Positions 1-64,000 of a DNA stretch of 64,000 bases are shown one piece after another (within the stretch, counting starts at the first letter, position 1; every line of letters starts with the position of its first letter). Position numbers and translations under genes: made by a program. Source of the DNA: Biomphalaria glabrata (lineage: Eukaryota > Mollusca > Gastropoda > Planorbidae); contig NC_074724.1 in NCBI RefSeq assembly GCF_947242115.1, forward strand, positions 33,636,505-33,700,504, given 5' to 3'. The notes beneath the pieces were generated by a model. It was not told the DNA's origin, made no database searches, and worked only from the letters and a program-made list of their open reading frames with translations.

Positions 1-3000
1 TTTATTCTTATTCAACAACTTCTGAAGGTTTTTCATTCTCGTCTCTTCATCTAGGCCTCCGTTGCTATTTTGAGAAACTGACGATGAGGTCAAAACAGGT
101 GAGCTTTGTGCCGCAATAGGTGGTTCGGGTGTTTCTGTAAAAAAAAAATAATTTAAAAAATATTATGGTTACAAGATTGTTTCTATAATTTCTAACACTG
201 GGACACCTATAAAATTAAGGTTTTTCTAATTCTTCACTTAGATGGAAAGGCTTTAAAAAAAAAAAAGAGTCATAAAAAACACCATGGTTAATAGTGGGCT
301 GTAAATAGTCGGCTCAAAACCGCTTATCAAAAGTTGCAATAACAGCATGAGTCATTACTTAGATTATGCTTACAAGTGTTGGTCCAATGAATAATGCATG
401 CACATAACATAATGACCACACTAGGTACAATATTCTGAACAATTTGAAAATGGCAGTTAAAATATGGTGAAAATGAAGGACTGCTACAAGAGCTGGTACA
501 AATAGTCACTAGGCTTTTCCATATTGAATGACACCCCAAAATGACAATTTTTGTTTATATATTTCAGGAGATTTGTATGGCAGACCTGCCTACCAAAAAA
601 AATCCAAATGCGTAACGCTGATGGTCAAAATGCGTATTTTGGAACCAGAATGCGTAACACTTACGAGATCCACTACTTTGTCATATATATATATATATAT
701 ACTATTAGATCTAAATGTCATGTTTAAATCTACAATCTAAATCTAGATCAATACGACAATAGAGATGATATCTAGACTAGATCTATGTCTATATAATGAA
801 TATAATCTACTCCAGACCTAGATCTGGGCTCGAGAGTGTTACCGATGCCGTGGATCCGCTACAAACGTAGGTCTACTCCAAACTTTCGTAAGCCTACCTT
901 CATCCTTGATCTATTCTATACTAAGACTAAGAATCTAGTCTAGATCCAGACTAGATGGTAGTAGATGTTATCGATCTAGATCTAATCAATCTAAATCATA
1001 CTACAACTAAATTGGATCTAGATTGTTGAGTAATGTAGAGAATCATGACTAACGTAATGACTAGCTAGATCTATTCCTGTATAACAAGCTTTCTAGATCT
1101 AGAATCCAGATCTAGACTAGATATCTACAATGTTACTCAATGTGTTTTGAATCGATAGCACTTCGATATTTTTTTCTATACAAATGAATACGGGAATCAG
1201 GGATTCAACGTAATTAATTTCTACTAATGAACTTACAACAAAAAAAGTCACGTTGGTGTATCAGCTAACTGACGGTACCAACCCGCCACTCCCTCACTCT
1301 CGCGTTCTTCATTTCTAGACTAAATCTAATTGCTTTTAAGAACCAATCAACATATAGATCTGGACACAATGTGTTCCCCCACCTTTTCTGTCCCCCCCCC
1401 CCCCCGGCCAACAAAACGGCTTAGCGTGACCTCCGTGACCGCTCGTAAGCTAGTCAAGAGAGGGGGAAAAAAAGGATACGAAAAGCGTAACGCGACGGGT
1501 TCAATGCGTATTTGCGTACTGACGGTCATTTTTGGGAGATTTTGCGTAACGAATACGCATTTTGCGTAACGGTAGGCAGGTCTGGTATGGGTTTTTTAAA
1601 GATTTTAATAATTTCAGGATATTTTCAGGGCTTTTTTTTAATAGTTTGCAATTTCAGGAGATTTCCAGGAGCACCTGGTAAATCAACAGGAGGCTACGGG
1701 AAATCTGTTAAAACTTATAAAATTGTTTAATTTAATAATTTATACACCTAGAATTAGCGCAGATGATATGAAAGTGCGGGGCCCACTGCGGTCGCATAGA
1801 TAGCATTGGCCTAAGGCCGCCCTGCAAAATAGCGGCGTATGCTACGCCGTGGGTCGACTAGTTTAAAATATTGTACTTAGTGCATATGTGTGTATTTGAT
1901 CTAAACATTTTGTGTTAGCCTCAACCTTGAGAAAAATTAGCTAATTTTTCTGAGGAAAAATAAATATGTATTTTGTATACATTATAAATATGTCTGAAGT
2001 TGTCATCAAAGGAAGAGCAAAAGTTGTTTGATATAAAAACATCCGTTGCTTACCTTTGGGCATCTTATTCTCTTTGCCTTTATTCACTTTTTTCTCTTCT
2101 TTTCCATCTTTTCTCTCAATCATGGAGGAAACTGTTTTCTTAGACTTCTGAGACTCATCAAAAGTTCTCATTTTCCTATCGATCATGAGACAACAAAAGA
2201 AAGAAATGTATTTCAGATCAATTAGTCAAGAGATCTATCAGTCTAAATCATAAGAGCATTGGTCTATCAAGCTAATGGTCCTGGTCAGATACTGTAGCAA
2301 AGGATTCGAGGACAAACTGGCTTTTTATTAATATATTTTAATTATTTTGAGGGAAGCAAAGCTAATTGGTTGTAATGCATGACAACTGGTTAGGATGAAG
2401 TATTGATAGTAAGCTTTAAAATACACATTTCTAGCTGCTTCAATTTTGAAACCTTCGTGTAGTATTAGTAAGTAAAGTATCTTTGACACCTAAAGGTGTG
2501 TGTGCTGTAGGGGGGGGTAGAGAAAGTAATGTTTACCTACATCTGACAATGGGGCATTGTGGCCAAGTGGTAAGCTCTAGACTTCCAAACCAAGAGGTCT
2601 TGGGTGCAGACCGGGGATTTTTTATTTTGGAATTTTAAGGGCATGCCCCGGGAACCCTACATTGGTTGGGGAAAGTAAAGGGTTTTGGTAGTTGGCCATA
2701 GAAACAGATGACCTTTACATCGTCTGCCCTACAGATCACAAGGTATATAAGGGACATTTTTTTTTGACATCTGACACTAACAAGGGTGTTACCTGCTACT
2801 TTGTCTAACATTAACAAGGATGTAGAAGTTCCACTGTTTATGTCTTATCACTAACAAAGTGTTGCAGTCACCCTGTTACTTTGTCTAACATTAACCCAAG
2901 GCTTTAACATAGGTAGCCCCTACTTTACACAACCAGTGTAAGTTATTGAGAGAAAATGAAATCCTTTATAAAAATCAACGTCTAAGCTCAAGAATCTCCA

Positions 3001-6000
3001 ATTACTTTACTACTCCACCACCCCATCCGATAGAGTTTAGTCAAGAAATGTTTCTTATATTTATAAACAATTTCTTGCGAAAGTAGGTTCTTGAGAATGT
3101 CACTTAACATGTTACTGAGTAGGTAAACAATCCAATGGGAGGTGCTGTTAACTCACTTTTTGGCAGCTTGATCTCTCTTTGATTCATCTTCTGTTTCTTT
3201 CAGCAACCCATTGAACAGTTCTGTAAATTCCGCGAAGCTCTTGTCACCATAGAAACGACTGAGCAAAACATTCTTGTACTTCTCCCTGAACTTGAGCTGA
3301 ATGTCAGTCAGGAACTTATCAACATAAGACAGCTGCAGGATGTTTTGATAAGCCACCTGCATGGGAAAGAAAAACATATATATGTCTGTGTTACATCTTG
3401 GGATCTTGAAGGTGATTAATATGTATCAGGATGTTCTAGATGAGGTGTCAATGTCTCAAGATGTCTCAAGGTGTGCCAGGGATTCTGTAGATATTATCTC
3501 TAGATCTAAATATCTTTAGAGATTCAAATAACGAGGATGCTTTCAATTCAAATACAGAACTTTAATTCAAAAACTAGGAATCACTTATTATACAGAACTC
3601 TGAGAATATACAAAATAAAACTGTATCAAATGAATACTTTCTTTCAAAGCTCGTTAACAAACAGATTCAGATTAATACTAGATCTGATTTCTTAACTGAA
3701 GAAATAAATATATGACTAGACTGTACAAGTTTCATGGATGTTTCTATACACCAGGGCATGGGTTTTTCAATACCCCAGCATTTGGGGTTTTCCCTCAGCT
3801 GGGCTAAATTATTCTAAGTTTATTACCCTAGATTAGGTTTATTTAAACTGATGTGACAGTATGTATGGGTCATGAGTTCAAATCTCTGTGAAGCCTGGGA
3901 TTTTGAATTTCTGGATTTTTTGGGCGCCCCTATGTCTAACCAACTCTAATGGGTACCTGACTTGAATTGAGGTACCAAGTAAAGGGGGTTGGTCGTTGTG
4001 CTGGACACATGACACCATGCTCTTTAACAGTTGGCAAAAGAAACAGATGACCTAAACATCCTCTGCCCCATAGATTGCAAGGTCTGAAAGGGAAAACTTT
4101 ACTTTTTAACTTTACAAGGACTATTTAAGAATTAAAACAAATAAATAGTTTGGTAGTTGGCCAAACATTAAGGAAAAACATGGTCAAACATTTATAACAA
4201 GAGGGGCTGAGTTTTAAAAAAAAAGTTAATATCTCAGTGATCACACAAATGTATGTATTAAAGAGTGAGAAACTAGAATATTACAAATGCAGAATTCTAA
4301 TTCATTTTTCTCAACTACAGTGTACATTTTGTAAACATAGTAACAAAAAAAAAAAACTACACTTTATTTATCACTGAATGTCTAAAGTAACAACATTCTC
4401 TCAAAATGTCAGCTACTTACCACAAATATCAGCTCAAACTCATTGTCGAGTTTATATTTTAAGGTCAAAGATTCATGAGAATAGGTATTATTGCCAGTTC
4501 TTTCCTACAGAAAACAAGCAAAAAATAGAAAAACATTAGAATATATTTTGTAATTTGAGACATGTATGTCTACCCCCAAGACCAAGAATGAGGATCACTC
4601 AGGTTTGGGCCCCTAAGAGGAACATTAACCATTATAACTTTGGCAATCATACTGAGCACAAAAAAAAAAATTAAAATAAATTATTACTGAATAACATTGG
4701 CCATTGCTAGCCAACTAGATTATTCTTATTTAAATTATATTTCTATATAGACTAATATACATTTATAAATTGGAACCAGTAATTTAAGTTTCATAATTAT
4801 GTCCTATTAGTAAAAAAAGTATTAGATGCTTGAGACCAATAGATTCATCTTTATATAAAATAAATCCAGCAAGATCTACAGTCGGATATGATACGTTTTC
4901 CTTTTGACTGAACCCCCTATAATACAAGATTTATTAGTGTACTGTAGTGTTACGTGTATATAGTCAATATTATTATAGATCAGAGATAGAGATAGCTAGA
5001 GTGCTAGAACCTAGACTCACTCAGACTGCTACTGCTAGTCTAGACTCTAGAGCAGTGGTTCCCAAACTTTTTTGTCTCGTAGACCCCTTGCCATGGTTTC
5101 TGATTTTCCGTAGACCCCCTGCTTAACTTGTGTTGCAACATTGCAAATCAATCAACATTTTTTTAAAACTAATGTCTAACTGTATTCAGTCTAAGAGTGA
5201 AAAGGCAATTTAAAGCTACATTTGAAGTTATACAGATTGATAAAATTTAAATTTAAACCAATTAAAATAACAAAATAAATATTTCTAGACTCAAACACAC
5301 TGGAAATGTTGGGGGGGTTTTTGTAGGCTCACCATCCGGATATTATGTTTCATATAGGAATTTGTTGTTCTATGAAACATTAAATATTAATTCAGTAATT
5401 TGCTTTAGGGATTCTTGTAAACGTTTTCATAAATAGCAGTATCTCTTGTATTTCTGGATCTTTCATGTGTGGCTCTAATTGGGTCCGCAGAACTGTTTTA
5501 CACTAACAGGAGAAGGGGCGAAGATGAGTAACTGGCGCCAAAAGCAGTAAGCTTTGGAAAGGCTGGCGCTTTCTACCCACCTAGCAGAAGGAGAACTGAA
5601 TTCAAACCTCTGCTGCCTTGCAGCTATACTCAAACATGGGAAAGGTTTTGTGAGTCAACCCCAAGAAAAATAAGGAGCCAGCAACCCTTAGGCAGTTTGC
5701 AGCAAACAGCTCTACATCTGTCAGAGCCTGCTAGACCGTTGATCCCAAACTGTATATATGTCATTTGCAAAGCATTACACAAGAAGCTTTTAATGTTATA
5801 ATTTATACCACCGATGTTCCCATGAACTGTATTGTTGCTTTAAAAAATTCATAATATCAGATGTAGGTTTGTGTGCAATACAAGTTTTTAAAACTACTTC
5901 AAGGGCAGGTAACATCAATGTTTTACCTTCAGTGTTTTCCGAGATATTGTAAGACGCTCACAAACGCATCATCTTCTCTATATGATGTCGAAGAGAGATT

Positions 6001-6685
6001 TTGTGGGTGTATTCTGAACTTTATCTTTATTTTTCATTTGAATAGCAGTATAAATATTTAAAGAATTAAAGGTACATTTACATATTAGTGTAGGAAATAA
6101 TTGCATCAATGGGAGTGAAAATTAAAGTCACAAATGAAATGAAATTCATTATCGTAGACCCCCATGGACATCTCATAGACCCCCAATTTATTTTTTCACT
6201 TTCGTAGACCCCTTGGAAGTCTTCGTAGACACCTGGGGGTCTATATAGACCACTTTGGGAATCACTGCTCTAGAGTCTAAGTCACTCTCTAAGTCTAAGT
6301 CTTTTGGACTAAGTCTAGACATTTAAAAGTAATTATAAGATATAGATCTAGATATATTATATGATAATCTAAATTAAATCTAGAGTCTAGACCACAGTAG
6401 AGGTAAGAACTAGAAGTGACTAGGCTAGAGACAGAGACACTGAGTGACAGTGTACAAGTTAAGTACAATTATTATTAAAATAATTAAATAAATGAAATAA
6501 GTTTAAATAACAGATTAAACAGTTTAATGAGTTTAAGTTTAAAAATTTATATTTATGTTCACGATTACCTGGAGAATTACTGACTTGATCAGGGCATTTA
6601 CGGAAGGTGTGAATAGTTGAGAAGTTCCCTGGAAACACCATAAAACTATTCCACCTTTACTAAATATTGTGAAAAAGTCTAACAT
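1..6685 (-). CDS. SRPRA: Signal recognition particle receptor subunit alpha (docking protein), 5' part, five exons
   Basis: The product is the ER-membrane GTPase receptor that docks ribosome-SRP complexes for co-translational translocation. Coding exons on the minus strand: 6685..6569 (39 codons, starts MLDFFTIFSKGG), 4504..4421 (28 codons), 3356..3157, 2175..2054 and 134..1. All junctions have GT/AG and the phases match (0, 0, 2, 1). The first three exons encode the N-terminal SRX domain that binds the beta subunit: GGIVLWCFQG, LTLKYKLDNEFELIFV and LSYVDKFLTDIQ match the vertebrate protein in order. Exon 4 (KKMRTFDESQKSKKTVSSMI) is the lysine-rich linker; exon 5 is a low-complexity Ser/Pro/Gln linker. 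The GTPase (NG) domain lies beyond position 1, so the gene is partial here. The start fits the family exactly. Introns are filled with SINE and DNA-transposon copies. Confidence 0.93.
520..1862. repeat. Interspersed repeat split by a nested DNA transposon
   Basis: 520..580 plus 1585..1862 is one copy of an unnamed repeat that also occurs uninterrupted at 12688..13010. Both share TTGAATGACACCCCAAAATG at the left and GCTACGCCGTGGGTCGACTA at the right. The 1-kb gap in this copy is the inserted element 581..1584. Lies in SRPRA intron 4. Confidence 0.8.
581..1584. mobile_element. Non-autonomous TIR DNA transposon with GTATGG target duplication
   Basis: The ends are inverted: CAGACCTGCCTACC at 581 and GGTAGGCAGGTCTG ending at 1584. 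Both subterminal regions carry repeated AATGCGTAAC words. GTATGG precedes (575..580) and follows (1585..1590) the element, a 6-bp target duplication. The copy at 12688 shows the empty site. The core (about 700..1130) is rich in AGATCTAGATCT words and codes nothing visible. Superfamily not assigned. Confidence 0.75.
2553..2775 (+). repeat. tRNA-derived SINE, family A
   Basis: A tRNA-like head (TGGCCAAGTGGTAAGC, box A position) is followed by a body with the family words GGGGAAAGTAAAG, AGAAACAGATGACCTTTACA and an AAGG-then-T tail. Five other copies lie in this window: 3840, 22365, 33075, 45725 and 61040. Here it sits in SRPRA intron 3. Confidence 0.8.
3850..4110 (+). repeat. tRNA-derived SINE, family A, head degraded
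   Basis: The body words match family A (GGGCGCCCCTATG, AGTAAAGGGGGTTGGTCGTT, AGAAACAGATGACC, CTGAAAGGGAAAACTTTACT). The tRNA head is barely recognisable except for a weak box B (GAGTTCAAATC). In SRPRA intron 2. The rest of that intron, 4111..4420, shows no feature. Confidence 0.75.
5053..6267. mobile_element. Non-autonomous hAT transposon with perfect 8-bp target duplication
   Basis: It starts CAGTGGTTCCCAAACTTTTT and ends in the inverse CACTTTGGGAATCACTG. The flanks 5045..5052 and 6268..6275 are both CTCTAGAG, the 8-bp duplication hAT elements make. Terminal regions repeat the GTAGACCCC word. No transposase is visible. A piece of another repeat (about 5480..5730, inverse to 19620..19900) is embedded, so the element was itself a target. 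Lies in SRPRA intron 1. Confidence 0.9.
5480..5735 (-). repeat. Fragment of repeat family D inside the hAT element
   Basis: Words such as CTAACAGGAGAAGGGGCG, GAACTGAATTCAAACCTCTG and TTGCAGCTATACTC are the reverse complement of 19620..19900. It is a nested insertion within 5053..6267. Confidence 0.65.
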
Positions 6686-6699
6686 ATTGTCTTCGTGTG

Positions 6700-7190
6700 A
6701 ATGTTTTGTGTTTAGTTAAATCCTTGTTGGCTAACTCAGAACGGTAAATAAAGTTCTCAAGTGAGTAAATACAAAACTTTAACCCGAATATTTCAATGAA
6801 ACGTAAGAAACATAAGAAATGCTTATCTAAATTTTGTCTATAATTCTAGATCTTTAATGTAGATCTAAATCTAGAATAATCTAGATCTATATTTTTATGA
6901 GAACAAACTTTAAAGAACAATTACAGTTCAAATTTTAAAAAATAAAAACAGTGACATATTTTAAGACAATGTATGTTTTGTTGCATAAAAATAAAGATAG
7001 AAATTTTAGTTGCAATCCAATCATATTTTTATGATGGTCAGTGCGAATCAGTATGACTTGAGCTTGGGGGATTCTTTAAATGGTAGAATTCCCTATGTCC
7101 AGTTCACATAAACTAAACATTAGCAAAACAATTATTCAACATGCAGGAAGCTTAATTCACAGTTTTCCCATAATTAAGCCGATATGACTG
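6700..7190. other. SRPRA 5' flank, no gene seen
   Basis: AT-rich sequence with AGATCTAGA words near 6850..6890. It should hold the SRPRA promoter and 5' UTR, but I see no convincing TATA or initiator element. Confidence 0.4.
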
Positions 7191-7194
7191 ATCT

Positions 7195-7270
7195 ACCAAA
7201 TAGCAACGCAGACAAGCTTCAGGCATTCACCAACAAATGCTTACGACTTGCGACCAGTATCGGCTTTATG
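7195..7270 (+). mobile_element. LINE reverse-transcriptase C-terminal fragment
   Basis: Plus-strand translation reads NADKLQAFTNKCLR, a motif typical of the region after the RT domain in many animal LINEs. Only about 25 codons are recognisable. It abuts the 3' end of the minus-strand ORF 7478..7266. Confidence 0.45.
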
Positions 7271-7478
7271 GGGTGGCAACCGCACAGCGCCTAAGCTTGG
7301 CCTCGCGCCTGAGGGGATTTTCGCGATCGGAGATTCCCTTGTCACCGTCAGGCTCGTAAACCAGACCAGTTGAAAGAATTTGTTGCTCAATATTCTGGAA
7401 GCCTTTCCTGGAATCTATATGATGCCAACTACCATATAAGTGTTTCGATACTCCATTTAGTTTCGGTAAAGACAGCAT
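7266..7478 (-). CDS. Possible small protein of 70 residues, unknown
   Basis: An open frame of 70 codons from ATG 7478 to TAA 7266. It is hydrophilic, with no signal peptide or membrane segment; the C-terminal half is charged (DGDKGISDRENPLRREAKLR). The amino-acid mix looks coding, and a small cilium-type protein or a first exon is conceivable. Against this, its 3' end touches LINE-derived sequence and no splice partner is evident. I do not recognise it. Confidence 0.25.
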   Translation of the reverse strand: MLSLPKLNGVSKHLYGSWHHIDSRKGFQNIEQQILSTGLVYEPDGDKGISDRENPLRREAKLRRCAVATP

Positions 7479-7867
7479 CTTAATGCTTGTCGATTCTGAG
7501 GGGCTATCAAAATCGTTTATTTCGTAAATAAAGAGTCATACAGTATGCCTTCTGTAAATTTAATACAGTAAATATGTTGTACCTTATTAAGCCATAGAAG
7601 AAAAAAAAAAGGACCAGGGTTTTTAAGAATGATTATTTGTAGTAAATTTTTACATAGTTATTATTTGTAATTTGGAATGCCTTTGTAGCATTTTTGCTTT
7701 TTGGGCAAAACAAAATGGTATATTGCTCCTTGTTTGGTAATATGACCTAGCTCGTATGTTACCAATTTATGTGCTATACAGTTATTTTGGCCAATCAGCA
7801 TCCACAAAGTTTGACCATGACGTATTCATTTTTTTCCCTCAATAAGTTATTATGCATATACGGGGGG

Positions 7868-7960
7868 GGGGGGGGCAGTTTGCAGGGTGGAACCCGGGAT
7901 CATCGAGACGCCCGAACAAGTCAAGCGCGCATACCGCACGGCCAGCCAGCCAGCCATTTT
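7868..7960 (-). repeat. tRNA-derived SINE, family B, head only
   Basis: On the minus strand it reads GGCTGGCTGGCCGTGCGGTA, then a box B-like GGGTTCCACCCTGC. This matches the tRNA-like head of the better copy at 13707. A G-run (7861..7874) follows. The 300 bases to its left show nothing recognisable. Confidence 0.6.
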
Positions 7961-7984
7961 TATGTCATGTGTGTCAGTGTGGTT

Positions 7985-8265
7985 ATCTCTCTACTCTGAG
8001 AATGTCCAATGGTAGCGCAATGGATGACTTTATGCTAGAACAAAATAGACAAGAAAAACTGCAATGGCGCACAGTCTTAGCAAGAATTCTAGCGATAGTT
8101 CAGAACCTTGCCAATGAATAAACAGCGCATTTCGTGGAGGAACAGAGAAACTTTATGCGCCAAACAGCGGTCAGTTTTTAAGGCTTGGTTGAGATGCTTG
8201 ACAAATTCGACCCAACCATGCAAAACATTATCGACGAATTAAGAACGCAGAGTTTCACTACCAGA
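7985..8265 (+). mobile_element. hAT-type (DUF4371-like) transposase remnant
   Basis: Broken plus-strand coding: the stretch LQWRTVLARILAIVQNLA is followed, after interruptions, by GLVEMLDKFDPTMQN, in the order seen in DUF4371/ZMYM-like hAT transposases. At least two in-frame stops interrupt it. No ends assigned. Confidence 0.55.
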
Positions 8266-8803
8266 ACCTCGGGCCATTTTAATGTCAAACACTAGTGTCG
8301 CGGGCCACATGATGGAAAAGATACAAAAACTTGATGAAATTGATCTTAAACTATTTTATTTTAAACCCGAGGATCTAGTACTTACATTGAATTATTGGGA
8401 TATTTGAATTTTCTCTTTACACTTCAAAAAATGGCGTAAGTTCTGTTTATATTTTGTTGTTCTTGTTATTTAAAAACAGCCAGACTTTCTTTATAAAAAC
8501 AAACATGTTGGCTAGCAATGGTATCATGTTCTACAAAAAAGTAAAGATCCGTTCACTTTTCATAGTAGTTTCTAATCATTCTATAGTCCTATTTCATGAA
8601 CGCACAAATGTTAAATGCCTTGGTAGTAATCCATTTAAAAAAAGTGAAGGCCCTAACGTAGCTAAAGATACATTTTGAAAATTTTTTTTTTTGGGGGGGG
8701 GGGGGGGGGGTATTTTTAGTGCCGACATTTCGGTGTGCCGATGGAAGCACGTCGCGGGTCGGATCTGGTCCGCGGACCGTATTTTAGGCATCAATGGTCT
8801 CGG
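8265..8803 (-). mobile_element. Internally deleted hAT-Charlie-like element, minus orientation
   Basis: The right end, read on the minus strand, gives CATTGATGCCTAAAATACGG followed by CCAGATCCG and GCGACGTGCTTCCATC, the 5' end pattern of the full element at 28834. The left end (GCCATTTTAATGTCAAACAC) matches the 3' end. Only about 540 bp remain. The sequence is repeated in inverse at 8815..9388. Confidence 0.7.
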
Positions 8804-8814
8804 CACAAAGTGTA

Positions 8815-9388
8815 GAAAATCTCCCATCCATTAAAAAAAGGCTGGAAAATGTATGTTTATCTAAGTTAGGGCCCTCACTGTTTCTCTGATGTATTGGTAC
8901 TATGACATTGACCCTGAACATTTGTGCTTTTATGAAATGGGATTGTAGAATGTAGAATCTACCAGGAAAAGTGAATTGATCTTTTCTTTTTTGTGGAACA
9001 TATTTTTTATAATGAAAGTGTGGCTTAAAAAAAACAAACAACATCAGCATATATAACGGCATTATGAAACAAATATTCCGGTTTTCTTGGTTTGAGCTGC
9101 GAATAAAAGATTGTTAAACTACGTCTAGAGATTGAAGGATTTATGAGAATATTTACCAAAAGAGACAAGAAAATGATTCCCCGGTAAAGCTAGTTACAAA
9201 GTTACAAAATATTTTAAGTAGAGAAATAAAGCCATTTTCCAACGCGTAAAAAGATAAACTTAAAAGTCTCATTAATTGTTTCAGGTCAATTTCATTTCGT
9301 TTTTTTGTGCCTTTTTGACAATGTGGCCCGCGACACGAGTGTCGGAAAATAAAATGGCCCGCAGGTCGATTTAGGTTGGGCATCACTG
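8815..9388 (+). mobile_element. Internally deleted hAT-Charlie-like element, plus orientation
   Basis: It ends AAATGGCCCGCAGG...GGTTGGGCATCACTG, the 3' terminal pattern also seen at 31172. Its interior is the inverse of 8400..8680 (AGTGAAGGCCCTAACGTAG against AGTTAGGGCCCTCACTG). With the previous element it makes a head-to-head pair of about 1.1 kb. Confidence 0.7.
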
Positions 9389-9389
9389 G

Positions 9390-9930
9390 TCTAGACAAAG
9401 ACACTCTCGATAAAGATTAACCAATAAAACACACTTTTCCAATGTTGGTTTCATGCCAAAGGCAGTCTTTCTTCGGTATCTCAAACGAGAATAGCATGAT
9501 AGAAGCACTTCAGACAGGGATGGCCAGTGCTAAAAGATAACTTTGCGATGTATAAATCATGCACTTATTTTGTCTGTGTTTAGAAGACGCAGTTAAATCT
9601 GTAACAGAATTGTACACACTTAGTGAATTAATTTTTAAAAAATGTCTCAAATTCTTGAGTTTTAGAATTGCGTCATCATGTTTTGCGTAGTAGACAGTTT
9701 TGATTCTCGCAGACGAAAAAGTTCAATGGAAGCCATGTCCGTGGACCACCCAATAGAAATACAATAAAGAAGAAAACACACTGTCATCTTTATGGGAAAT
9801 CGAAAGAGGTAGGAATAGTTTATAGGCTGGCATAGGATGTTATTCTATAATGATCTTCTTCAATGAAGGAACATCTGCAATTTATTAGATATGACAAATG
9901 TATTAAAATTATGGACATCGTGGTGGATGC
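9390..9930. other. Intergenic, nothing recognised
   Basis: Moderately AT-rich, no long frame, no terminal repeats seen. Confidence 0.4.
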
Positions 9931-9934
9931 TCTT

Positions 9935-10095
9935 ATCATGACTTCTTCATATAAGAAACACCCTTGAATAAGACAGGCGCAGGCGACGCACAACGGTTTT
10001 GTCTGCATAAGTGTGGCAAAATATGTAGGTCACTGTGGCGTGAACTTCCGTGAAGTACAGTACTCAACTTTAATCTTAGGAATCGAAGAAAATCC
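9935..10095 (+). mobile_element. LINE 3' coding tail fragment
   Basis: Carries the string GTGTGGCAAAATATGTAGGT, equivalent to the CxxCGKxCRS tail that closes ORF2 in a snail LINE family. Related tails occur at 31685, 42030, 47515, 47650 and 56153. Confidence 0.45.
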
Positions 10096-10244
10096 TTAAG
10101 ATTAGACTAGATCTATGTATGTGTGTTTTAGTCTAAAACACTTAAAACAGGCATACTCTAACTCATAATACTGATAATAGTCATAATAAGTTGAAGTCTA
10201 AATCTAGTACTCTAGTCTCTAAATTTGTTTATTTGTTTTACTTG

Positions 10245-10325
10245 TTTTGGGTGTTTCTTCGGGATTAAAGATAATTACGACAGCCCAGAGCGCATAGACT
10301 ACCACACGACCAGGCAGCCATCTAG
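10245..10325 (-). repeat. tRNA-derived SINE, family B, fragment
   Basis: GGCTGCCTGGTCGTGTGGTA on the minus strand is the family-B head; the adjoining GTGTTTCTTCGGGATTAAAG corresponds to the family tail. Confidence 0.5.
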
Positions 10326-10679
10326 CCTTGATCTCATTAAATCTCAAATACACTACTTTAGCTGTGTTTACTTTATATATAATCTACATGGAGTTCCAGA
10401 TTTATATCTACGCAATTTAGATACAGATCTAGATGATCAATATATATATATAGGTCTAAATCTGAGATTTATTCATGCGTTGAGCACTAGGCTGATGCCG
10501 CGGGCACATACTGGACTGGATGGCTGCCGCATGCGAGCTTATGTTTTGTGATGTCTCTACTTTTCTGTGGCAGTGCAGATTTGGAGTAAGACAAAGCAAA
10601 TATATATAAACAAGAACATATGATACTTTTTTTTAAATTATCAAAGAGGAATAACTCCAAATTTAGAGCTTTATCTCTC

Positions 10680-11095
10680 AATCGTGTAGAAGTTATTTCT
10701 CCCCTTTCGATGTCAAACAAAATTAATGACCAATAATTAATTGACTAATTGGTTCATTTTTTTGAAGTTGATTCATGCCTTGTTCGATACTATAAATAAT
10801 TGTTTAGTATCTTGCTTCGAAAATGGGTGTGGGAGAAATAGCGTGTACAATAATATAAGGGGAAAAAATCTACATAATTAGCCATATCTCTGAATACTGA
10901 AGGATTGATTTCCCTTGTTAATAAAAACATAATTAATTACCAGTAATTAATTGATTTATTGGTGTGTTTTTTTTAATTGATTCATGTTTTGTTAGGTACA
11001 AAAAAATAATTTTGTTTCAGAAACAACGTGCTCAAAGTTTTTACCAAACAGACAGATTGAATTGAAAGATATGAGTTGATACAAAGTTCCCCTTT
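10680..11095 (+). repeat. MITE family R, two units in tandem
   Basis: Each unit has an AATTAATTGACTAATTGG-type core, TTGATTCATG, and (first unit) GGGTGTGGGAGAAATAG, ending in ACCAAACAGACAGA. Full members start with AAAGCTTATAT and end in its inverse. Other copies: 15160, 15600, 32290, 34945, 50400 and 62690. Confidence 0.6.
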
Positions 11096-11149
11096 ACTTT
11101 TGTAAATAGTAGTTCATTTAGGTTAAAATCAAGGAGGAGAGACATGCCC

Positions 11150-11285
11150 TTAGTCCCTCTGGTTGTGTAGTATGTGATTCGGACTGTGGTCATGATGGTA
11201 CGGAGTTCGGACCCTGCCTGCTTTTATTACGTGCCGCAAGAGGTTTTGACTAGGACGCAATCTATATATGTATCTCTCTCTTCAT
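11150..11285 (+). repeat. tRNA-derived SINE, family B, diverged
   Basis: CTCTGGTTGTGTAGTATG (box A region), GGAGTTCGGACCCTGC (box B region) and AGAGGTTTTGACTAGGA align to the copy at 13707. Confidence 0.5.
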
Positions 11286-11434
11286 GGCCCAACCATGTCT
11301 GGACACCACCATGAAGTCATGGAAAGATCACTCTTTTAGTTCTGCAAGCCGGGCTAGAGTTACCCCCACGTAACTTTAGAGGTGGGAAAAAAAAGAGGGG
11401 GGGGGGAGAACTAGTAGTATTCACCCCTCACTAA

Positions 11435-12690
11435 ATAACAGGGCCGGACTTAAAGGGAAACTCCGATGGTTTTTCACATTTGAGTTATTGACATAATTAA
11501 ATTCTGCGTAAAAAGTTGTAATAGTAAACATTTTACCATTTTTTATTTAAATGCTTAGAAACATTTATATTTAATAAATTAGACAGTAAATTCTTAACAT
11601 CTCAAAAAAAAAAAAAAAACTGGTTTCTTTGATATTTTGTTTTTAGGTTAGGCATACGTCACTTTCCTCAACAATACTGAAAGGGAAACTAGATTTGACC
11701 AATCGTATCGCTTCATTCTTACAGTAGCTGTTAGGCTGTAAGTCTAAGTGACGGCCTAGTCAAGCGCTATGGTACAGTTATATAGAGATAGATATATTTA
11801 AAAGCATTTGGACAACCAACTCGAGAAAAAAAGTAACATTTTCATCTAAGCCCCTCCCTGTCCCAAGAAGTAAATAGATCGCAGGTCTGACTGGTTAGTG
11901 TAAGGCTAGTCTAGACTACGTGTAGTCAGTCAGTCATGACAAGACAACCAAGCGATAGTGTTTGCTGTGTGTTGAGTGGTCAGGCGAGAAGATGCACACT
12001 CCCGTGGGTAGTCATGCATGTAAATCTCCTTTAACACGCATTTTTGTTTCCTTACAAGATCTAGATCTAACTGCTTAGACGAAGATTTATTTCTTTTACG
12101 AGAATGTAAACGTTACTGCATGGTTTTCCGTTATACAGTAAGTCGATAGATTAAATTAATAGGCATGTGTGACGTCACATAGAAACCCGGTGAAAGTCTG
12201 ACTGTTTTGAATGCGCAGGAAAATTACGTCTAAAAACAAAATAATAATATTTTCATTATCTGTAAATCAAAACACATATTATATCAAAAATTGTCAAAAC
12301 CATCGGAGTTTCCTTATAACCATTGTGGGGCCCTATGCGAAACAGATTTCGCGGGGCCAAGTTTGGTAGGGGGATACGGATAATAAGTGTAAATTAAGAG
12401 TTTGTATTAGAAAATAAATTCGTCTTTGCATTTTATTCATTCCTTACTACGTACATAATTACTTTACGAGCCTTGCGTGTAGCGAAGTCATACAGTATAT
12501 GATAAAAATTCTGTTGCTACAGGTATCACGCTCAATACTCTATAACAAGAATTACCAAATGTTTCAATCTATCTACGAGAATTGTTGGCCTCAAGTAATT
12601 CTTCAATAGTTTGAGGCTTCACCAGATTCCACAATTACGGATATTGCATAATGCCGTTTTTTTTTATCGCGCGTAGGATTGGCGTTTTCC
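11435..12690. repeat. Interspersed repeat (ACAGGGCCGG type) split by a nested element
   Basis: ACAGGGCCGGACTTAA at 11439..11454 continues after a gap as CCATTGTGGGGCCCTATG at 12320. This is a familiar transposon end with 861 bp inserted into it. No transposase seen in the right arm. Confidence 0.55.
11455..12315. mobile_element. Non-autonomous TIR element at a TTAA-type site
   Basis: Ends AGGGAAACTCCGATGGTTTT and inverse AAACCATCGGAGTTTCCTT, flanked by TTAA (11451..11454) and ATAA (12316..12319), one mismatch. A 4-bp TTAA-like duplication suggests piggyBac or Kolobok relatives. No coding region. Confidence 0.6.
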
Positions 12691-13010
12691 ATATTGAATG
12701 ACACCCCAAAATGACAATTTTTTGTCTATATATTTCAGGAGATTTGTATGAGTTTTAAAAGATTTTAATACTTTCCAGAGATTTCCAGGACTTTTTCGTA
12801 TATTTGGCAATTTCAGATTTCCAGGAGCTCCTGGTAAATCAGGAGGCGCGGAAAATCTGTTATAAGTTATAATATGGTTTCAATTATAATTTACACCTAG
12901 AATTAGCGCATGTCCTATGAAAGTGCGGTTCCCACTGCGGTCGCATAGGTTGCAGTGGCCTAAGGCCGCCCTGCATAATAGCGTCGTGTGCTACGCCGTG
13001 GGTCGACTAA
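12688..13010. repeat. Uninterrupted copy of the repeat at 520..1862
   Basis: Runs from TTCCATATTGAATGACACCC to GCTACGCCGTGGGTCGACTA. At 12748 it keeps the joined site GATTTGTATGAGTTTTAAAA, which is interrupted in the other copy by a transposon. Confidence 0.8.
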
Positions 13011-13205
13011 TAATCTTTATTTCTGAAGGAACATCAAAAACGTATAAAACATAGCCTACAAACATTATGGGCTGACGAATTTGCGGTGACCAGTGACCAG
13101 AGATTTTTTTTTTGCTGTACAGTAGTAACACATCATAAAATGATGATTGAAGAATGTGTCTTATAGTCTACCAGATAGTACACTAACAAGTAACTAAAAA
13201 CAACC

Positions 13206-16200
13206 ATGGAGAGAAGCGGTACCTACCAACTTAAAGCGCCCACCCTCGCTCCCTGCTCCAACAAGAATGACCTCACCCAGCTGAAAGACGATGCCTGTGG
13301 CCCTGTCACTTGCACCCGCCAGCCGGACACTTCCGGTTTGACCAGTTGCCAGTACTATAAAGTAATTTTTCTTTTTTTTTTTTAATTTGTTTTAATCATA
13401 TGATTTTTAAAAAGTTTTGTTATTATTATTATGCCTATTATCGCTTCAAAAGCATTCCTAATGTCATCCGTAGACTTGTATTTCACATTCACTGTCATTT
13501 AATCCTCATCGTTGTCATTGATGTATGTATTTTAAGTATTAAGTTTTAAATTCCAATTCAATTAGGGCATTTAGGGTAGACTTATCTGGAACTAGAATAA
13601 CACTAGATCTAGACTTATCTGGAACAAGAATAATACTAGATCTAGATTGATCGGGAACTAGAATAACACTAGATCTAGATCTATAACTATAGACTAAATA
13701 TCTATAGATGGCTGCCTGGTCGTGCGGTTTGCGCGCTGGACTGTCGTTCGGATCGACGGTCAAGGGTTCAAACCCTGCCCGCTCCCATCCCCCGTCGTCC
13801 TGCGGGAGGTTTGGACTAGGAAGTAAACTATCTTCAACTCTGAAGGAACATCCGAAACATGTAAAAACAAAACAAAACAAAACCAGATTGACCTATATAT
13901 GTAGGAACACAACTTAATTATCTTCTTTTTTGAAGAAACGTCTGATATTTTATCAAGACGTTCATTGAATTTCAATTGGAGGGGGGGGGGGGATGGGGAA
14001 GCGGTTCGTATGTTCCTTTGACCTTCTTACAGAGGAATATATTTCAATTGATGGCGGTCTTTGACTTAACCGCTGTAGGCGTATTATATTTTAATTTTAA
14101 AAAACTTGAAATATTTTTTTGTGAACAAATCTAAATATAACTAAATATAATTTTTAACTTGAGATGAAATGAAATTAAACGTATATTTTAAACATCTAAC
14201 TCACTATGAAAACACGTCATTACACTCTGGTATCCCGGAGTCGTCTGGCGTACTTATCCACTTATCTTATCTTGCATCATTCTACAAGGCCAACATTAAA
14301 GTGATGCTCTCTCTCAGTAGCCTATCACCCCTTTTTAAATACCTTTTCTAAACAAAGGATTCAATCATATCATGATAATATTAAATATTAATAGCACGCT
14401 GTACTGTATTTACATTATTTTCGTAATGAGAGCAATACGTTTTTGTAGTTAATCTGTTTTTTTTTTATATAAACAATCTCTGACCGTTGTTAATGCTAGA
14501 ACCAGTGGCGTAGCTTTGGTGGAGGGAGGTCCGATTTCGAAAATCCCCCCCAGGCCCCCACTTGAGGGGTCCCACACATGAGTGTCCGAAATTGTTTTTT
14601 ACATTAAATATTACGCCATTATCTAATGTCTTCATGTCGAATGTCAAAATGCATGGGCCCCTAAAGAGGTCAACCCCCCCCCCCCCCGGGACTCGAAATC
14701 CCTAGATACGCCACTGGTTAGAACATATGTTTAGTGACATCGAGGCCCCTAGTAAAATAAAGTAAATTGTCATCTACAGACAACTCCAGATGTGTGGGCG
14801 AACAATGCGGTCAGTGTTGGAGAACTCAAGGTGACAGCTTTTCGCTTTTTCATTTAGAATACTGCTATTCAGGCTCTCTGCAAACTGCTCCACGAGACAC
14901 TATCAACTTAAAGAGCTTGACAACTCTGGGCTCCAAGATAACGCAACACTTTAATGTCCAATAAATCACAGCAAATAATGTACAATTGGCAACACGTAAC
15001 ACAGAATGCACACACATTTCTCGGTTAAGAACCGTATCACCGTATCAACTCTTTTGCACTGGGTTCAACTGAAAGTCGCAACCTGTGGGCAGGTTAGCTC
15101 TTTGCAACATCACAGTTCTGACGTCACGTCCTGAACCTATAACTATAACCTCTCAATAATGTAGAAGTAGTTTCCCTTTTTTGATAACAGATAAAACAAA
15201 TATTAGTGATGATCATCGAACGAATCGGTTAATTTATTGCTTCACGTTTTGTTAGTTTCAGCTTCATCCGAGAATGCGTGTGCATAGAAATAACGCGTAC
15301 AATGAACCAAGGGGACGAAACCCAAAATTATTTAGCCATATCTCTGAATACTGATGGATTAATTTCCCTTGTCGGTATCAAACAAAATAATTAATTACGA
15401 GTAACTAATTGACTAATTGGTTAATTCGTGATTCATGTATTGACTTTGCCTATGAATAATCGTGCAAAGTTTCACTTTGATCTAAGAATGGGTGTGGTAA
15501 AAATACCGTGTTCAAACCTTTTTACCAGACAGACAGATAGACAGACAGACAGAGTGAGTTGATCTAAGCTTTGCAAAAAAATATAAAAAATACTTAAAAA
15601 AACAACAAAGCTTATATTAAGTGTATCAATTAGTTTGGATCAGTAATGTAATTAAATTTGTAATAAGCCTCAAACGACAATCTATGAAGGGAACTAATTC
15701 AACTTCAGTCAAGTACTATTTCTTTGGCTTGTAAAGGGATTAATTCAGATTATACCACCACTTCAGCCAAGTACTATTTCTTTCCCTTGTTTGAGATACC
15801 AACCAAAGTAATTTATAACCAATAGTGAATTAACTAATTGGTTAATTTTGTTTTATTATTGATTCTTGTGTGGTCAGGTAAAAGAAATAATTGTGCAAAA
15901 TTTCAGCTTGATCCGAGATCAATAACGTGTACAAACGTTTGGCCAGACAGACAGACAGACAGACAGAGTTGATATAAAAATGAATGACAGTGACGAGGGC
16001 ACTATAGAATTAGAACGTGATCCAGATTAGCTTGAACCAAATACCTGCTCCAGTGAGCTCGTGAATGACCTACAACTTTTCTTGACTTTCCAGCCAGAGA
16101 GCTTCAAGTATGATTTGTTCCGATACCAGCTTTATGCGCAGCCTGCTGGATACAACTGTCACGGGGAACAGGTGAAAACAGGTGAGCCATTGGAAATATT

Positions 16201-19200
16201 ATTGTAATATTATGTGTGGGCGTATAAGACATTGGCCCCAATAGAAAGAAAACTATATGGAGAGCTCCCTGATTTGGAAACCACTGCGCAGTTCATCTCA
16301 TGTAATGGTCTAGTCATATGAACACTCCAACATAACAATGAGAACGATGAAGAAGAAGAAGAAGAAAATGTGTGGGCGTGTGTGTCATACAGTGTGGTCA
16401 GCATGCGAGTTTGGAGTGGTTATATGATTTAAGATTCTTTAAATGATATATTTTTTTAAAGTGCACTTATTAGCGATGCTGCTTAATGGTCTTCCCCATT
16501 AAAGACACTTGAAGTCCATGCTTATTAATGTATGGAAGAATTACTTGCGACAATGGCAAGGGTAAGAAACAAACTTACTATTAATTATCATAGGAAATAT
16601 TATTCTATAGACGTAGAATCGTGTCTATAAGAAATCGCCAAATTTCTGCTTGAGTAACGAAAAAGCTTGCAAAAAAGTAATATATATGTGCGATAAATAT
16701 GTTTTGGTTCGGGTAGCTACTATTTCACATAATTACAATTTATATCTGTTTGTAATTATTATTTTTTAAAATTAGATAACATATATTTCGTTGTGATTTT
16801 TATGACGTTGAAAATCATTTTATAAGACAATCACGCTAGCCGAGACCAATCGTCATGGAACATTGACATGCACCGTCACAACCTGTGTGCAGTTTTGGCC
16901 AATAGGCCTGTACGACGTGGCAGCGAGCTGTTCGTCTCCACGGCCCAAAGGCTGTGACGTCGCAGGTCAGTGATGAGGCCTTCTATGACGAATGCTCTCG
17001 CGCTAACCCAGTGGCCAGTGTACATGGACAGTTCTGAGGTATTCCAAAAACATTAAGACTCAAATCTAAATCTTGTAAGATGTGGGGGACTCTTCGTCTT
17101 CGTTTACAAAGGAAGTGGAAACAAAAATTATCCTTTCTTTTCTTACTTGGCTTGTCCAACGTTATCCTTATGTTCCAGTCTGCAGCCATGTCAGGGTGAA
17201 GGTCGTTAACAAAGTGTGGTCACGTGATGTGAAGTGATACTGACACGTTTCTTTTTAATTCGACCGTTACTTTTTTTTTTTGGGGGTGGGGGGGGGGGGG
17301 CTACGTGTCCATGGACGTTTTGTCCAAGAGACATTTTCCCTTGAGAACAGTCGTTATAACAGGCCTCAACTCTGACCTGTGACGTCTCAGGTCAAGTGTT
17401 CAGGCCTGCTATTTTTCTTACATTGAACACTATTTTAGATTCACCTTCACTTATCCCATAGTCTGTTGGACCGTTGGGGCACCATACAGGATTTGTCAAC
17501 CGTCTTTCTCCACTCCTCTCTTTCTTTTGCCTTGTTGTCTTACCATCGCTTTCTCTGTCTGCCTCTTCTTCTTTTTCCTGGTATTGTTCCCTGAAGGAAG
17601 GTCTTTGCGGGTACCAAAGACCTTGTAATATGGCCAAAGTTAGCATCGTGAGGTCCAATCGCTCTAGTAACCCTGTCTCTTAATCTATTCGTTTGTGATC
17701 CGGTCTTTAAATGTGATACTTAGGATCCTTCTGTAACATCTCAATTCCATTGCTACTATCCTTCTGAGAACTGGCGTTTTCCTCTGCTCAGTTGACAATG
17801 CATGCTGAAAACTGTTATTGACGGTCGCAGGCTTATAGCACCAGACTGCTGGTAGACAAACCGCTGTAGGCATATCAACTTATAAAGCTTGAAATAACTT
17901 GAATAAAATCTTTGAGAACAAACTAAATATAACTTTTATTCCTCTTGAGATGAAGTGAAATTAAGTGATATTTAAACAAATCTTACTCTGGCATCCTTGA
18001 GTCGTATCACGTACTTAACACAGCTTACGACAGGGGCGTTTATCTTGCATCATTCTACAAGACTTACATGAAATTAATACTAACAATGGATACTCCCTTT
18101 CCATATCACCTAGGAAACACACACGCACACTCCTTAACAAGTACTTAATTGGCTTATTTCTCATGCCCTCTTTCTATTTCCTTATCAGTACCCAACAAAC
18201 AGTACGACGCCCCAACCACAGATGTAAGGGCCCTGAGACAAACTATGTACATCCCCGTCGTACCTACTAAGCCAGGTGGGGAGAGAGATGTCACGTTCCC
18301 GATGACCCCTCAGACCATGGGTCAACCAGACGTGACCACGGCGTGCTGCGTTCCCGTGATCCCTTGCAACCCGGGATTCCAGAACTTGACTGCTAATATT
18401 TACCCTGACCCCAGGGTCGTCTGTGACACCTACAACAGGTAAGCGTTATAACTGACACCTTCAACAGGTAAACGTTTTGCCTGGGGCACCTACAGAAGGT
18501 AAACGTTTTGTCTGAGGAACCTACAGCAGGTAAACGTTTTGCCTGGGGCACCTACAAAAGGTAAACGTTTTGATTGGGGCACATACAGCAGGTAAACGTT
18601 TTGCCTGGGGCACCTACAGCAGGTAAACGTTTTGCCTGGGGCACCTACACCAGGTAAACGTTTTGTCTGGGGCACCTACAACAGGTAAACATTTTGTCTG
18701 GGGCACCTACAGCAGGTAAACGTTTTGTCTGGGGCACCTACAACAAGTAAAAGTTTTGTCTGGGGCACATACAACAGGTAAACGTTTTGCCTGGGGCACC
18801 TACAACAGGTAAGCATTTTTTAAAGACGCAACAGCGGTGTAAATAATCTCAAGAGGAATTGTTGGTATCTTAACAATAAACATATTTCGGAGTGTACAAA
18901 GTATAAACTGAGGCACCTATCGAGAGTGTCATTTAATCTAGTAGAAATTGCGAACTGTCCAGACGTGATGTCAAAAACAAGACTGACCATTTCCCCTTCC
19001 TCCCCCCACCACCTAAAAAAATGGATGAACAAAGTGAAAACAACATTATTCAATGAACACCTTCACGTCTTATTGAGCATCACACATCGTAACAGATCAT
19101 CGGACTCAGCTCACTGTGACATCACCCAAAAGAAAACAAAAAAAAAGAAATAAAATACTTCACTGCCTATAGTAGGTCAGGTTACTTGTATAATTAATAA

Positions 19201-22200
19201 ATTAAAAAAATACAAAAATATATAGAGTTATTTTTTTTTACCTTAACATTTCTGAAAATAGATAAATTGATCTTAGTACGAAATCAAAATGATTAGTAGT
19301 CTTTTAGCTAATAAAAGCAGACTTTGATTTCTTGGAAATGAAAAAAAAAAAAAAGAGAAAAATTTGAATTTCATTTTTTTCAAAAGGGAATACAATAACT
19401 GATGTAATCAAGAGTTTAGATAATGCAGTACATTTAACTCAGTATTGAAAGGGAATTTGTCTATTGTTGTCACTATCTATGTCTATCGCCTCCTTCAGTC
19501 TCGAATCGACTATGGATCATCTCATGGAAATGAGATAAATGCCTGGGCATTAGATGTGGGCGTAATGATGTCGCCCACACATTAGTCCCCCCCCCTCTTC
19601 ACGCAGCTTATGTATCCAAAGGAACAGCAGTGCCGATACAGTTTGGGGTCAGCGGAGTCGTAGGTTCTGCCAGGGTGTAGTATTGTGTGCTGCTAACTGC
19701 CTTAGGGTCGCCAGCTCCTGATTTTTCCTCAGGGTTGACTCCCGAAGCCTTTCACATTAAGTGGGTATAGCTGCAAGGCAACAGAGGTTTGAATTCAGAG
19801 TTTTCCTTCTCTTAGGTGGGTAGCCAGCCATGGCTAACGAGCCTCTCCTGCCCGAAGCTTACTGGTTAAGGCGCCCCTTCTCCTGTTAGTGAGAAGAGTT
19901 CCGACGGACTCAACATCTGAGCCACACGTGAAGGCCAGGAGTTGGACTGGTTTCCAGAGGCTATTTGAGACTCCTGCCATTAGGAAGCATTTTATAGGTA
20001 GTGGAGTGCTTACATCCATTACCATTTCCGGCAATGACAACCTTGCGGAACAATGTTGTCACTATCACTATACAAAATAACCCTAACTTCTCAATAAACA
20101 AAACTCGACTGCCTCTCAAGACACTAATCTATCAACTTCTTTTATTTCATTCCTCACAGTATAGTCTTTTCTTTTTTTTTACTTATATATTGTCACTACG
20201 CTATAAAACCTAGACACACAAAATAAAGAGTAACAATCAAATCCTAACTTTTACGCGCTGAATTCATAATCGTAACCTAATAATTTCCATCCTGTTAAGG
20301 TGTAATCTTGCCGGGCAGAATTCTCATGGGCGAGTAGACATCTGTTCGGACAAGCAGCAAATTGCCAACCAGCAACAGCACTTTGAGCCTCCGCCCCTGC
20401 AGCAGTTTATGATGCCTCCGTCTAACCTTCAGTCGAGTGGCTGCTGTGGCTTCCCACCCACGTTTCCACCTGTGAACCAGGTAGCCTACACTTTTACTTT
20501 CTGTTGTAGTCTGTCTTGTGATCTGTCTGTCTTATATGTCTTATAGTCTGTCTTATAGTCTGTCACTCTGTCTTATATGTCTTTAAGTCTGTCACTATGT
20601 CTTATATGTCTTTAAGTCTGTCACTGTGTCTTATTTGTCTTTAAGTCTGTCACTATGTCTTATATGTCTTTTAAGTCTGTCACTATGTCTTATATGTCTT
20701 TTAAGCCTGTCACTATGTCTTATATGTCTTTAAGCCTGTCACTATGTCTTATATGTCTTTAAGCCTGTCACTATGTCTTATATGTCTTTAAGCCTGTCAC
20801 TATGTCTTATATGTCTTTAAGTCTGTCGCTATGTCTTATATGTCTTTAAGTCTGTCACTATGTCTTATATGTCTTTAAGCCTGTCACTATGTCTTATATG
20901 TCTTTAAGTATGTCACTATGTCTTATATGTCTTTAAGCCTGTCACTATGTCTTATATGTCTTTAAGTCTGTCACTATATCTTATATGTCTTTAAGTCTGT
21001 CACTATGTCTTTAAGTCTGTCACTATGTCTTCTATGTCTTTAAGTCTGTCACTATGTCTTATATGTCTTTAAGCCTGTCACTGTCTTATATGTCTTTAAG
21101 CCTGTCACTGTGACTTATATGTCTTTAAGTCTGTCACTATGTCTTATATGTCTTTAAGTCTGTCACTATGTCTTATATGTCTTTAAGTCTGTCACTATGT
21201 CTTATATGTCTTTAAGTCTGTCACTATGTCTTATATGTCTTTAAGTCTGTCACTATAACTTATATGTCTTTAAGTCTGTCACTATAACTTATATGTCTTT
21301 AAGTCTGTCACTATGTCCTATATGTCTTTAGGGCTGTCTTATAGTCTGTCTTATATGTATTTAAGTCTGTCTTATAGTCTGTCTAAAATGTCTTTAAGTC
21401 TGTTTATAGTCTGTCTTGTATGTCTTAAAGTCTTGTCTTATTGTTTGTCTTATATGTCTTAAAGTCTTGTCTTATTGTTTGTCTTATGTCTTTAAGTCTG
21501 TCTTATATGTCTAAACATCTTGTCTTAAAGTCATGTCTTATAGTCTGTCTTGTATGTCTAAAAGTCTTGTCTTGAAGTCATGTCTTATAGTCTGTCTTAT
21601 ATGTCTTAAAGTCGGTCTTTCGCCTAAAACTGAACAATAGTCAGCAAAAGTGTTGCATAGTTTTCTTTTGTTAGAGTTTACAATTATCAACTATAGCAGC
21701 GATGCACAAACTACGGCCCGAAGGCCACATCTGGACCCGTGATGTTCTTTTATCTGGCAACTTCTGTCTGCAGTGCAATAATGAAGCCTCATCACAGCTA
21801 TTGGTCTCCACTGCCTGCAGGTTGCGACGTAGCAGGTCAGTGTTCAAGCCTACTATGAGCTTGGCCACTGCATAACGTTGACTCCAAGTAGAAGGTCTAA
21901 GTCCTCGTTGGAGCGTATCATTTAAAGTAGTGTGGCCATTTGAATTCGCTGAGATTTACATTGATCGTACGCTGTTGATAGGTCACCACGTTGAAACGTA
22001 GTATACTATTAATTAGTTCCCCTTGTGAGCATCTGTTATTCGGTGTTAAATGGTACAAGTTAATTGTGCACTGTTAATTTGACGTTATTACGTTTAGCTT
22101 TACGGTCCTGCCCATCAGCAAGCAGGAATGCCCATGATGGGCTACAGTCAAGGGGAAGGCCATCCACAGCAGCTGCATCAACAGCCGTACGCCACGAATC

Positions 22201-25200
22201 AGCAGGCGGCCTTACAGCAGCAGCAACAGGCTGTTGACTACATGCGTGGGTCCTCGTGTACCAACCCTGCCTGTGTGGATGCCATTGACGGTAAGATTTG
22301 ACGATCTCTTTGAATAAAGATCTATAGTATTATTGTAGTAATTATCTGCCTTTACTTTTCCGCAGGGCCAGATTTAAGGAAAGGCAAAAGGGACGGTAAA
22401 GTGCTTGGCGTCCAAACCGAGGTTCCAGGTTTGAATCCTTGTTAAGACCGGGAATTTTAATCTCGGGATTTGGGCGCCTCTGAGTTCACCCAGCTTTAAT
22501 GTGTACCTGACATTGGGGAAAGTAACGGCGGTTGGTCGTTGTGCTGGCCACATGATGCCCTCGTTTACCGTGGGCCACAGAAATAGATAACCTTTACATC
22601 ACCTGACCTATAGGTCGCAAGGTCTGAAAGGGGATCTTTACTTTTTTTTTTTTTACATTTTTGTTTTCTAATTTTTACGACTGCCAAAATTATCATGATT
22701 TAGAAGTGTACGCTTGTAGCATGCTCGGAATAAGTAAATACAGCTCCAGTGCGTCTACGAAGGGCCTTACCCTCTACAAACTAAAAAAATATACACTTTT
22801 TAAAACTAAAATATGCATATTAAATATTTTTTAAAGGAAATTGAAATTAAATTTACAATATATCTATTTCATTCTTCTAAAATATAGCATGCCTTTAGAT
22901 ATAAGTATTTTCATTCATAAGTGGATCTTTATTAAAGCTTTCAAACCATTGTTGAGGCCTCCCACAAAAATCCAGTCCGGGGCCTCTACATACTTAAATC
23001 GGGCCCTGCTTGGCTATGTTGTAAGGACGGCTTTTTTTGTGGCGGTACGCACCGGTACGGCGTACTGGCACCTTTTTGAATGTGGGGAAAAAATATTACT
23101 TTTCTTGTATTTTAGCGTATATTATTAATTTATTCGTAATTAAAAGTTAGGCAATCAATCACTGAGTACCGGCACCTATTCACGGAGTACCGGCACCTAT
23201 TCACTGAGTACCGGCACCTATTCACGGAGTACCGGCACCTATTCACTTAGTACCGGCACCTTTTCATGGAGTACCGGCACCTATTCACTGAGTACCGGCA
23301 CCTTTTCACGGAGTACCGGCACCTATTCACTGAGTACCGGCACCTTTTCACGGAGTACCGACACGTATTCACTGAGTACCGGCACCTTTTCACGGAGTAC
23401 CGACACGTATTCACTGAGTACCGGCACCTTTTCACGGAGTACCGACACGTATTCACTGAGTACCGGCACCTATTTTTACAAAAAAAAACAACCTGGTTAT
23501 AAGGAACCACTGTAAGTCTGTAATCCTTTAGTTCTTATCTGTTAAGCATTCACGGCAATTTGTTTCCTTTTGTCCTTTAGATGGAATGAATCTAACCGGC
23601 AACAAACGAGCGGTGAGTTCTTTGTGTTGGATAATAATAGTAAACTTAATAATAATAATAAGGATTAAAAAAAACGCTACCATTATTGACATCGCCGTAC
23701 CACTGTCTCATAATTTAAGAAAAACTAAAATGGAAAAACAAAGAAAATATGGGAACCTAGGCTCGGAGATTAAGCGATTATAAAAGTTAACTAAAATAAC
23801 AATATACCCTTTTGTTATATCAACCGAGAGGATAATGACAACTGACCTCACAGATACCTTCAAGGCTATTAACATCCCTAAGAAGATTCTCGTGGCCTGT
23901 CAGAAGGCGGTACTGCTGCAGGCCTGCCACATCACTAGAAAATTCCCCAGGAGACGCTGATAAAGGAACTACGATGAATTTTGTTTCTTTTTAACGAAAT
24001 TCGACCCTGGCAGTGCCAGAGAATGAATACTCGTTCGTTTCTAACATAATAATAATAACAGAGAGAGAGAGAGAGAGAGAGAGTAGTTTAAAGGCTTAAT
24101 GTATATCTTTATAAGTAAGATATTGTCATTGATCAAAGGTTCATACATTGATGGAATGTCTGTTCATCAGGTGTGCTCCAGTAACAAGACGTTTAGGTTT
24201 ACAGATAGAGCCACCAGAGCGATACTGGCCAGTAAGTATGTGCTCCTTAGTATTTTTTTTTTTATCTATTTAAGTTCTAATCCATATAACGGAATATAAC
24301 TGCTGGATTGTTGTTTTTTTAAACGACTCACTGTGAAGTTAAATAGAGATCTACATGAGCTCGTTTCGACTATGTTAATTATGGCAGAATATCTTATCTT
24401 CTTAACTTAATAGGGGCACCTTTACTTTAATACTATATATGTAAGCAAAGCACTCCATTGATACAGTAGTACTGAAAAGTTTTTAATTATCAAAGTTGCT
24501 TTAACCAGCTTGTATTGTTGTCTAGTTTGTTGTCACGAGTTGAGTCTGTGACCTATTTCGACCAGTTTCTAGAAGCTCGAGTTCAAACCAGTGCAAGTGT
24601 CCAGCGTAAACAAGTTAATTTTAGATATCCAATCAAAGAAAGAGGTTAAGGGAAAAAATAGCACACGTCAGCTTCTAGAAGGTCAAAGTTACTAAAATAA
24701 TTATCTGAGAAGGTTCCATGATTCTGGAACGTACGATCAAAGAAAGTATAAATAAGGGGAAAGTCAGTTAGACGGGGTCCTCGCTCGGCCCTCGCATAGT
24801 AGTAGTTCTTGTAGAGCGATGGTCCTCGCTCAGTTCTTGATTAGTAATAAGTTTTGTGATATTAGCGGGTCCATTAAGTAAAGTTTTAGTAGTTGAAGTT
24901 GAAGTTATACTAAGTGAAGTTTTATGTATCTTTAAGTTTTATTTAAGAAGTGTCAAGTTGTTATTGAATTAAGAAGTTAATTTGATGTGAAAGTTGAAGA
25001 AGTTATTAAAGAAGTTTGAAGAAAATACAGAGAGATGTTTCTTTCTTCATTTCATTGAATTGTCAAGTTTGATAATATAATCCCCGGCAAGTGTGATCGT
25101 CATTTCATATGAATTCATCAACTTATTAATACAATCCTTCGGCAAGTTCGTCACATTTGTCCAATAGATATTCGTTTCTAGCGCTACTGATGTTTCAATG

Positions 25201-26555
25201 AGACTCACTTTGTCTCGTCTCTGTTTCTAGACATGGAGCCCCCTGAGAAACGAGATGTAAGACTCCGAACAATGTACGGCTCCTATGGCTCCTACCTCTT
25301 GGCTCGTGTGACTCCGCGCAGGTGCCTACGGGGACCCAAGTCAAACATCAATACCCAAGGTACTGTGGTTGATACCGGAGGGGTGAGACTGTAGACTTAT
25401 GATTGAAATGAGGGAATAAATGGTAGCTTTGGCGCTTATTTTGCACAGGCGGTAAAAGTCAGTGATGGGTCATACTGCCTTTGAAACCACAAAGGGACAT
25501 TCTTAAACTGTTTTTAAAGCTCTGATGATTATGGCTAAAGTTGAAGAGTCTTCCAAATAAAAATCAACATAGAACTAGTTCAATAGCCCAAATATTTGGT
25601 GATGTATAAATACAGATCTTTATCTTTTACACAGTTCCTGGATGTATCAATACAGCTCTAGTTCTTAGCAGTTTCTGGCGTTTCTAGATGTATCAATACA
25701 GATGCGGTTTATTTACGCGATTTGTGGGACATAAGCATCTGGTGTGGGGTCAACACAGAACTAGATTTAATAACATAAGCATCTGGTGAGGGGTCAACAC
25801 AGAACTAGATTTAATAACATCAGCATCTTGTGATGGGTCAATGCAATATCAGTCTAATATCATATACATCCGATGACAGTTTCATATATAATTGATTGAT
25901 TTATAATAAAGTTATATTTTGGAGTAGCATATGCTGCGTTAGCTAACATTTAGGCAGCATATACTCACTAGTTTTAAAAGTACATTCTCAATTTGAGACG
26001 TCACGCAAATTAGCAAGTTAAATTTCTATTACCTGCCTAGTTTAAATAAATAAATAAGTGCTCTCCCTTTGTTTTCAGGCAATGGTTTTAGATGGTGCTA
26101 CCCTCAAACAGAAAACAACTTGTGCTACGTCATCGAACGAAATCCAAGGTGCTAGCGACCGGGGCTGTGTTGAACCGAGACCCATCGTTATAGAAGACCT
26201 GAACACTGACCTGCAACGTCACAGCCTGTGGGCAGTTTTGACCAATAGCCCGTTGCCGCACCGTACAAACCTGCGACATAGCTATTGGTCTAAACTGCCC
26301 ACAAACTGTGACGTTGCAGGTCAGTGTTGATGCCTCTCTATTACGAATGTTCACGGCTGAACTTGTATGTGACATTGGAGCCGAGAAGATAGATCAGGAT
26401 CTATAAAGAATAATGTTACCTTTGCTGGGCTAACCTTTTGGGACGCTGACCACTTCGCCGTGACACTTCCCATGGAGGATAACTTTGATTTTATTGCTGC
26501 CAAGACATTTCTTCCACAACTACTAAATCAAATGAGATATTGTGACTTTAAATAG
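13206..26555 (+). CDS. Phospholipid scramblase-like protein with long Gln/Pro/Cys-rich N-terminus, eleven exons
   Basis: I assembled this gene from exons with AG/GT borders and matching phases: 13206..13361, 14780..14830, 16094..16181, 18189..18438, 20300..20480, 22098..22290, 23854..23909, 24171..24231, 25231..25359, 26079..26148 and 26393..26555 (TAG). They total 1398 nt, 465 residues. Residues 1 to about 306 are rich in Gln, Pro and Cys pairs (CCVPVIPC, SSGCCGFPP, a Q-run near 290) and unrecognised. From about 326 the order KTFRFTDRATRAIL, DVRLRTMYGSYGSYLLARV, LCYVIERN, GSIKNN, FWDADHFAVTLPME parallels the scramblase domain; DADHFAVTLPME sits at the EF-hand-like DADNFGIQFPLD of PLSCR1. The palmitoylated CCCPCC motif is absent, and the C-terminus is less hydrophobic than usual. 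Scramblases move phospholipids between membrane leaflets; activity here is unproven. Exon 1 begins ATG GAG in context AACCATGG. Exons 7 and 9 use weak GTACTG donors. Exons 1-6 could alternatively belong to a separate gene. Confidence 0.6.
13575..13685. repeat. 33-bp tandem repeat, three units
   Basis: Units of TATCTGGAACTAGAATAACA followed by CTAGATCTAGACT, in intron 1 of the scramblase-like gene. Confidence 0.7.
13707..13890 (+). repeat. tRNA-derived SINE, family B
   Basis: The head has a box A region GCCTGGTCGTGCGGTTTGCG and a canonical box B GGGTTCAAACCCTG at 13766, then GGGAGGTTTGGACTAGGAAG and a tail of AACAAAAC repeats. It is the best copy of the family here, in intron 1. Confidence 0.8.
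14503..14716. mobile_element. Short non-autonomous hAT-like element with 8-bp target duplication
   Basis: CAGTGGCGTAGC at the left and GATACGCCACTG at the right are inverted ends. Flanks are GCTAGAAC (14495..14502) and GTTAGAAC (14717..14724), 8 bp with one mismatch. Interior is C-rich with no frame. In intron 1. Confidence 0.75.
15160..15575 (+). repeat. MITE family R copy
   Basis: Contains ATTAATTACGAGTAACTAAT, ATGGGTGTGGTAAAAATA, and the ACCAGACAGACAGATAGACA run followed by GAGTTGATCTAAGCTTT. In intron 2. Confidence 0.7.
15600..15985 (+). repeat. MITE family R copy, nearly full length
   Basis: Starts ACAAAGCTTATATTAAGTGT, has CTTTCCCTTGTTTGAGATAC and AATTGTGCAAAATTTCAGC, and ends GACAGACAGAGTTGATATAA. 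It lies just upstream of exon 3 (16094). Confidence 0.75.
16851..16990. mobile_element. Hairpin MITE, family H
   Basis: Imperfect inverted ends CGTCATGGAA and TTCTATGACG, and inner inverse blocks (CCGTCACAACCTGTG against AGGCTGTGACGTCGC). Related to the copies at 21780 and 26186. In intron 3. Confidence 0.6.
17400..17873 (-). mobile_element. LINE ORF2 C-terminal fragment
   Basis: Minus-strand translation gives MELRCYRRILSITFKDRITN, then GKRRRGRQ and VWCPNGPTD, in the order usual for a snail LINE C-terminus. Stops break the frame. Sequences alike occur at 27040..27215, 35640..35760 and 36990..37060. In intron 3. Confidence 0.65.
18427..18818 (+). repeat. 31-bp minisatellite made of 5' splice-site copies, 13 units
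   Basis: The units begin at 18427, 18456 and then every 31 bp to 18797. The first unit is the end of exon 4 itself, CACCTACAACAG followed by GTAAGC. Each later unit repeats CACCTACA(G/A)CAGGTAAAC plus GTTTTG(T/C)CTGGGG. Almost every unit therefore carries an intact CAG/GTAA donor. See findings. Confidence 0.95.
19480..20060 (+). repeat. Interspersed repeat family D
   Basis: A 580-bp block with words GGAACAGCAGTGCCGATACA, GGGTCGCCAGCTCCTGATTT and GCAAGGCAACAGAGGTTTGA. An inverse fragment lies at 5480..5735. I do not know its class. The two overlapping open frames in it are incidental. In intron 4. Confidence 0.6.
20505..21625 (+). repeat. 29-bp minisatellite of about 1.1 kb
   Basis: Unit GTCACTATGTCTTATATG plus TCTTTAAGTCT, nearly perfect in the centre and decaying towards both edges (TCTTATAGTCTGTCT variants). 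About 38 units. It starts about 25 bp after the exon 5 donor at 20480. Confidence 0.95.
21690..21865. mobile_element. hAT-Charlie-like 5' end fused to half of a family-H MITE
   Basis: GCGATGCACAAACTACGGCC (21691..) resembles the element start at 28834. From about 21780, GCTATTGGTCTCCACTGCC and GACGTAGCAGGTCAGTGTTC are family-H words. In intron 5. Confidence 0.5.
22365..22650 (+). repeat. tRNA-derived SINE, family A
   Basis: Box B-like GGTTCCAGGTTTGAATCC near 22421, GGGCGCCTCTGAGTTCACCC, GGCGGTTGGTCGTTGTGC, CACAGAAATAGATAACC, and a T-run tail. In intron 6. Confidence 0.8.
23161..23475. repeat. 21-bp minisatellite, 15 units in 42-bp pairs
   Basis: Unit GAGTACCGGCACCTATTCACT, alternating with a GGAGTACCG(G/A)CAC(C/G)TTTTC version. 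Because 21 is divisible by three it stays open in both strands (YRHLFTE; CRYSVNR), but no start, splice or family supports coding. It lies between exons 6 and 7 of the scramblase-like gene. Confidence 0.95.
23581..23612 (+). CDS. Candidate alternative exon 7a of the scramblase-like gene
   Basis: Acceptor TGTCCTTTAG, 32 nt coding (D)GMNLTGNKRA, strong donor GTGAGT. It enters in phase 1 and leaves in phase 0, exactly as exon 7b (23854..23909) does, so either can join exons 6 and 8 in frame. Including both would shift frame. The 7b peptide (ILVACQKA before VCSSNKTFRF) fits the scramblase fold better. Confidence 0.4.
23854..23953 (+). CDS. Exon 7b with possible read-through alternative end
   Basis: The acceptor ACCTCACAG precedes DTFKAINIPKKILVACQKA. 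A GTACTG donor at 23910 allows splicing to exon 8. If that weak donor is skipped the frame continues VLLQACHITRKFPRRR to TGA near 23958, giving a shorter protein without the scramblase-like part. Confidence 0.4.
24531..25155 (+). mobile_element. Solo LTR of an LTR retrotransposon
   Basis: It begins TGTCACGAG and ends TTCGTCACA, is flanked by TTTGT on both sides (24526..24530 and 25156..25160), and has a TATAAATAAGGGG promoter-like word near 24748. The 5-bp duplication and TG/CA ends are the hallmark of an LTR left after internal loss. The family (Gypsy or Pao type) cannot be assigned from the LTR alone. The clean target duplication suggests a fairly young insertion. Intron 8 of the scramblase-like gene. 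Confidence 0.85.
25560..25865. repeat. Degenerate tandem repeats in intron 9
   Basis: Three loose copies of CATAAGCATCTGGTGTGGGG with GTCAACACAGAACTAGATTT, preceded by GATGTATCAATACAG-type repeats. Confidence 0.6.
26186..26346. mobile_element. Hairpin MITE, family H, filling intron 10
   Basis: Long inverted arms: GAACACTGACCTGCAACGTC and its inverse GACGTTGCAGGTCAGTGTT, then inner arms GGGCAGTTTTGACCAATAGC and GCTATTGGTCTAAACTGCCC. It makes up about two thirds of the 244-base intron between the last two coding exons. Confidence 0.85.
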
Positions 26556-26980
26556 AAATAAGCGATGGCAATTATGAGCTTTTTATGTTCAGAAAATAAT
26601 TTGTATGGGCCTTATAAAATTAGAAACGTGTGAATCAGCTATTTACCTCATCATGGCCCAGTTCTTTACCCTGTTTCCTATAAGTTATCATTATACCTTT
26701 AAGACATCAGACACAATGTATATAGGCCTAAATCCCAACATAACGTCTGTGTACCCTCACGTCTGCAAACTATAGAGGACTGGTTGGTTGTAATAAAGAT
26801 GATCAATTGTCTTCTGACTTGTTTAACCTTTTTCATTTGTGTATGTGTGTGTGTGCATGTGTGTGCTCGCGCGTGCGCATCTTGCTTTTCATTTTGTCCA
26901 AACTTTCACTTTTGCCTTTATCAATTTTGAATTTTTTCCCCTTGTAAACGTATTTGTATTTTTAAACAAGATTACAAAGA
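26556..26980. other. Presumed 3' UTR and flank of the scramblase-like gene
   Basis: No coding signal. A GTGTGTGTGT microsatellite lies at 26838..26878. AATAAA-type signals are weak; GGTTGTAATAAAGATG at 26787 is the best poly(A) candidate. Confidence 0.35.
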
Positions 26981-27019
26981 CAGTTTGTGTGGAAACACAA
27001 ACTCAAAATCAGCCCCCGA

Positions 27020-27215
27020 AGTGGTCCACCCAGGGAGGTAAAAAGGAAGGTTTCAATATTTCTGAAAGAATATCAAAATGAAATTCATTCAAAGGCAAAT
27101 GACAGAGAAGAATGGAATAAGAAGGTTGACCGATCTTATGTGGTGCCCCAACGGTCAGCAGACCAAGGGATAGGTGACAGTGAAGGTGTGATTTCAACCT
27201 GGCCTAACTGATGCC
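27020..27215 (+). mobile_element. LINE C-terminal fragment
   Basis: Plus-strand translation ANDREEWNKKVDRSYVVPQR matches the minus-strand copy at 17400..17545 and the piece near 37000. No ends assigned. Confidence 0.55.
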
Positions 27216-28633
27216 GTCTAATGATTATCTAATTGATCTTTTTGGTTTGGAAAGGGTCGATCTCTTATTCAGTCTCAAGGAGAAAAGAATTATACTATGG
27301 GCTAGTGCCCTATGCGCGCATGGTGGTGCTTCATGAAAAACTACTTATTAATTGTTGTGTTAAATTATGTTCCACTTATGTGCATATTAAATAGATTTTT
27401 TCTCCTTAAAATTTTTTTTTGTAAATGTAGTTTTTAATACGACAAAACTTACTTAACTTAGCAATATATTTGTCGAAAAGAAAGCTATTTTTTTTTTGAC
27501 AAAAAATCTAAAACCGTTTGCATAAATTTGTTAAATAGTCCTCTGCCTTACTAAATAGCCTCCCGTGTTTGTTACTATTAATAGTGAATAGTTGATTTTA
27601 TAAATCAAAATTTTCTCTTTCAGAAAAGAAAAAAGTAGCCGTTGCATCAGAACTTTGAAAGGTCTAAAATATCATGGTGTCGGATTTTCAATATCTTTTC
27701 TAGTCTACGAGATCTAAACTGGACGGTCGGACGGACAGACAGACCATAAAAAACGAATAGCGTCTATTACCCTTTCGGGGGGCCGCTAAAACTCATCGAA
27801 TTATCTTAAAGTCAAATCGACAAACTCTAACGTGATTTTAGCAAAGCGATTAGAAAGGTTAGATCATAAAACTAAATGCAAAATTAATTTAACTATTTAA
27901 AATCAAAGTCAAACTTCAAAATCAAAGAAACAAAAATTATAACCGGCAAAAATGTTGGGGGAAAAAAAAGGAATACATCTTTGATTTTTTAATTGGATTC
28001 TTTTCATACTGTTTTGATAAATATATTGAGATCGAACGAAATGTTTTGCCTCGTTGATCTATTTATTGTTGTACAATCATGTAAACTGAAGCGAGGAACT
28101 ACTCACACTAAAGCTGGGAACACCAGACCTCTTATAGTGAGTAAGCTGGGAACACCAGACCTCTTATAGTGAGTTATTAGTTGGAAACATTTTAACTACA
28201 TATTTCTTGATAGCAGGGCTGCAAAAATATGACCAGGCGCCAAATCATAGTTTGAGGATCGCTGCATTCGTAGGCTACTTTGGCATTCTGCTATTTTGTA
28301 GGGGACATAATAACGCCAAACATGAATACCTTTGGATCGAACTTTTTATTTGCCAAATTATCTGGGCAAAACAAGAGATATTAAATATGTAAAATAATGT
28401 ATAGATGGAAAGGTCATAAGATCACGATGGTAAGAGAATCTATGCTGCTTTCTTCTCTAGCCTAACTACTTGACAATCTAGAATAGTGTCACGTGATTTA
28501 TATTTATAAGTGTATCAAGTAAACCCTAATGTATACAAATTCAAAAAAATATACCCAGACAGCTAACACATTTTTAGCTTGGGTTTAAGAAAAATGATGC
28601 TTGGGGGATAATTTTAATTAACCCACAAGACTT
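27216..28633. other. Intergenic, mostly unrecognised AT-rich sequence
   Basis: Contains a GGACGGACAGACAGACC word near 27730 typical of snail repeats, and at 28110..28172 a 33-bp near-perfect tandem duplication of AGCTGGGAACACCAGACCTC plus flank. No gene seen. Confidence 0.45.
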
Positions 28634-28833
28634 GTGACATGGTATGCATTGATCCGAGTTTTTATCTTCGTGAGACTTCCGTCGGCCCAGAATCTTCTGG
28701 ACTTTCTTGGAATCCAAACTTGATGCACCTAGATGGAAATAAAATAATATTTAATCGAAATAACACCATGTGTCAATGTAGTGATTTGTTAATGCTTTGC
28801 TTTCTCTCTCACCAGTTATATATATATATATAT

Positions 28834-31169
28834 CAGCGATGCCCACACTACGGCCCGCGGGCCAGATCCGGCCCGCGACGTGCTTCTATCCGCCCGCCAA
28901 CGCATGGGAACAAAATGTAAAAAAAAAAAACAATTAAAAATTTAAAAAATGTTAACAAAAAAAATTAAAACTTTTTTTTTAATTAAAAAATTAGAATGTT
29001 GAAAAAATATTCTCTTTAAGTTAGGATTCTCACTCATTCTTTGATGAATTCCATCTTTAGGTTTGGTATTCTAATATTCATAGTAAATATTTTTTTGTAT
29101 TGTAAGAACACAAGTGTTGTTTTTTTGTTTTTTCAATGGCGATAAAACTAGACAGCTATTTTTAATTCTTGGAAAATTTCGCTACTGTCTTGAGCTAGCC
29201 GTGTCCTTGACACCTTGTGTGTGCAACACAGAGCATCATTGATGCATCGTTTTGGGTCGTGTACTTTTGATGTCAAAGCGATTGGTACCGCAGTGTTTAA
29301 TGTTTGTGATTTAATGAAATGGGAGAGCCTAAGAAACGAAAAGTGAACTCTGAATGTAGAAACTTTCAAGAAAAGTGGACAGATCTTTACTTTTTGTGGA
29401 ATAGGATAGTAAGCCAACATGTTTGTTTTGTAAAGAAAGTGTGGCTGTTTTTAAAGAACATGAAGCCAAACACATATACACATATAGTGGCATCCTTGGT
29501 TTCAGCCGCGAAGACAAGATTGTCAAGTTACGACTAGAGATTGGGGGATTGACAAGAATATTTCACAAAAAGAGAAGAAAATGAGTCGGCGATAAGGGCC
29601 AGCTACAGAGTTGCTCACATCTTAAGTAGAACAATGAAGCCTTTTTCAGATGGCGAATGTGTAAAAAAGTGCTAGCAGTGATGGAAGAAATGTGTCCTGA
29701 AAAGAAGAATGCAGTAGAAGCTGTCGGCCTTTCTCGCATGACAATTACAAGGCGAGTGGAAGATATGGGGGTAAATCTTCATTCATAATTAAAAGACAGA
29801 GCAGCAGAATTCGAAATGTTTTCTATTCCTGCTGAAGAGTCCACTGACATAACTGATACTGCGCAACTCTTGGTATTTATTCGCGGTACAAAGAGCAACT
29901 TTGATATAACAGAGGAGCTAGCAGCTATGAGGAGCATGCATGGGACAACAACTGGAGAAGACCTGTTCAAAGAAGTGTCAACCATCATGGAGGACCTTTC
30001 TCTTCCTTGGAATAAATTAGTTGGAGTGACTACTGATGGCGCTAGAAATATGGTTGGACTGACAGCAAGAGTTATTAAAAAAGTTATTGAGTCAAATGGA
30101 ACTGAACCGCTGCGGCTTCACTGCATCATTCACCAACAAAATATCTGTGGAAAGGTTTTGAATCTGGACCATGTGATGATGATTGTGCTCAACACTGTAC
30201 ATTTCATCAAATCACAAAAGCGTTGAATCACAGAACTTTCAAAGATTTTCTGACAGAAATAGAGTCCGAATATGAAGATGTTCTATTTCACAGAGAAGTG
30301 CCGCGTTGGTTAAGCCGAGGAATGGTGTTAAAACGATGTTTTTTTTAAATCAAAACAAGTGCCACAACTGAACGACCTTTCATGGTTGTGGGATTTGGCT
30401 ATTTTATTCGACATCACATCTAAATGAACTTAACACCAAACTACAAGGGAAAGACAAATTGATTTCGCATGTGTATGCAGACATATGTGCTTTCCAAACA
30501 AATTGCAACTCTTCATTCAACAGGCGGAAAGGGTGCATCTTGACCACTTTCCAACCTGTACCACTGTACAAAATGATAAGCAGCTAAATATGTCTCTCCC
30601 AAAAGAAAGAATGATCCAACTTCTGAGGCTCTTGATGGATAATTTCAGTGAAAGATTTGTGGATTTTCAGAATTTAAAATTTTGAAAATCCGTTTGCTGC
30701 CGATGTATCAAGTGCCCCGACAGATCTACAACTGGAACTGATTGACTTACAAAGCCAGATATCCCTGCTTGACAAATTTCAAGTGATGCAGACCATTGAC
30801 TTCTACTCCATGTTACCTGCTGAAGCGTTTCCAAATCTTCGAAAACAAGCGCTAAGGATGATCACAATGTTTTCAAGCACTTATTTGTGTGAACAAACTT
30901 TTTCAATGATGAAACGGGCGATAACCATGTTACGAAATCGCCTCACAGATGAATATCTAGATTCAGTGCACTGAGTTGGTGTTTCATCTTTACAGCCAGA
31001 TACTCAGAAGATGGTTTTGGATAAACTTCATGCATCACATTAATTTATGTAAGTAGGTCCACAAATAAAACTATTAAAAATAGCTTATTGAATTTTTTTT
31101 TCTTTTTGGTGTTTCATCACGAATGCCGAAAATTATAATGGCCCGCAGACCGAATAAGGTTGGGCATCA

Positions 31170-31172
<3 letters not shown>
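28834..31172 (+). mobile_element. hAT-Charlie-like DNA transposon with decayed GTF2IRD2-type transposase
   Basis: A 2339-bp element. Ends are CAGCGATGCCCACACTACGG and GGTTGGGCATCACTG, with GGCCCGC motifs just inside both; ATATATAT flanks each side as an 8-bp duplication. The interior codes a transposase related to the one captured in vertebrate GTF2IRD2. It has a charged N-terminal part (MGEPKKRKVNSECRNFQEKW), the catalytic-core stretch TTDGARNMVG and LHCIIHQQ at 29816..30226, and the C-terminal dimerisation segment FSSTYLCEQTFSMMKRA at 30783..30974. The coding region is broken several times, including at about 29791, 30226 and 30685. The terminal repeats look intact enough to have been mobile with helper transposase. 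Two deleted relatives lie at 8265..9388. Confidence 0.88.

Positions 31173-31202
<30 letters not shown>
31173..31202. repeat. (TA)n microsatellite
   Basis: Alternating TA, the target of the preceding transposon; the matching run lies at 28818..28833. Confidence 0.9.
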
Positions 31203-31208
<6 letters not shown>

Positions 31209-31359
31209 TTTGTAGTCATACCAATCCATGTTTTGCATCATATGTTTGTAAATAGCATTTTTTATTCCTAGTTGACATAGCATGAAATATTAGTCTATCT
31301 TTTCTTTAATTTTCCACCACCTTGCACCATCGGTTTAATTTCTTTATTAATTAATGCTA

Positions 31360-32040
31360 CGGCCTTTGTAAGTGATCTCCATCTCCATCTGTCTCGTTCT
31401 GAAGCCGCCTTTGCTCTCTTCTGTGTCAGTCAAATCAAGTTGACGTCTGAGCTGGTCTTAAAGCCTTTCCGTGGGACACATCTGCTACGTCGACCACCAA
31501 AAAAAAACCCACCTGTATTCAGCATATTTTCTCGTCCTCTATACGGAATTGTGCCCAGCCCAGCGTAATTGGAAACATATTTGAGACCCCCCCCTCCCAA
31601 AAAAAAAAAAAACACTGCCGAAGACAGACGTGGCAAAAAGAGAATCTAAATCGACCACCGGCGGACGATAGTTATGTCTCCTCTCCGATGGATGTGGCAA
31701 AATGTGTAGGTCGCAGCTGGGGGCTGCTTATCCACGTGAAATACTGCACTTCTCATAAATCAAAAGCCCATAGCTCAAGATATCAAAAAGTGAAAGTGTA
31801 GCTGGATAGAACAAACCCTGCGAAAACCAGCTACCAATGTTTCAAGCCAGGCACATGATTGGAATCCGCAAGGGAAGTGGGCAGACCCCAAGCAAACCCG
31901 GAAGAGGTCAGTTATCAGTGAAGCTGAGGATACTGGAATGACATGGGAGTAGATGAAGAAAGCTGCTCAGAACCGAGTTTGGAGGAGAGGTGTGGGGGCG
32001 GCCCTATGCTTCCTTGAGAGCGCACAGGATTAAGTTAATT
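31360..32040 (+). mobile_element. LINE 3' fragments
   Basis: GTGGCAAAATGTGTAGGTCG near 31690 is the LINE tail seen at 10010 and 42030. Further on, 31840..32035 translates to RHMIGIRKGSGQTPSKPGRG and later to an NRVWRRG-like end, the common close of another LINE ORF2. The frame is broken throughout. Confidence 0.5.
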
Positions 32041-32123
32041 AAGTCATTACTATTCGGATTCGAAGTAAAGCCTTATAAATATTAGTGTTGATTTCTTCTT
32101 TTATCAACACTTAGAAGCTAACT

Positions 32124-32297
32124 ATGCCAAGCGAGCCAACTCCACTTCAACCGTTGAGAAGATCTAGCAGTACCAATCTAGTACAGCACCCACCGTCTGT
32201 AGAGCGGATCATTCCTCCAGCCGGGGTGCAGCAAGTTGACTACGTACTTATCAAATTTCGACTGAGATTGAAACGGCACATAGAGAGATTCCTGTGA
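32124..32297 (+). CDS. Short open frame of 57 codons, unknown
   Basis: ATG to TGA, beginning MPSEPTPLQPLRRSSSTN. The Pro/Ser/Arg-rich start resembles spacer regions in retroelement polyproteins, but there is too little to classify it. It ends against a family-R MITE. Confidence 0.15.
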   Translation: MPSEPTPLQPLRRSSSTNLVQHPPSVERIIPPAGVQQVDYVLIKFRLRLKRHIERFL

Positions 32298-32500
32298 ATA
32301 AGATAAAGAGAAATAATTAATTACCAATAATTAATTGACTAATTGGTTCCTTTTTTTTTATTGATTCATGTTTTGTCTAGGCGAATGAATAATTGTGTGA
32401 AGTTTCAGCTTGATCCGAGAATGGGTGTGGGAGAAATAAGGTGTACAAACTTTTTACCAGACAGACATAGTAAAGTGATAGAAGCTTAGTAAAAATAATA
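32285..32500 (+). repeat. MITE family R, right half
   Basis: AATTAATTACCAATAATTAA, TCAGCTTGATCCGAGAATGG, GTGTGGGAGAAATAAGG and TTTTTACCAGACAGACATAG, ending near GATAGAAGCTTAG. Confidence 0.75.
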
Positions 32501-33070
32501 ATTAGTTAATTTCTATCTTTATGTACGGTATTTGCTAAAGTATTTTCAAAAGTTGGATCTAAATCTATACAGAAAGAAATGTGTCATGACAACTGACCAG
32601 TTGTAAATCTTGTTGTATCTTAATTAGCGTAACAAGTTATTAAAGTATAAAAACAACAACAATTTTACGCCCGCGAATGTGTTTCATAATCTATTTTTGG
32701 TAATATCCTATCATGTTTTAGATGGCGGATTTACATATTGGCTTAAAAAAAGCAATTACCTGACGAAGTTATTAGATTTAGAAAACTATGATGCCTCATA
32801 GCAAAAGTTCCATTAAGGTTGTGCTACAAAACTAGGATTTCAGAGGAGATGAATCAAATACCAACAATATTAAAATTATTAATTCAAACTGTAAGAAATG
32901 AACGAAATTAAAATGTGATGCTTACATTGAGACCGAAAGGAATTATGGAAGCCATATGTAGGTGGTCTGCAGATGACCGAAATGGTTGGAGTGATGCAGT
33001 CATGCTTGTCTAAAAGTATATAAAATTTATTTCATTTTTTTTCTTGCTTATTAAATATGTTTTAAAGAGT
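32500..33070. other. Intergenic, nothing recognised
   Basis: AT-rich, no frames of note and no terminal repeats. Confidence 0.4.
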
Positions 33071-33079
33071 TAAGCATCT

Positions 33080-33365
33080 TTTTCAGAGTATGCGATCTAT
33101 AGAGCAGATGATGTAAAGATCTGTTTCTATACGGGGCTGACATTTAACGAGGGTGCCATGTGGCCAGCACAACGACAGTTGAACTAACTTAAACGATCAA
33201 CCGCCTTATATTACTTTCCCCAACTAATATCAGGTATCCATTAAAGTTGGGTGGACTCATGGGCGTCCTGAAAATTCAAACACCCAGTCTTAACTGAGAT
33301 TCGGATTCGAACCCACGATCCGTCAGTTCGGAAGCCAAGCGTTTACCACTCGGCCAGATCTGCTT
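33080..33365 (-). repeat. tRNA-derived SINE, family A
   Basis: Read on the minus strand: TCTGGCCGAGTGGTAAACGC (box A), GTGGGTTCGAATCCG (box B), ACGCCCATGAGTCCACCCAA, then the family body. It is a good copy of the RNA polymerase III promoter of this family. Confidence 0.85.
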
Positions 33366-33479
33366 CTTTTTATTGTTGCTTTTGGTTTTATGATTGCTTG
33401 CGTAATGCTGGTGACCGCGATTACTAGAATAGGGCAATAGGCCTATATGTCAACATTATAAAGAATGTTCAAAATATGT

Positions 33480-33965
33480 CTCAATTGTTACTGTCAAATG
33501 ACTGCTGTTTCTCTAAAGTCTCTTCAAATGTCACTGCTGATTCTTTAATGTCTCTTCAAATTTCACTGCTCATTCTTTTATGTCTCTATCAATTGTCACT
33601 GCAGATTCTTTAATGTCTCTTCAAATTTTACTGCTCATTCTTTTATGTCTCTATCAAATGTCACTGCCAATTCTTTTATGTCTCTTCAAATGTCACTGCC
33701 GATTCTTTTATGTCTCTTCAAATGTCACTGCGGATTCTTTAATGTCTCTTCAAATTTCACTGCTCATTCTTTTATGTCTCTATCAAATGTCACTGCGGAT
33801 TCTTTAATATCTCTTCAAATTTTACTGCTCATTCTTTTATGTCTCTATCAAATGTCACTGCGGATTCTTTAATGTCTCTTCAAATTTCACTGCTCATTCT
33901 TTTATGTCTCTATCAAATGTCCCTGCTGATTCGCTTAAGTCTCTGCCAAATGTCACTATTGTCAC
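33480..33965 (+). repeat. About 32-bp minisatellite, two alternating unit types
   Basis: TCAAATGTCACTGC(C/G)GATTC followed by TTTTATGTCTCT alternates with a TCAAATTTCACTGCTCATTC type; spacing is 32 to 33 bp, about 15 units. Open frames here are repeat artefacts. Confidence 0.9.
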
Positions 33966-34089
33966 TGTCAAATGTTTATCACGTGACACTGCCTCTGTCA
34001 GTGAAACCCTAGATCTGACAGTCCAAATAAGTGTACATAGGCTTACGTGTCATAATACAATTAAGCCTCAACCCGTATAATATTTCTTT

Positions 34090-34290
34090 TGGTGGTTATG
34101 AAGTTTACATAAATCTCTACTTTGGGAAGGCATTCTCGCCCGCTTACGTCGCATGTGATACCTTCACATTCTTCAGGACGGCTTTGGGGAAAAGCAGACG
34201 GGGGGTTACTGCTCAGGGGGGACCTGAAGAGAGGGTCGCAACAAAGCCGGCTATCGAAGGTAACCCTCCTAAGCATAGTAAGTAATTTAC
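34090..34290. repeat. Probable interspersed repeat fragment
   Basis: GC-richer block (CACATTCTTCAGGACGGC; AAGCAGACGGGGGGTTACTG) unlike its AT-rich surroundings. Three overlapping frames are open on both strands without domain support. Confidence 0.35.
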
Positions 34291-34789
34291 ACCTGGAACT
34301 AGATTTCATTGAGATCCTCGATGTTTCGTCAAAAACAAAATCTCGCAAAGTCCCGTTCGTTAACAGGAAAATTTGGGTTTTTAATAAATAATATTTGACC
34401 TGTAACAAATTACTATAATCTTTGTTAAAATATTATTTTTTTTGGCGATAAATTTCGAAAAAGACATACAGGCACTCAAAAAATGCAGCCGGCATGTCCA
34501 CATTATAATGCTTGTTTATTCAATGGTTATATTTTGTAATTAGTAATTCTTTGTAAGGTTAATAAAATGAGTTCTTTGTATCCGGTTATGGGTCCCAGAC
34601 TTGTGGGTTTTTGGATTTGAGAGGGTGCCTTTCTAAGGATTCCATTTAGGTGATAAACAAATAGTTACTTTATAGTAGGCCTACTCCTCCTCCACCTTGT
34701 CACTAACATTTTGTAACTCACACACGCACACACTTTTTTTTTTACTTTATGCCATCTTCTGCAGAAGACCAAGTCTGCACAAGTCTACT

Positions 34790-34880
34790 CACCGTCTCAT
34801 AACCTCTGACCTGGTTAATCATCCTCACATCCAACTTGTCTTCCGCTTTGATTTTAGGCAACACCTTATCTGTCGACATA
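34790..34880 (-). CDS. Possible isolated exon, unknown
   Basis: Minus-strand ATG at 34878 starts MSTDKVLPKIKAEDKLDVRM and runs to GAGACG followed by GTGAGT, a strong donor at 34790. No partner exon could be found, and it may be part of a retroelement. Confidence 0.2.
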
Positions 34881-34944
34881 ATTATAGAATTATAACAAAT
34901 AACAAGCAAAATATTAAATAAAAATAAAAATAGCTTATCTAAGA

Positions 34945-35370
34945 GAAAGAACTCTGCACTTACAACTATATCTCTCAAAAATGTAGGCTATTTCCCTTAT
35001 TCATTATCTAACACGATAATTCATTATCTTTTTTTTTTTTTGACAATTGTTAATTTCATTAATTGATTTATGTTTTGTTAGGTATAATAAATAATTGTTT
35101 AACGTTTCAGCTTGATCCTATAATGTGTGTAGGAGAAATAAAGTGTCCAATTATCTAAGGGGACAAACCCTACATATTTAGCCGTATATGTGAATACTGA
35201 AGGATTAATTTCCCTTTTGGGTATCAAACAAAATAATTTATTACCAATAATTAATTGACCAAATGTTGTTTTTTTTTTAACTGATTGGTGTCTTTTCTAT
35301 GCCAATGAATATTTGTGTACCAACATATTACCAGATAGACAGAGTGAGTTGATATACGCTTTGTAAAAAG
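34945..35370 (+). repeat. MITE family R, two units
   Basis: Two copies of the AATTCATTATC / TTAATTGACC core, with TCAGCTTGATCCTATAATGT and GTAGGAGAAATAAAGTGT in the first, ending ACCAGATAGACAGAGTGAGT and GATATACGCTTTG. Confidence 0.65.
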
Positions 35371-35639
35371 ACTTAGAGCAATTACAGATGGTCGTAAAAT
35401 TAGTGCTGTCCGAGAAAGTTAAACTAATACCCGTATGTGTTTTTAAAGGGATTCCTTGTTTGTGAAAAAAAAAATGTTTCCATATTTTCTTATTCAAATA
35501 TTCTCCAAACCATGAGCTGCGGGGTAGTTTGTCTGCAGAGTCACTTGACCTGTATGGGAGCTTAACAGCAGAGTTTCTCGCCAAGGCTCTACGGGAGGAC
35601 TGATCCTTCCAGCCTTGCCACCAATTGGAGTTCATCTCA

Positions 35640-35765
35640 GGTGCCAAACCATGGGACTGAGATGCTACAAAAGGATTCTAGACATCATATACAAAGATTT
35701 TATCACAAACGCCGAAAGGCGATTAGGCCTCGTGTTGACCTTCTAACCACCGGGGGAAAAAAAAA
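35640..35765 (+). mobile_element. LINE fragment
   Basis: One plus frame reads GLRCYKRILDIIYKDFITNA, the same LINE stretch as ELRCYRRILSITFKDRITNE at 17685..17873. Confidence 0.6.
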
Positions 35766-35824
35766 CACTTTTGGGATGCAGGGCCACATAATAAAAAAAA
35801 AATCGTTTCTTCTTATCTTATCTT

Positions 35825-36905
35825 ATATAATACAGACGTTACTTCAAAAAAGAAGATGATTACGTCCTACGCGTCATGCATTTAGTCATGCATATTAACC
35901 AATGACTTAAATTCAGCCAAGTCACTGGTTTTCCTGGCTAGCTCAGGCAACTCATTCCATGCTCTAATAGCACTAGGGAAGAAGGAGTATTTGTACAAAT
36001 TTGTCCTAGCTTATGGGACGAGGAATGTGCCTTTATCTTTGTGTGTTTCAGAGTATTTTATTAAATTCTGTTTTTGTATTTGAAGATTATGGTTCAGTGT
36101 TTTATGTATGATTGCTACTTTACTTTTGAGCCTTCTGTCCTGAAGGCTTTCTAAATTTAGTGATTTTACTAAAGGTGTTACTCTAGTCAAATGTGAATAT
36201 TCGTTTGTTATGAATCTCACTGCTCTATTTTGTGTCAAACGGAGGATGCATATTCTATTATTGGCCTAACCAAGGTTATATAACATTTTAGTTTTATGTT
36301 CTTATTTGATTTATAGAAATTTCTTTTAATAAATCCTAATGCTTTGTTTGATTTTTTTGTAGTTTCATCAATATGTGGATTCCATGACAGTTTTTCATTT
36401 ATTATAACACCTAGGTATTTTGCGTTTTTAGTCTGTGTTACTGGTTTGCCATGAATAAGATAAGTGGAATTAATTTGTTTTAGTTTTTTTGTTACTCTTA
36501 ACAACTGACATTTTTCTGGGTGGAAAGACATGCTCCAATTTGATTCCCATTTCTGTAATTCATCTAATTCTCTTTGTAAAATATCTGTGTCTTGTGTTGT
36601 TTTTATTGTTCTATATATTATGCAATCGTCTGCAAATAATCTGACTTTTGTTCCTGAAGTAATGCAATTTGGTAAATCATTTATGTAAATTAAAAATAGT
36701 AGTGGACCCAAGACTGTTCCTTGAGGTACACCTGAGTTTACTGTTATCGGTGTTGATTAGAGCCATTTATTATTACAGTTTGTTCTCTCCCTATCAGAAA
36801 ATCTTTAATCCACTGATGCAGTGGACCATTAATGCCGAAATATTTTAATTTTTTAAGCAAACAATGGTGGTGAACTTTGTCAAAAGGGAACAGTACTATG
36901 AATTT
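35825..36905 (-). mobile_element. Jockey-superfamily LINE, 5'-truncated, decayed
   Basis: Minus-strand coding for reverse transcriptase: FPFDKVHHHCLLKKLKYFGI (RT block 3/4), then MGPLLFLIYINDLP and RLFADDCIIYR with the catalytic FADD, YLGVIINEKLSWN, and the C-terminal RAVRFITNEYS at 36238..36011. At least two frame breaks (about 36745 and 36236). The 3' end carries GATAA repeats (35806..35826, read inverse as TTATC). Tail fragments of the same family lie at 40635, 42185, 45560 and 54235. Confidence 0.88.
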
Positions 36906-37065
36906 AGAAAGAAGATGCAGACAGAGGAAGCTTTTAGAGGAATACATTTAGGAATGGACAGGAGCGTCTCTGGAAGAAATCTAATCCTTGCAAAAGAAAA
37001 AGAAATGGAGAAAGACGGTCGAATAATCATGTGTGATGCCCCAACAGTCCAACTGACTAAGGTAC
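36870..37065 (+). mobile_element. LINE C-terminal fragment of the VVPQR/GAPTV type
   Basis: GAGAAAGACGGTCGAATAAT and TGATGCCCCAACAGTCC match the copies at 27100 and 17430. It adjoins the Jockey-like LINE. Confidence 0.5.
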
Positions 37066-37599
37066 TTAAGAGTGTCCAAGTACAAAATTACATTTGGTTC
37101 GTAAGACCGCTCAGTTTGCCATGGTGGTTGTTGATTTGCTCTTTAAGTTTAAACAGTGCCTTTCCACTATCTGTTTCATAGGCTTGATAATTAAACTGCT
37201 TTAACTGAAACAATGTGCGGTTTTAAAAGCAAAATAAAAACTCAAAAATGTATTTTTACTAAAACTTTTGTTCTGCGCAATTAAATAGTTTAAATTGTTT
37301 CACCGCTATTAAATAGCTTAAATGTTTCAAAGCTATTAAGATATCTGTATGTTGCACCGCTATTAAATAGTTTAAATGTTATTATACAACAATTCGTTTG
37401 TGAAGTTATGTGTAGAGTTGCTTCCCATGTATATTGCATAATACATGTTGATATATTGATGCAATTAGTAGAAATAGTTGTCAATGTAAAAAAAAAAAAC
37501 ATTTATAAGAGGGGCCTCGCAAGCACCCTTTAATTTGGGCCTCGCATTTCGTGAGGCCGGCACTGTCAAATGACACTGTTCGGACACCTTGATAAATAG

Positions 37600-38045
37600 A
37601 TTACATAAAACCTACAGTTCATCGTGTGTGACAGCCCCTGACAGGCAGCGGCAGAGAATGCGTGAAGCTCTTGTCGGAGCCTGCACCTAAATTATAGGGC
37701 CTACCCATTTCAGTCCCTGGGGAAGACGAAAGCGATTCTCTTCGTTGACGATGGAAGAAGCAAGACAGCCCCCGTATATCAACATTACACTTTGCCTCGA
37801 GTTTAAGAAGAAATGGAGGGAATGGTGGCTGCCCCTGACGGCTACAAAAAGGACAACTCACATGACATTCTGTAGATGTCCATCTCCTTGGCTGTTCTGC
37901 CCACAGAGCAAGGCCCTGCGGAAGTGTAGCGGTAAGGGTAGCGATCTGGAAGTTTTGGAATGGGCAGCTCATCTTTGCGTAGGAATACGGCTTTCTTCTG
38001 CGGCACTGTGTCCTGGTAGATATGAAGACAAGCTATCAAGCTAGT
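37600..38045. repeat. Interspersed repeat, unclassified
   Basis: A GC-richer 450-bp block with words GACAGCCCCTGACAGGCAGC, GGCTGCCCCTGACGGCTACA and CACTGTGTCCTGGTAGATAT. Long frames are open on both strands here, which looks like composition rather than coding. Confidence 0.45.
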
Positions 38046-38094
38046 TGTAACGGTTTAGAGTAAACATGGCTCCTGGACTTATGCGGTTCAGCAA

Positions 38095-39655
38095 CATCCT
38101 CATTTCATCCATACATACAAAGATGTAGCATATTTACATTTCGCACACACACACACACAAAGATGTAGCCTATTTACATTACACACACACACACACACAC
38201 ACACAAAGATGCATCCTATTTACATTACACACATACACACAAAGATGCCGTCTATTTACATTACACACATACACACAAAGATGTAGCCTATTTACATTAC
38301 ACACATACACACAAAGATGTAGCCTATTTATATTACACACACGCACAAAGATGTAGCCTATTTACATTACACACATACACACAAAGATGTAGCCTATTTA
38401 TATTACACACACGCACAAAGATGTAGCCTATTTACATTACACACATACACACAAAGATGCCGTCTGTTTACATTACACACACACACACAAAGATGTAGCC
38501 TATTTACATTACACACATACACACAAAGATGTAGCCTATTTATATTACACACACACAAAGATGTAGCCTATTTATATTACACACACACAAAGATGTAGCC
38601 TATTTAAATTACACAAACATACACACAAAGATGCAGCCTATTTACATTACACACACACACACACACAAAGATGCAGTCTATTTACATTACACACATACAC
38701 ACAAAGATGCAGTCTATTTACATTACACACATACACACAAAGATGTAGCCTATTTAAATTACACAAACACACACACAAAGATGCAGCCTATTTACATTAC
38801 ACACACACACACACAAAGATGCAGTCTATTTACATTACACACACACACAAAGATGCAGTCTATTTACATTACACACACACACAAAGATGCAGTCTATTTA
38901 CATTACACACACACACCCAAAGATGCAGCCTTTTTACATTCCGCAAACACACAGACACAAAGATTTATCCTAATTATATTCCACACACACAAAGATGTAG
39001 TCTATTTACGTTACACACATACACACAAAGATGTAGCCTATTTACAGTATATACACACAAAGATGTAGCCTATTAACATTCCACACACACACACACACAC
39101 AAATATAGCCTATTTACATTCCACACACATAAAATGATGTAGCGGATTTACATACCACACGCCAAAGATTGAGTCTATTTACATCCCCCCCCCACACACA
39201 CACAGAGATGTAGCCTATTTACATTCCACACTCACACACACACACACACACACACAAAGATATAGCCTATTTATATAACACACAAAAGTAAAAGTAGCCT
39301 ATTTACATTACACACACAAAGATGTAGCCTATTTACATAACACACAAAAGTAAAAGTAGCCTATTTACATTACACACACAAAGATGTAGCCCAATTACAT
39401 CCTAAACACACCAAAGATGTAGCCTATTTACACTCCACATACACACAGAGATGTAGCCTATTTACATTCCATACACACACACACACACAAAGATGTAGCC
39501 TATTACATTACACACTCACACAAATGTAGCCTATTTACATTCCATACACACACACGCACACAGATGTAGCCTCTTTACATTTCCCACACACACACACAGA
39601 TGTAGCCTCTTTATATTTCGCACACACGCGTGCAAAGATATAGCTTATTTACATT
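38095..39655 (+). repeat. 1.5-kb minisatellite with embedded (CA)n
   Basis: Unit ACACACACACAAAGATGTAG plus CCTATTTACATT, of variable length because the CA run expands and contracts (about 28 to 46 bp). Frames of up to 145 codons here are purely repeat-derived. Confidence 0.95.
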
Positions 39656-39659
39656 CCAC

Positions 39660-40360
39660 CAGTTGAAGTCTGGGTAAGGATTCTTGTTAAAATCCTCTTT
39701 ACACAACATTAGTTCTCCCAGGCTGTGTTTCTGTCCAGTGGTCATTGTTTCATACAGCTAAGTTGTCTTCGCACATTGACCAAGTTTTTTTTTTACTTCA
39801 AAGCCAAAATCACAAGCCGGGATGAAGCTGCTGAAACGAAAAATTGATCAGTTTATTTTTTTCTTGGATATCAAATTGTATTTCTTGCATTGAGTGTTTG
39901 CCTGTGTGTCGAAGCCTAGAAGACCTCAAAGCAGTGTTGAAGTCCATGCCGCTTGTGCATAGCAAAGAATACAGTCTAACGTTTTGCAAATGATAATGAT
40001 AATACGTACAGTGTATAGAGTACATTTTTTAAAAAAATTCTTGTTGATTTTCAAACAAAATTAATTAATTAATATTTTAAAAATTAAAAAAAAAAAGCAC
40101 ACAAAAGGACTTATTCGGGCATATGTGTCTTGCTGCTGTCACTTTTTTTTTTTAAAGTTGTCCAGCATAAAAATTATTTGGTCGCGATCGGACCGGCCCA
40201 TTTGGTGCCTGCCCACCGGGCATTTGCCCATTCGCCCATATAGCCAGTCCGCCCTTGCTGTAGACCCTGTGAAAAAAAAGGGTGAAGGAGCTCCCATTAT
40301 GACGAATAGACAGGGCTACGTTTTATAACGATTTTAGTGTTGCGTTCTCAGCTGCAGAAA
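39660..40360. other. Intergenic, nothing recognised
   Basis: Unique-looking sequence with a short TTAATTAATTAA stretch; a GGCCCATTTGGTGCC block near 40195 may be a transposon end. No gene. Confidence 0.35.
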
Positions 40361-40365
40361 TGCAT

Positions 40366-40572
40366 TAAAAGTCAGCCTGGAGGGCTGTTGACGTTAAAAA
40401 TCAGCCTGGGGGGGGCTGTTGACGTTAAAAATCAGCCTGGAGGGCTGTTGACGTTAAAAATCAGCCTGGAGGGCTGTTGACGTTAAAAGTCAGCCTGGAG
40501 GGCTGTTGACGTTAAAAATCAGCCTGGAGGGCTGTTGACGTTAAAAATCAGCCTGGAGGGCTGTTGACGTTA
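40366..40572 (+). repeat. 29-bp minisatellite, seven units
   Basis: Unit CAGCCTGGAGGGCTGTTGAC plus GTTAAAAAT, almost perfect. Confidence 0.95.
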
Positions 40573-40634
40573 ATTTAGCACATATTTGTGACATATCCCT
40601 GAGTCTGAACCTGCTAGACATTTTTTTAATTTAC

Positions 40635-40690
40635 ATAATCTTATCTTATCTTACATAATAAAGACGGTACTTCAAAAAAGAAGCTATCTA
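40635..40690 (-). mobile_element. LINE 3' tail (GATAA repeats)
   Basis: TCTTATCTTATCTTACATAA followed by GACGGTACTTCAAAAAAGAA is the same 3' terminus as at 35810..35860. Confidence 0.6.
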
Positions 40691-40711
40691 TGATAATCTA
40701 GACTTTCTAGG

Positions 40712-40889
40712 GAATGGACCTCATTCACCAATCGTAAATAAACATATTTAGCCACGTCATAATATTGATAAAATAATGAAAAATACGTATCAGGTGACAG
40801 CCTTTATGGATTACATAATTTGTATAGAAGATATATAGAATCACGTGGCTAAATGTTGTTTGTTTACGATTGGTGAATGAGGTCCATTC
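40712..40889. mobile_element. 178-bp hairpin MITE, family M
   Basis: Inverted ends GAATGGACCTCATTCACCAA and TTGGTGAATGAGGTCCATTC continue through ATCGTAAA(C)AAACA and TTTAGCCACGT. A second copy lies at 62803..62982. Confidence 0.92.
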
Positions 40890-41539
40890 TAATATAGATT
40901 ATAGATATGATGCTTGAATTGATTGATGTCTAGAGTGACTAGATCTTTATAAAAAAAAGCTTTCTTTTTCTGAATCTTAGAATTTAAAAAATGCAGGCAA
41001 CAAATTCCCAACTGTGACCTAGAATAGATCCTAGATTTAGTGTCATGCTTCTAGAACTGCACATAGGCCTACACACAAGCACAATAACTTATGTATTTTT
41101 AGATCTAGCATTTACATTCTACCTGATATCCTTCCAAACATGGGTTTCCTTTAAAAAAAAGTTCTTGCTTGTTTATTCTTCCTGAAAAAAATGTATTAGA
41201 GGGTTATTTTTTTTTTCTAATTTCCGAACTATTTATAGGAAAACCTATTTATAGTTATTACATAAAGCGCGTTCTAACTTCGACCACGCAGCCATCACAT
41301 TCCACGAGAATGTTGGTTTTCTTTTATTAATCCACGCCTTAGATGCCAACCTTTCATGATCTTTACTAAGAATTACGTTGGTCCTGTCATTGGTTCATTT
41401 AGGAGCTATCAATCTTCTTCTATTATGCAGATTGACCCCAACCTTTTTTGTGTTTGTTGTTTGTCTTCTTTATTTGCTTGTAGCTGACGTCTAAATATGC
41501 GAAGGCCTTGTACATAACTAATCCTATCTAGGTCTTGCT

Positions 41540-42110
41540 ATACAGGCATGGTGTTTATTGGTGATGGTACCATGTCGGTAGAGGCCGGTGTGGACAGTAT
41601 AGAACCAATAATTACTATTCAACAGCTGCGCTGGGTGGGACACTTATCCCACATGGGAGACGAACGCATGCCAAAAGCGATCCTCTTTGGCGAGCCTAAA
41701 GAAGGGCGGCGTAACAGAGGGGCTCCCCTCGCCTGTAAACGCTATAAAGATCAACTCAGGCGCCATTTTGCCCTCACTGGCATAGAGAAAAGTAGTTGGT
41801 AGCAGATGGCCTCTGAAAAACACTTGGGGAGCTTTCACAAACGCCATTGGACACACATTTAAGTATCAAAGAAACGCCATTGGACACACATTTAAGTATC
41901 AAAGAAAAGCCATTGGACACACATTTAGGCCTAAGTATCAAAGAAAAGCCATTGTTGAAGACAAGCGCAGAAGACTAATAGAAAATTTAAATAGACCTCC
42001 AGTGGAAAATGGCTTTGCATGCGTCAGTTCTGGAAACATATGCAGGTCGCAACTGGCTTTGCATAGTCATGTGAAACACTGCACTCATCCTTAATCTTTG
42101 GAATCGAAGA
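41540..42110 (+). mobile_element. LINE ORF2 C-terminal fragment
   Basis: Reads QQLRWVGHLSHMGDERMPKA, EGRRNRGAPLACKRYKDQLR, and further on a CxxxGxxCRSxxALHSHxxxCTH tail, in the order of the LINE family common in aquatic animals. A 33-bp tandem repetition (about 41850..41945) of ATTGGACACACATTTAAG lies inside it. Confidence 0.75.
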
Positions 42111-42184
42111 CGTCGCCATTATTATTATATTATTGGTAAACAGTGTTTATAAGTATCGTGTGAAATACATACTTTAGTTCAAAA

Positions 42185-42420
42185 AAGATGATTACGTCCT
42201 ACGGGTGTTCCTAAGTCAATCTAGTCATGCATGTTAATCAATGACTTTAATTCTGAAGAATCATTGGTTTTCCTGGCTGACCCAAGCAACCCATTCCATG
42301 CTCTAATAGCAATAGGAAAGAAGGAGCATTTGCACAAAATGTGTCTTAGCTTATGGAACGAGGAATGTGCCTTTATCTTTGTGTCTTTCTGAGTATTTTA
42401 TTATTCTTGTAGTAGTATGC
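42185..42420 (-). mobile_element. Jockey-like LINE 3' fragment
   Basis: Shares TGGTTTTCCTGGCTGACCCA, CATTCCATGCTCTAATAGCA and ACGAGGAATGTGCCTTTATC with 35930..36045. Confidence 0.8.
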
Positions 42421-42905
42421 TTATTTTCCATAATTTAAGGTTTAATGATATCAGTCACTACTACTCACTAGATCAGGCAATAATTAGATTTCTAATTCAA
42501 ACTGGGATAAAGAAACGATAGAATGGGGTTATGTGTACTTTTTTTTTTGTTGTTATTTTTAGATGTAGTCTCATTCTTAGTATCTCCTACCATTGCCATA
42601 TAGCCTACTCCCATCTTTAACAATTAAGATTTCTGTCCGTTTACAAGTTATTGACACTTAAGTGGAGATAGAAAGCCTTTCACGTCGCCGTTACACTTAA
42701 GAGTATAGCTTATTGGTTTTAGATATCAGCAAATCCTAAATCTAGCTCTAGCCAATTAAAATCTGTATCTAGATCTATAGCATAGACATATTTTTAAATA
42801 TACTAGGAGGGGGAACAACTTTCCAAAACTGTTCGAATTCTTTGTTTAAACTTACTGATTTCCCTTGTTAAGGAAAGCTCCACATATACATGTCAGTGGT
42901 GGCCA

Positions 42906-42918
42906 ATCTCCTAGCAAC
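42906..42918 (+). promoter_or_regulatory. Candidate RFX X-box upstream of RSPH1
   Basis: ATCTCCTAGCAAC: the right half is a perfect RGYAAC, the left half is partial, with a one-base spacer. It sits 128 bp before the RSPH1 ATG, where ciliary genes carry RFX sites. The same CCTAGCAAC occurs upstream of CFAP68. Confidence 0.5.
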
Positions 42919-43045
42919 CGTCACTGTTTCGCTGTGTAGTAAAAGAAACGAACAAGCTGTGGAGGGCACCAACTTTTGAGGTTTTGTGAGTTAAGAATTA
43001 GTTGTATTTCTCACTGAAGCGCGATTTATCTCAAATTCTATAAAA

Positions 43046-46000
43046 ATGTCAGACATAGATTCAGAAGAAATGGACGAAGAGCAAATTTCATTGGGTGTAA
43101 GTTTTATACTAAAATATATTTATTTTTGAAGATCGCTGATTAGTTTACATAGGCCTACTATACTATAGGCTAGTATAGGCCTACTAATACTAGATCTACA
43201 TATAAAACTATACTCACTATACAGATAGTTCTAGATTCTAAGTCTGTTCACTCATTTTATAAATTTCTGACCGTTATCACTTTTCCTTATGATGATCATG
43301 ATTATTTTGGACTTTATCATTATTATAAAGTTAATTACAAAATAACTAGAAACAGATCTTTAGCACTAAACAGTTTTATTAAAACTTTGATTGTAATATA
43401 AACTTTAGGCCCATAATTCTAGATCTAGTTAGACTATTGTTAATTGTACTTAAACTTTGGCTAAGATGAAAAGTGCAATGGATTGCCAGTGGACTGGTCC
43501 TACTTTTGAAAAAGATCATATTCGATTCAATATAATTTACTTATTAGCTCCATACAACACTTTCAATATGATTCTGGTCTCTCTTTTATATTTGAACTCT
43601 TTCCATATCAGAGAGGCTTAAATTAGTATCACTGTTTAAAGAAAAAATATTTTAATAGACTGGCTAAAGGTTATAGCACATTTATCTACTTTCAAAGGAG
43701 TGGAACAGATCTATGTGACAATAAAAATTCATGTTTTTTAAATAGTGACTTTTTCACAACTTTTTTGTTTGGTTTTGAGATAGCTACTTGGTCATTTCTA
43801 TGCATTTTTTGAAAAACGAGAAATTTGTAAAACACAAAAAAAATGCATATAAAAAAATATGTATATGTAAAAAAAAAAAAGTGAATTAAATTCATTTCTT
43901 TCAGTAACAAATTTTAACTGTGTCATTGTTTGTGGCTTAAACAGTTACATTTACATTTCCTAGTATATGATGAGTAAACTGAGGGAATTCAAGCTGGTTT
44001 TAAACTTCAGATTGATACATTCAATGTTATGGCCAAATAAATAAACAAAAGCATCACTTATTTTAATCATTGGAATACTTTAATTCCTCCCAATTTATAA
44101 AGTTTTTATCTTTTCTTTTTTGTCCCTTTTTATTTTTAAAAAGACTTATGAAGGTGGAAGAAATGAAAGAGAAGAAAGACATGGCCAGGGAAAAGCAACT
44201 CTTCGAAATGGAGACACATACGAAGGAATGTATGAAAATGGCAAAAGACATGGAAATGGAGTTTACAGGTTCAGTAATTCTGTTCATGGCTCCTTTTAAA
44301 AAATATTTTCCAAACAAAGCAGTATATCGTTGATATGACATTTTATTTTACTTCTATTGTAATGGGTGCACATAGTAGCCTCTTGTGTTTGTGATTTTTA
44401 AAGTAATTCTTCCAAGGTAAATTAATTTTGGGAAATTTGGGATTATTTCTTATGAATTATAATCCAACTCTGATCCTTGTGACACTTTTCATTAACCGTT
44501 GGGCTCAGAAAAAGAAGAGTTCTATGTCATCTGATCTACACATCCATGTTTCTCTCGTTTCTGTAGTAATATAGAGCCGTAACAATATTTTTTTTAAATT
44601 CCTTGTTTGTTTGTTTTTTAAATAAATTTATCAAAGTTACAGATTTTTGTAAGGAAATAAAATACTATTTATTATGTTAATTTAATCTGAAAATGTAACC
44701 ACATTGGTCATTTTAAATTAAGTTAATTAACTGTGTGGTCAGATCTTATTCCCTATGAATACAAAGATCTCTGTGGAGTCTTTTCTTTTGAAAAACTGAT
44801 TAAACTCATTCATAATGCAGGAGAATATGCTAATTAAAGCTTTCCCATGTCTGATATACAAGCATTTATATTGCCTACATAATTCATTATACTAGTCTAC
44901 AGTAGCCTATTATTACTTCCTTTTATAATTAACTTAAAATTTAAAAAAAAAAATATATATATATAAATATATATATTGTTAAGTTTATGAGTACTTGTAC
45001 AATGTAAAATATAGTTTCTGCTAATGTTGTCAAAAACTTTTATTTGGTTTTAGATTTAAAAATGGAGCAAGATACCTCGGAGAATATTTAAGGCACAAAA
45101 AACATGGTCAAGGAACATTTATCTACCCTGATGGATCCAAATATGAAGGTCAGTTCCTGTTTTTAATAATATTTTTTTTTCCTTTAAAGTTGTTTGCAAT
45201 TTTTATAATGTTCAATAATTTTATATAAAAATGTCAATGTCTTGATCATTATTGATATATATTGATTATATAAACATTTAGAATTATTTAGGCCTCAGAA
45301 ATGATGTTTACAGATTTAATGAATCTGTTCATGGCTCCTTTATTGAAATCTCATTCTCATTAAAGGTTTAATGTTGTATCTCTCTTTAAATTCTCTGCTT
45401 TTTAGAATGAGCAATACTTGTGCTTCTTGGTAAAGGTCCTATTGGTCACATAAAGACAACATAGTTTAATAATATAGAGTAAATAAAATACTAATGTTGT
45501 GTATCAGTGTCTTATGTTTGTAAAAAGAAACAGGATATCTATCATATTAATGTTTAACTTCAACCATACACGGTGGCATTAGAGCATGGGACAAGATGCC
45601 TGAATCAGCCAGGAAAAATCAATGACTTTGTAGAGCTTAAGTCTCTAATTAACATGCACAAATAGATTGACACATGAATATGCATAGGATATGACTATCT
45701 TATTCTTTGAAGAAAAAAAAAGTAAAGTTCCCCTTTCAGACCTTGTGGTCTATAGGGCAGATGATGTAAAGGTCATCTGTTTCTGTGGCCTACTGTTAAC
45801 TAGGTTGTCATGTGGCCAGCACAACGACCAACTGCATTTACTTTTCCCCAACTAATGTCAGGTACCTTTTAGAGCTGGATGGACTGAGAGGTGTCCGAAG
45901 ATCCCAAAATTAAAATTTCCAGTCTTCCCCAGGATTCAAACCCCAGACACCGGTTTGGAAGCCAAGTGCTTTACTGCTGAGCCACAGCGACTCCATAGTA

Positions 46001-49000
46001 TCTTTTGAAGAATTGTCCGTAATTAAAGATATTCTGCTATGGTCACTTAAACCTAGAAGAAGATTTAAATTAAATTAAATTAAACTTAAATTGTTCACAA
46101 CAAACTGTAGGTACAAACCATAAAGGTGGTTACCAATAAAAAAAAGTAAAACATATCTCTTGTTTTTACAGGGAGCTGGGTGGAAGATCAGCGAAGTGGT
46201 TTTGGTAAATATTACTATGTGAATGGTGACACTTACGAAGGTGAGTGGCAGAACCACGTACGGCATGGCAAAGGAACATATCTGTATGCTGCAACTGGTA
46301 CGAACTATGTCGGCTTATGGAACAATGGCAAATGGGAAGGACAAGGAGAGTTGGTGCATGCAAACCACAAGTTTGTTGGACTTTTTAAGGAAAACAGAGT
46401 AAGTCTTCTCATACTTTTTGCTTCTTATTTGTGGAGAGAAGAGCATTCATCATGCACACTTTTACAATGGTTTAGTGCTGTCTATTTTTTTAACTTTTCA
46501 TTCTAATTTTTTGTTCTTTCCACCTAATTAAGTCGAAAGTATTTCTATTCTGTCTGTAGCAAAATTTCATCTAATAAATTATTTTGTTTTGTTTTGTAAG
46601 TTTCAAACATTCCTTTAGAAATTATTAGAATATATCCTAGCTAAAACTTCCTACAGGATGGAAGCTTGATGGAAGTGGGTAGGATCAAACTTGGGACCAT
46701 CCTCACAACAGTCCTAACCACATACCACACACCAAATGACCAGCTACTTATCTAATTTTTGAAATGCTCAATGAAACATGCCTAGAAGAGTAAATTGAGG
46801 TCCTAGTGGCCATTTTGAGATCCATAATGGACAAAATCACTATGGCAACTAACTTTTAAAATTATTTAAAGACATGTTTGAAATATTACATCATACAATA
46901 TGGATGACTACATTGTCATGTTGTATGGACTACAGTCGCGAAAGCTATGGGTTTGAATTTTGCCTGCCACCATCCCTGCTGTCCTGTGGAAGGTTTGCCT
47001 AGAATATAAAAATCTTCAACTCTGAAGTAGCATCCATGATATGTAAAAGAAAACAAAGCATATGCATATGCATGTAGGCAATTTGTTTCTATTCCACTGC
47101 TAAATAAATGTACTTATTTTATAATCATTTCCATGCTCATTACTTAATTCTGTTTATATTCACTTTTAGCCTGAAGGCAAAGGAAAATATATTTTTGATA
47201 TTGGATGTGAACAACATGGAAAGTATGTGATTGTGCCATCCGAAAAAGACGACAAGGGAGAAGATGATGAGCCTTCAGCTGCGGCTACAACAAAATGGGT
47301 TGCGGGGGAAGTTCTACCTGTGCATATCAAGACAGCTGAAGAGGAAGAAGAGGAAAGAATGCTGGCAGAAGCTGAGAAGATTAAATTGCAACTAGGTAAG
47401 GTTGAAAAGTTGGGCTTTCCTTCACCTTCATCATATTCCTTGCCCTTCATTATCTATTATTTTCTTATTATTGTTAGAGGTTTGTGATTAAAAAAAAAAC
47501 AACAAGCAACAATGGCAATGTCCTCGATTCCGAAGATTAGGGATGAATGCAGTGTTTCACATGACTACTCAAACCCAGTTGCAACCTGCATATTTTTCTG
47601 CATCTCATGCAGACAAAGCTGTTGTCTGCCAGCCATCTATTTAAGTTTTGTTTTTGGCTTCTGCACCTGTCATCAAACAAGATTAATGATGAATGCAGTA
47701 TTTCACATCAACCCTGTTGAGACCTGCATATTTTTTGCATCTCATGCAGACAAAGTAATTTTCCACAAGGGGTCCATTTAAGTTTTCTTTTCGGCATCTC
47801 TGCTTGTCTTCAAACAAGAAGTATCAATGAATAAAACATAAAAAAAGAAACTTAAGATAACATTCTGATATTTTTCTAATGGTACCACTCAGGGGATGCT
47901 ATCTATGAAAAGGTGCAGCTTTCCTGTTATGTCCCAGGCTAAATCCTATAGCATAAAGCTCAGTTGCCTAACCTTTTTTTGGCACAGGATCTCCAGAAAA
48001 TTTCTGAAACTAATGTTACAGGCCACACTAGCACAAAAAATTTCATATGCACTTTAGGTTATCATGGTGAATTTTTATTCTTTTATTTTCCTTGTCAAAG
48101 TGGGGATGAAAGAGAAGCCTGATCACCCGGTTCAACAGTTCTGCCATTCCTTTCCATAAAGGGGACATCATCAGGATTAAACCAGTCAAGCTGGAGTGAA
48201 GGTCCTTACATGATATTGTGGTGGTTGCAGAATAGGAAAATTTCCTTTTAGTTAGTGCAGCCCAGGAATAGAGGAACTGCACGCTAAGTAAATAGTAGTT
48301 ATGGTCACTGGTATTGTGGAACTTCACACAGGACTTGAGGTGAAGAGATCCTGCTTTGTGCCTGTCTGGAGAAATCCTTTCTGATGGTTAAAGCGATAAG
48401 GGTGACACATAGACACTCCCAATTTCCAAATGAACTTTTTAAAAAGTATATTCAGTAGTGGCTCTTTTTTTATTGGATCTGACTGGTTACTTTGTTGACC
48501 TTGCTTTTAGGTACCTGAAATCTACTAGGAAAAATAAAAGGGTAAAAGGCGATCCAAAGGCAGACCCTGAATGCGATGGATTGATGATGAGAAGGCTCGG
48601 GGTTAGGGCATGGAGACAAAAGGCCCAGGAGAGATCTGAATGGAGGGATGTGTTGAAGCAGGCCAGAGCCCTCCATAGGCAGTAGTGGCACTGGGATGGA
48701 TGGATGGAATAGTTATTGTGCTAATTGCAGGCTTCTAATTAATAGGTCATAGAAATGAATTAACTTTGTTTAAAGAGAATTTTTCCCACAGAGAATTAAT
48801 CTCTTATACACATTATCATTATAATTCTTTTTTTGGCTTTTAACCTTTAAGTATGCATTTGATAACAATCCTCATATAATCTTATTCACTGCACTAACAG
48901 AAGCAGCAGCAGCAGAAGAGCCTACTAATGCAGAGGAAGAAGACAAACCCCCAGAGGAGGTACCAACAACCGGAGAAGATGCCGTAGACCCAGCACATGA

Positions 49001-49148
49001 ATCACAACCAGAAGGTGAAGAAACAAATGTTGATGGTGGCACGACAGAAGAAGGTGGTGGGGAGGAGACTGGTGGGGATGCAGAAAACACAGAAGCACTT
49101 GCAGAGGAAACGGAAGACACCACAGCCGCAGGAGATGGGGATGATTAA
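43046..49148 (+). CDS. RSPH1: Radial spoke head protein 1 homologue, six exons, complete
   Basis: RSPH1 is a head component of axonemal radial spokes in motile cilia and sperm flagella. Exons: 43046..43096, 44144..44268, 45054..45148, 46172..46398, 47170..47395 and 48901..49148 (TAA); phases agree and the total is 972 nt, 323 residues, against about 309 in human. After the acidic [17 protein letters not shown] start, residues 18 to about 180 hold six to seven MORN repeats ([85 protein letters not shown]). The conserved [11 protein letters not shown] follows, then an acidic Glu/Thr/Gly-rich tail. Exon 2 ends at an unusual GTTCAG donor, chosen because only it restores [10 protein letters not shown]. 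Introns hold SINE and LINE pieces. It faces CFAP68, another ciliary gene. Confidence 0.95.
45560..45720 (+). mobile_element. Jockey-like LINE 3' tail fragment
   Basis: ATGGGACAAGATGCCTGAAT, GTCTCTAATTAACATGCAC and TTGACACATGAAT recall the region after the stop of the LINE at 35930. In RSPH1 intron 3. Confidence 0.45.
45725..45995 (-). repeat. tRNA-derived SINE, family A
   Basis: The minus strand carries GTCGCTGTGGCTCAGCAGTA (box A), a box B-like GGGTTTGAATCCTGG, and the family body ending at AAGGGGAACTTTAC. In RSPH1 intron 3. Confidence 0.85.
46925..47060 (+). repeat. tRNA-derived SINE, family B, diverged
   Basis: AGCTATGGGTTTGAATTTTG (box B), TGCTGTCCTGTGGAAGGTTT and TCTTCAACTCTGAAGTAGCA align with 13760..13860. 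In RSPH1 intron 4. Confidence 0.6.
47515..47830 (-). mobile_element. Two tandem LINE 3' tail fragments
   Basis: The sequence GTTTCACATGACTACTCAAA..CAACCTGCATATTTTTCTGC at 47550 recurs, shortened, at 47700. On the minus strand both encode the CxxC tail seen at 42030. In RSPH1 intron 5. Confidence 0.55.
48500..48715 (+). mobile_element. LINE C-terminal fragment
   Basis: Reads [20 protein letters not shown] and [11 protein letters not shown] to a stop, then GGATGGATGGA repeats: a typical LINE 3' end. In RSPH1 intron 5, on the same strand as the gene. Confidence 0.7.
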
Positions 49149-49149
49149 C

Positions 49150-49740
49150 GGATTAACTGTCTTCCATCTTTATATTTAATGTAACTTTCTAGTACTTTTG
49201 TACTTTGTATTGTAAGCCCAAAATTTGTTATTGTTATTAATGTAATGGAACTGTACATAAAAAGCCTCTTTGATGCCTAAAGCTGATGTAAAGTTTGCCT
49301 GTTTTTATGACCATTGGCTATCATGGGGGTCATGACGTCAAATCAATATCTGTCATCAAATGTTTATTATATGTCTTATGTGCAAGAGAAAAATGCATTA
49401 AAAAAAACTAAGTTTTAAAGTAAATTAACTTACTTTTGGTAGTTAAATTTCATTATTTAACTATAAATGTTTACTTATGTATCAAACATTTTAAGCTAAG
49501 GTTTAATTAGTTCTTTATTCATTTACTAATACTATGGAGATGTTTTCTAAAACATACAAAGTGCAAGAAATAAAGAAATGAAATATAATAGGTTTGTAGT
49601 TTGTTTATTTACATGGGATTTGAGTTATTAATTGGCTTACTGACTTTTTGACTTAATACAGCAAGGATATATGCATCTAATTATGTATTAAAAATTAAAA
49701 CTGGGTTGTTAACATGCAGCTCCAAATTGCTATTCTTTTT
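49150..49740 (+). other. RSPH1 3' UTR and flank
   Basis: AT-rich. Candidate poly(A) signals are the ATTAAA at 49396 and the AATAAA at 49568. No gene. Confidence 0.4.
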
Positions 49741-49754
49741 TGTGAATATACTTA

Positions 49755-49960
49755 GCATGTGGGATGTGTGGCTTAGTTGTATACACTGCTTGACTACCTA
49801 ACTAAAGTGGGTGGAGTTTGAATCCTGATGGAATTCCTAATTGGAACTTAGTTGTGCTTCGGTAAGTGCCTAAAAGCAACACAGAAACCTTCTAGATGCC
49901 CCCTCCACCTAACTGTCTACAAAAGAGATTCAACCAGAGCTCACTAAGAGTCCATATAGG
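49755..49960 (+). repeat. tRNA-derived SINE, third family (C)
   Basis: GTGTGGCTTAGTTGTATACA (box A) and GGAGTTTGAATCCTG (box B) about 40 bp apart, followed by TGCCTAAAAGCAACACAGAA and ATGCCCCCTCCACCTAACTG. Confidence 0.65.
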
Positions 49961-50419
49961 AGAATTACAAACAATCTAGGCATATACATAAGAGAAAATA
50001 ATAATGCATCCGTTCTAGGACTGAGGTGAGGTGAAATCTTATTCTATGTCTAGCAAAATTCTTGTAACCTGTCTAACATTATAAACTTTTATTTTCCCTA
50101 CAGAAAAATAATCTGTCCAATATTTGTACTCCATTGAGTTACTTGATTTTGCAACTTTTATAAATCAACAAACCCATTTTTTTCAAAGTTAAAATTACAA
50201 CAAACCCAAGATGTCACTTCGTAATTAAATTCTGGGCTTCAACTTCAACTAGTTAATTCAACAAAATGCAGAGAGTGAAAAAACATAAATATGATAATAT
50301 TAAATATGTTAATTTAATCCATTTTGTTCAAAGTAAATATTTCACATTTATGTTTTAAATCAGATAGGCTTTTAGGCTTTCTGTAATATTTAAATAAGAA
50401 AAAAATACTTTAAAGGAAA

Positions 50420-50965
50420 AAAAAAAGCTTATATTGAGTGTGATTATATCAATTAACTGGGATGAGTCATGTAATTAAAATTGTAATATATCTTGACTAA
50501 CAATAATAAATCTGTGCAATTAGAAATACTTTTACCAATGTTTTTGTTTAATGCAATTTCATGCTTTTAGCTTTTTCAATGCAATATGATCCTATCACTT
50601 GTCTGGACCAGGTGGCAAAGGGAGAGGGAAAGAAGGGGTATCATGGTGAATGTTACTGTGATTGCTTTCTAAATGCATTAAAAAATAAAAGTTGTATGAC
50701 TTGAATTCAAACTCAGGGCTCAAACCTCCTCAAGGGGACTAATACAACTTATACCACCAAATCTGTCAAGTATAATATCTTTCCCTGTTCAATACTAAAC
50801 AAAATAATTAATTACCAATAGTTAATTAACTAATTGTTTAATATTTTGTATCGACTTTTTGCTCAGGTACTTGAAATAATTGCAGAATTTTAACTTAATC
50901 CGAGATTGGGTGTGGGAGAAGAAATGTGAACAAAGATTTTACCAGACAGACAGAGCTTTGTTAAA
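50420..50965 (+). repeat. MITE family R, long copy
   Basis: From AAAGCTTATATTGAGTGTGA to ACCAGACAGACAGAGCTTTG. It includes the left arm ATGATCCTATCACTTGTCTG that is also in the copy at 62690, and shows that copy's uninterrupted arrangement near 50530..50560. Confidence 0.8.
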
Positions 50966-50969
50966 AAAA

Positions 50970-51990
50970 AAAGATTTTCAAAAAATAAAAGAAAAATTTC
51001 TTGTTTCACTGGTGACAGCTTTTTTTTTTTTTAATTTTGCAATTAAAGTAAAGTTTAAAATAAAATAAAAAAATAAATTGTAAAATATAATCTTAATCTT
51101 CCACAATGTTTCTGAAAACACTAAGTGTAATGTAAGGATATAAGTACTCGGACTACATCTACCCTGCCATTGCTATCTATCTAAAACGTCTTGGATTTCA
51201 ATCCCTCAAAACACTAAGTGCTAGCTACACCACTGTTTCTAAATATAACATTTCTCATTCATTCCAGTCATTAGCTACTGTAAGGAATACAATCACCACT
51301 ATATCTAAATTACACCATAAATACACCAACATTCACATGTATTTAAACCAAAATACAACACAAGTAATACTGCAATTTAATACTGCACATTATATCAAAG
51401 AAAAATAATTTGAAACTGTAATACTAATGGGTATTCTGCTTGGTCACATATCCCTTGTAGTATGCATATTAAATGTTGGAGAAATGATGTGTAGTGCCAA
51501 ATGAGAAGTTTAGTTGTGATGAAATTGTGCATCACTAATTTTGTTGAAACTTTGCTGAGCCATCACTACCAACAGCTGGGAGAAAATGGCATAACATTCA
51601 GTGAAAGCCTTGGCAGATGAAATAATTGCATATTTCTGTGCATGCTAAATAAATAATATGCTTTAACATTATATTGCATGCATTTCAAGCAGAATGATAC
51701 CAATAACATGGTAGTCATAAAGTGGGGTCCCTGACTGAATAGAGAGATCATGCCAAGTGTAGAAAGGAGGCAGAAAAAGTTAGAAAACATCAAGTTTAAT
51801 ACTATATGTTTGAATCCATTATCACTTGCCAAACCCAACCGAAAGCGTTTTTTGAAGTTAATGAAGTTTCTACAAGTATCTTTTGGTGTGAAAAGCATAC
51901 CAAGAAAAGAAGACAAAGGAATATGTACTTTAAGTCAACACTCTGGCTCAATCCTCAATCTATGAAGAGATGAAAGCTGAGCTGGTTCTG
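50970..51990. other. Intergenic, mostly unrecognised
   Basis: AT-rich. Frames at 51566..51965 are open on both strands but show no family motif; they may be LINE-derived, as the next segment is. Confidence 0.35.
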
Positions 51991-51999
51991 TCTTATATT

Positions 52000-52190
52000 A
52001 AAAGGTGACTCATTGTCAAAAGTCATCTGTTAAGTTACAGTGCATAGGGCATGAAGATACGTCATCCAAAGAAAAGCTGGACAGAAAATGTAAAAGAATG
52101 GACTGGCCTTTAAGTTCTCTTGATATTGATATCTTTCTAAAAACCTTGCTGATGCCTGACGTGGCGAGCTGCTTTTTCTGTGTCTAAGAA
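52000..52190 (+). mobile_element. LINE C-terminal fragment
   Basis: ATACGTCATCCAAAGAAAAG codes a RHPKKSW-like motif, followed by NVKEWTGL-like residues, the same LINE region as at 56755..56880. Confidence 0.55.
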
Positions 52191-52199
52191 CTGGTGTCT

Positions 52200-53300
52200 A
52201 AAGCTAGAGGGGATCATTTAACTCTGTTATGTTGAATCCAGTGATACTTTAAGCATCAAAGAAATGTGGTCTGATGAGGGGACTGGCATTTCTTGTCTAA
52301 GAACTTTTTTGAAGCTACATGAGATTATTTAACTCTGTTATGTTGAATCCAGCAATGCTTTAAGCATCATAGAAAGTTAAATGCTGAGAAGTTTTACTAA
52401 AACATAATATGTCAACACCAGATTATGAAGATCATAATGTTAGCCCTAAATATCTTTTATGTATTACATTTCATTATTTTTTAAACATTTAACTAAAGAA
52501 TATTCTTATACGATATTTATATCTAATCCAATATCAAATAATCTATAAATATCACAGAAAAGTCATGGCTTTTTTACCTCATTGCAATTAAAATTTTGCT
52601 CTTTGATCATTGTTTTTCTCAGTTGTCAATAAAACTGTTTAGGTAATAAAATTCATATCAAAATTAATTAGAATGTAATGTTAATTCTAGGAATTAGTAT
52701 TAATATTTCCAGGTATAAATAAAACAATAGTCATTCAGTAATTGATTGCCTGCTTTGAGTGACCCACACATTTAAAGAGTTAAATAAATTGATTTCACCA
52801 CAAAACTGAATAGAACATCTTATATGTTTTAAATAAAATTTGATTCATCAAAAATGTCCAGAGCATAAAAAATATCATCTGTATTATGTTTTTTAATTTG
52901 ACCACATTTTAGTATTTTGCATATCAAAATTAAAAAAAAAAAAAAAAAAAAGCAAAGCTTCTTTATGCTTCATAGTTTTCCAAACAAATATGTTCAGATA
53001 TTTCATATTATTGCAGGAGTCTTCCGGTACAGTAGTTCAAACCTAATCAGGAAAGAATTAACACATTCATTTTCTTAAATGTAAGCTATTTTAATTATTG
53101 TTAAAATTGTTTAAAAATTATTTATTTACTGGTGACGGAGAACTGGGAAAATTTTGAAACAGGAAAGTATTCTTGCAAGATTCCCAGGGTAGCTCTATCT
53201 AAAATATATAATTCAAAAATCAATTATAACAGCATATTGTTTGTTACAAACTTGCAACTTAAATGTATGAGGTTTTTATGTAACGTAAGGTTCATCATTG
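52200..53300. other. Intergenic, AT-rich, no gene
   Basis: Contains a tandem pair around 52215 and 52325 (TTTAACTCTGTTATGTTGAA repeated 110 bp apart) and a poly-A run at 52930. Nothing else seen. Confidence 0.45.
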
Positions 53301-53310
53301 GATGGTTAGT

Positions 53311-55259
53311 TCATAGACAGGGTTTGGGTTTCTCAGCGGGTGGACCAACAATAGGTTGCAGTCTTAGCTGAGGATGGAGGTAAGCTGTGCGATGTGTGGT
53401 CTGCCAGCTGTTGCAGTAGGCTTGGTATTCAGGAGTGTCCAGCTCTGGCTGATGAACAGAGTAGGCGTTAGGTAGGCGGCCTGTACACAAAAATAGAATT
53501 TAGATAAAATAAATTAACTATGATTACATTATGATTTTGAAAACATTGAAATGTTGCATCTATATTTAGTCTTACTAAGAATCTCTGTAAAATTCCTAAA
53601 ATCCCTTTCTTGTAATGTATTGTATCAGAAACAAAATGTTTAGAAATTTGTCTGATATATAGTACAGACATTGCTTCTACTTTGATGATGATTCAGTTCT
53701 AAAACCAAGAACAAGTAATTTATTGACAAGAATGGTGTTTATTTAGAATTAAACACTGAATGATAGTGTAAATAAATAAACTGAAGTGCATATGAAAAGC
53801 TTGTCAATTTTGAAAAGGTTGATGGAACTCAAATTTATTTTTTTTTTTTTATCAACAAAAAAATCATGCATTATAAATTTTCAAGCATAATTATTTATTG
53901 AGCAAGCAAAAAATTTATATAAAATTGTTTTTACTGCCGAGGTCATGAAAAGCATCGGAAGTAATTATCTTCTAATTTGAAGTCTAATGTCTGTAATCTA
54001 TAAGGTAAAAAGGCTTTCATTAAATATTTCTAGAAGTATTTGATTAACTGAGATGATAATGGAAAAATCCAATATGGCAAGAACTTACGTTTTAACTTTT
54101 TAAGATTCTCAGGATAACGATGTAAAGGAGATTTATTGTAAGATTCTGCATAAGTAGGTTGAAAGTAGTGTGCATACTAAAAAAAAAACAACAACTATAT
54201 TTAAAAAAAACAAGCAAAAGTTAAATAGCAATAATAAAGTAAAAACTGAACCATTTAACTTACAAATACAAAAACACAACCTAATAAAATACTCAGAAAG
54301 ACACAGAGGTCAATTTCTACAAATGTTTTTTTTACTTGGTGCCATTGGAGCATATGATCAGGTTGCCTATATCTGCTATGAATATTAATGACTGAGCAGA
54401 ATTAGTCTCTAATTAACATGCCCAACTAGATTAACAGATAATTCTAGCTAGGCGCATGAAGGATGCAATTATCCTTCGTACATCTATTTTATTTTAATCA
54501 TATTTTATTTCAATGAAAAGCAGGCTAGAAGTTGTTAAAAACATGACTGGCTTCCAAATGCTAAATAAGCTCTTAAAAATATTGTGGTGAGTTAAAGCCA
54601 GCATATGCATTGGCAATGTTTTGGTTCTGACCTAACAAAGATAAAAAACCCTATGTGAGGAATCAGGCAAGAGGTTATAACTATAATTTATATTTATTTT
54701 AAGAAAAGAGATCAAAGCAAGAAGTTTTTATCTGAATGACACATGAAATCATATAACTGAACAAATTGAAGAACATATTGTTTGACAAAAAGACTTTCAT
54801 TAATTCAGAGAATGACACAGCCAAAGTCACTGGAAGCAATCCTCTAATTACTTTTTAAATCTAGTGGAATCAAGCCAATAAACTAATAATCTATCCTCTT
54901 TTAAAATCATCATGTAGAAAGCAAGTGTATTATTATACTACCCTTTAGGCCTACGAGTAGCAAGCTTATCACATCATCATTTTATTTCTATTTAGAAATG
55001 AAGTCACGCTTAAGTAAGATCATCTTTATACCTGAGATGGCAGTGGTTTGTTCTTTTTTATCTCTTTTAAATCAAATCTCTCTTCATTATAGTTGCCAAC
55101 CAGAGTAGCTGTCCTGTACAGGTCTTCATTTGTAGTACAGCGCCACCCGTACTGGCGCATCTTTAACTCATTATTAGTGTGGTCCCATAGTTCTGCACCT
55201 CCTGTTGCACCCCGCATCATGCTACAAAATGGGGGTAAATGATCTAGAGGCTCCATCAT
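53311..55259 (-). CDS. CFAP68: Cilia- and flagella-associated protein 68 (C11orf1) homologue, complete coding region
   Basis: CFAP68 is a microtubule inner protein of the doublets of motile cilia. Coding exons on the minus strand: 55259..55032, 54176..54089 and 53480..53311 (TGA); phases 0 and 1 agree, 486 nt, 161 residues, against about 150 in human. The signature QYGWRCTTNE, then GNYNEERFDL, KPLPSQ, HYFQPTYAESYN and HQPELDTPEYQA follow the vertebrate order. The first exon has an acceptor (TATATTTCAG) at 55274, so an untranslated exon must lie upstream, probably around 55835..55925. Two ATGs are adjacent; the first is taken. An extra C-terminal stretch after the last conserved block ends KPKPCL. 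It is convergent with RSPH1. Confidence 0.93.
54235..54480 (+). mobile_element. Jockey-like LINE 3' fragment
   Basis: LQIQKHNLIKYSERHRG matches LQIQKQNLIKYSETHKD of the LINE at 36011..36238. Then GTCTCTAATTAACATGCCCA as at 45640. It lies in CFAP68 intron 2 in the opposite orientation. Confidence 0.75.
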
Positions 55260-55727
55260 ATGTTCTGTTAACACTGAAATATAATCCACATTTTTGGGGG
55301 TTACTTGTAAGCCTTTTATCCCTCTATGGCATTTAATTTGAAATAAATCTAAATCTAGTCATATTTTTTTTTAGATTAAAGAGTGCAAAATTTATGAATA
55401 TTAAAGCAAAGTTTATTTTTTTTAATCCAAAAATGTCTTTATGCTTTATACTCTGTGCTGATGTTGTGCTAGTTCTCAACTTCGAAGTTGTTTTATTTTT
55501 TATAATCTGGATATCTCAAAGTGTCATAATATTAATAATAATAGATATCTAGCTTGACAACTGATCAATATTAATACTAATAAAAATAATGAATGTTGAA
55601 ATAGATAATAATATATATTTTTTATAGAATTTAATTTAAATGTGTTTATAATTTATTCTTGAAATTATTAAAATTATTAACGATATCGGCATATCCGAAT
55701 ATGATAAATATCGGATATGAAATGTTG

Positions 55728-55868
55728 ATTAATATTATTTAATGTTTATACAAACAATATTTACCTGGTAAAAAATATGTAGGCCCTAAAGTCTAGTATT
55801 AATATTATTTAATGTTTATACAAACAATATTTACCTGGTAAAAAATATGTAGGCCCTAAAGTCTAGTA
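55728..55868. repeat. 70-bp perfect tandem duplication
   Basis: AATATTATTTAATGTTTATA through GGCCCTAAAGTCTAGTA occurs at 55731 and again at 55801 without a difference. Each copy holds, on the minus strand, CCAG/GTAAATATTG, a possible 5' splice site for the CFAP68 untranslated exon. Confidence 0.95.
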
Positions 55869-55930
55869 CCTTTAAGTCTTAAGTGGTTGACGACAGTTGT
55901 CAATTAAATGGCAATGGCGTTACTTCCCCT

Positions 55931-55943
55931 GTTGCTAGGTCAT
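55931..55943 (-). promoter_or_regulatory. Candidate RFX X-box upstream of CFAP68
   Basis: On the gene's strand ATGACCTAGCAAC: a GTNRCC-like left half with one mismatch, a one-base spacer, and a perfect RGYAAC right half. It lies about 670 bp before the ATG, and close to the likely untranslated first exon. Confidence 0.55.
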
Positions 55944-56149
55944 GCTCACATATCTAAAAGTTCAATTTCAGTCACGCAAAAAAAAAAAAATATTACTACC
56001 ACAGACCTATATAATAAATATAGATGCAATCTAGGTCTGTGAGCTAAACGCTTTTAAACAAAGACCAAGGAAAAATCGATTGCTAAAATCTAAATAGATA
56101 CAGAGAGAGTCAATATAAGCGATGTAAAAATAGATCTATAAATCTTTAT

Positions 56150-56530
56150 CTAATGGCAATATCTTCGATTCCAAATATTAAGAGTGCAGTGTTTCACATG
56201 AATACGCAAACCCAGTTGCGACTTGCATTATTATTATCCTGCATATCTTGCCGCATTTCCTGCAGACAAAGTTGTCGTCCGCTGGCGGTCTATTTTTTTT
56301 TTCTTCCGTCTTCTGCGTCTGTCTTCAATAATGGCTTTTCTTTGAGTCTCAAATGTTTGTCCAGCAGCCTTTGTGAGAGCTCTCCAACTATCTCTCTCAG
56401 AGGCCATCTAGCTGCTGCCAGCTAATTTCCTCTACGCCAGTGACAGGGTATCAAGGCTGAGTTGATCTTTATAACGCTTACAGGAGGCACCTCTGTTACG
56501 CTATCCTGCTTTCCAAGGCAGTCATATATA
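56150..56530 (-). mobile_element. LINE 3' fragment, minus strand
   Basis: Holds the reverse complement of the CxxC tail (CGCATTTCCTGCAGACAAAG) and of EGRRNRGA-type coding (CACCTCTGTTACGC near 56488), as at 41540..42110 in reverse. Confidence 0.6.
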
Positions 56531-56754
56531 CAGTATATGACTGTAGGCACTATGACGTAAACAGAATATTTATCTATCGATTCCTACACATCCTGTTGGT
56601 TTCGGCTCTACAATGCAAACATTTATTTAAAGAAACCGACATTACCAACTATTTGTTGTTTATCAAATACTGATAAAGAGATAACCATTCAAGATAAAGT
56701 AGCGGTGTAGAGAATGTAAGACGTATCAAAAGTCACCCTTCAAGATACAGGGGA

Positions 56755-56885
56755 GGGAGCGCGAAGAAAGGATCGTCCAAAGAAAAGCTGGTTGGACAAC
56801 GTAAAAGATTGGGCCGGCTTCGATAAGCTCTCTTGATATCCTGCTAAAATCATCTGCTGACCGAAAACAAAAATGCGGGGAGATA
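56755..56885 (+). mobile_element. LINE C-terminal fragment
   Basis: Reads DRPKKSWLDNVKDWAGF, a motif shared by many LINE ORF2 C-termini. Sits in reverse orientation next to the fragment at 56150. Confidence 0.65.
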
Positions 56886-57479
56886 TTTGGTTACACGCAC
56901 TGTCGCAGCACCCCGACGACGAAATCAAGGGACAGATGAGAATGCTGCCCTGCACCAGCACACTATTCAACATTGGATAAGAGCACACCGTTGATAGAAG
57001 CTTTTACACCCGCATGAAGTAACAAAAAGGAAATAGAGCCTGGAGTTATGGAAAAGAGGCGCACACCCTTTGACCTGTCTAACACTTGATATGCAGGCAC
57101 CTGGAGCGACACTGAGAGGTGTGTCGTCTGAAAAGGATAGCAGTAAAGAAGAACAAGCAAAACTAAGGACTAGACTTGTCACTAGAGTTTATCACTAGAC
57201 TCTTAAATCAAAGGCTCGACTGTGTTTGTAAAAAGAAAAAAGTCTTTCCCGCTGTAACAAGATCAGGGAAGAAAATTGTCTAGTTTGGACATGAAAAATG
57301 TTTTCTCTTGTTAAAAATAATAATTTTCCTTCTTAAAGTAATGAAGTTTTAATTTCCAAACATTGATCACACCGCTTTGTTTCTTGAAGTTTAAAAAAAA
57401 ATTCTATCACGCGCAGAAACACTTTCTTTGAGTGATCTGTGCGGTAAGGCTATTAATAGAAAAAAGGGGCAGATTCTGG

Positions 57480-57545
57480 ACAACCAATGAAAATCGGTGT
57501 TATTTTATTATAGCCTTGCCCGTATTTTCGACCAATAAAATAGAC
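57480..57545 (+). promoter_or_regulatory. Candidate CCAAT boxes of LRRC58
   Basis: Two CCAAT words, AACCAATGAAAA at 57481 and GACCAATAAAAT at 57530, about 170 to 220 bp before the ATG. No clear TATA box. Confidence 0.35.
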
Positions 57546-57703
57546 TGTATTATAATGAGTTGGCCCACTTGACCTAGTCCTTCTAAAACGAAAATGGATT
57601 CATAGCGAAAGTTACTTTACACAACAGTCGCTAGGACCAGACTGAGATCTCGATCAAGAATCTAGATATAAATACTTGTAAGTTTTAGTTAACCAAAACA
57701 GCA

Positions 57704-58188
57704 ATGGCAGCCCTTTATGATTATAGTTCGTATTCTTCAGCAGCTTCGGATACAGAATACTCACGAGAACATCTTGAGGATTTATCTTACGGAAATCTAA
57801 ATACAGTGCCCGAGTGTATTTTACAGCGCTCAGCGGTTCTCCATTCTCTTCAACTTGACAACAATGATATTACTAGTCTACCGAGTTGTATTGGACTTTT
57901 CAAAAAATTAATAGTTCTCGACATTTCTTCCAACAATATGACATTTATTTGCGATGAGATTTGTCAGCTCACAAAACTAAGAACTCTTATTGCTAAAAAC
58001 AACAAATTAACCACCGATTCTTTTCCCAAAAATTTCGGATCCCTAAAAATGCTGGAAGTTATAAATGTGAGTGGCAACAATATTGAACTATTTCCACCTC
58101 AATTTACAGAATTGGATAAACTACAGGTACTTCATTGTGGAGGAAATAATATTAAAGAGCTACCTAACACTATCAAACATTTAACAAG
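57704..58188 (+). CDS. LRRC58: Leucine-rich repeat-containing protein 58 homologue, first coding exon
   Basis: The 161 codons plus two bases run from an ATG in good context (GCAATGGCA) to a GTAGGC donor. After about 30 residues of Ser/Tyr/Glu-rich start, LRRs of the LxxLxLxxN type follow: LHSLQLDNNDITSLP, LIVLDISSNNMTF, LRTLIAKNNKLT, MLEVINVSGNNIELFP, LQVLHCGGNNIKELP. The succession LIAKNN, INVSGNN, CGGNNIKELP matches LRRC58 (LLAKNN, LNLSGN, LGGNQLQSIP in human), including the exon end before the next LRR. LRRC58 has been reported as a ubiquitin-ligase adaptor, which cannot be judged here. Remaining exons are not found up to 64000. Confidence 0.85.
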
Positions 58189-58189
58189 G

Positions 58190-61030
58190 TAGGCCTTTTA
58201 TATTAACTTTTTAATACTTATTTAACTTATGTTTTAACTTTTTCCTCAAGAGGCTCAAGAGATAAAATTCTAATAAGTCAATCAGTATTCCCAATAATTT
58301 AAAAGAATGTTTCACTAAGATATTTTATTTATAATTCTATGAAGATCTAGAATCTAATTTAGGAATTCTAGAATAGATTTAGACTATAAAAGTTTGATCC
58401 AAAGATATATTTATTATTATCTGTTATTAGTATATTGTATAAGAATTATAAATTATGAACTCTCTTCGTTGTTTTCAATGAATTCGAAGATATATTTGAA
58501 AGCCAATCTTCATTTTGAAAAGTTGATTACAGTAAGACAAGAATAGTAGGGCCTAGTTCATTGTTTTCTAATTTTGTTCTAAGTTTTTTGGTGAGTCCCT
58601 TTTCTTTGCTGTCGGCTACTCTGTTTGCCTCATAACCTTGAACACCAAAATGGTTGTCACGTTCACATTTGATTTCTTGAAAGTATTTTTATATCTCTTA
58701 AGTTGACCCCCTCTGGAACACCTTTCATTGCACATTTCCCCACAAATGAGTCATGTAGGAAGTCCAACATGTCCAACCCATTGTAGTTGTAATCCTTTTT
58801 GTTCTATGGCATGGAGACTGTTTTCTGTGATGTGTAGGATTTCACATTAGTAGTACATGAATATATACAAAAGTAGTGGAGAAAATATGTGGCTGCTTTA
58901 CTGATTGTAGTATACCCCAAATACATAACAACCTACTAGTGTAACGTACAAAGCGATATTTAAAATTTCTTGCACTAAATGTAGATACATCTATCTCTCT
59001 CTATATATATCAATATAAATCTTAGTGCAAAATGCACCCCCTGGCGTGATTTTACGGGTACAAATTTTGTATGGACAATGTTTTCAAATATTGGCAAAAT
59101 CTTACCCCATGGAATTGTGTTTGCCCATGTTGAAGGTTGTTTTTTTTTACAACTTAGGCTACATTGTTCAAGTTTGTAAGTTAAGTCCATGATTATAAAA
59201 TGTTGGATCCCACTGGTTTGTATTGTTTTTTTGTTTTTTTTTAATATAAATACTGTTGTGTATTTTTTAAAAATTTTCCTTGGTTAAAAAAAAAAAAAAG
59301 AACAAACAGATGTTCTAGTTTTCCTAATCACTTAAACCCTTTCTGCTGCAAGGACCTTCTGGGTCATATAAAGGTCATGGCTTGAAAATAAAATTGCAAA
59401 CATTCGAGAATGCATAAATTGTTCCTTTCTCCATAACCATTGAAGTTATACAATCGCTCATATTTAAAAGGCATTTCATCAATAACCTTTATTTTTTGCA
59501 AACACATTGTATGAGCTGTTTACACTGTAAATAGCTTTTGCTGTCAATGGGCTATCAAAGTTGTAACTATGTTGGTAAAAGCATAGATACATATATATAT
59601 AACACTAATCCATTCTGAGTAAAATTTAGCTGCAGTTTGTCAAAGTGAGGATGAGTAGCACTTTAGCTGAACTTTTTCATGCAACCAAAATCTTCCAATT
59701 CTTTGCTTTTAGGGAATGTGTGAAAGCCTTGTCCTTGATCCACCTGTACATCATTTCATATATTTGTTTTCCTTGTTTCCTTTTTCACCCCACCCTGCAA
59801 CATGTAGGACTGTGTTTTTTAACATAATATGAATATATTATTTAAACTTTTTTGGCTTTGACAGTGCTAAGCATTGTAATGACTTTATAGTTGGACGCGT
59901 AAAAGTTGGGACTAATTGGGATTTTTCTTTAGAGACGTAACTGTACATTAAAAACTTTGAATGGAAATAGCTAGAGACAGATTAACGGACAAGAGACCCA
60001 CTTCAGTATTGCTCAGATAAAAGGATAAGTTATGTTTTTTAGGTTTAGCAATGTTGGAACAGGCCCATCTTTTGAAATAAATAGTTATATTGATAACTAG
60101 GCAGTTTTCACTTAATCTGTTGTGTTATGGTTTGTTGTATCATCTACAATTTTAAGTATTTGAACGTGCGCCACAAAATAGTAACCAGCAACATCTCACC
60201 AGCATGTTATTGAAAAGCAGATTTCATTTGAGACTTTCATGTTAATAGTAGAATGTAGAAAGAGAGGGAAAGCAGTCGTGTAAAGAATAATTATAAAATA
60301 GGAATACCTGTTTCCCATTGTTATAAAGAATTTTTTTTTGTAGACTCTACCACTTGTTATTTGCAAGCCTTAAAATATTTAGCAATATTTTAAAACAAAT
60401 TGTAACATTTAATGTTGAGTTTGGATCAGTAAAAAAGGGTGTTGGTAAAAGCTAAGTGGAAAAGTAGCGGAACTAACTGTCTTTTTGCGTGTGTTCACTA
60501 CTTATTCTGTAGGTAGATTTTGGTCAAAGGTTAGTTAGCAGGAGTATATTTAATTATTTCTAGTGCTTAGCCATAATAAGCTTAATGGAGGAGGGGGGAG
60601 AACAATAAGAAATGGCAGATCCATTGGGGAAGAATGTGTGTATGGTGTGGGACTGTATAGCAGAATTAGCAGACATGTCTTTTCATTAATTGGAGGGGAA
60701 AGATATTCTCATTTTAGTAATCCTGGATGGAGAGAGGGCTGCAAAGATATTTATAACATTTTTTTTTTTACAAATTACATGAGATTGCAATTTTTTTTTC
60801 TGGTTCTTTACCTCTGGTTTTGAGGACCATCAGTTTTCCTTTAGGTAACAGCATACATGTAGGTGACCTTTTCGTTCCTTTTATGCAAATACATGTCTGC
60901 TGTTGTAGTCAAGCTGTTACTGCACCTGCAAGCTTTTGTTTAGCATTACTTTGAATAAACTATGTCCATAGCAGTATGAAGACAATCTGAATTTTTTTTT
61001 AAACATATTTATATATATTTTTTAAGGAAG
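58190..61030 (+). other. LRRC58 first intron, no exon found
   Basis: AT-rich sequence with no LRR coding on the plus strand. Several short frames are open but lack family features. No terminal repeats noticed. Confidence 0.45.
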
Positions 61031-61039
61031 TAAATAAAG

Positions 61040-61318
61040 TAAAGTTACCCTTTTCAGACCTTGCGATCTATAGGGCTGATGATGTAAAGGTCATCTGTTT
61101 CTGTGGCTAACGGTTAACAGGGCTGTCATGTGGGCAGCACAACGACGAACTGCCTTTATTTTTCCCCAACTAATGTCAGGTACCCATTAGAGCTGGGTGG
61201 ACTCAGAGGCGTCCAGAGATCCCGATATTAAAAATCCCAGTCTTCACCAGGATTCGAACTTTCGGACCTCCAGCTCGGAAGCCTATTGCTTTACCGCTTA
61301 GCCACTGTGCCTCCTTTT
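61040..61318 (-). repeat. tRNA-derived SINE, family A
   Basis: The minus strand begins GAGGCACAGTGGCTAAGCGG (box A), with GTTCGAATCCTGGTG (box B), then the family body to AAGGGTAACTTTAC. It is well preserved. Confidence 0.88.
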
Positions 61319-61519
61319 TAAGGAAAGATACAGACAAATTCAACTGTTGCCTTTAAAACTTGTATTCATGCGTTAATGATACTTGTAACACAATGAAGAA
61401 AGAAACCAACAATATGCTTCCAGTAAAATGCTTTTTAATTTGCAGTTGAAAACAAATTGGCACTGTCATATCTAAAATGATATTGTCATTTTTTTACCAT
61501 TACCAAAGACAAGTGATAA

Positions 61520-62230
61520 ATGTCTCAGCGCATGACACGGCTTGCTTTAGTTTTTTTTAAACCATGTTTTTAAATTGCTTTTGTCTTTCTCTGGGTCCAA
61601 TCTCTTGTGTGGACTTAATGGGGTAAAGGGGATCAGGAAGGTTTCCATGCTGCGCCTGGCAAACACAACTCTGTTGTCCATTCTCGATCTCATAAAAATC
61701 ACGGTCCACATCGAGAATTGAAGCTTTTTATGCCACCTAGCAGCAAAGATCATTTGCTTTTAAAAGCAAATTAAGTGTTGGTACTGTCTTGTGTATCCAT
61801 ATCAAAAGTGAGGATCAATTTTCTACTGCTCAACTGCTGGTGGAGAACTCCTGGTTTGAGAACCTCGTTAGCTGTTTGGTTTAGTCTGTGAGCCTAACTG
61901 GTTTGAAACGTATGTGGGTTCATTTAACTCCTATCAACTTGTCTGGTTCATCAACCCATATCTTCTGCCTCAGCGACCTTGGCACACTTAAAAAATCCCC
62001 GTCCAGATAACACACCTACGGACTATATTGTTATTGTTAGCAGCAGCAGAAGAGGGGGGGGGGGCATGTGTTATGGTCTACGTGTCATCAGGCGGTATTT
62101 GAACGCAAACAGTCCAGAAGAAATCGGGCATGTCCATCTTGTGGCTACATTCTCCAGCCTGGGGCAGACTTGGGCTTGTTAGGTCGGTGTGATCTTAAAG
62201 TTTCGTATAAGATCGAACGTGCGTGGTTGT
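61520..62230. repeat. Probable interspersed repeat, unclassified
   Basis: GC-richer mosaic (GGGTCCAATCTCTTGTGTGG; ATCAGGCGGTATTTGAACGC). Frames on both strands are open without known domains. Confidence 0.3.
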
Positions 62231-62264
62231 TATTTATAAGAGGGACACTTGTTTATCACACATT

Positions 62265-62690
62265 ACAGTGCAGAACAAAAACATGTTTCATAAACAACAA
62301 TGTAGTCATACAAACGAATAAACATTTAACAAAAACAGCAACACACATGATACAAACATTAAATAATGATAATACAAATAGTAATTTTTAGCAACCAAAA
62401 TAAAATTCAACAAACAAACATTTAGCAAACAAAATAAAATGTATCATACTTTAGCAAACAAACAAATTTAACAAACATTTAGCAAGAAAAAAAATCTTAC
62501 ATAAACAAGCAAATATTTAGCAATAAAATACACTTAATAACACACAAGCAAAAGAACATTCAACAAAAACAAAAACTAGGTGAACGAAACAATGTGGAAC
62601 AAATAGCAGCATGTAGAAAATAAAAGAACATTATATAAAGGAACAAGAAAAATATTTTAAAATACTTTAAAAAAAACAACAACAACAACA
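62265..62690 (+). repeat. A-rich low-complexity sequence
   Basis: Imperfect repetition of CAAACATTTAGCAAACAAAA and variants. Confidence 0.75.
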
Positions 62691-63375
62691 AATCAAAGCT
62701 TATATAAAGTGTAATTGTATCAATTAGTTTGGATCAGTCATGTAATTTTATGGACAATGGTTCTAGACATAACACATTTGTGTGATTAGAAATATTTTAA
62801 AGAATGGACCTGATTCACCAATCGTAAACAAACAACATTTAGCCACGCGATTCTCTATCTCTTCTATTCAAATTACGTAATCCGTAAAGGCTGTCACGTG
62901 ATACGTTTTTTTTTCCATTATTTTATCAATATTATCACGTGGCTTAATGTTGTTTGTTTACGATTGGTGAATGAGGTCCATTGTTTTTGTTTAGCTTTTA
63001 GCTTTCTCAACGCGCTATGATCCTATCACATGTCTGGACCAGTTGTGAAAAGGGGGAGGGAAGAAGGGGGTATCTTGGTGAATGTTTACATGATCGTTTT
63101 GTTTTTAAATGCAGAATAAAAATGTTTATTTAGGGCTCAAGGGGACTAATTCAATTTATACCACCACATCTGTCAAGTTCGATTTCTTTCCCTTGTTCAA
63201 GATACCAAACAAAATACTTAATTACCAATAGTTGATTATTAATTAATTATTTTTTTTAAATTGATTCTTGTGTCGTCAGGTAAAAGAAATAATTGTGCAC
63301 AATTTCTGCTTGAACCAAAATTGGGCGTGGGAGAAATAATGTGTACAAACTTTTTACCATATAGAGTGAGTTAAG
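62690..63375 (+). repeat. MITE family R, full copy interrupted by MITE M
   Basis: Starts AAAGCTTATATAAAGTGTAA, continues after the insert at 62983 through ATGATCCTATCACATGTCTG and GGGCGTGGGAGAAATAATG to GAGTGAGTTAAGATAAATTA. The copy at 50420 lacks the insert. Confidence 0.85.
62803..62982. mobile_element. 180-bp hairpin MITE, family M, nested
   Basis: Inverted ends AATGGACCTGATTCACCAAT and ATTGGTGAATGAGGTCCATT, continuing through CGTAAACAAACAACATTTAG and its inverse. Same family as 40712..40889. Confidence 0.92.
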
Positions 63376-63479
63376 ATAAATTAATTTATATTGATCCAAT
63401 CAAATGGAAAGTCAGTTTGACTACAATTGACAACCTCAAGGTAACTAATGTACAACAACAACATAGATGCACATACGAA

Positions 63480-64000
63480 CAACATTCACACACGATAAAA
63501 ACACATACACACTCACAACCAGCGCTTTATGAATTAGACTTCTATGTACTTCTCGATGACGACAGCCGATGTTGTAACACTCTGACCGACAGTGGGATAA
63601 AGGAGTTTTTAAATCTTTCTGTTTTAGTCCTAATGGAATGGAGACGACCACTTCGTTCAGATCTGATGTAACAGTGGTTTAATGGGTGCAGGTTATCTTT
63701 AAGAATGGTGAGTGTTTTGGAAAGGCATCTTTCATGAAAAAGCTCTTCAAGAGATGGTAGCTGTGTTCGAGTGATATAGGATGCTTTTTTAATTAGTCTG
63801 TTTAGTTTAAGTCTTTGTGCCAGTGAAGTATTACCATACCAGCAGGAGATGGCAAAGTAAATTAGACTGCTGATGGTTGCTGTATAAAAAAGTTTAAAAG
63901 GCCTAATTGTTTTGTCGATGTTAAATTTCCTTAGCTTTCTAAGATAGAAAACACGTTGGTGAATTTTGGTGTAAAGGTTTTGACAGGGTTCACTCCATTT
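63480..64000 (-). mobile_element. LINE ORF2 C-terminal region, CR1/Rex1-like, runs off the window
   Basis: Minus-strand translation reads LYTKIHQRVFYLRKLRKFNI, ISSLIYFAISCWYGN, RLNRLIKKASYITRTQLPSL and NSFIPLSVRVLQ, the order of the thumb and C-terminal region in Rex1/CR1-type LINEs. The frame is intact as far as I followed it (63500..64000). The RT domain would lie to the right of 64000. Confidence 0.8.

Follow-up and report, generated by a model that had tools for sequence, protein, structure and literature searches.

A minisatellite derived from the 5' splice site of a predicted exon in Biomphalaria glabrata, with the same stop predicted for every downstream donor

The 5' splice site of a predicted coding exon in Biomphalaria glabrata was found to be repeated head to tail, giving an array of 13 copies within the 64,000-nucleotide stretch of DNA that we analysed (hereafter the window), and use of any of the twelve downstream copies as a splice donor is predicted to lead to one and the same truncation. 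A first-pass annotation of this DNA had described a minisatellite that grew out of the exon's 5' splice site and whose units each contain a motif resembling a donor, and the sequence bears this out. The array is a minisatellite in the usual sense (head-to-tail units of 10–100 bp with sequence variants) and, more narrowly, a splice-donor minisatellite, since its unit lies across an exon/intron border and each copy carries a donor. The best supported reading, short of proof, is a neutral minisatellite that arose by tandem duplication of the exon/intron boundary, in which the first donor is used and downstream slippage is cleared by nonsense-mediated decay; we consider this reading probable. Neutral expansion was also the third of the options offered in the first-pass annotation, and it fits best among them.

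Tandem Repeats Finder reported the array at 18427..18819 (period 31, 12.7 copies, score 562, 87% matches). When the copies were aligned on their GT, the full array comprised 13 head-to-tail copies at 18419..18819, with a unit of ~20 exon and 11 intron bases and similarity ending ~20 bases before the GT. The start proposed earlier (18427) therefore matches the program's call but falls short of the unit itself, which runs ~8 bases deeper into the exon (GTCTGTGACACCTACAACAG compared to GTCTGGGGCACCTACAACAG). The motif CACCTACAACAGGTAA had 13 matches in the array and a single weak match in the rest of the window, compared to a mean of 0.59 and a maximum of 3 matches in shuffled sequence. No inverted repeats were found in the array region and no relatives of the array among viral contigs.

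Later copies resemble GTCTGGGGCACCTACAACAG^GTAAACGTTTT (^ marks the exon/intron boundary), with GT present in 13/13 copies and AG^GT in 12/13. The original description of a strict 31-bp step applies to eleven of the steps between donors (interior donors at 18468, 18499, 18530, 18561, 18592, 18623, 18654, 18685, 18716, 18747 and 18778) and fails for the first, from donor 0 to donor 1, which is 29 bp long with two bases missing; the added lengths derived from it (29, 60, 91 and so on) were correct. Nor do all twelve later units consist of the exon end plus CAGGTAAAC, as copies 2 and 4 carry AAGGTAAAC, copy 10 carries CAAGTAAAA and lacks the –1 G, and the last copy carries CAGGTAAGC, like the first. 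GTAAGC was kept in copies 0 and 12 alone, which were identical at 26/31 bases, and unique intron sequence lies 3' of copy 12. Copies 0 and 1 contain GACACC, and copies 2–12 contain GGCACC or variants thereof; copies 2–9 are mutually similar (mostly 1–5 of 31 bases different), but copy 1 stands apart, with 7–10 differences from every other copy.

Table 1. Coordinates of the array and of the predicted gene around it (positions within the window; ^ marks an exon/intron boundary).
Feature	Position	Strand	Description
Exon 1 of predicted gene	13206..13361	+	Hand assembly from GT/AG borders
Exon 2 of predicted gene	14780..14830	+	Hand assembly from GT/AG borders
Exon 3 of predicted gene	16094..16181	+	Hand assembly from GT/AG borders
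Exon 4 of predicted gene	18189..18438	+	Acceptor TTTCTATTTCCTTATCAG^; frame open and consistent across the joins to the other six exons
Intron 4	18439..20299	+	1861 nt counted from the first donor; acceptor CCATCCTGTTAAG^
Copy 0	18419..18449	+	GTCTGTGACACCTACAACAG^GTAAGCGTTAT; end of exon 4 with its 5' splice site (GT at 18439); span given in 31-base register (copy 1 begins at 18448, the first step being 29 bp)
Copies 1 to 11, interior	18448..18788	+	+5 G absent from all
Copy 12, last	18789..18819	+	GCCTGGGGCACCTACAACAG^GTAAGCATTTT; donor GTAAGC like copy 0, GT at 18809
AATAAA hexamer	18875..18880	+	56 nt 3' of array
Exon 5 of predicted gene	20300..20480	+	Frame DTYNR^CNLAGQNSHG kept open only via the first donor
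Exon 6 of predicted gene	22098..22290	+	Hand assembly from GT/AG borders
Exon 7 of predicted gene	23581..23612	+	Hand assembly from GT/AG borders

The consequence of choosing a later donor follows from the reading frame of exon 4, whose first codon takes one base from exon 3 and whose 3' end lies two bases into a codon (phase 2, AG). Skipping the first donor would cause AG^GTAA to be read as AGG-TAA, i.e. Arg182 followed by a stop. Any array sequence retained in this way (29 to 370 nt) begins with the GTAA of the first copy, so all twelve downstream donors are predicted to give the identical stop after VVCDTYNR and thus a 182-residue truncation, and this stop is present even where the retained length is divisible by three (60, 153, 246 and 339 nt). 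The earlier expectation that only some extensions would keep the frame was thus too generous, as none is open, and variable exon ends lose their proposed role as a source of protein variety. Judging from the sequence, the array could alter the amount of full-length mRNA, with protein variety limited to this one truncation. Since exons 5 to 7 lie 3' of the stop, nonsense-mediated decay, an established pathway, would be expected to act on messages made from downstream donors.

Donor strength was estimated as the energy of the duplex formed with the U1 snRNA 5' end (ViennaRNA, unmodified bases), a rough scale on which the consensus reaches –14.0 kcal/mol. Copies 0 and 12 each had a modelled pairing energy of –11.0 kcal/mol, compared to –8.3 for eight of the interior copies, –6.8 for copies 2 and 4, and –3.0 for copy 10, such that 12/13 copies paired at –6.8 kcal/mol or better. 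The seven predicted donors of the gene ranged from –3.2 to –11.1 kcal/mol, copy 0 (CAG^GTAAGC) being second best, and most interior copies were comparable in U1 pairing to some of the other predicted donors. The near-consensus donor that the first-pass annotation attributed to each unit is therefore found in the first and last copies but not in the eleven interior ones, which have no +5 G and by this model are weaker yet non-negligible. An influence of the array on splicing is possible on this scale, since 10 of the 20 sites at –8.3 kcal/mol or better within 13206..23612 belong to it, and the modelled donor alone gives no reason why the first copy must win, the last having the same GTAAGC and equal pairing.

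These energies bear on whether the array might act as a tunable expression switch, in which later donors compete with the first, the stop-bearing fraction decays, and copy number sets the amount of full-length protein. The eight interior donors at –8.3 kcal/mol surpass four donors predicted elsewhere in the gene (–3.2, –6.6, –7.7 and –8.2), the last copy equals the first, and the stop is identical in all downstream products, all of which would suit such a switch; however, the +5 G was lost from the interior copies and the donor columns show no detectable constraint, and we regard a switch as unlikely. Its further development into a rheostat, in which more donor copies bring more downstream splicing and decay so that a hypervariable repeat sets protein dose with the protein sequence unchanged, is less probable again.

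The statistics on constraint were as follows. Loss of the +5 G in 11/11 interior copies is the reverse of what would be expected under selection for working donors. Variable columns made up 3/9 of the donor and 12/22 of the rest of the unit (Fisher P = 0.43). When individual changes in the interior copies were counted instead, 4/28 fell in the nine donor columns (binomial P = 0.059) and 1/28 in the GGTAA core, fewer than expected (binomial P = 0.046), although the copies are related by descent and both of these P values are consequently too small. Selection on the donor motifs is thus not well supported, the weak signal obtained from cell counts being gone when columns were counted.

Under the preferred, neutral reading, ~31 bases across the exon/intron boundary (20 exon, 11 intron) would have been duplicated in tandem, and expansion would then have come mostly from interior copies in which the +5 G of the intron had already become A, as suggested by the GACACC/GGCACC pattern, the divergence among copies, and the restriction of GTAAGC to the two outermost copies. 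Growth directed into the intron would have left the exon and the first donor intact. The spliceosome would take this first donor, matched in strength within the array by the last donor alone and the only one that would give an open mRNA; rare use of a later one would retain 29 to 370 nt, introduce the stop after Arg182, and have the message removed by nonsense-mediated decay. We infer the dominance of the first donor, the decay of the other products, and the neutrality of the array.

The overlap of a minisatellite with a splice site can be explained here without a special cause, because such arrays are dense in both gene and window. The window contains 11 minisatellite arrays covering 7% of its length, and the four in the gene (13577..13679, 18419..18819, 20507..21613 and 23159..23474) occupy 18.5% of its span. 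When these four were placed at random, 86% of trials had at least one of the 12 splice sites covered, and a single 401-bp array placed at random covered a splice site in 30%. Arrays that damage splicing would be removed by selection, and growth from the donor into the intron would spare the exon.

All exon borders of the seven-exon gene model were drawn from sequence alone and assembled by hand from GT/AG signals. The seven joined exons amount to 951 nt, or 317 codons from the ATG with no stop, compared to 15 and 13 stops in the remaining two frames, and the GC content of exons (0.47–0.58; exon 4, 0.55) exceeds that of introns (0.35–0.41). Exon 4 is on this basis a convincing predicted coding exon, and the earlier identification of the first unit with its end, followed by GTAAGC, was confirmed. 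The gene probably extends past exon 7. Its predicted protein is Cys-, Pro- and Gln-rich and had no match in Pfam, NCBIfam, PDB or viral contigs. The absence of a match in the three protein resources would be consistent with a faulty model in which 18189..18438 is no exon of an expressed gene, and copy number could also have been mis-assembled; errors of this sort are improbable in view of seven exons with GT/AG borders and exon-like GC that share one open frame, and of differences between copies that reach 10/31 bases, unlike those of a stuttered assembly.

Two of the gene's other arrays were also noted. The 1.1-kb array at 20507..21613, made of TATGTCTTATATGTCTTTAAGTCTGTCAC-like units, starts ~26 bases past the predicted exon 5 donor (20481) and is thus a second minisatellite near a 5' splice site in the gene, with no overlap with the donor. 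The array at 23159..23474, just 5' of exon 7, is built from a 21-bp unit present fifteen times (42-bp higher-order unit) and is open in two forward frames and one reverse frame, with STGTYSR heptads; a weak Pfam YadA_head match just below the cut-off is most likely spurious.

Because AG^GTAA places a 3' splice site directly against a 5' splice site, the copies could in principle serve recursive (nested) splicing, with stepwise removal of the array that leaves no trace in the mRNA and with the last copy's CAACAG^GTAAGC as the ratchet point. Donor strength within the array indeed peaks at the first and last copies, and joining these two across 370 nt would restore CAG^GTAAGC exactly. However, pyrimidines make up 35–53% of the sequence before each AG, compared to 65–88% in 5/6 predicted acceptors of the gene, the origin of the copies from an exon end accounts for AG^GT without any function, and intron 4 is only 1.9 kb long, recursive splicing being known mainly in very long introns (cf. 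PMC2773006); we consider this reading very improbable. Least probable of all is a U1 sponge, in which thirteen U1 sites hold U1 snRNP beside the AATAAA that follows the array and so block a short terminal-exon transcript, since the AT-rich intron 4 contains seven AATAAA/ATTAAA hexamers, making such proximity expected, and the one at 18875 is a putative site.

The architecture of the array is already known from at least two human genes, IFI6 and CBS, which shows that arrays of this kind can originate and be maintained in human genes. In IFI6 (6-16), a minisatellite supplying several splice donors was described in 1995 (Turri 1995, as cited in PMC4526556), and two downstream repeat units are reported to serve as donors, giving three mRNA species and different isoforms (PMC4526556). 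IFI6 matches the Biomphalaria glabrata array in having tandem units that offer donors 3' of the exon's own; in IFI6, however, downstream units are really used and isoforms are made, whereas here an immediate stop is predicted from each, and none of the twelve donors is predicted to give an alternative protein isoform. Human CBS has a 31-bp VNTR, c.1444_1467+7(16_21) (Lievers et al. 2001, as described in PMC2630376), which is polymorphic, with 16–21 copies and single-base differences between units. As read from the VNTR name, this unit also crosses a 5' splice site, with 24 bases in the exon and 7 in the intron, but the gene is human, the polymorphism is known and the sequence is unrelated, compared to the one haplotype seen here; the equal 31-bp period is a coincidence. 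Our searches of the literature yielded no VNTRs on exon-intron borders beyond these two. Particular to the present array is that frame and phase are predicted to make every downstream choice equivalent nonsense.

New introns have also been proposed to come from tandem copies of splice-site segments, and there are cases in fission yeast. Intron gain by AGGT tandem duplication resembles our array in that a short gene segment carrying a (proto-)splice site is copied head to tail, but places a new intron inside coding repeats, whereas here an existing donor was multiplied within an intron whose acceptor lies 1.5 kb past the array. Creation of the intron by the array was rejected, since an open frame requires the acceptor at 20299/20300, outside it, and an intron bounded by two repeat copies does not result, as AGG-TAA follows whichever copy the frame is continued from.

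The array amounts to a natural experiment on 5' splice-site choice, with many donors in near-identical surroundings within one intron, two of them strong, the others weakened at +5, and each wrong choice leading to the same predicted stop. If polymorphic, it would allow the effects of position and copy number on donor choice to be measured.

The window looks eukaryotic, given its interrupted genes and ~36% GC. No tRNA or Rfam RNA genes were found in it, including by ARAGORN at 13705..13880, where there is a tRNA-like SINE-type sequence (GGTCGTGCGGTTTGCGCGCTGGACTGTCG...GGTCAAGGGTTCAAACCC) that may resemble freshwater-snail SINEs, a likeness that would suggest a gastropod source. At 44067..48685, predicted exons match Pfam MORN (E 6e-17 and 4e-7) and encode MORN repeats, presumably resembling a radial-spoke-type MORN protein, and a leucine-rich-repeat protein exon starting MAALYDYSSYSS lies at 57704..58192 (Pfam LRR_8, E 3e-13). 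Transposon-derived sequence includes a reverse transcriptase fragment on the reverse strand at 36235..36756 (Pfam RVT_1, E 4e-17), a retrotransposon remnant, and a hAT transposase C-terminal dimerisation region at 30678..30974 (Pfam, E 5e-5); the upstream ORF at 29789..30226, which had no match in Pfam, possibly belongs to this hAT element too. A large CA-rich array at 38113..39659 contains ~43 copies of a ACACACAAAGATGTAGCCTATTTACATT-like unit and has a GC skew of –0.37, a strong strand asymmetry.
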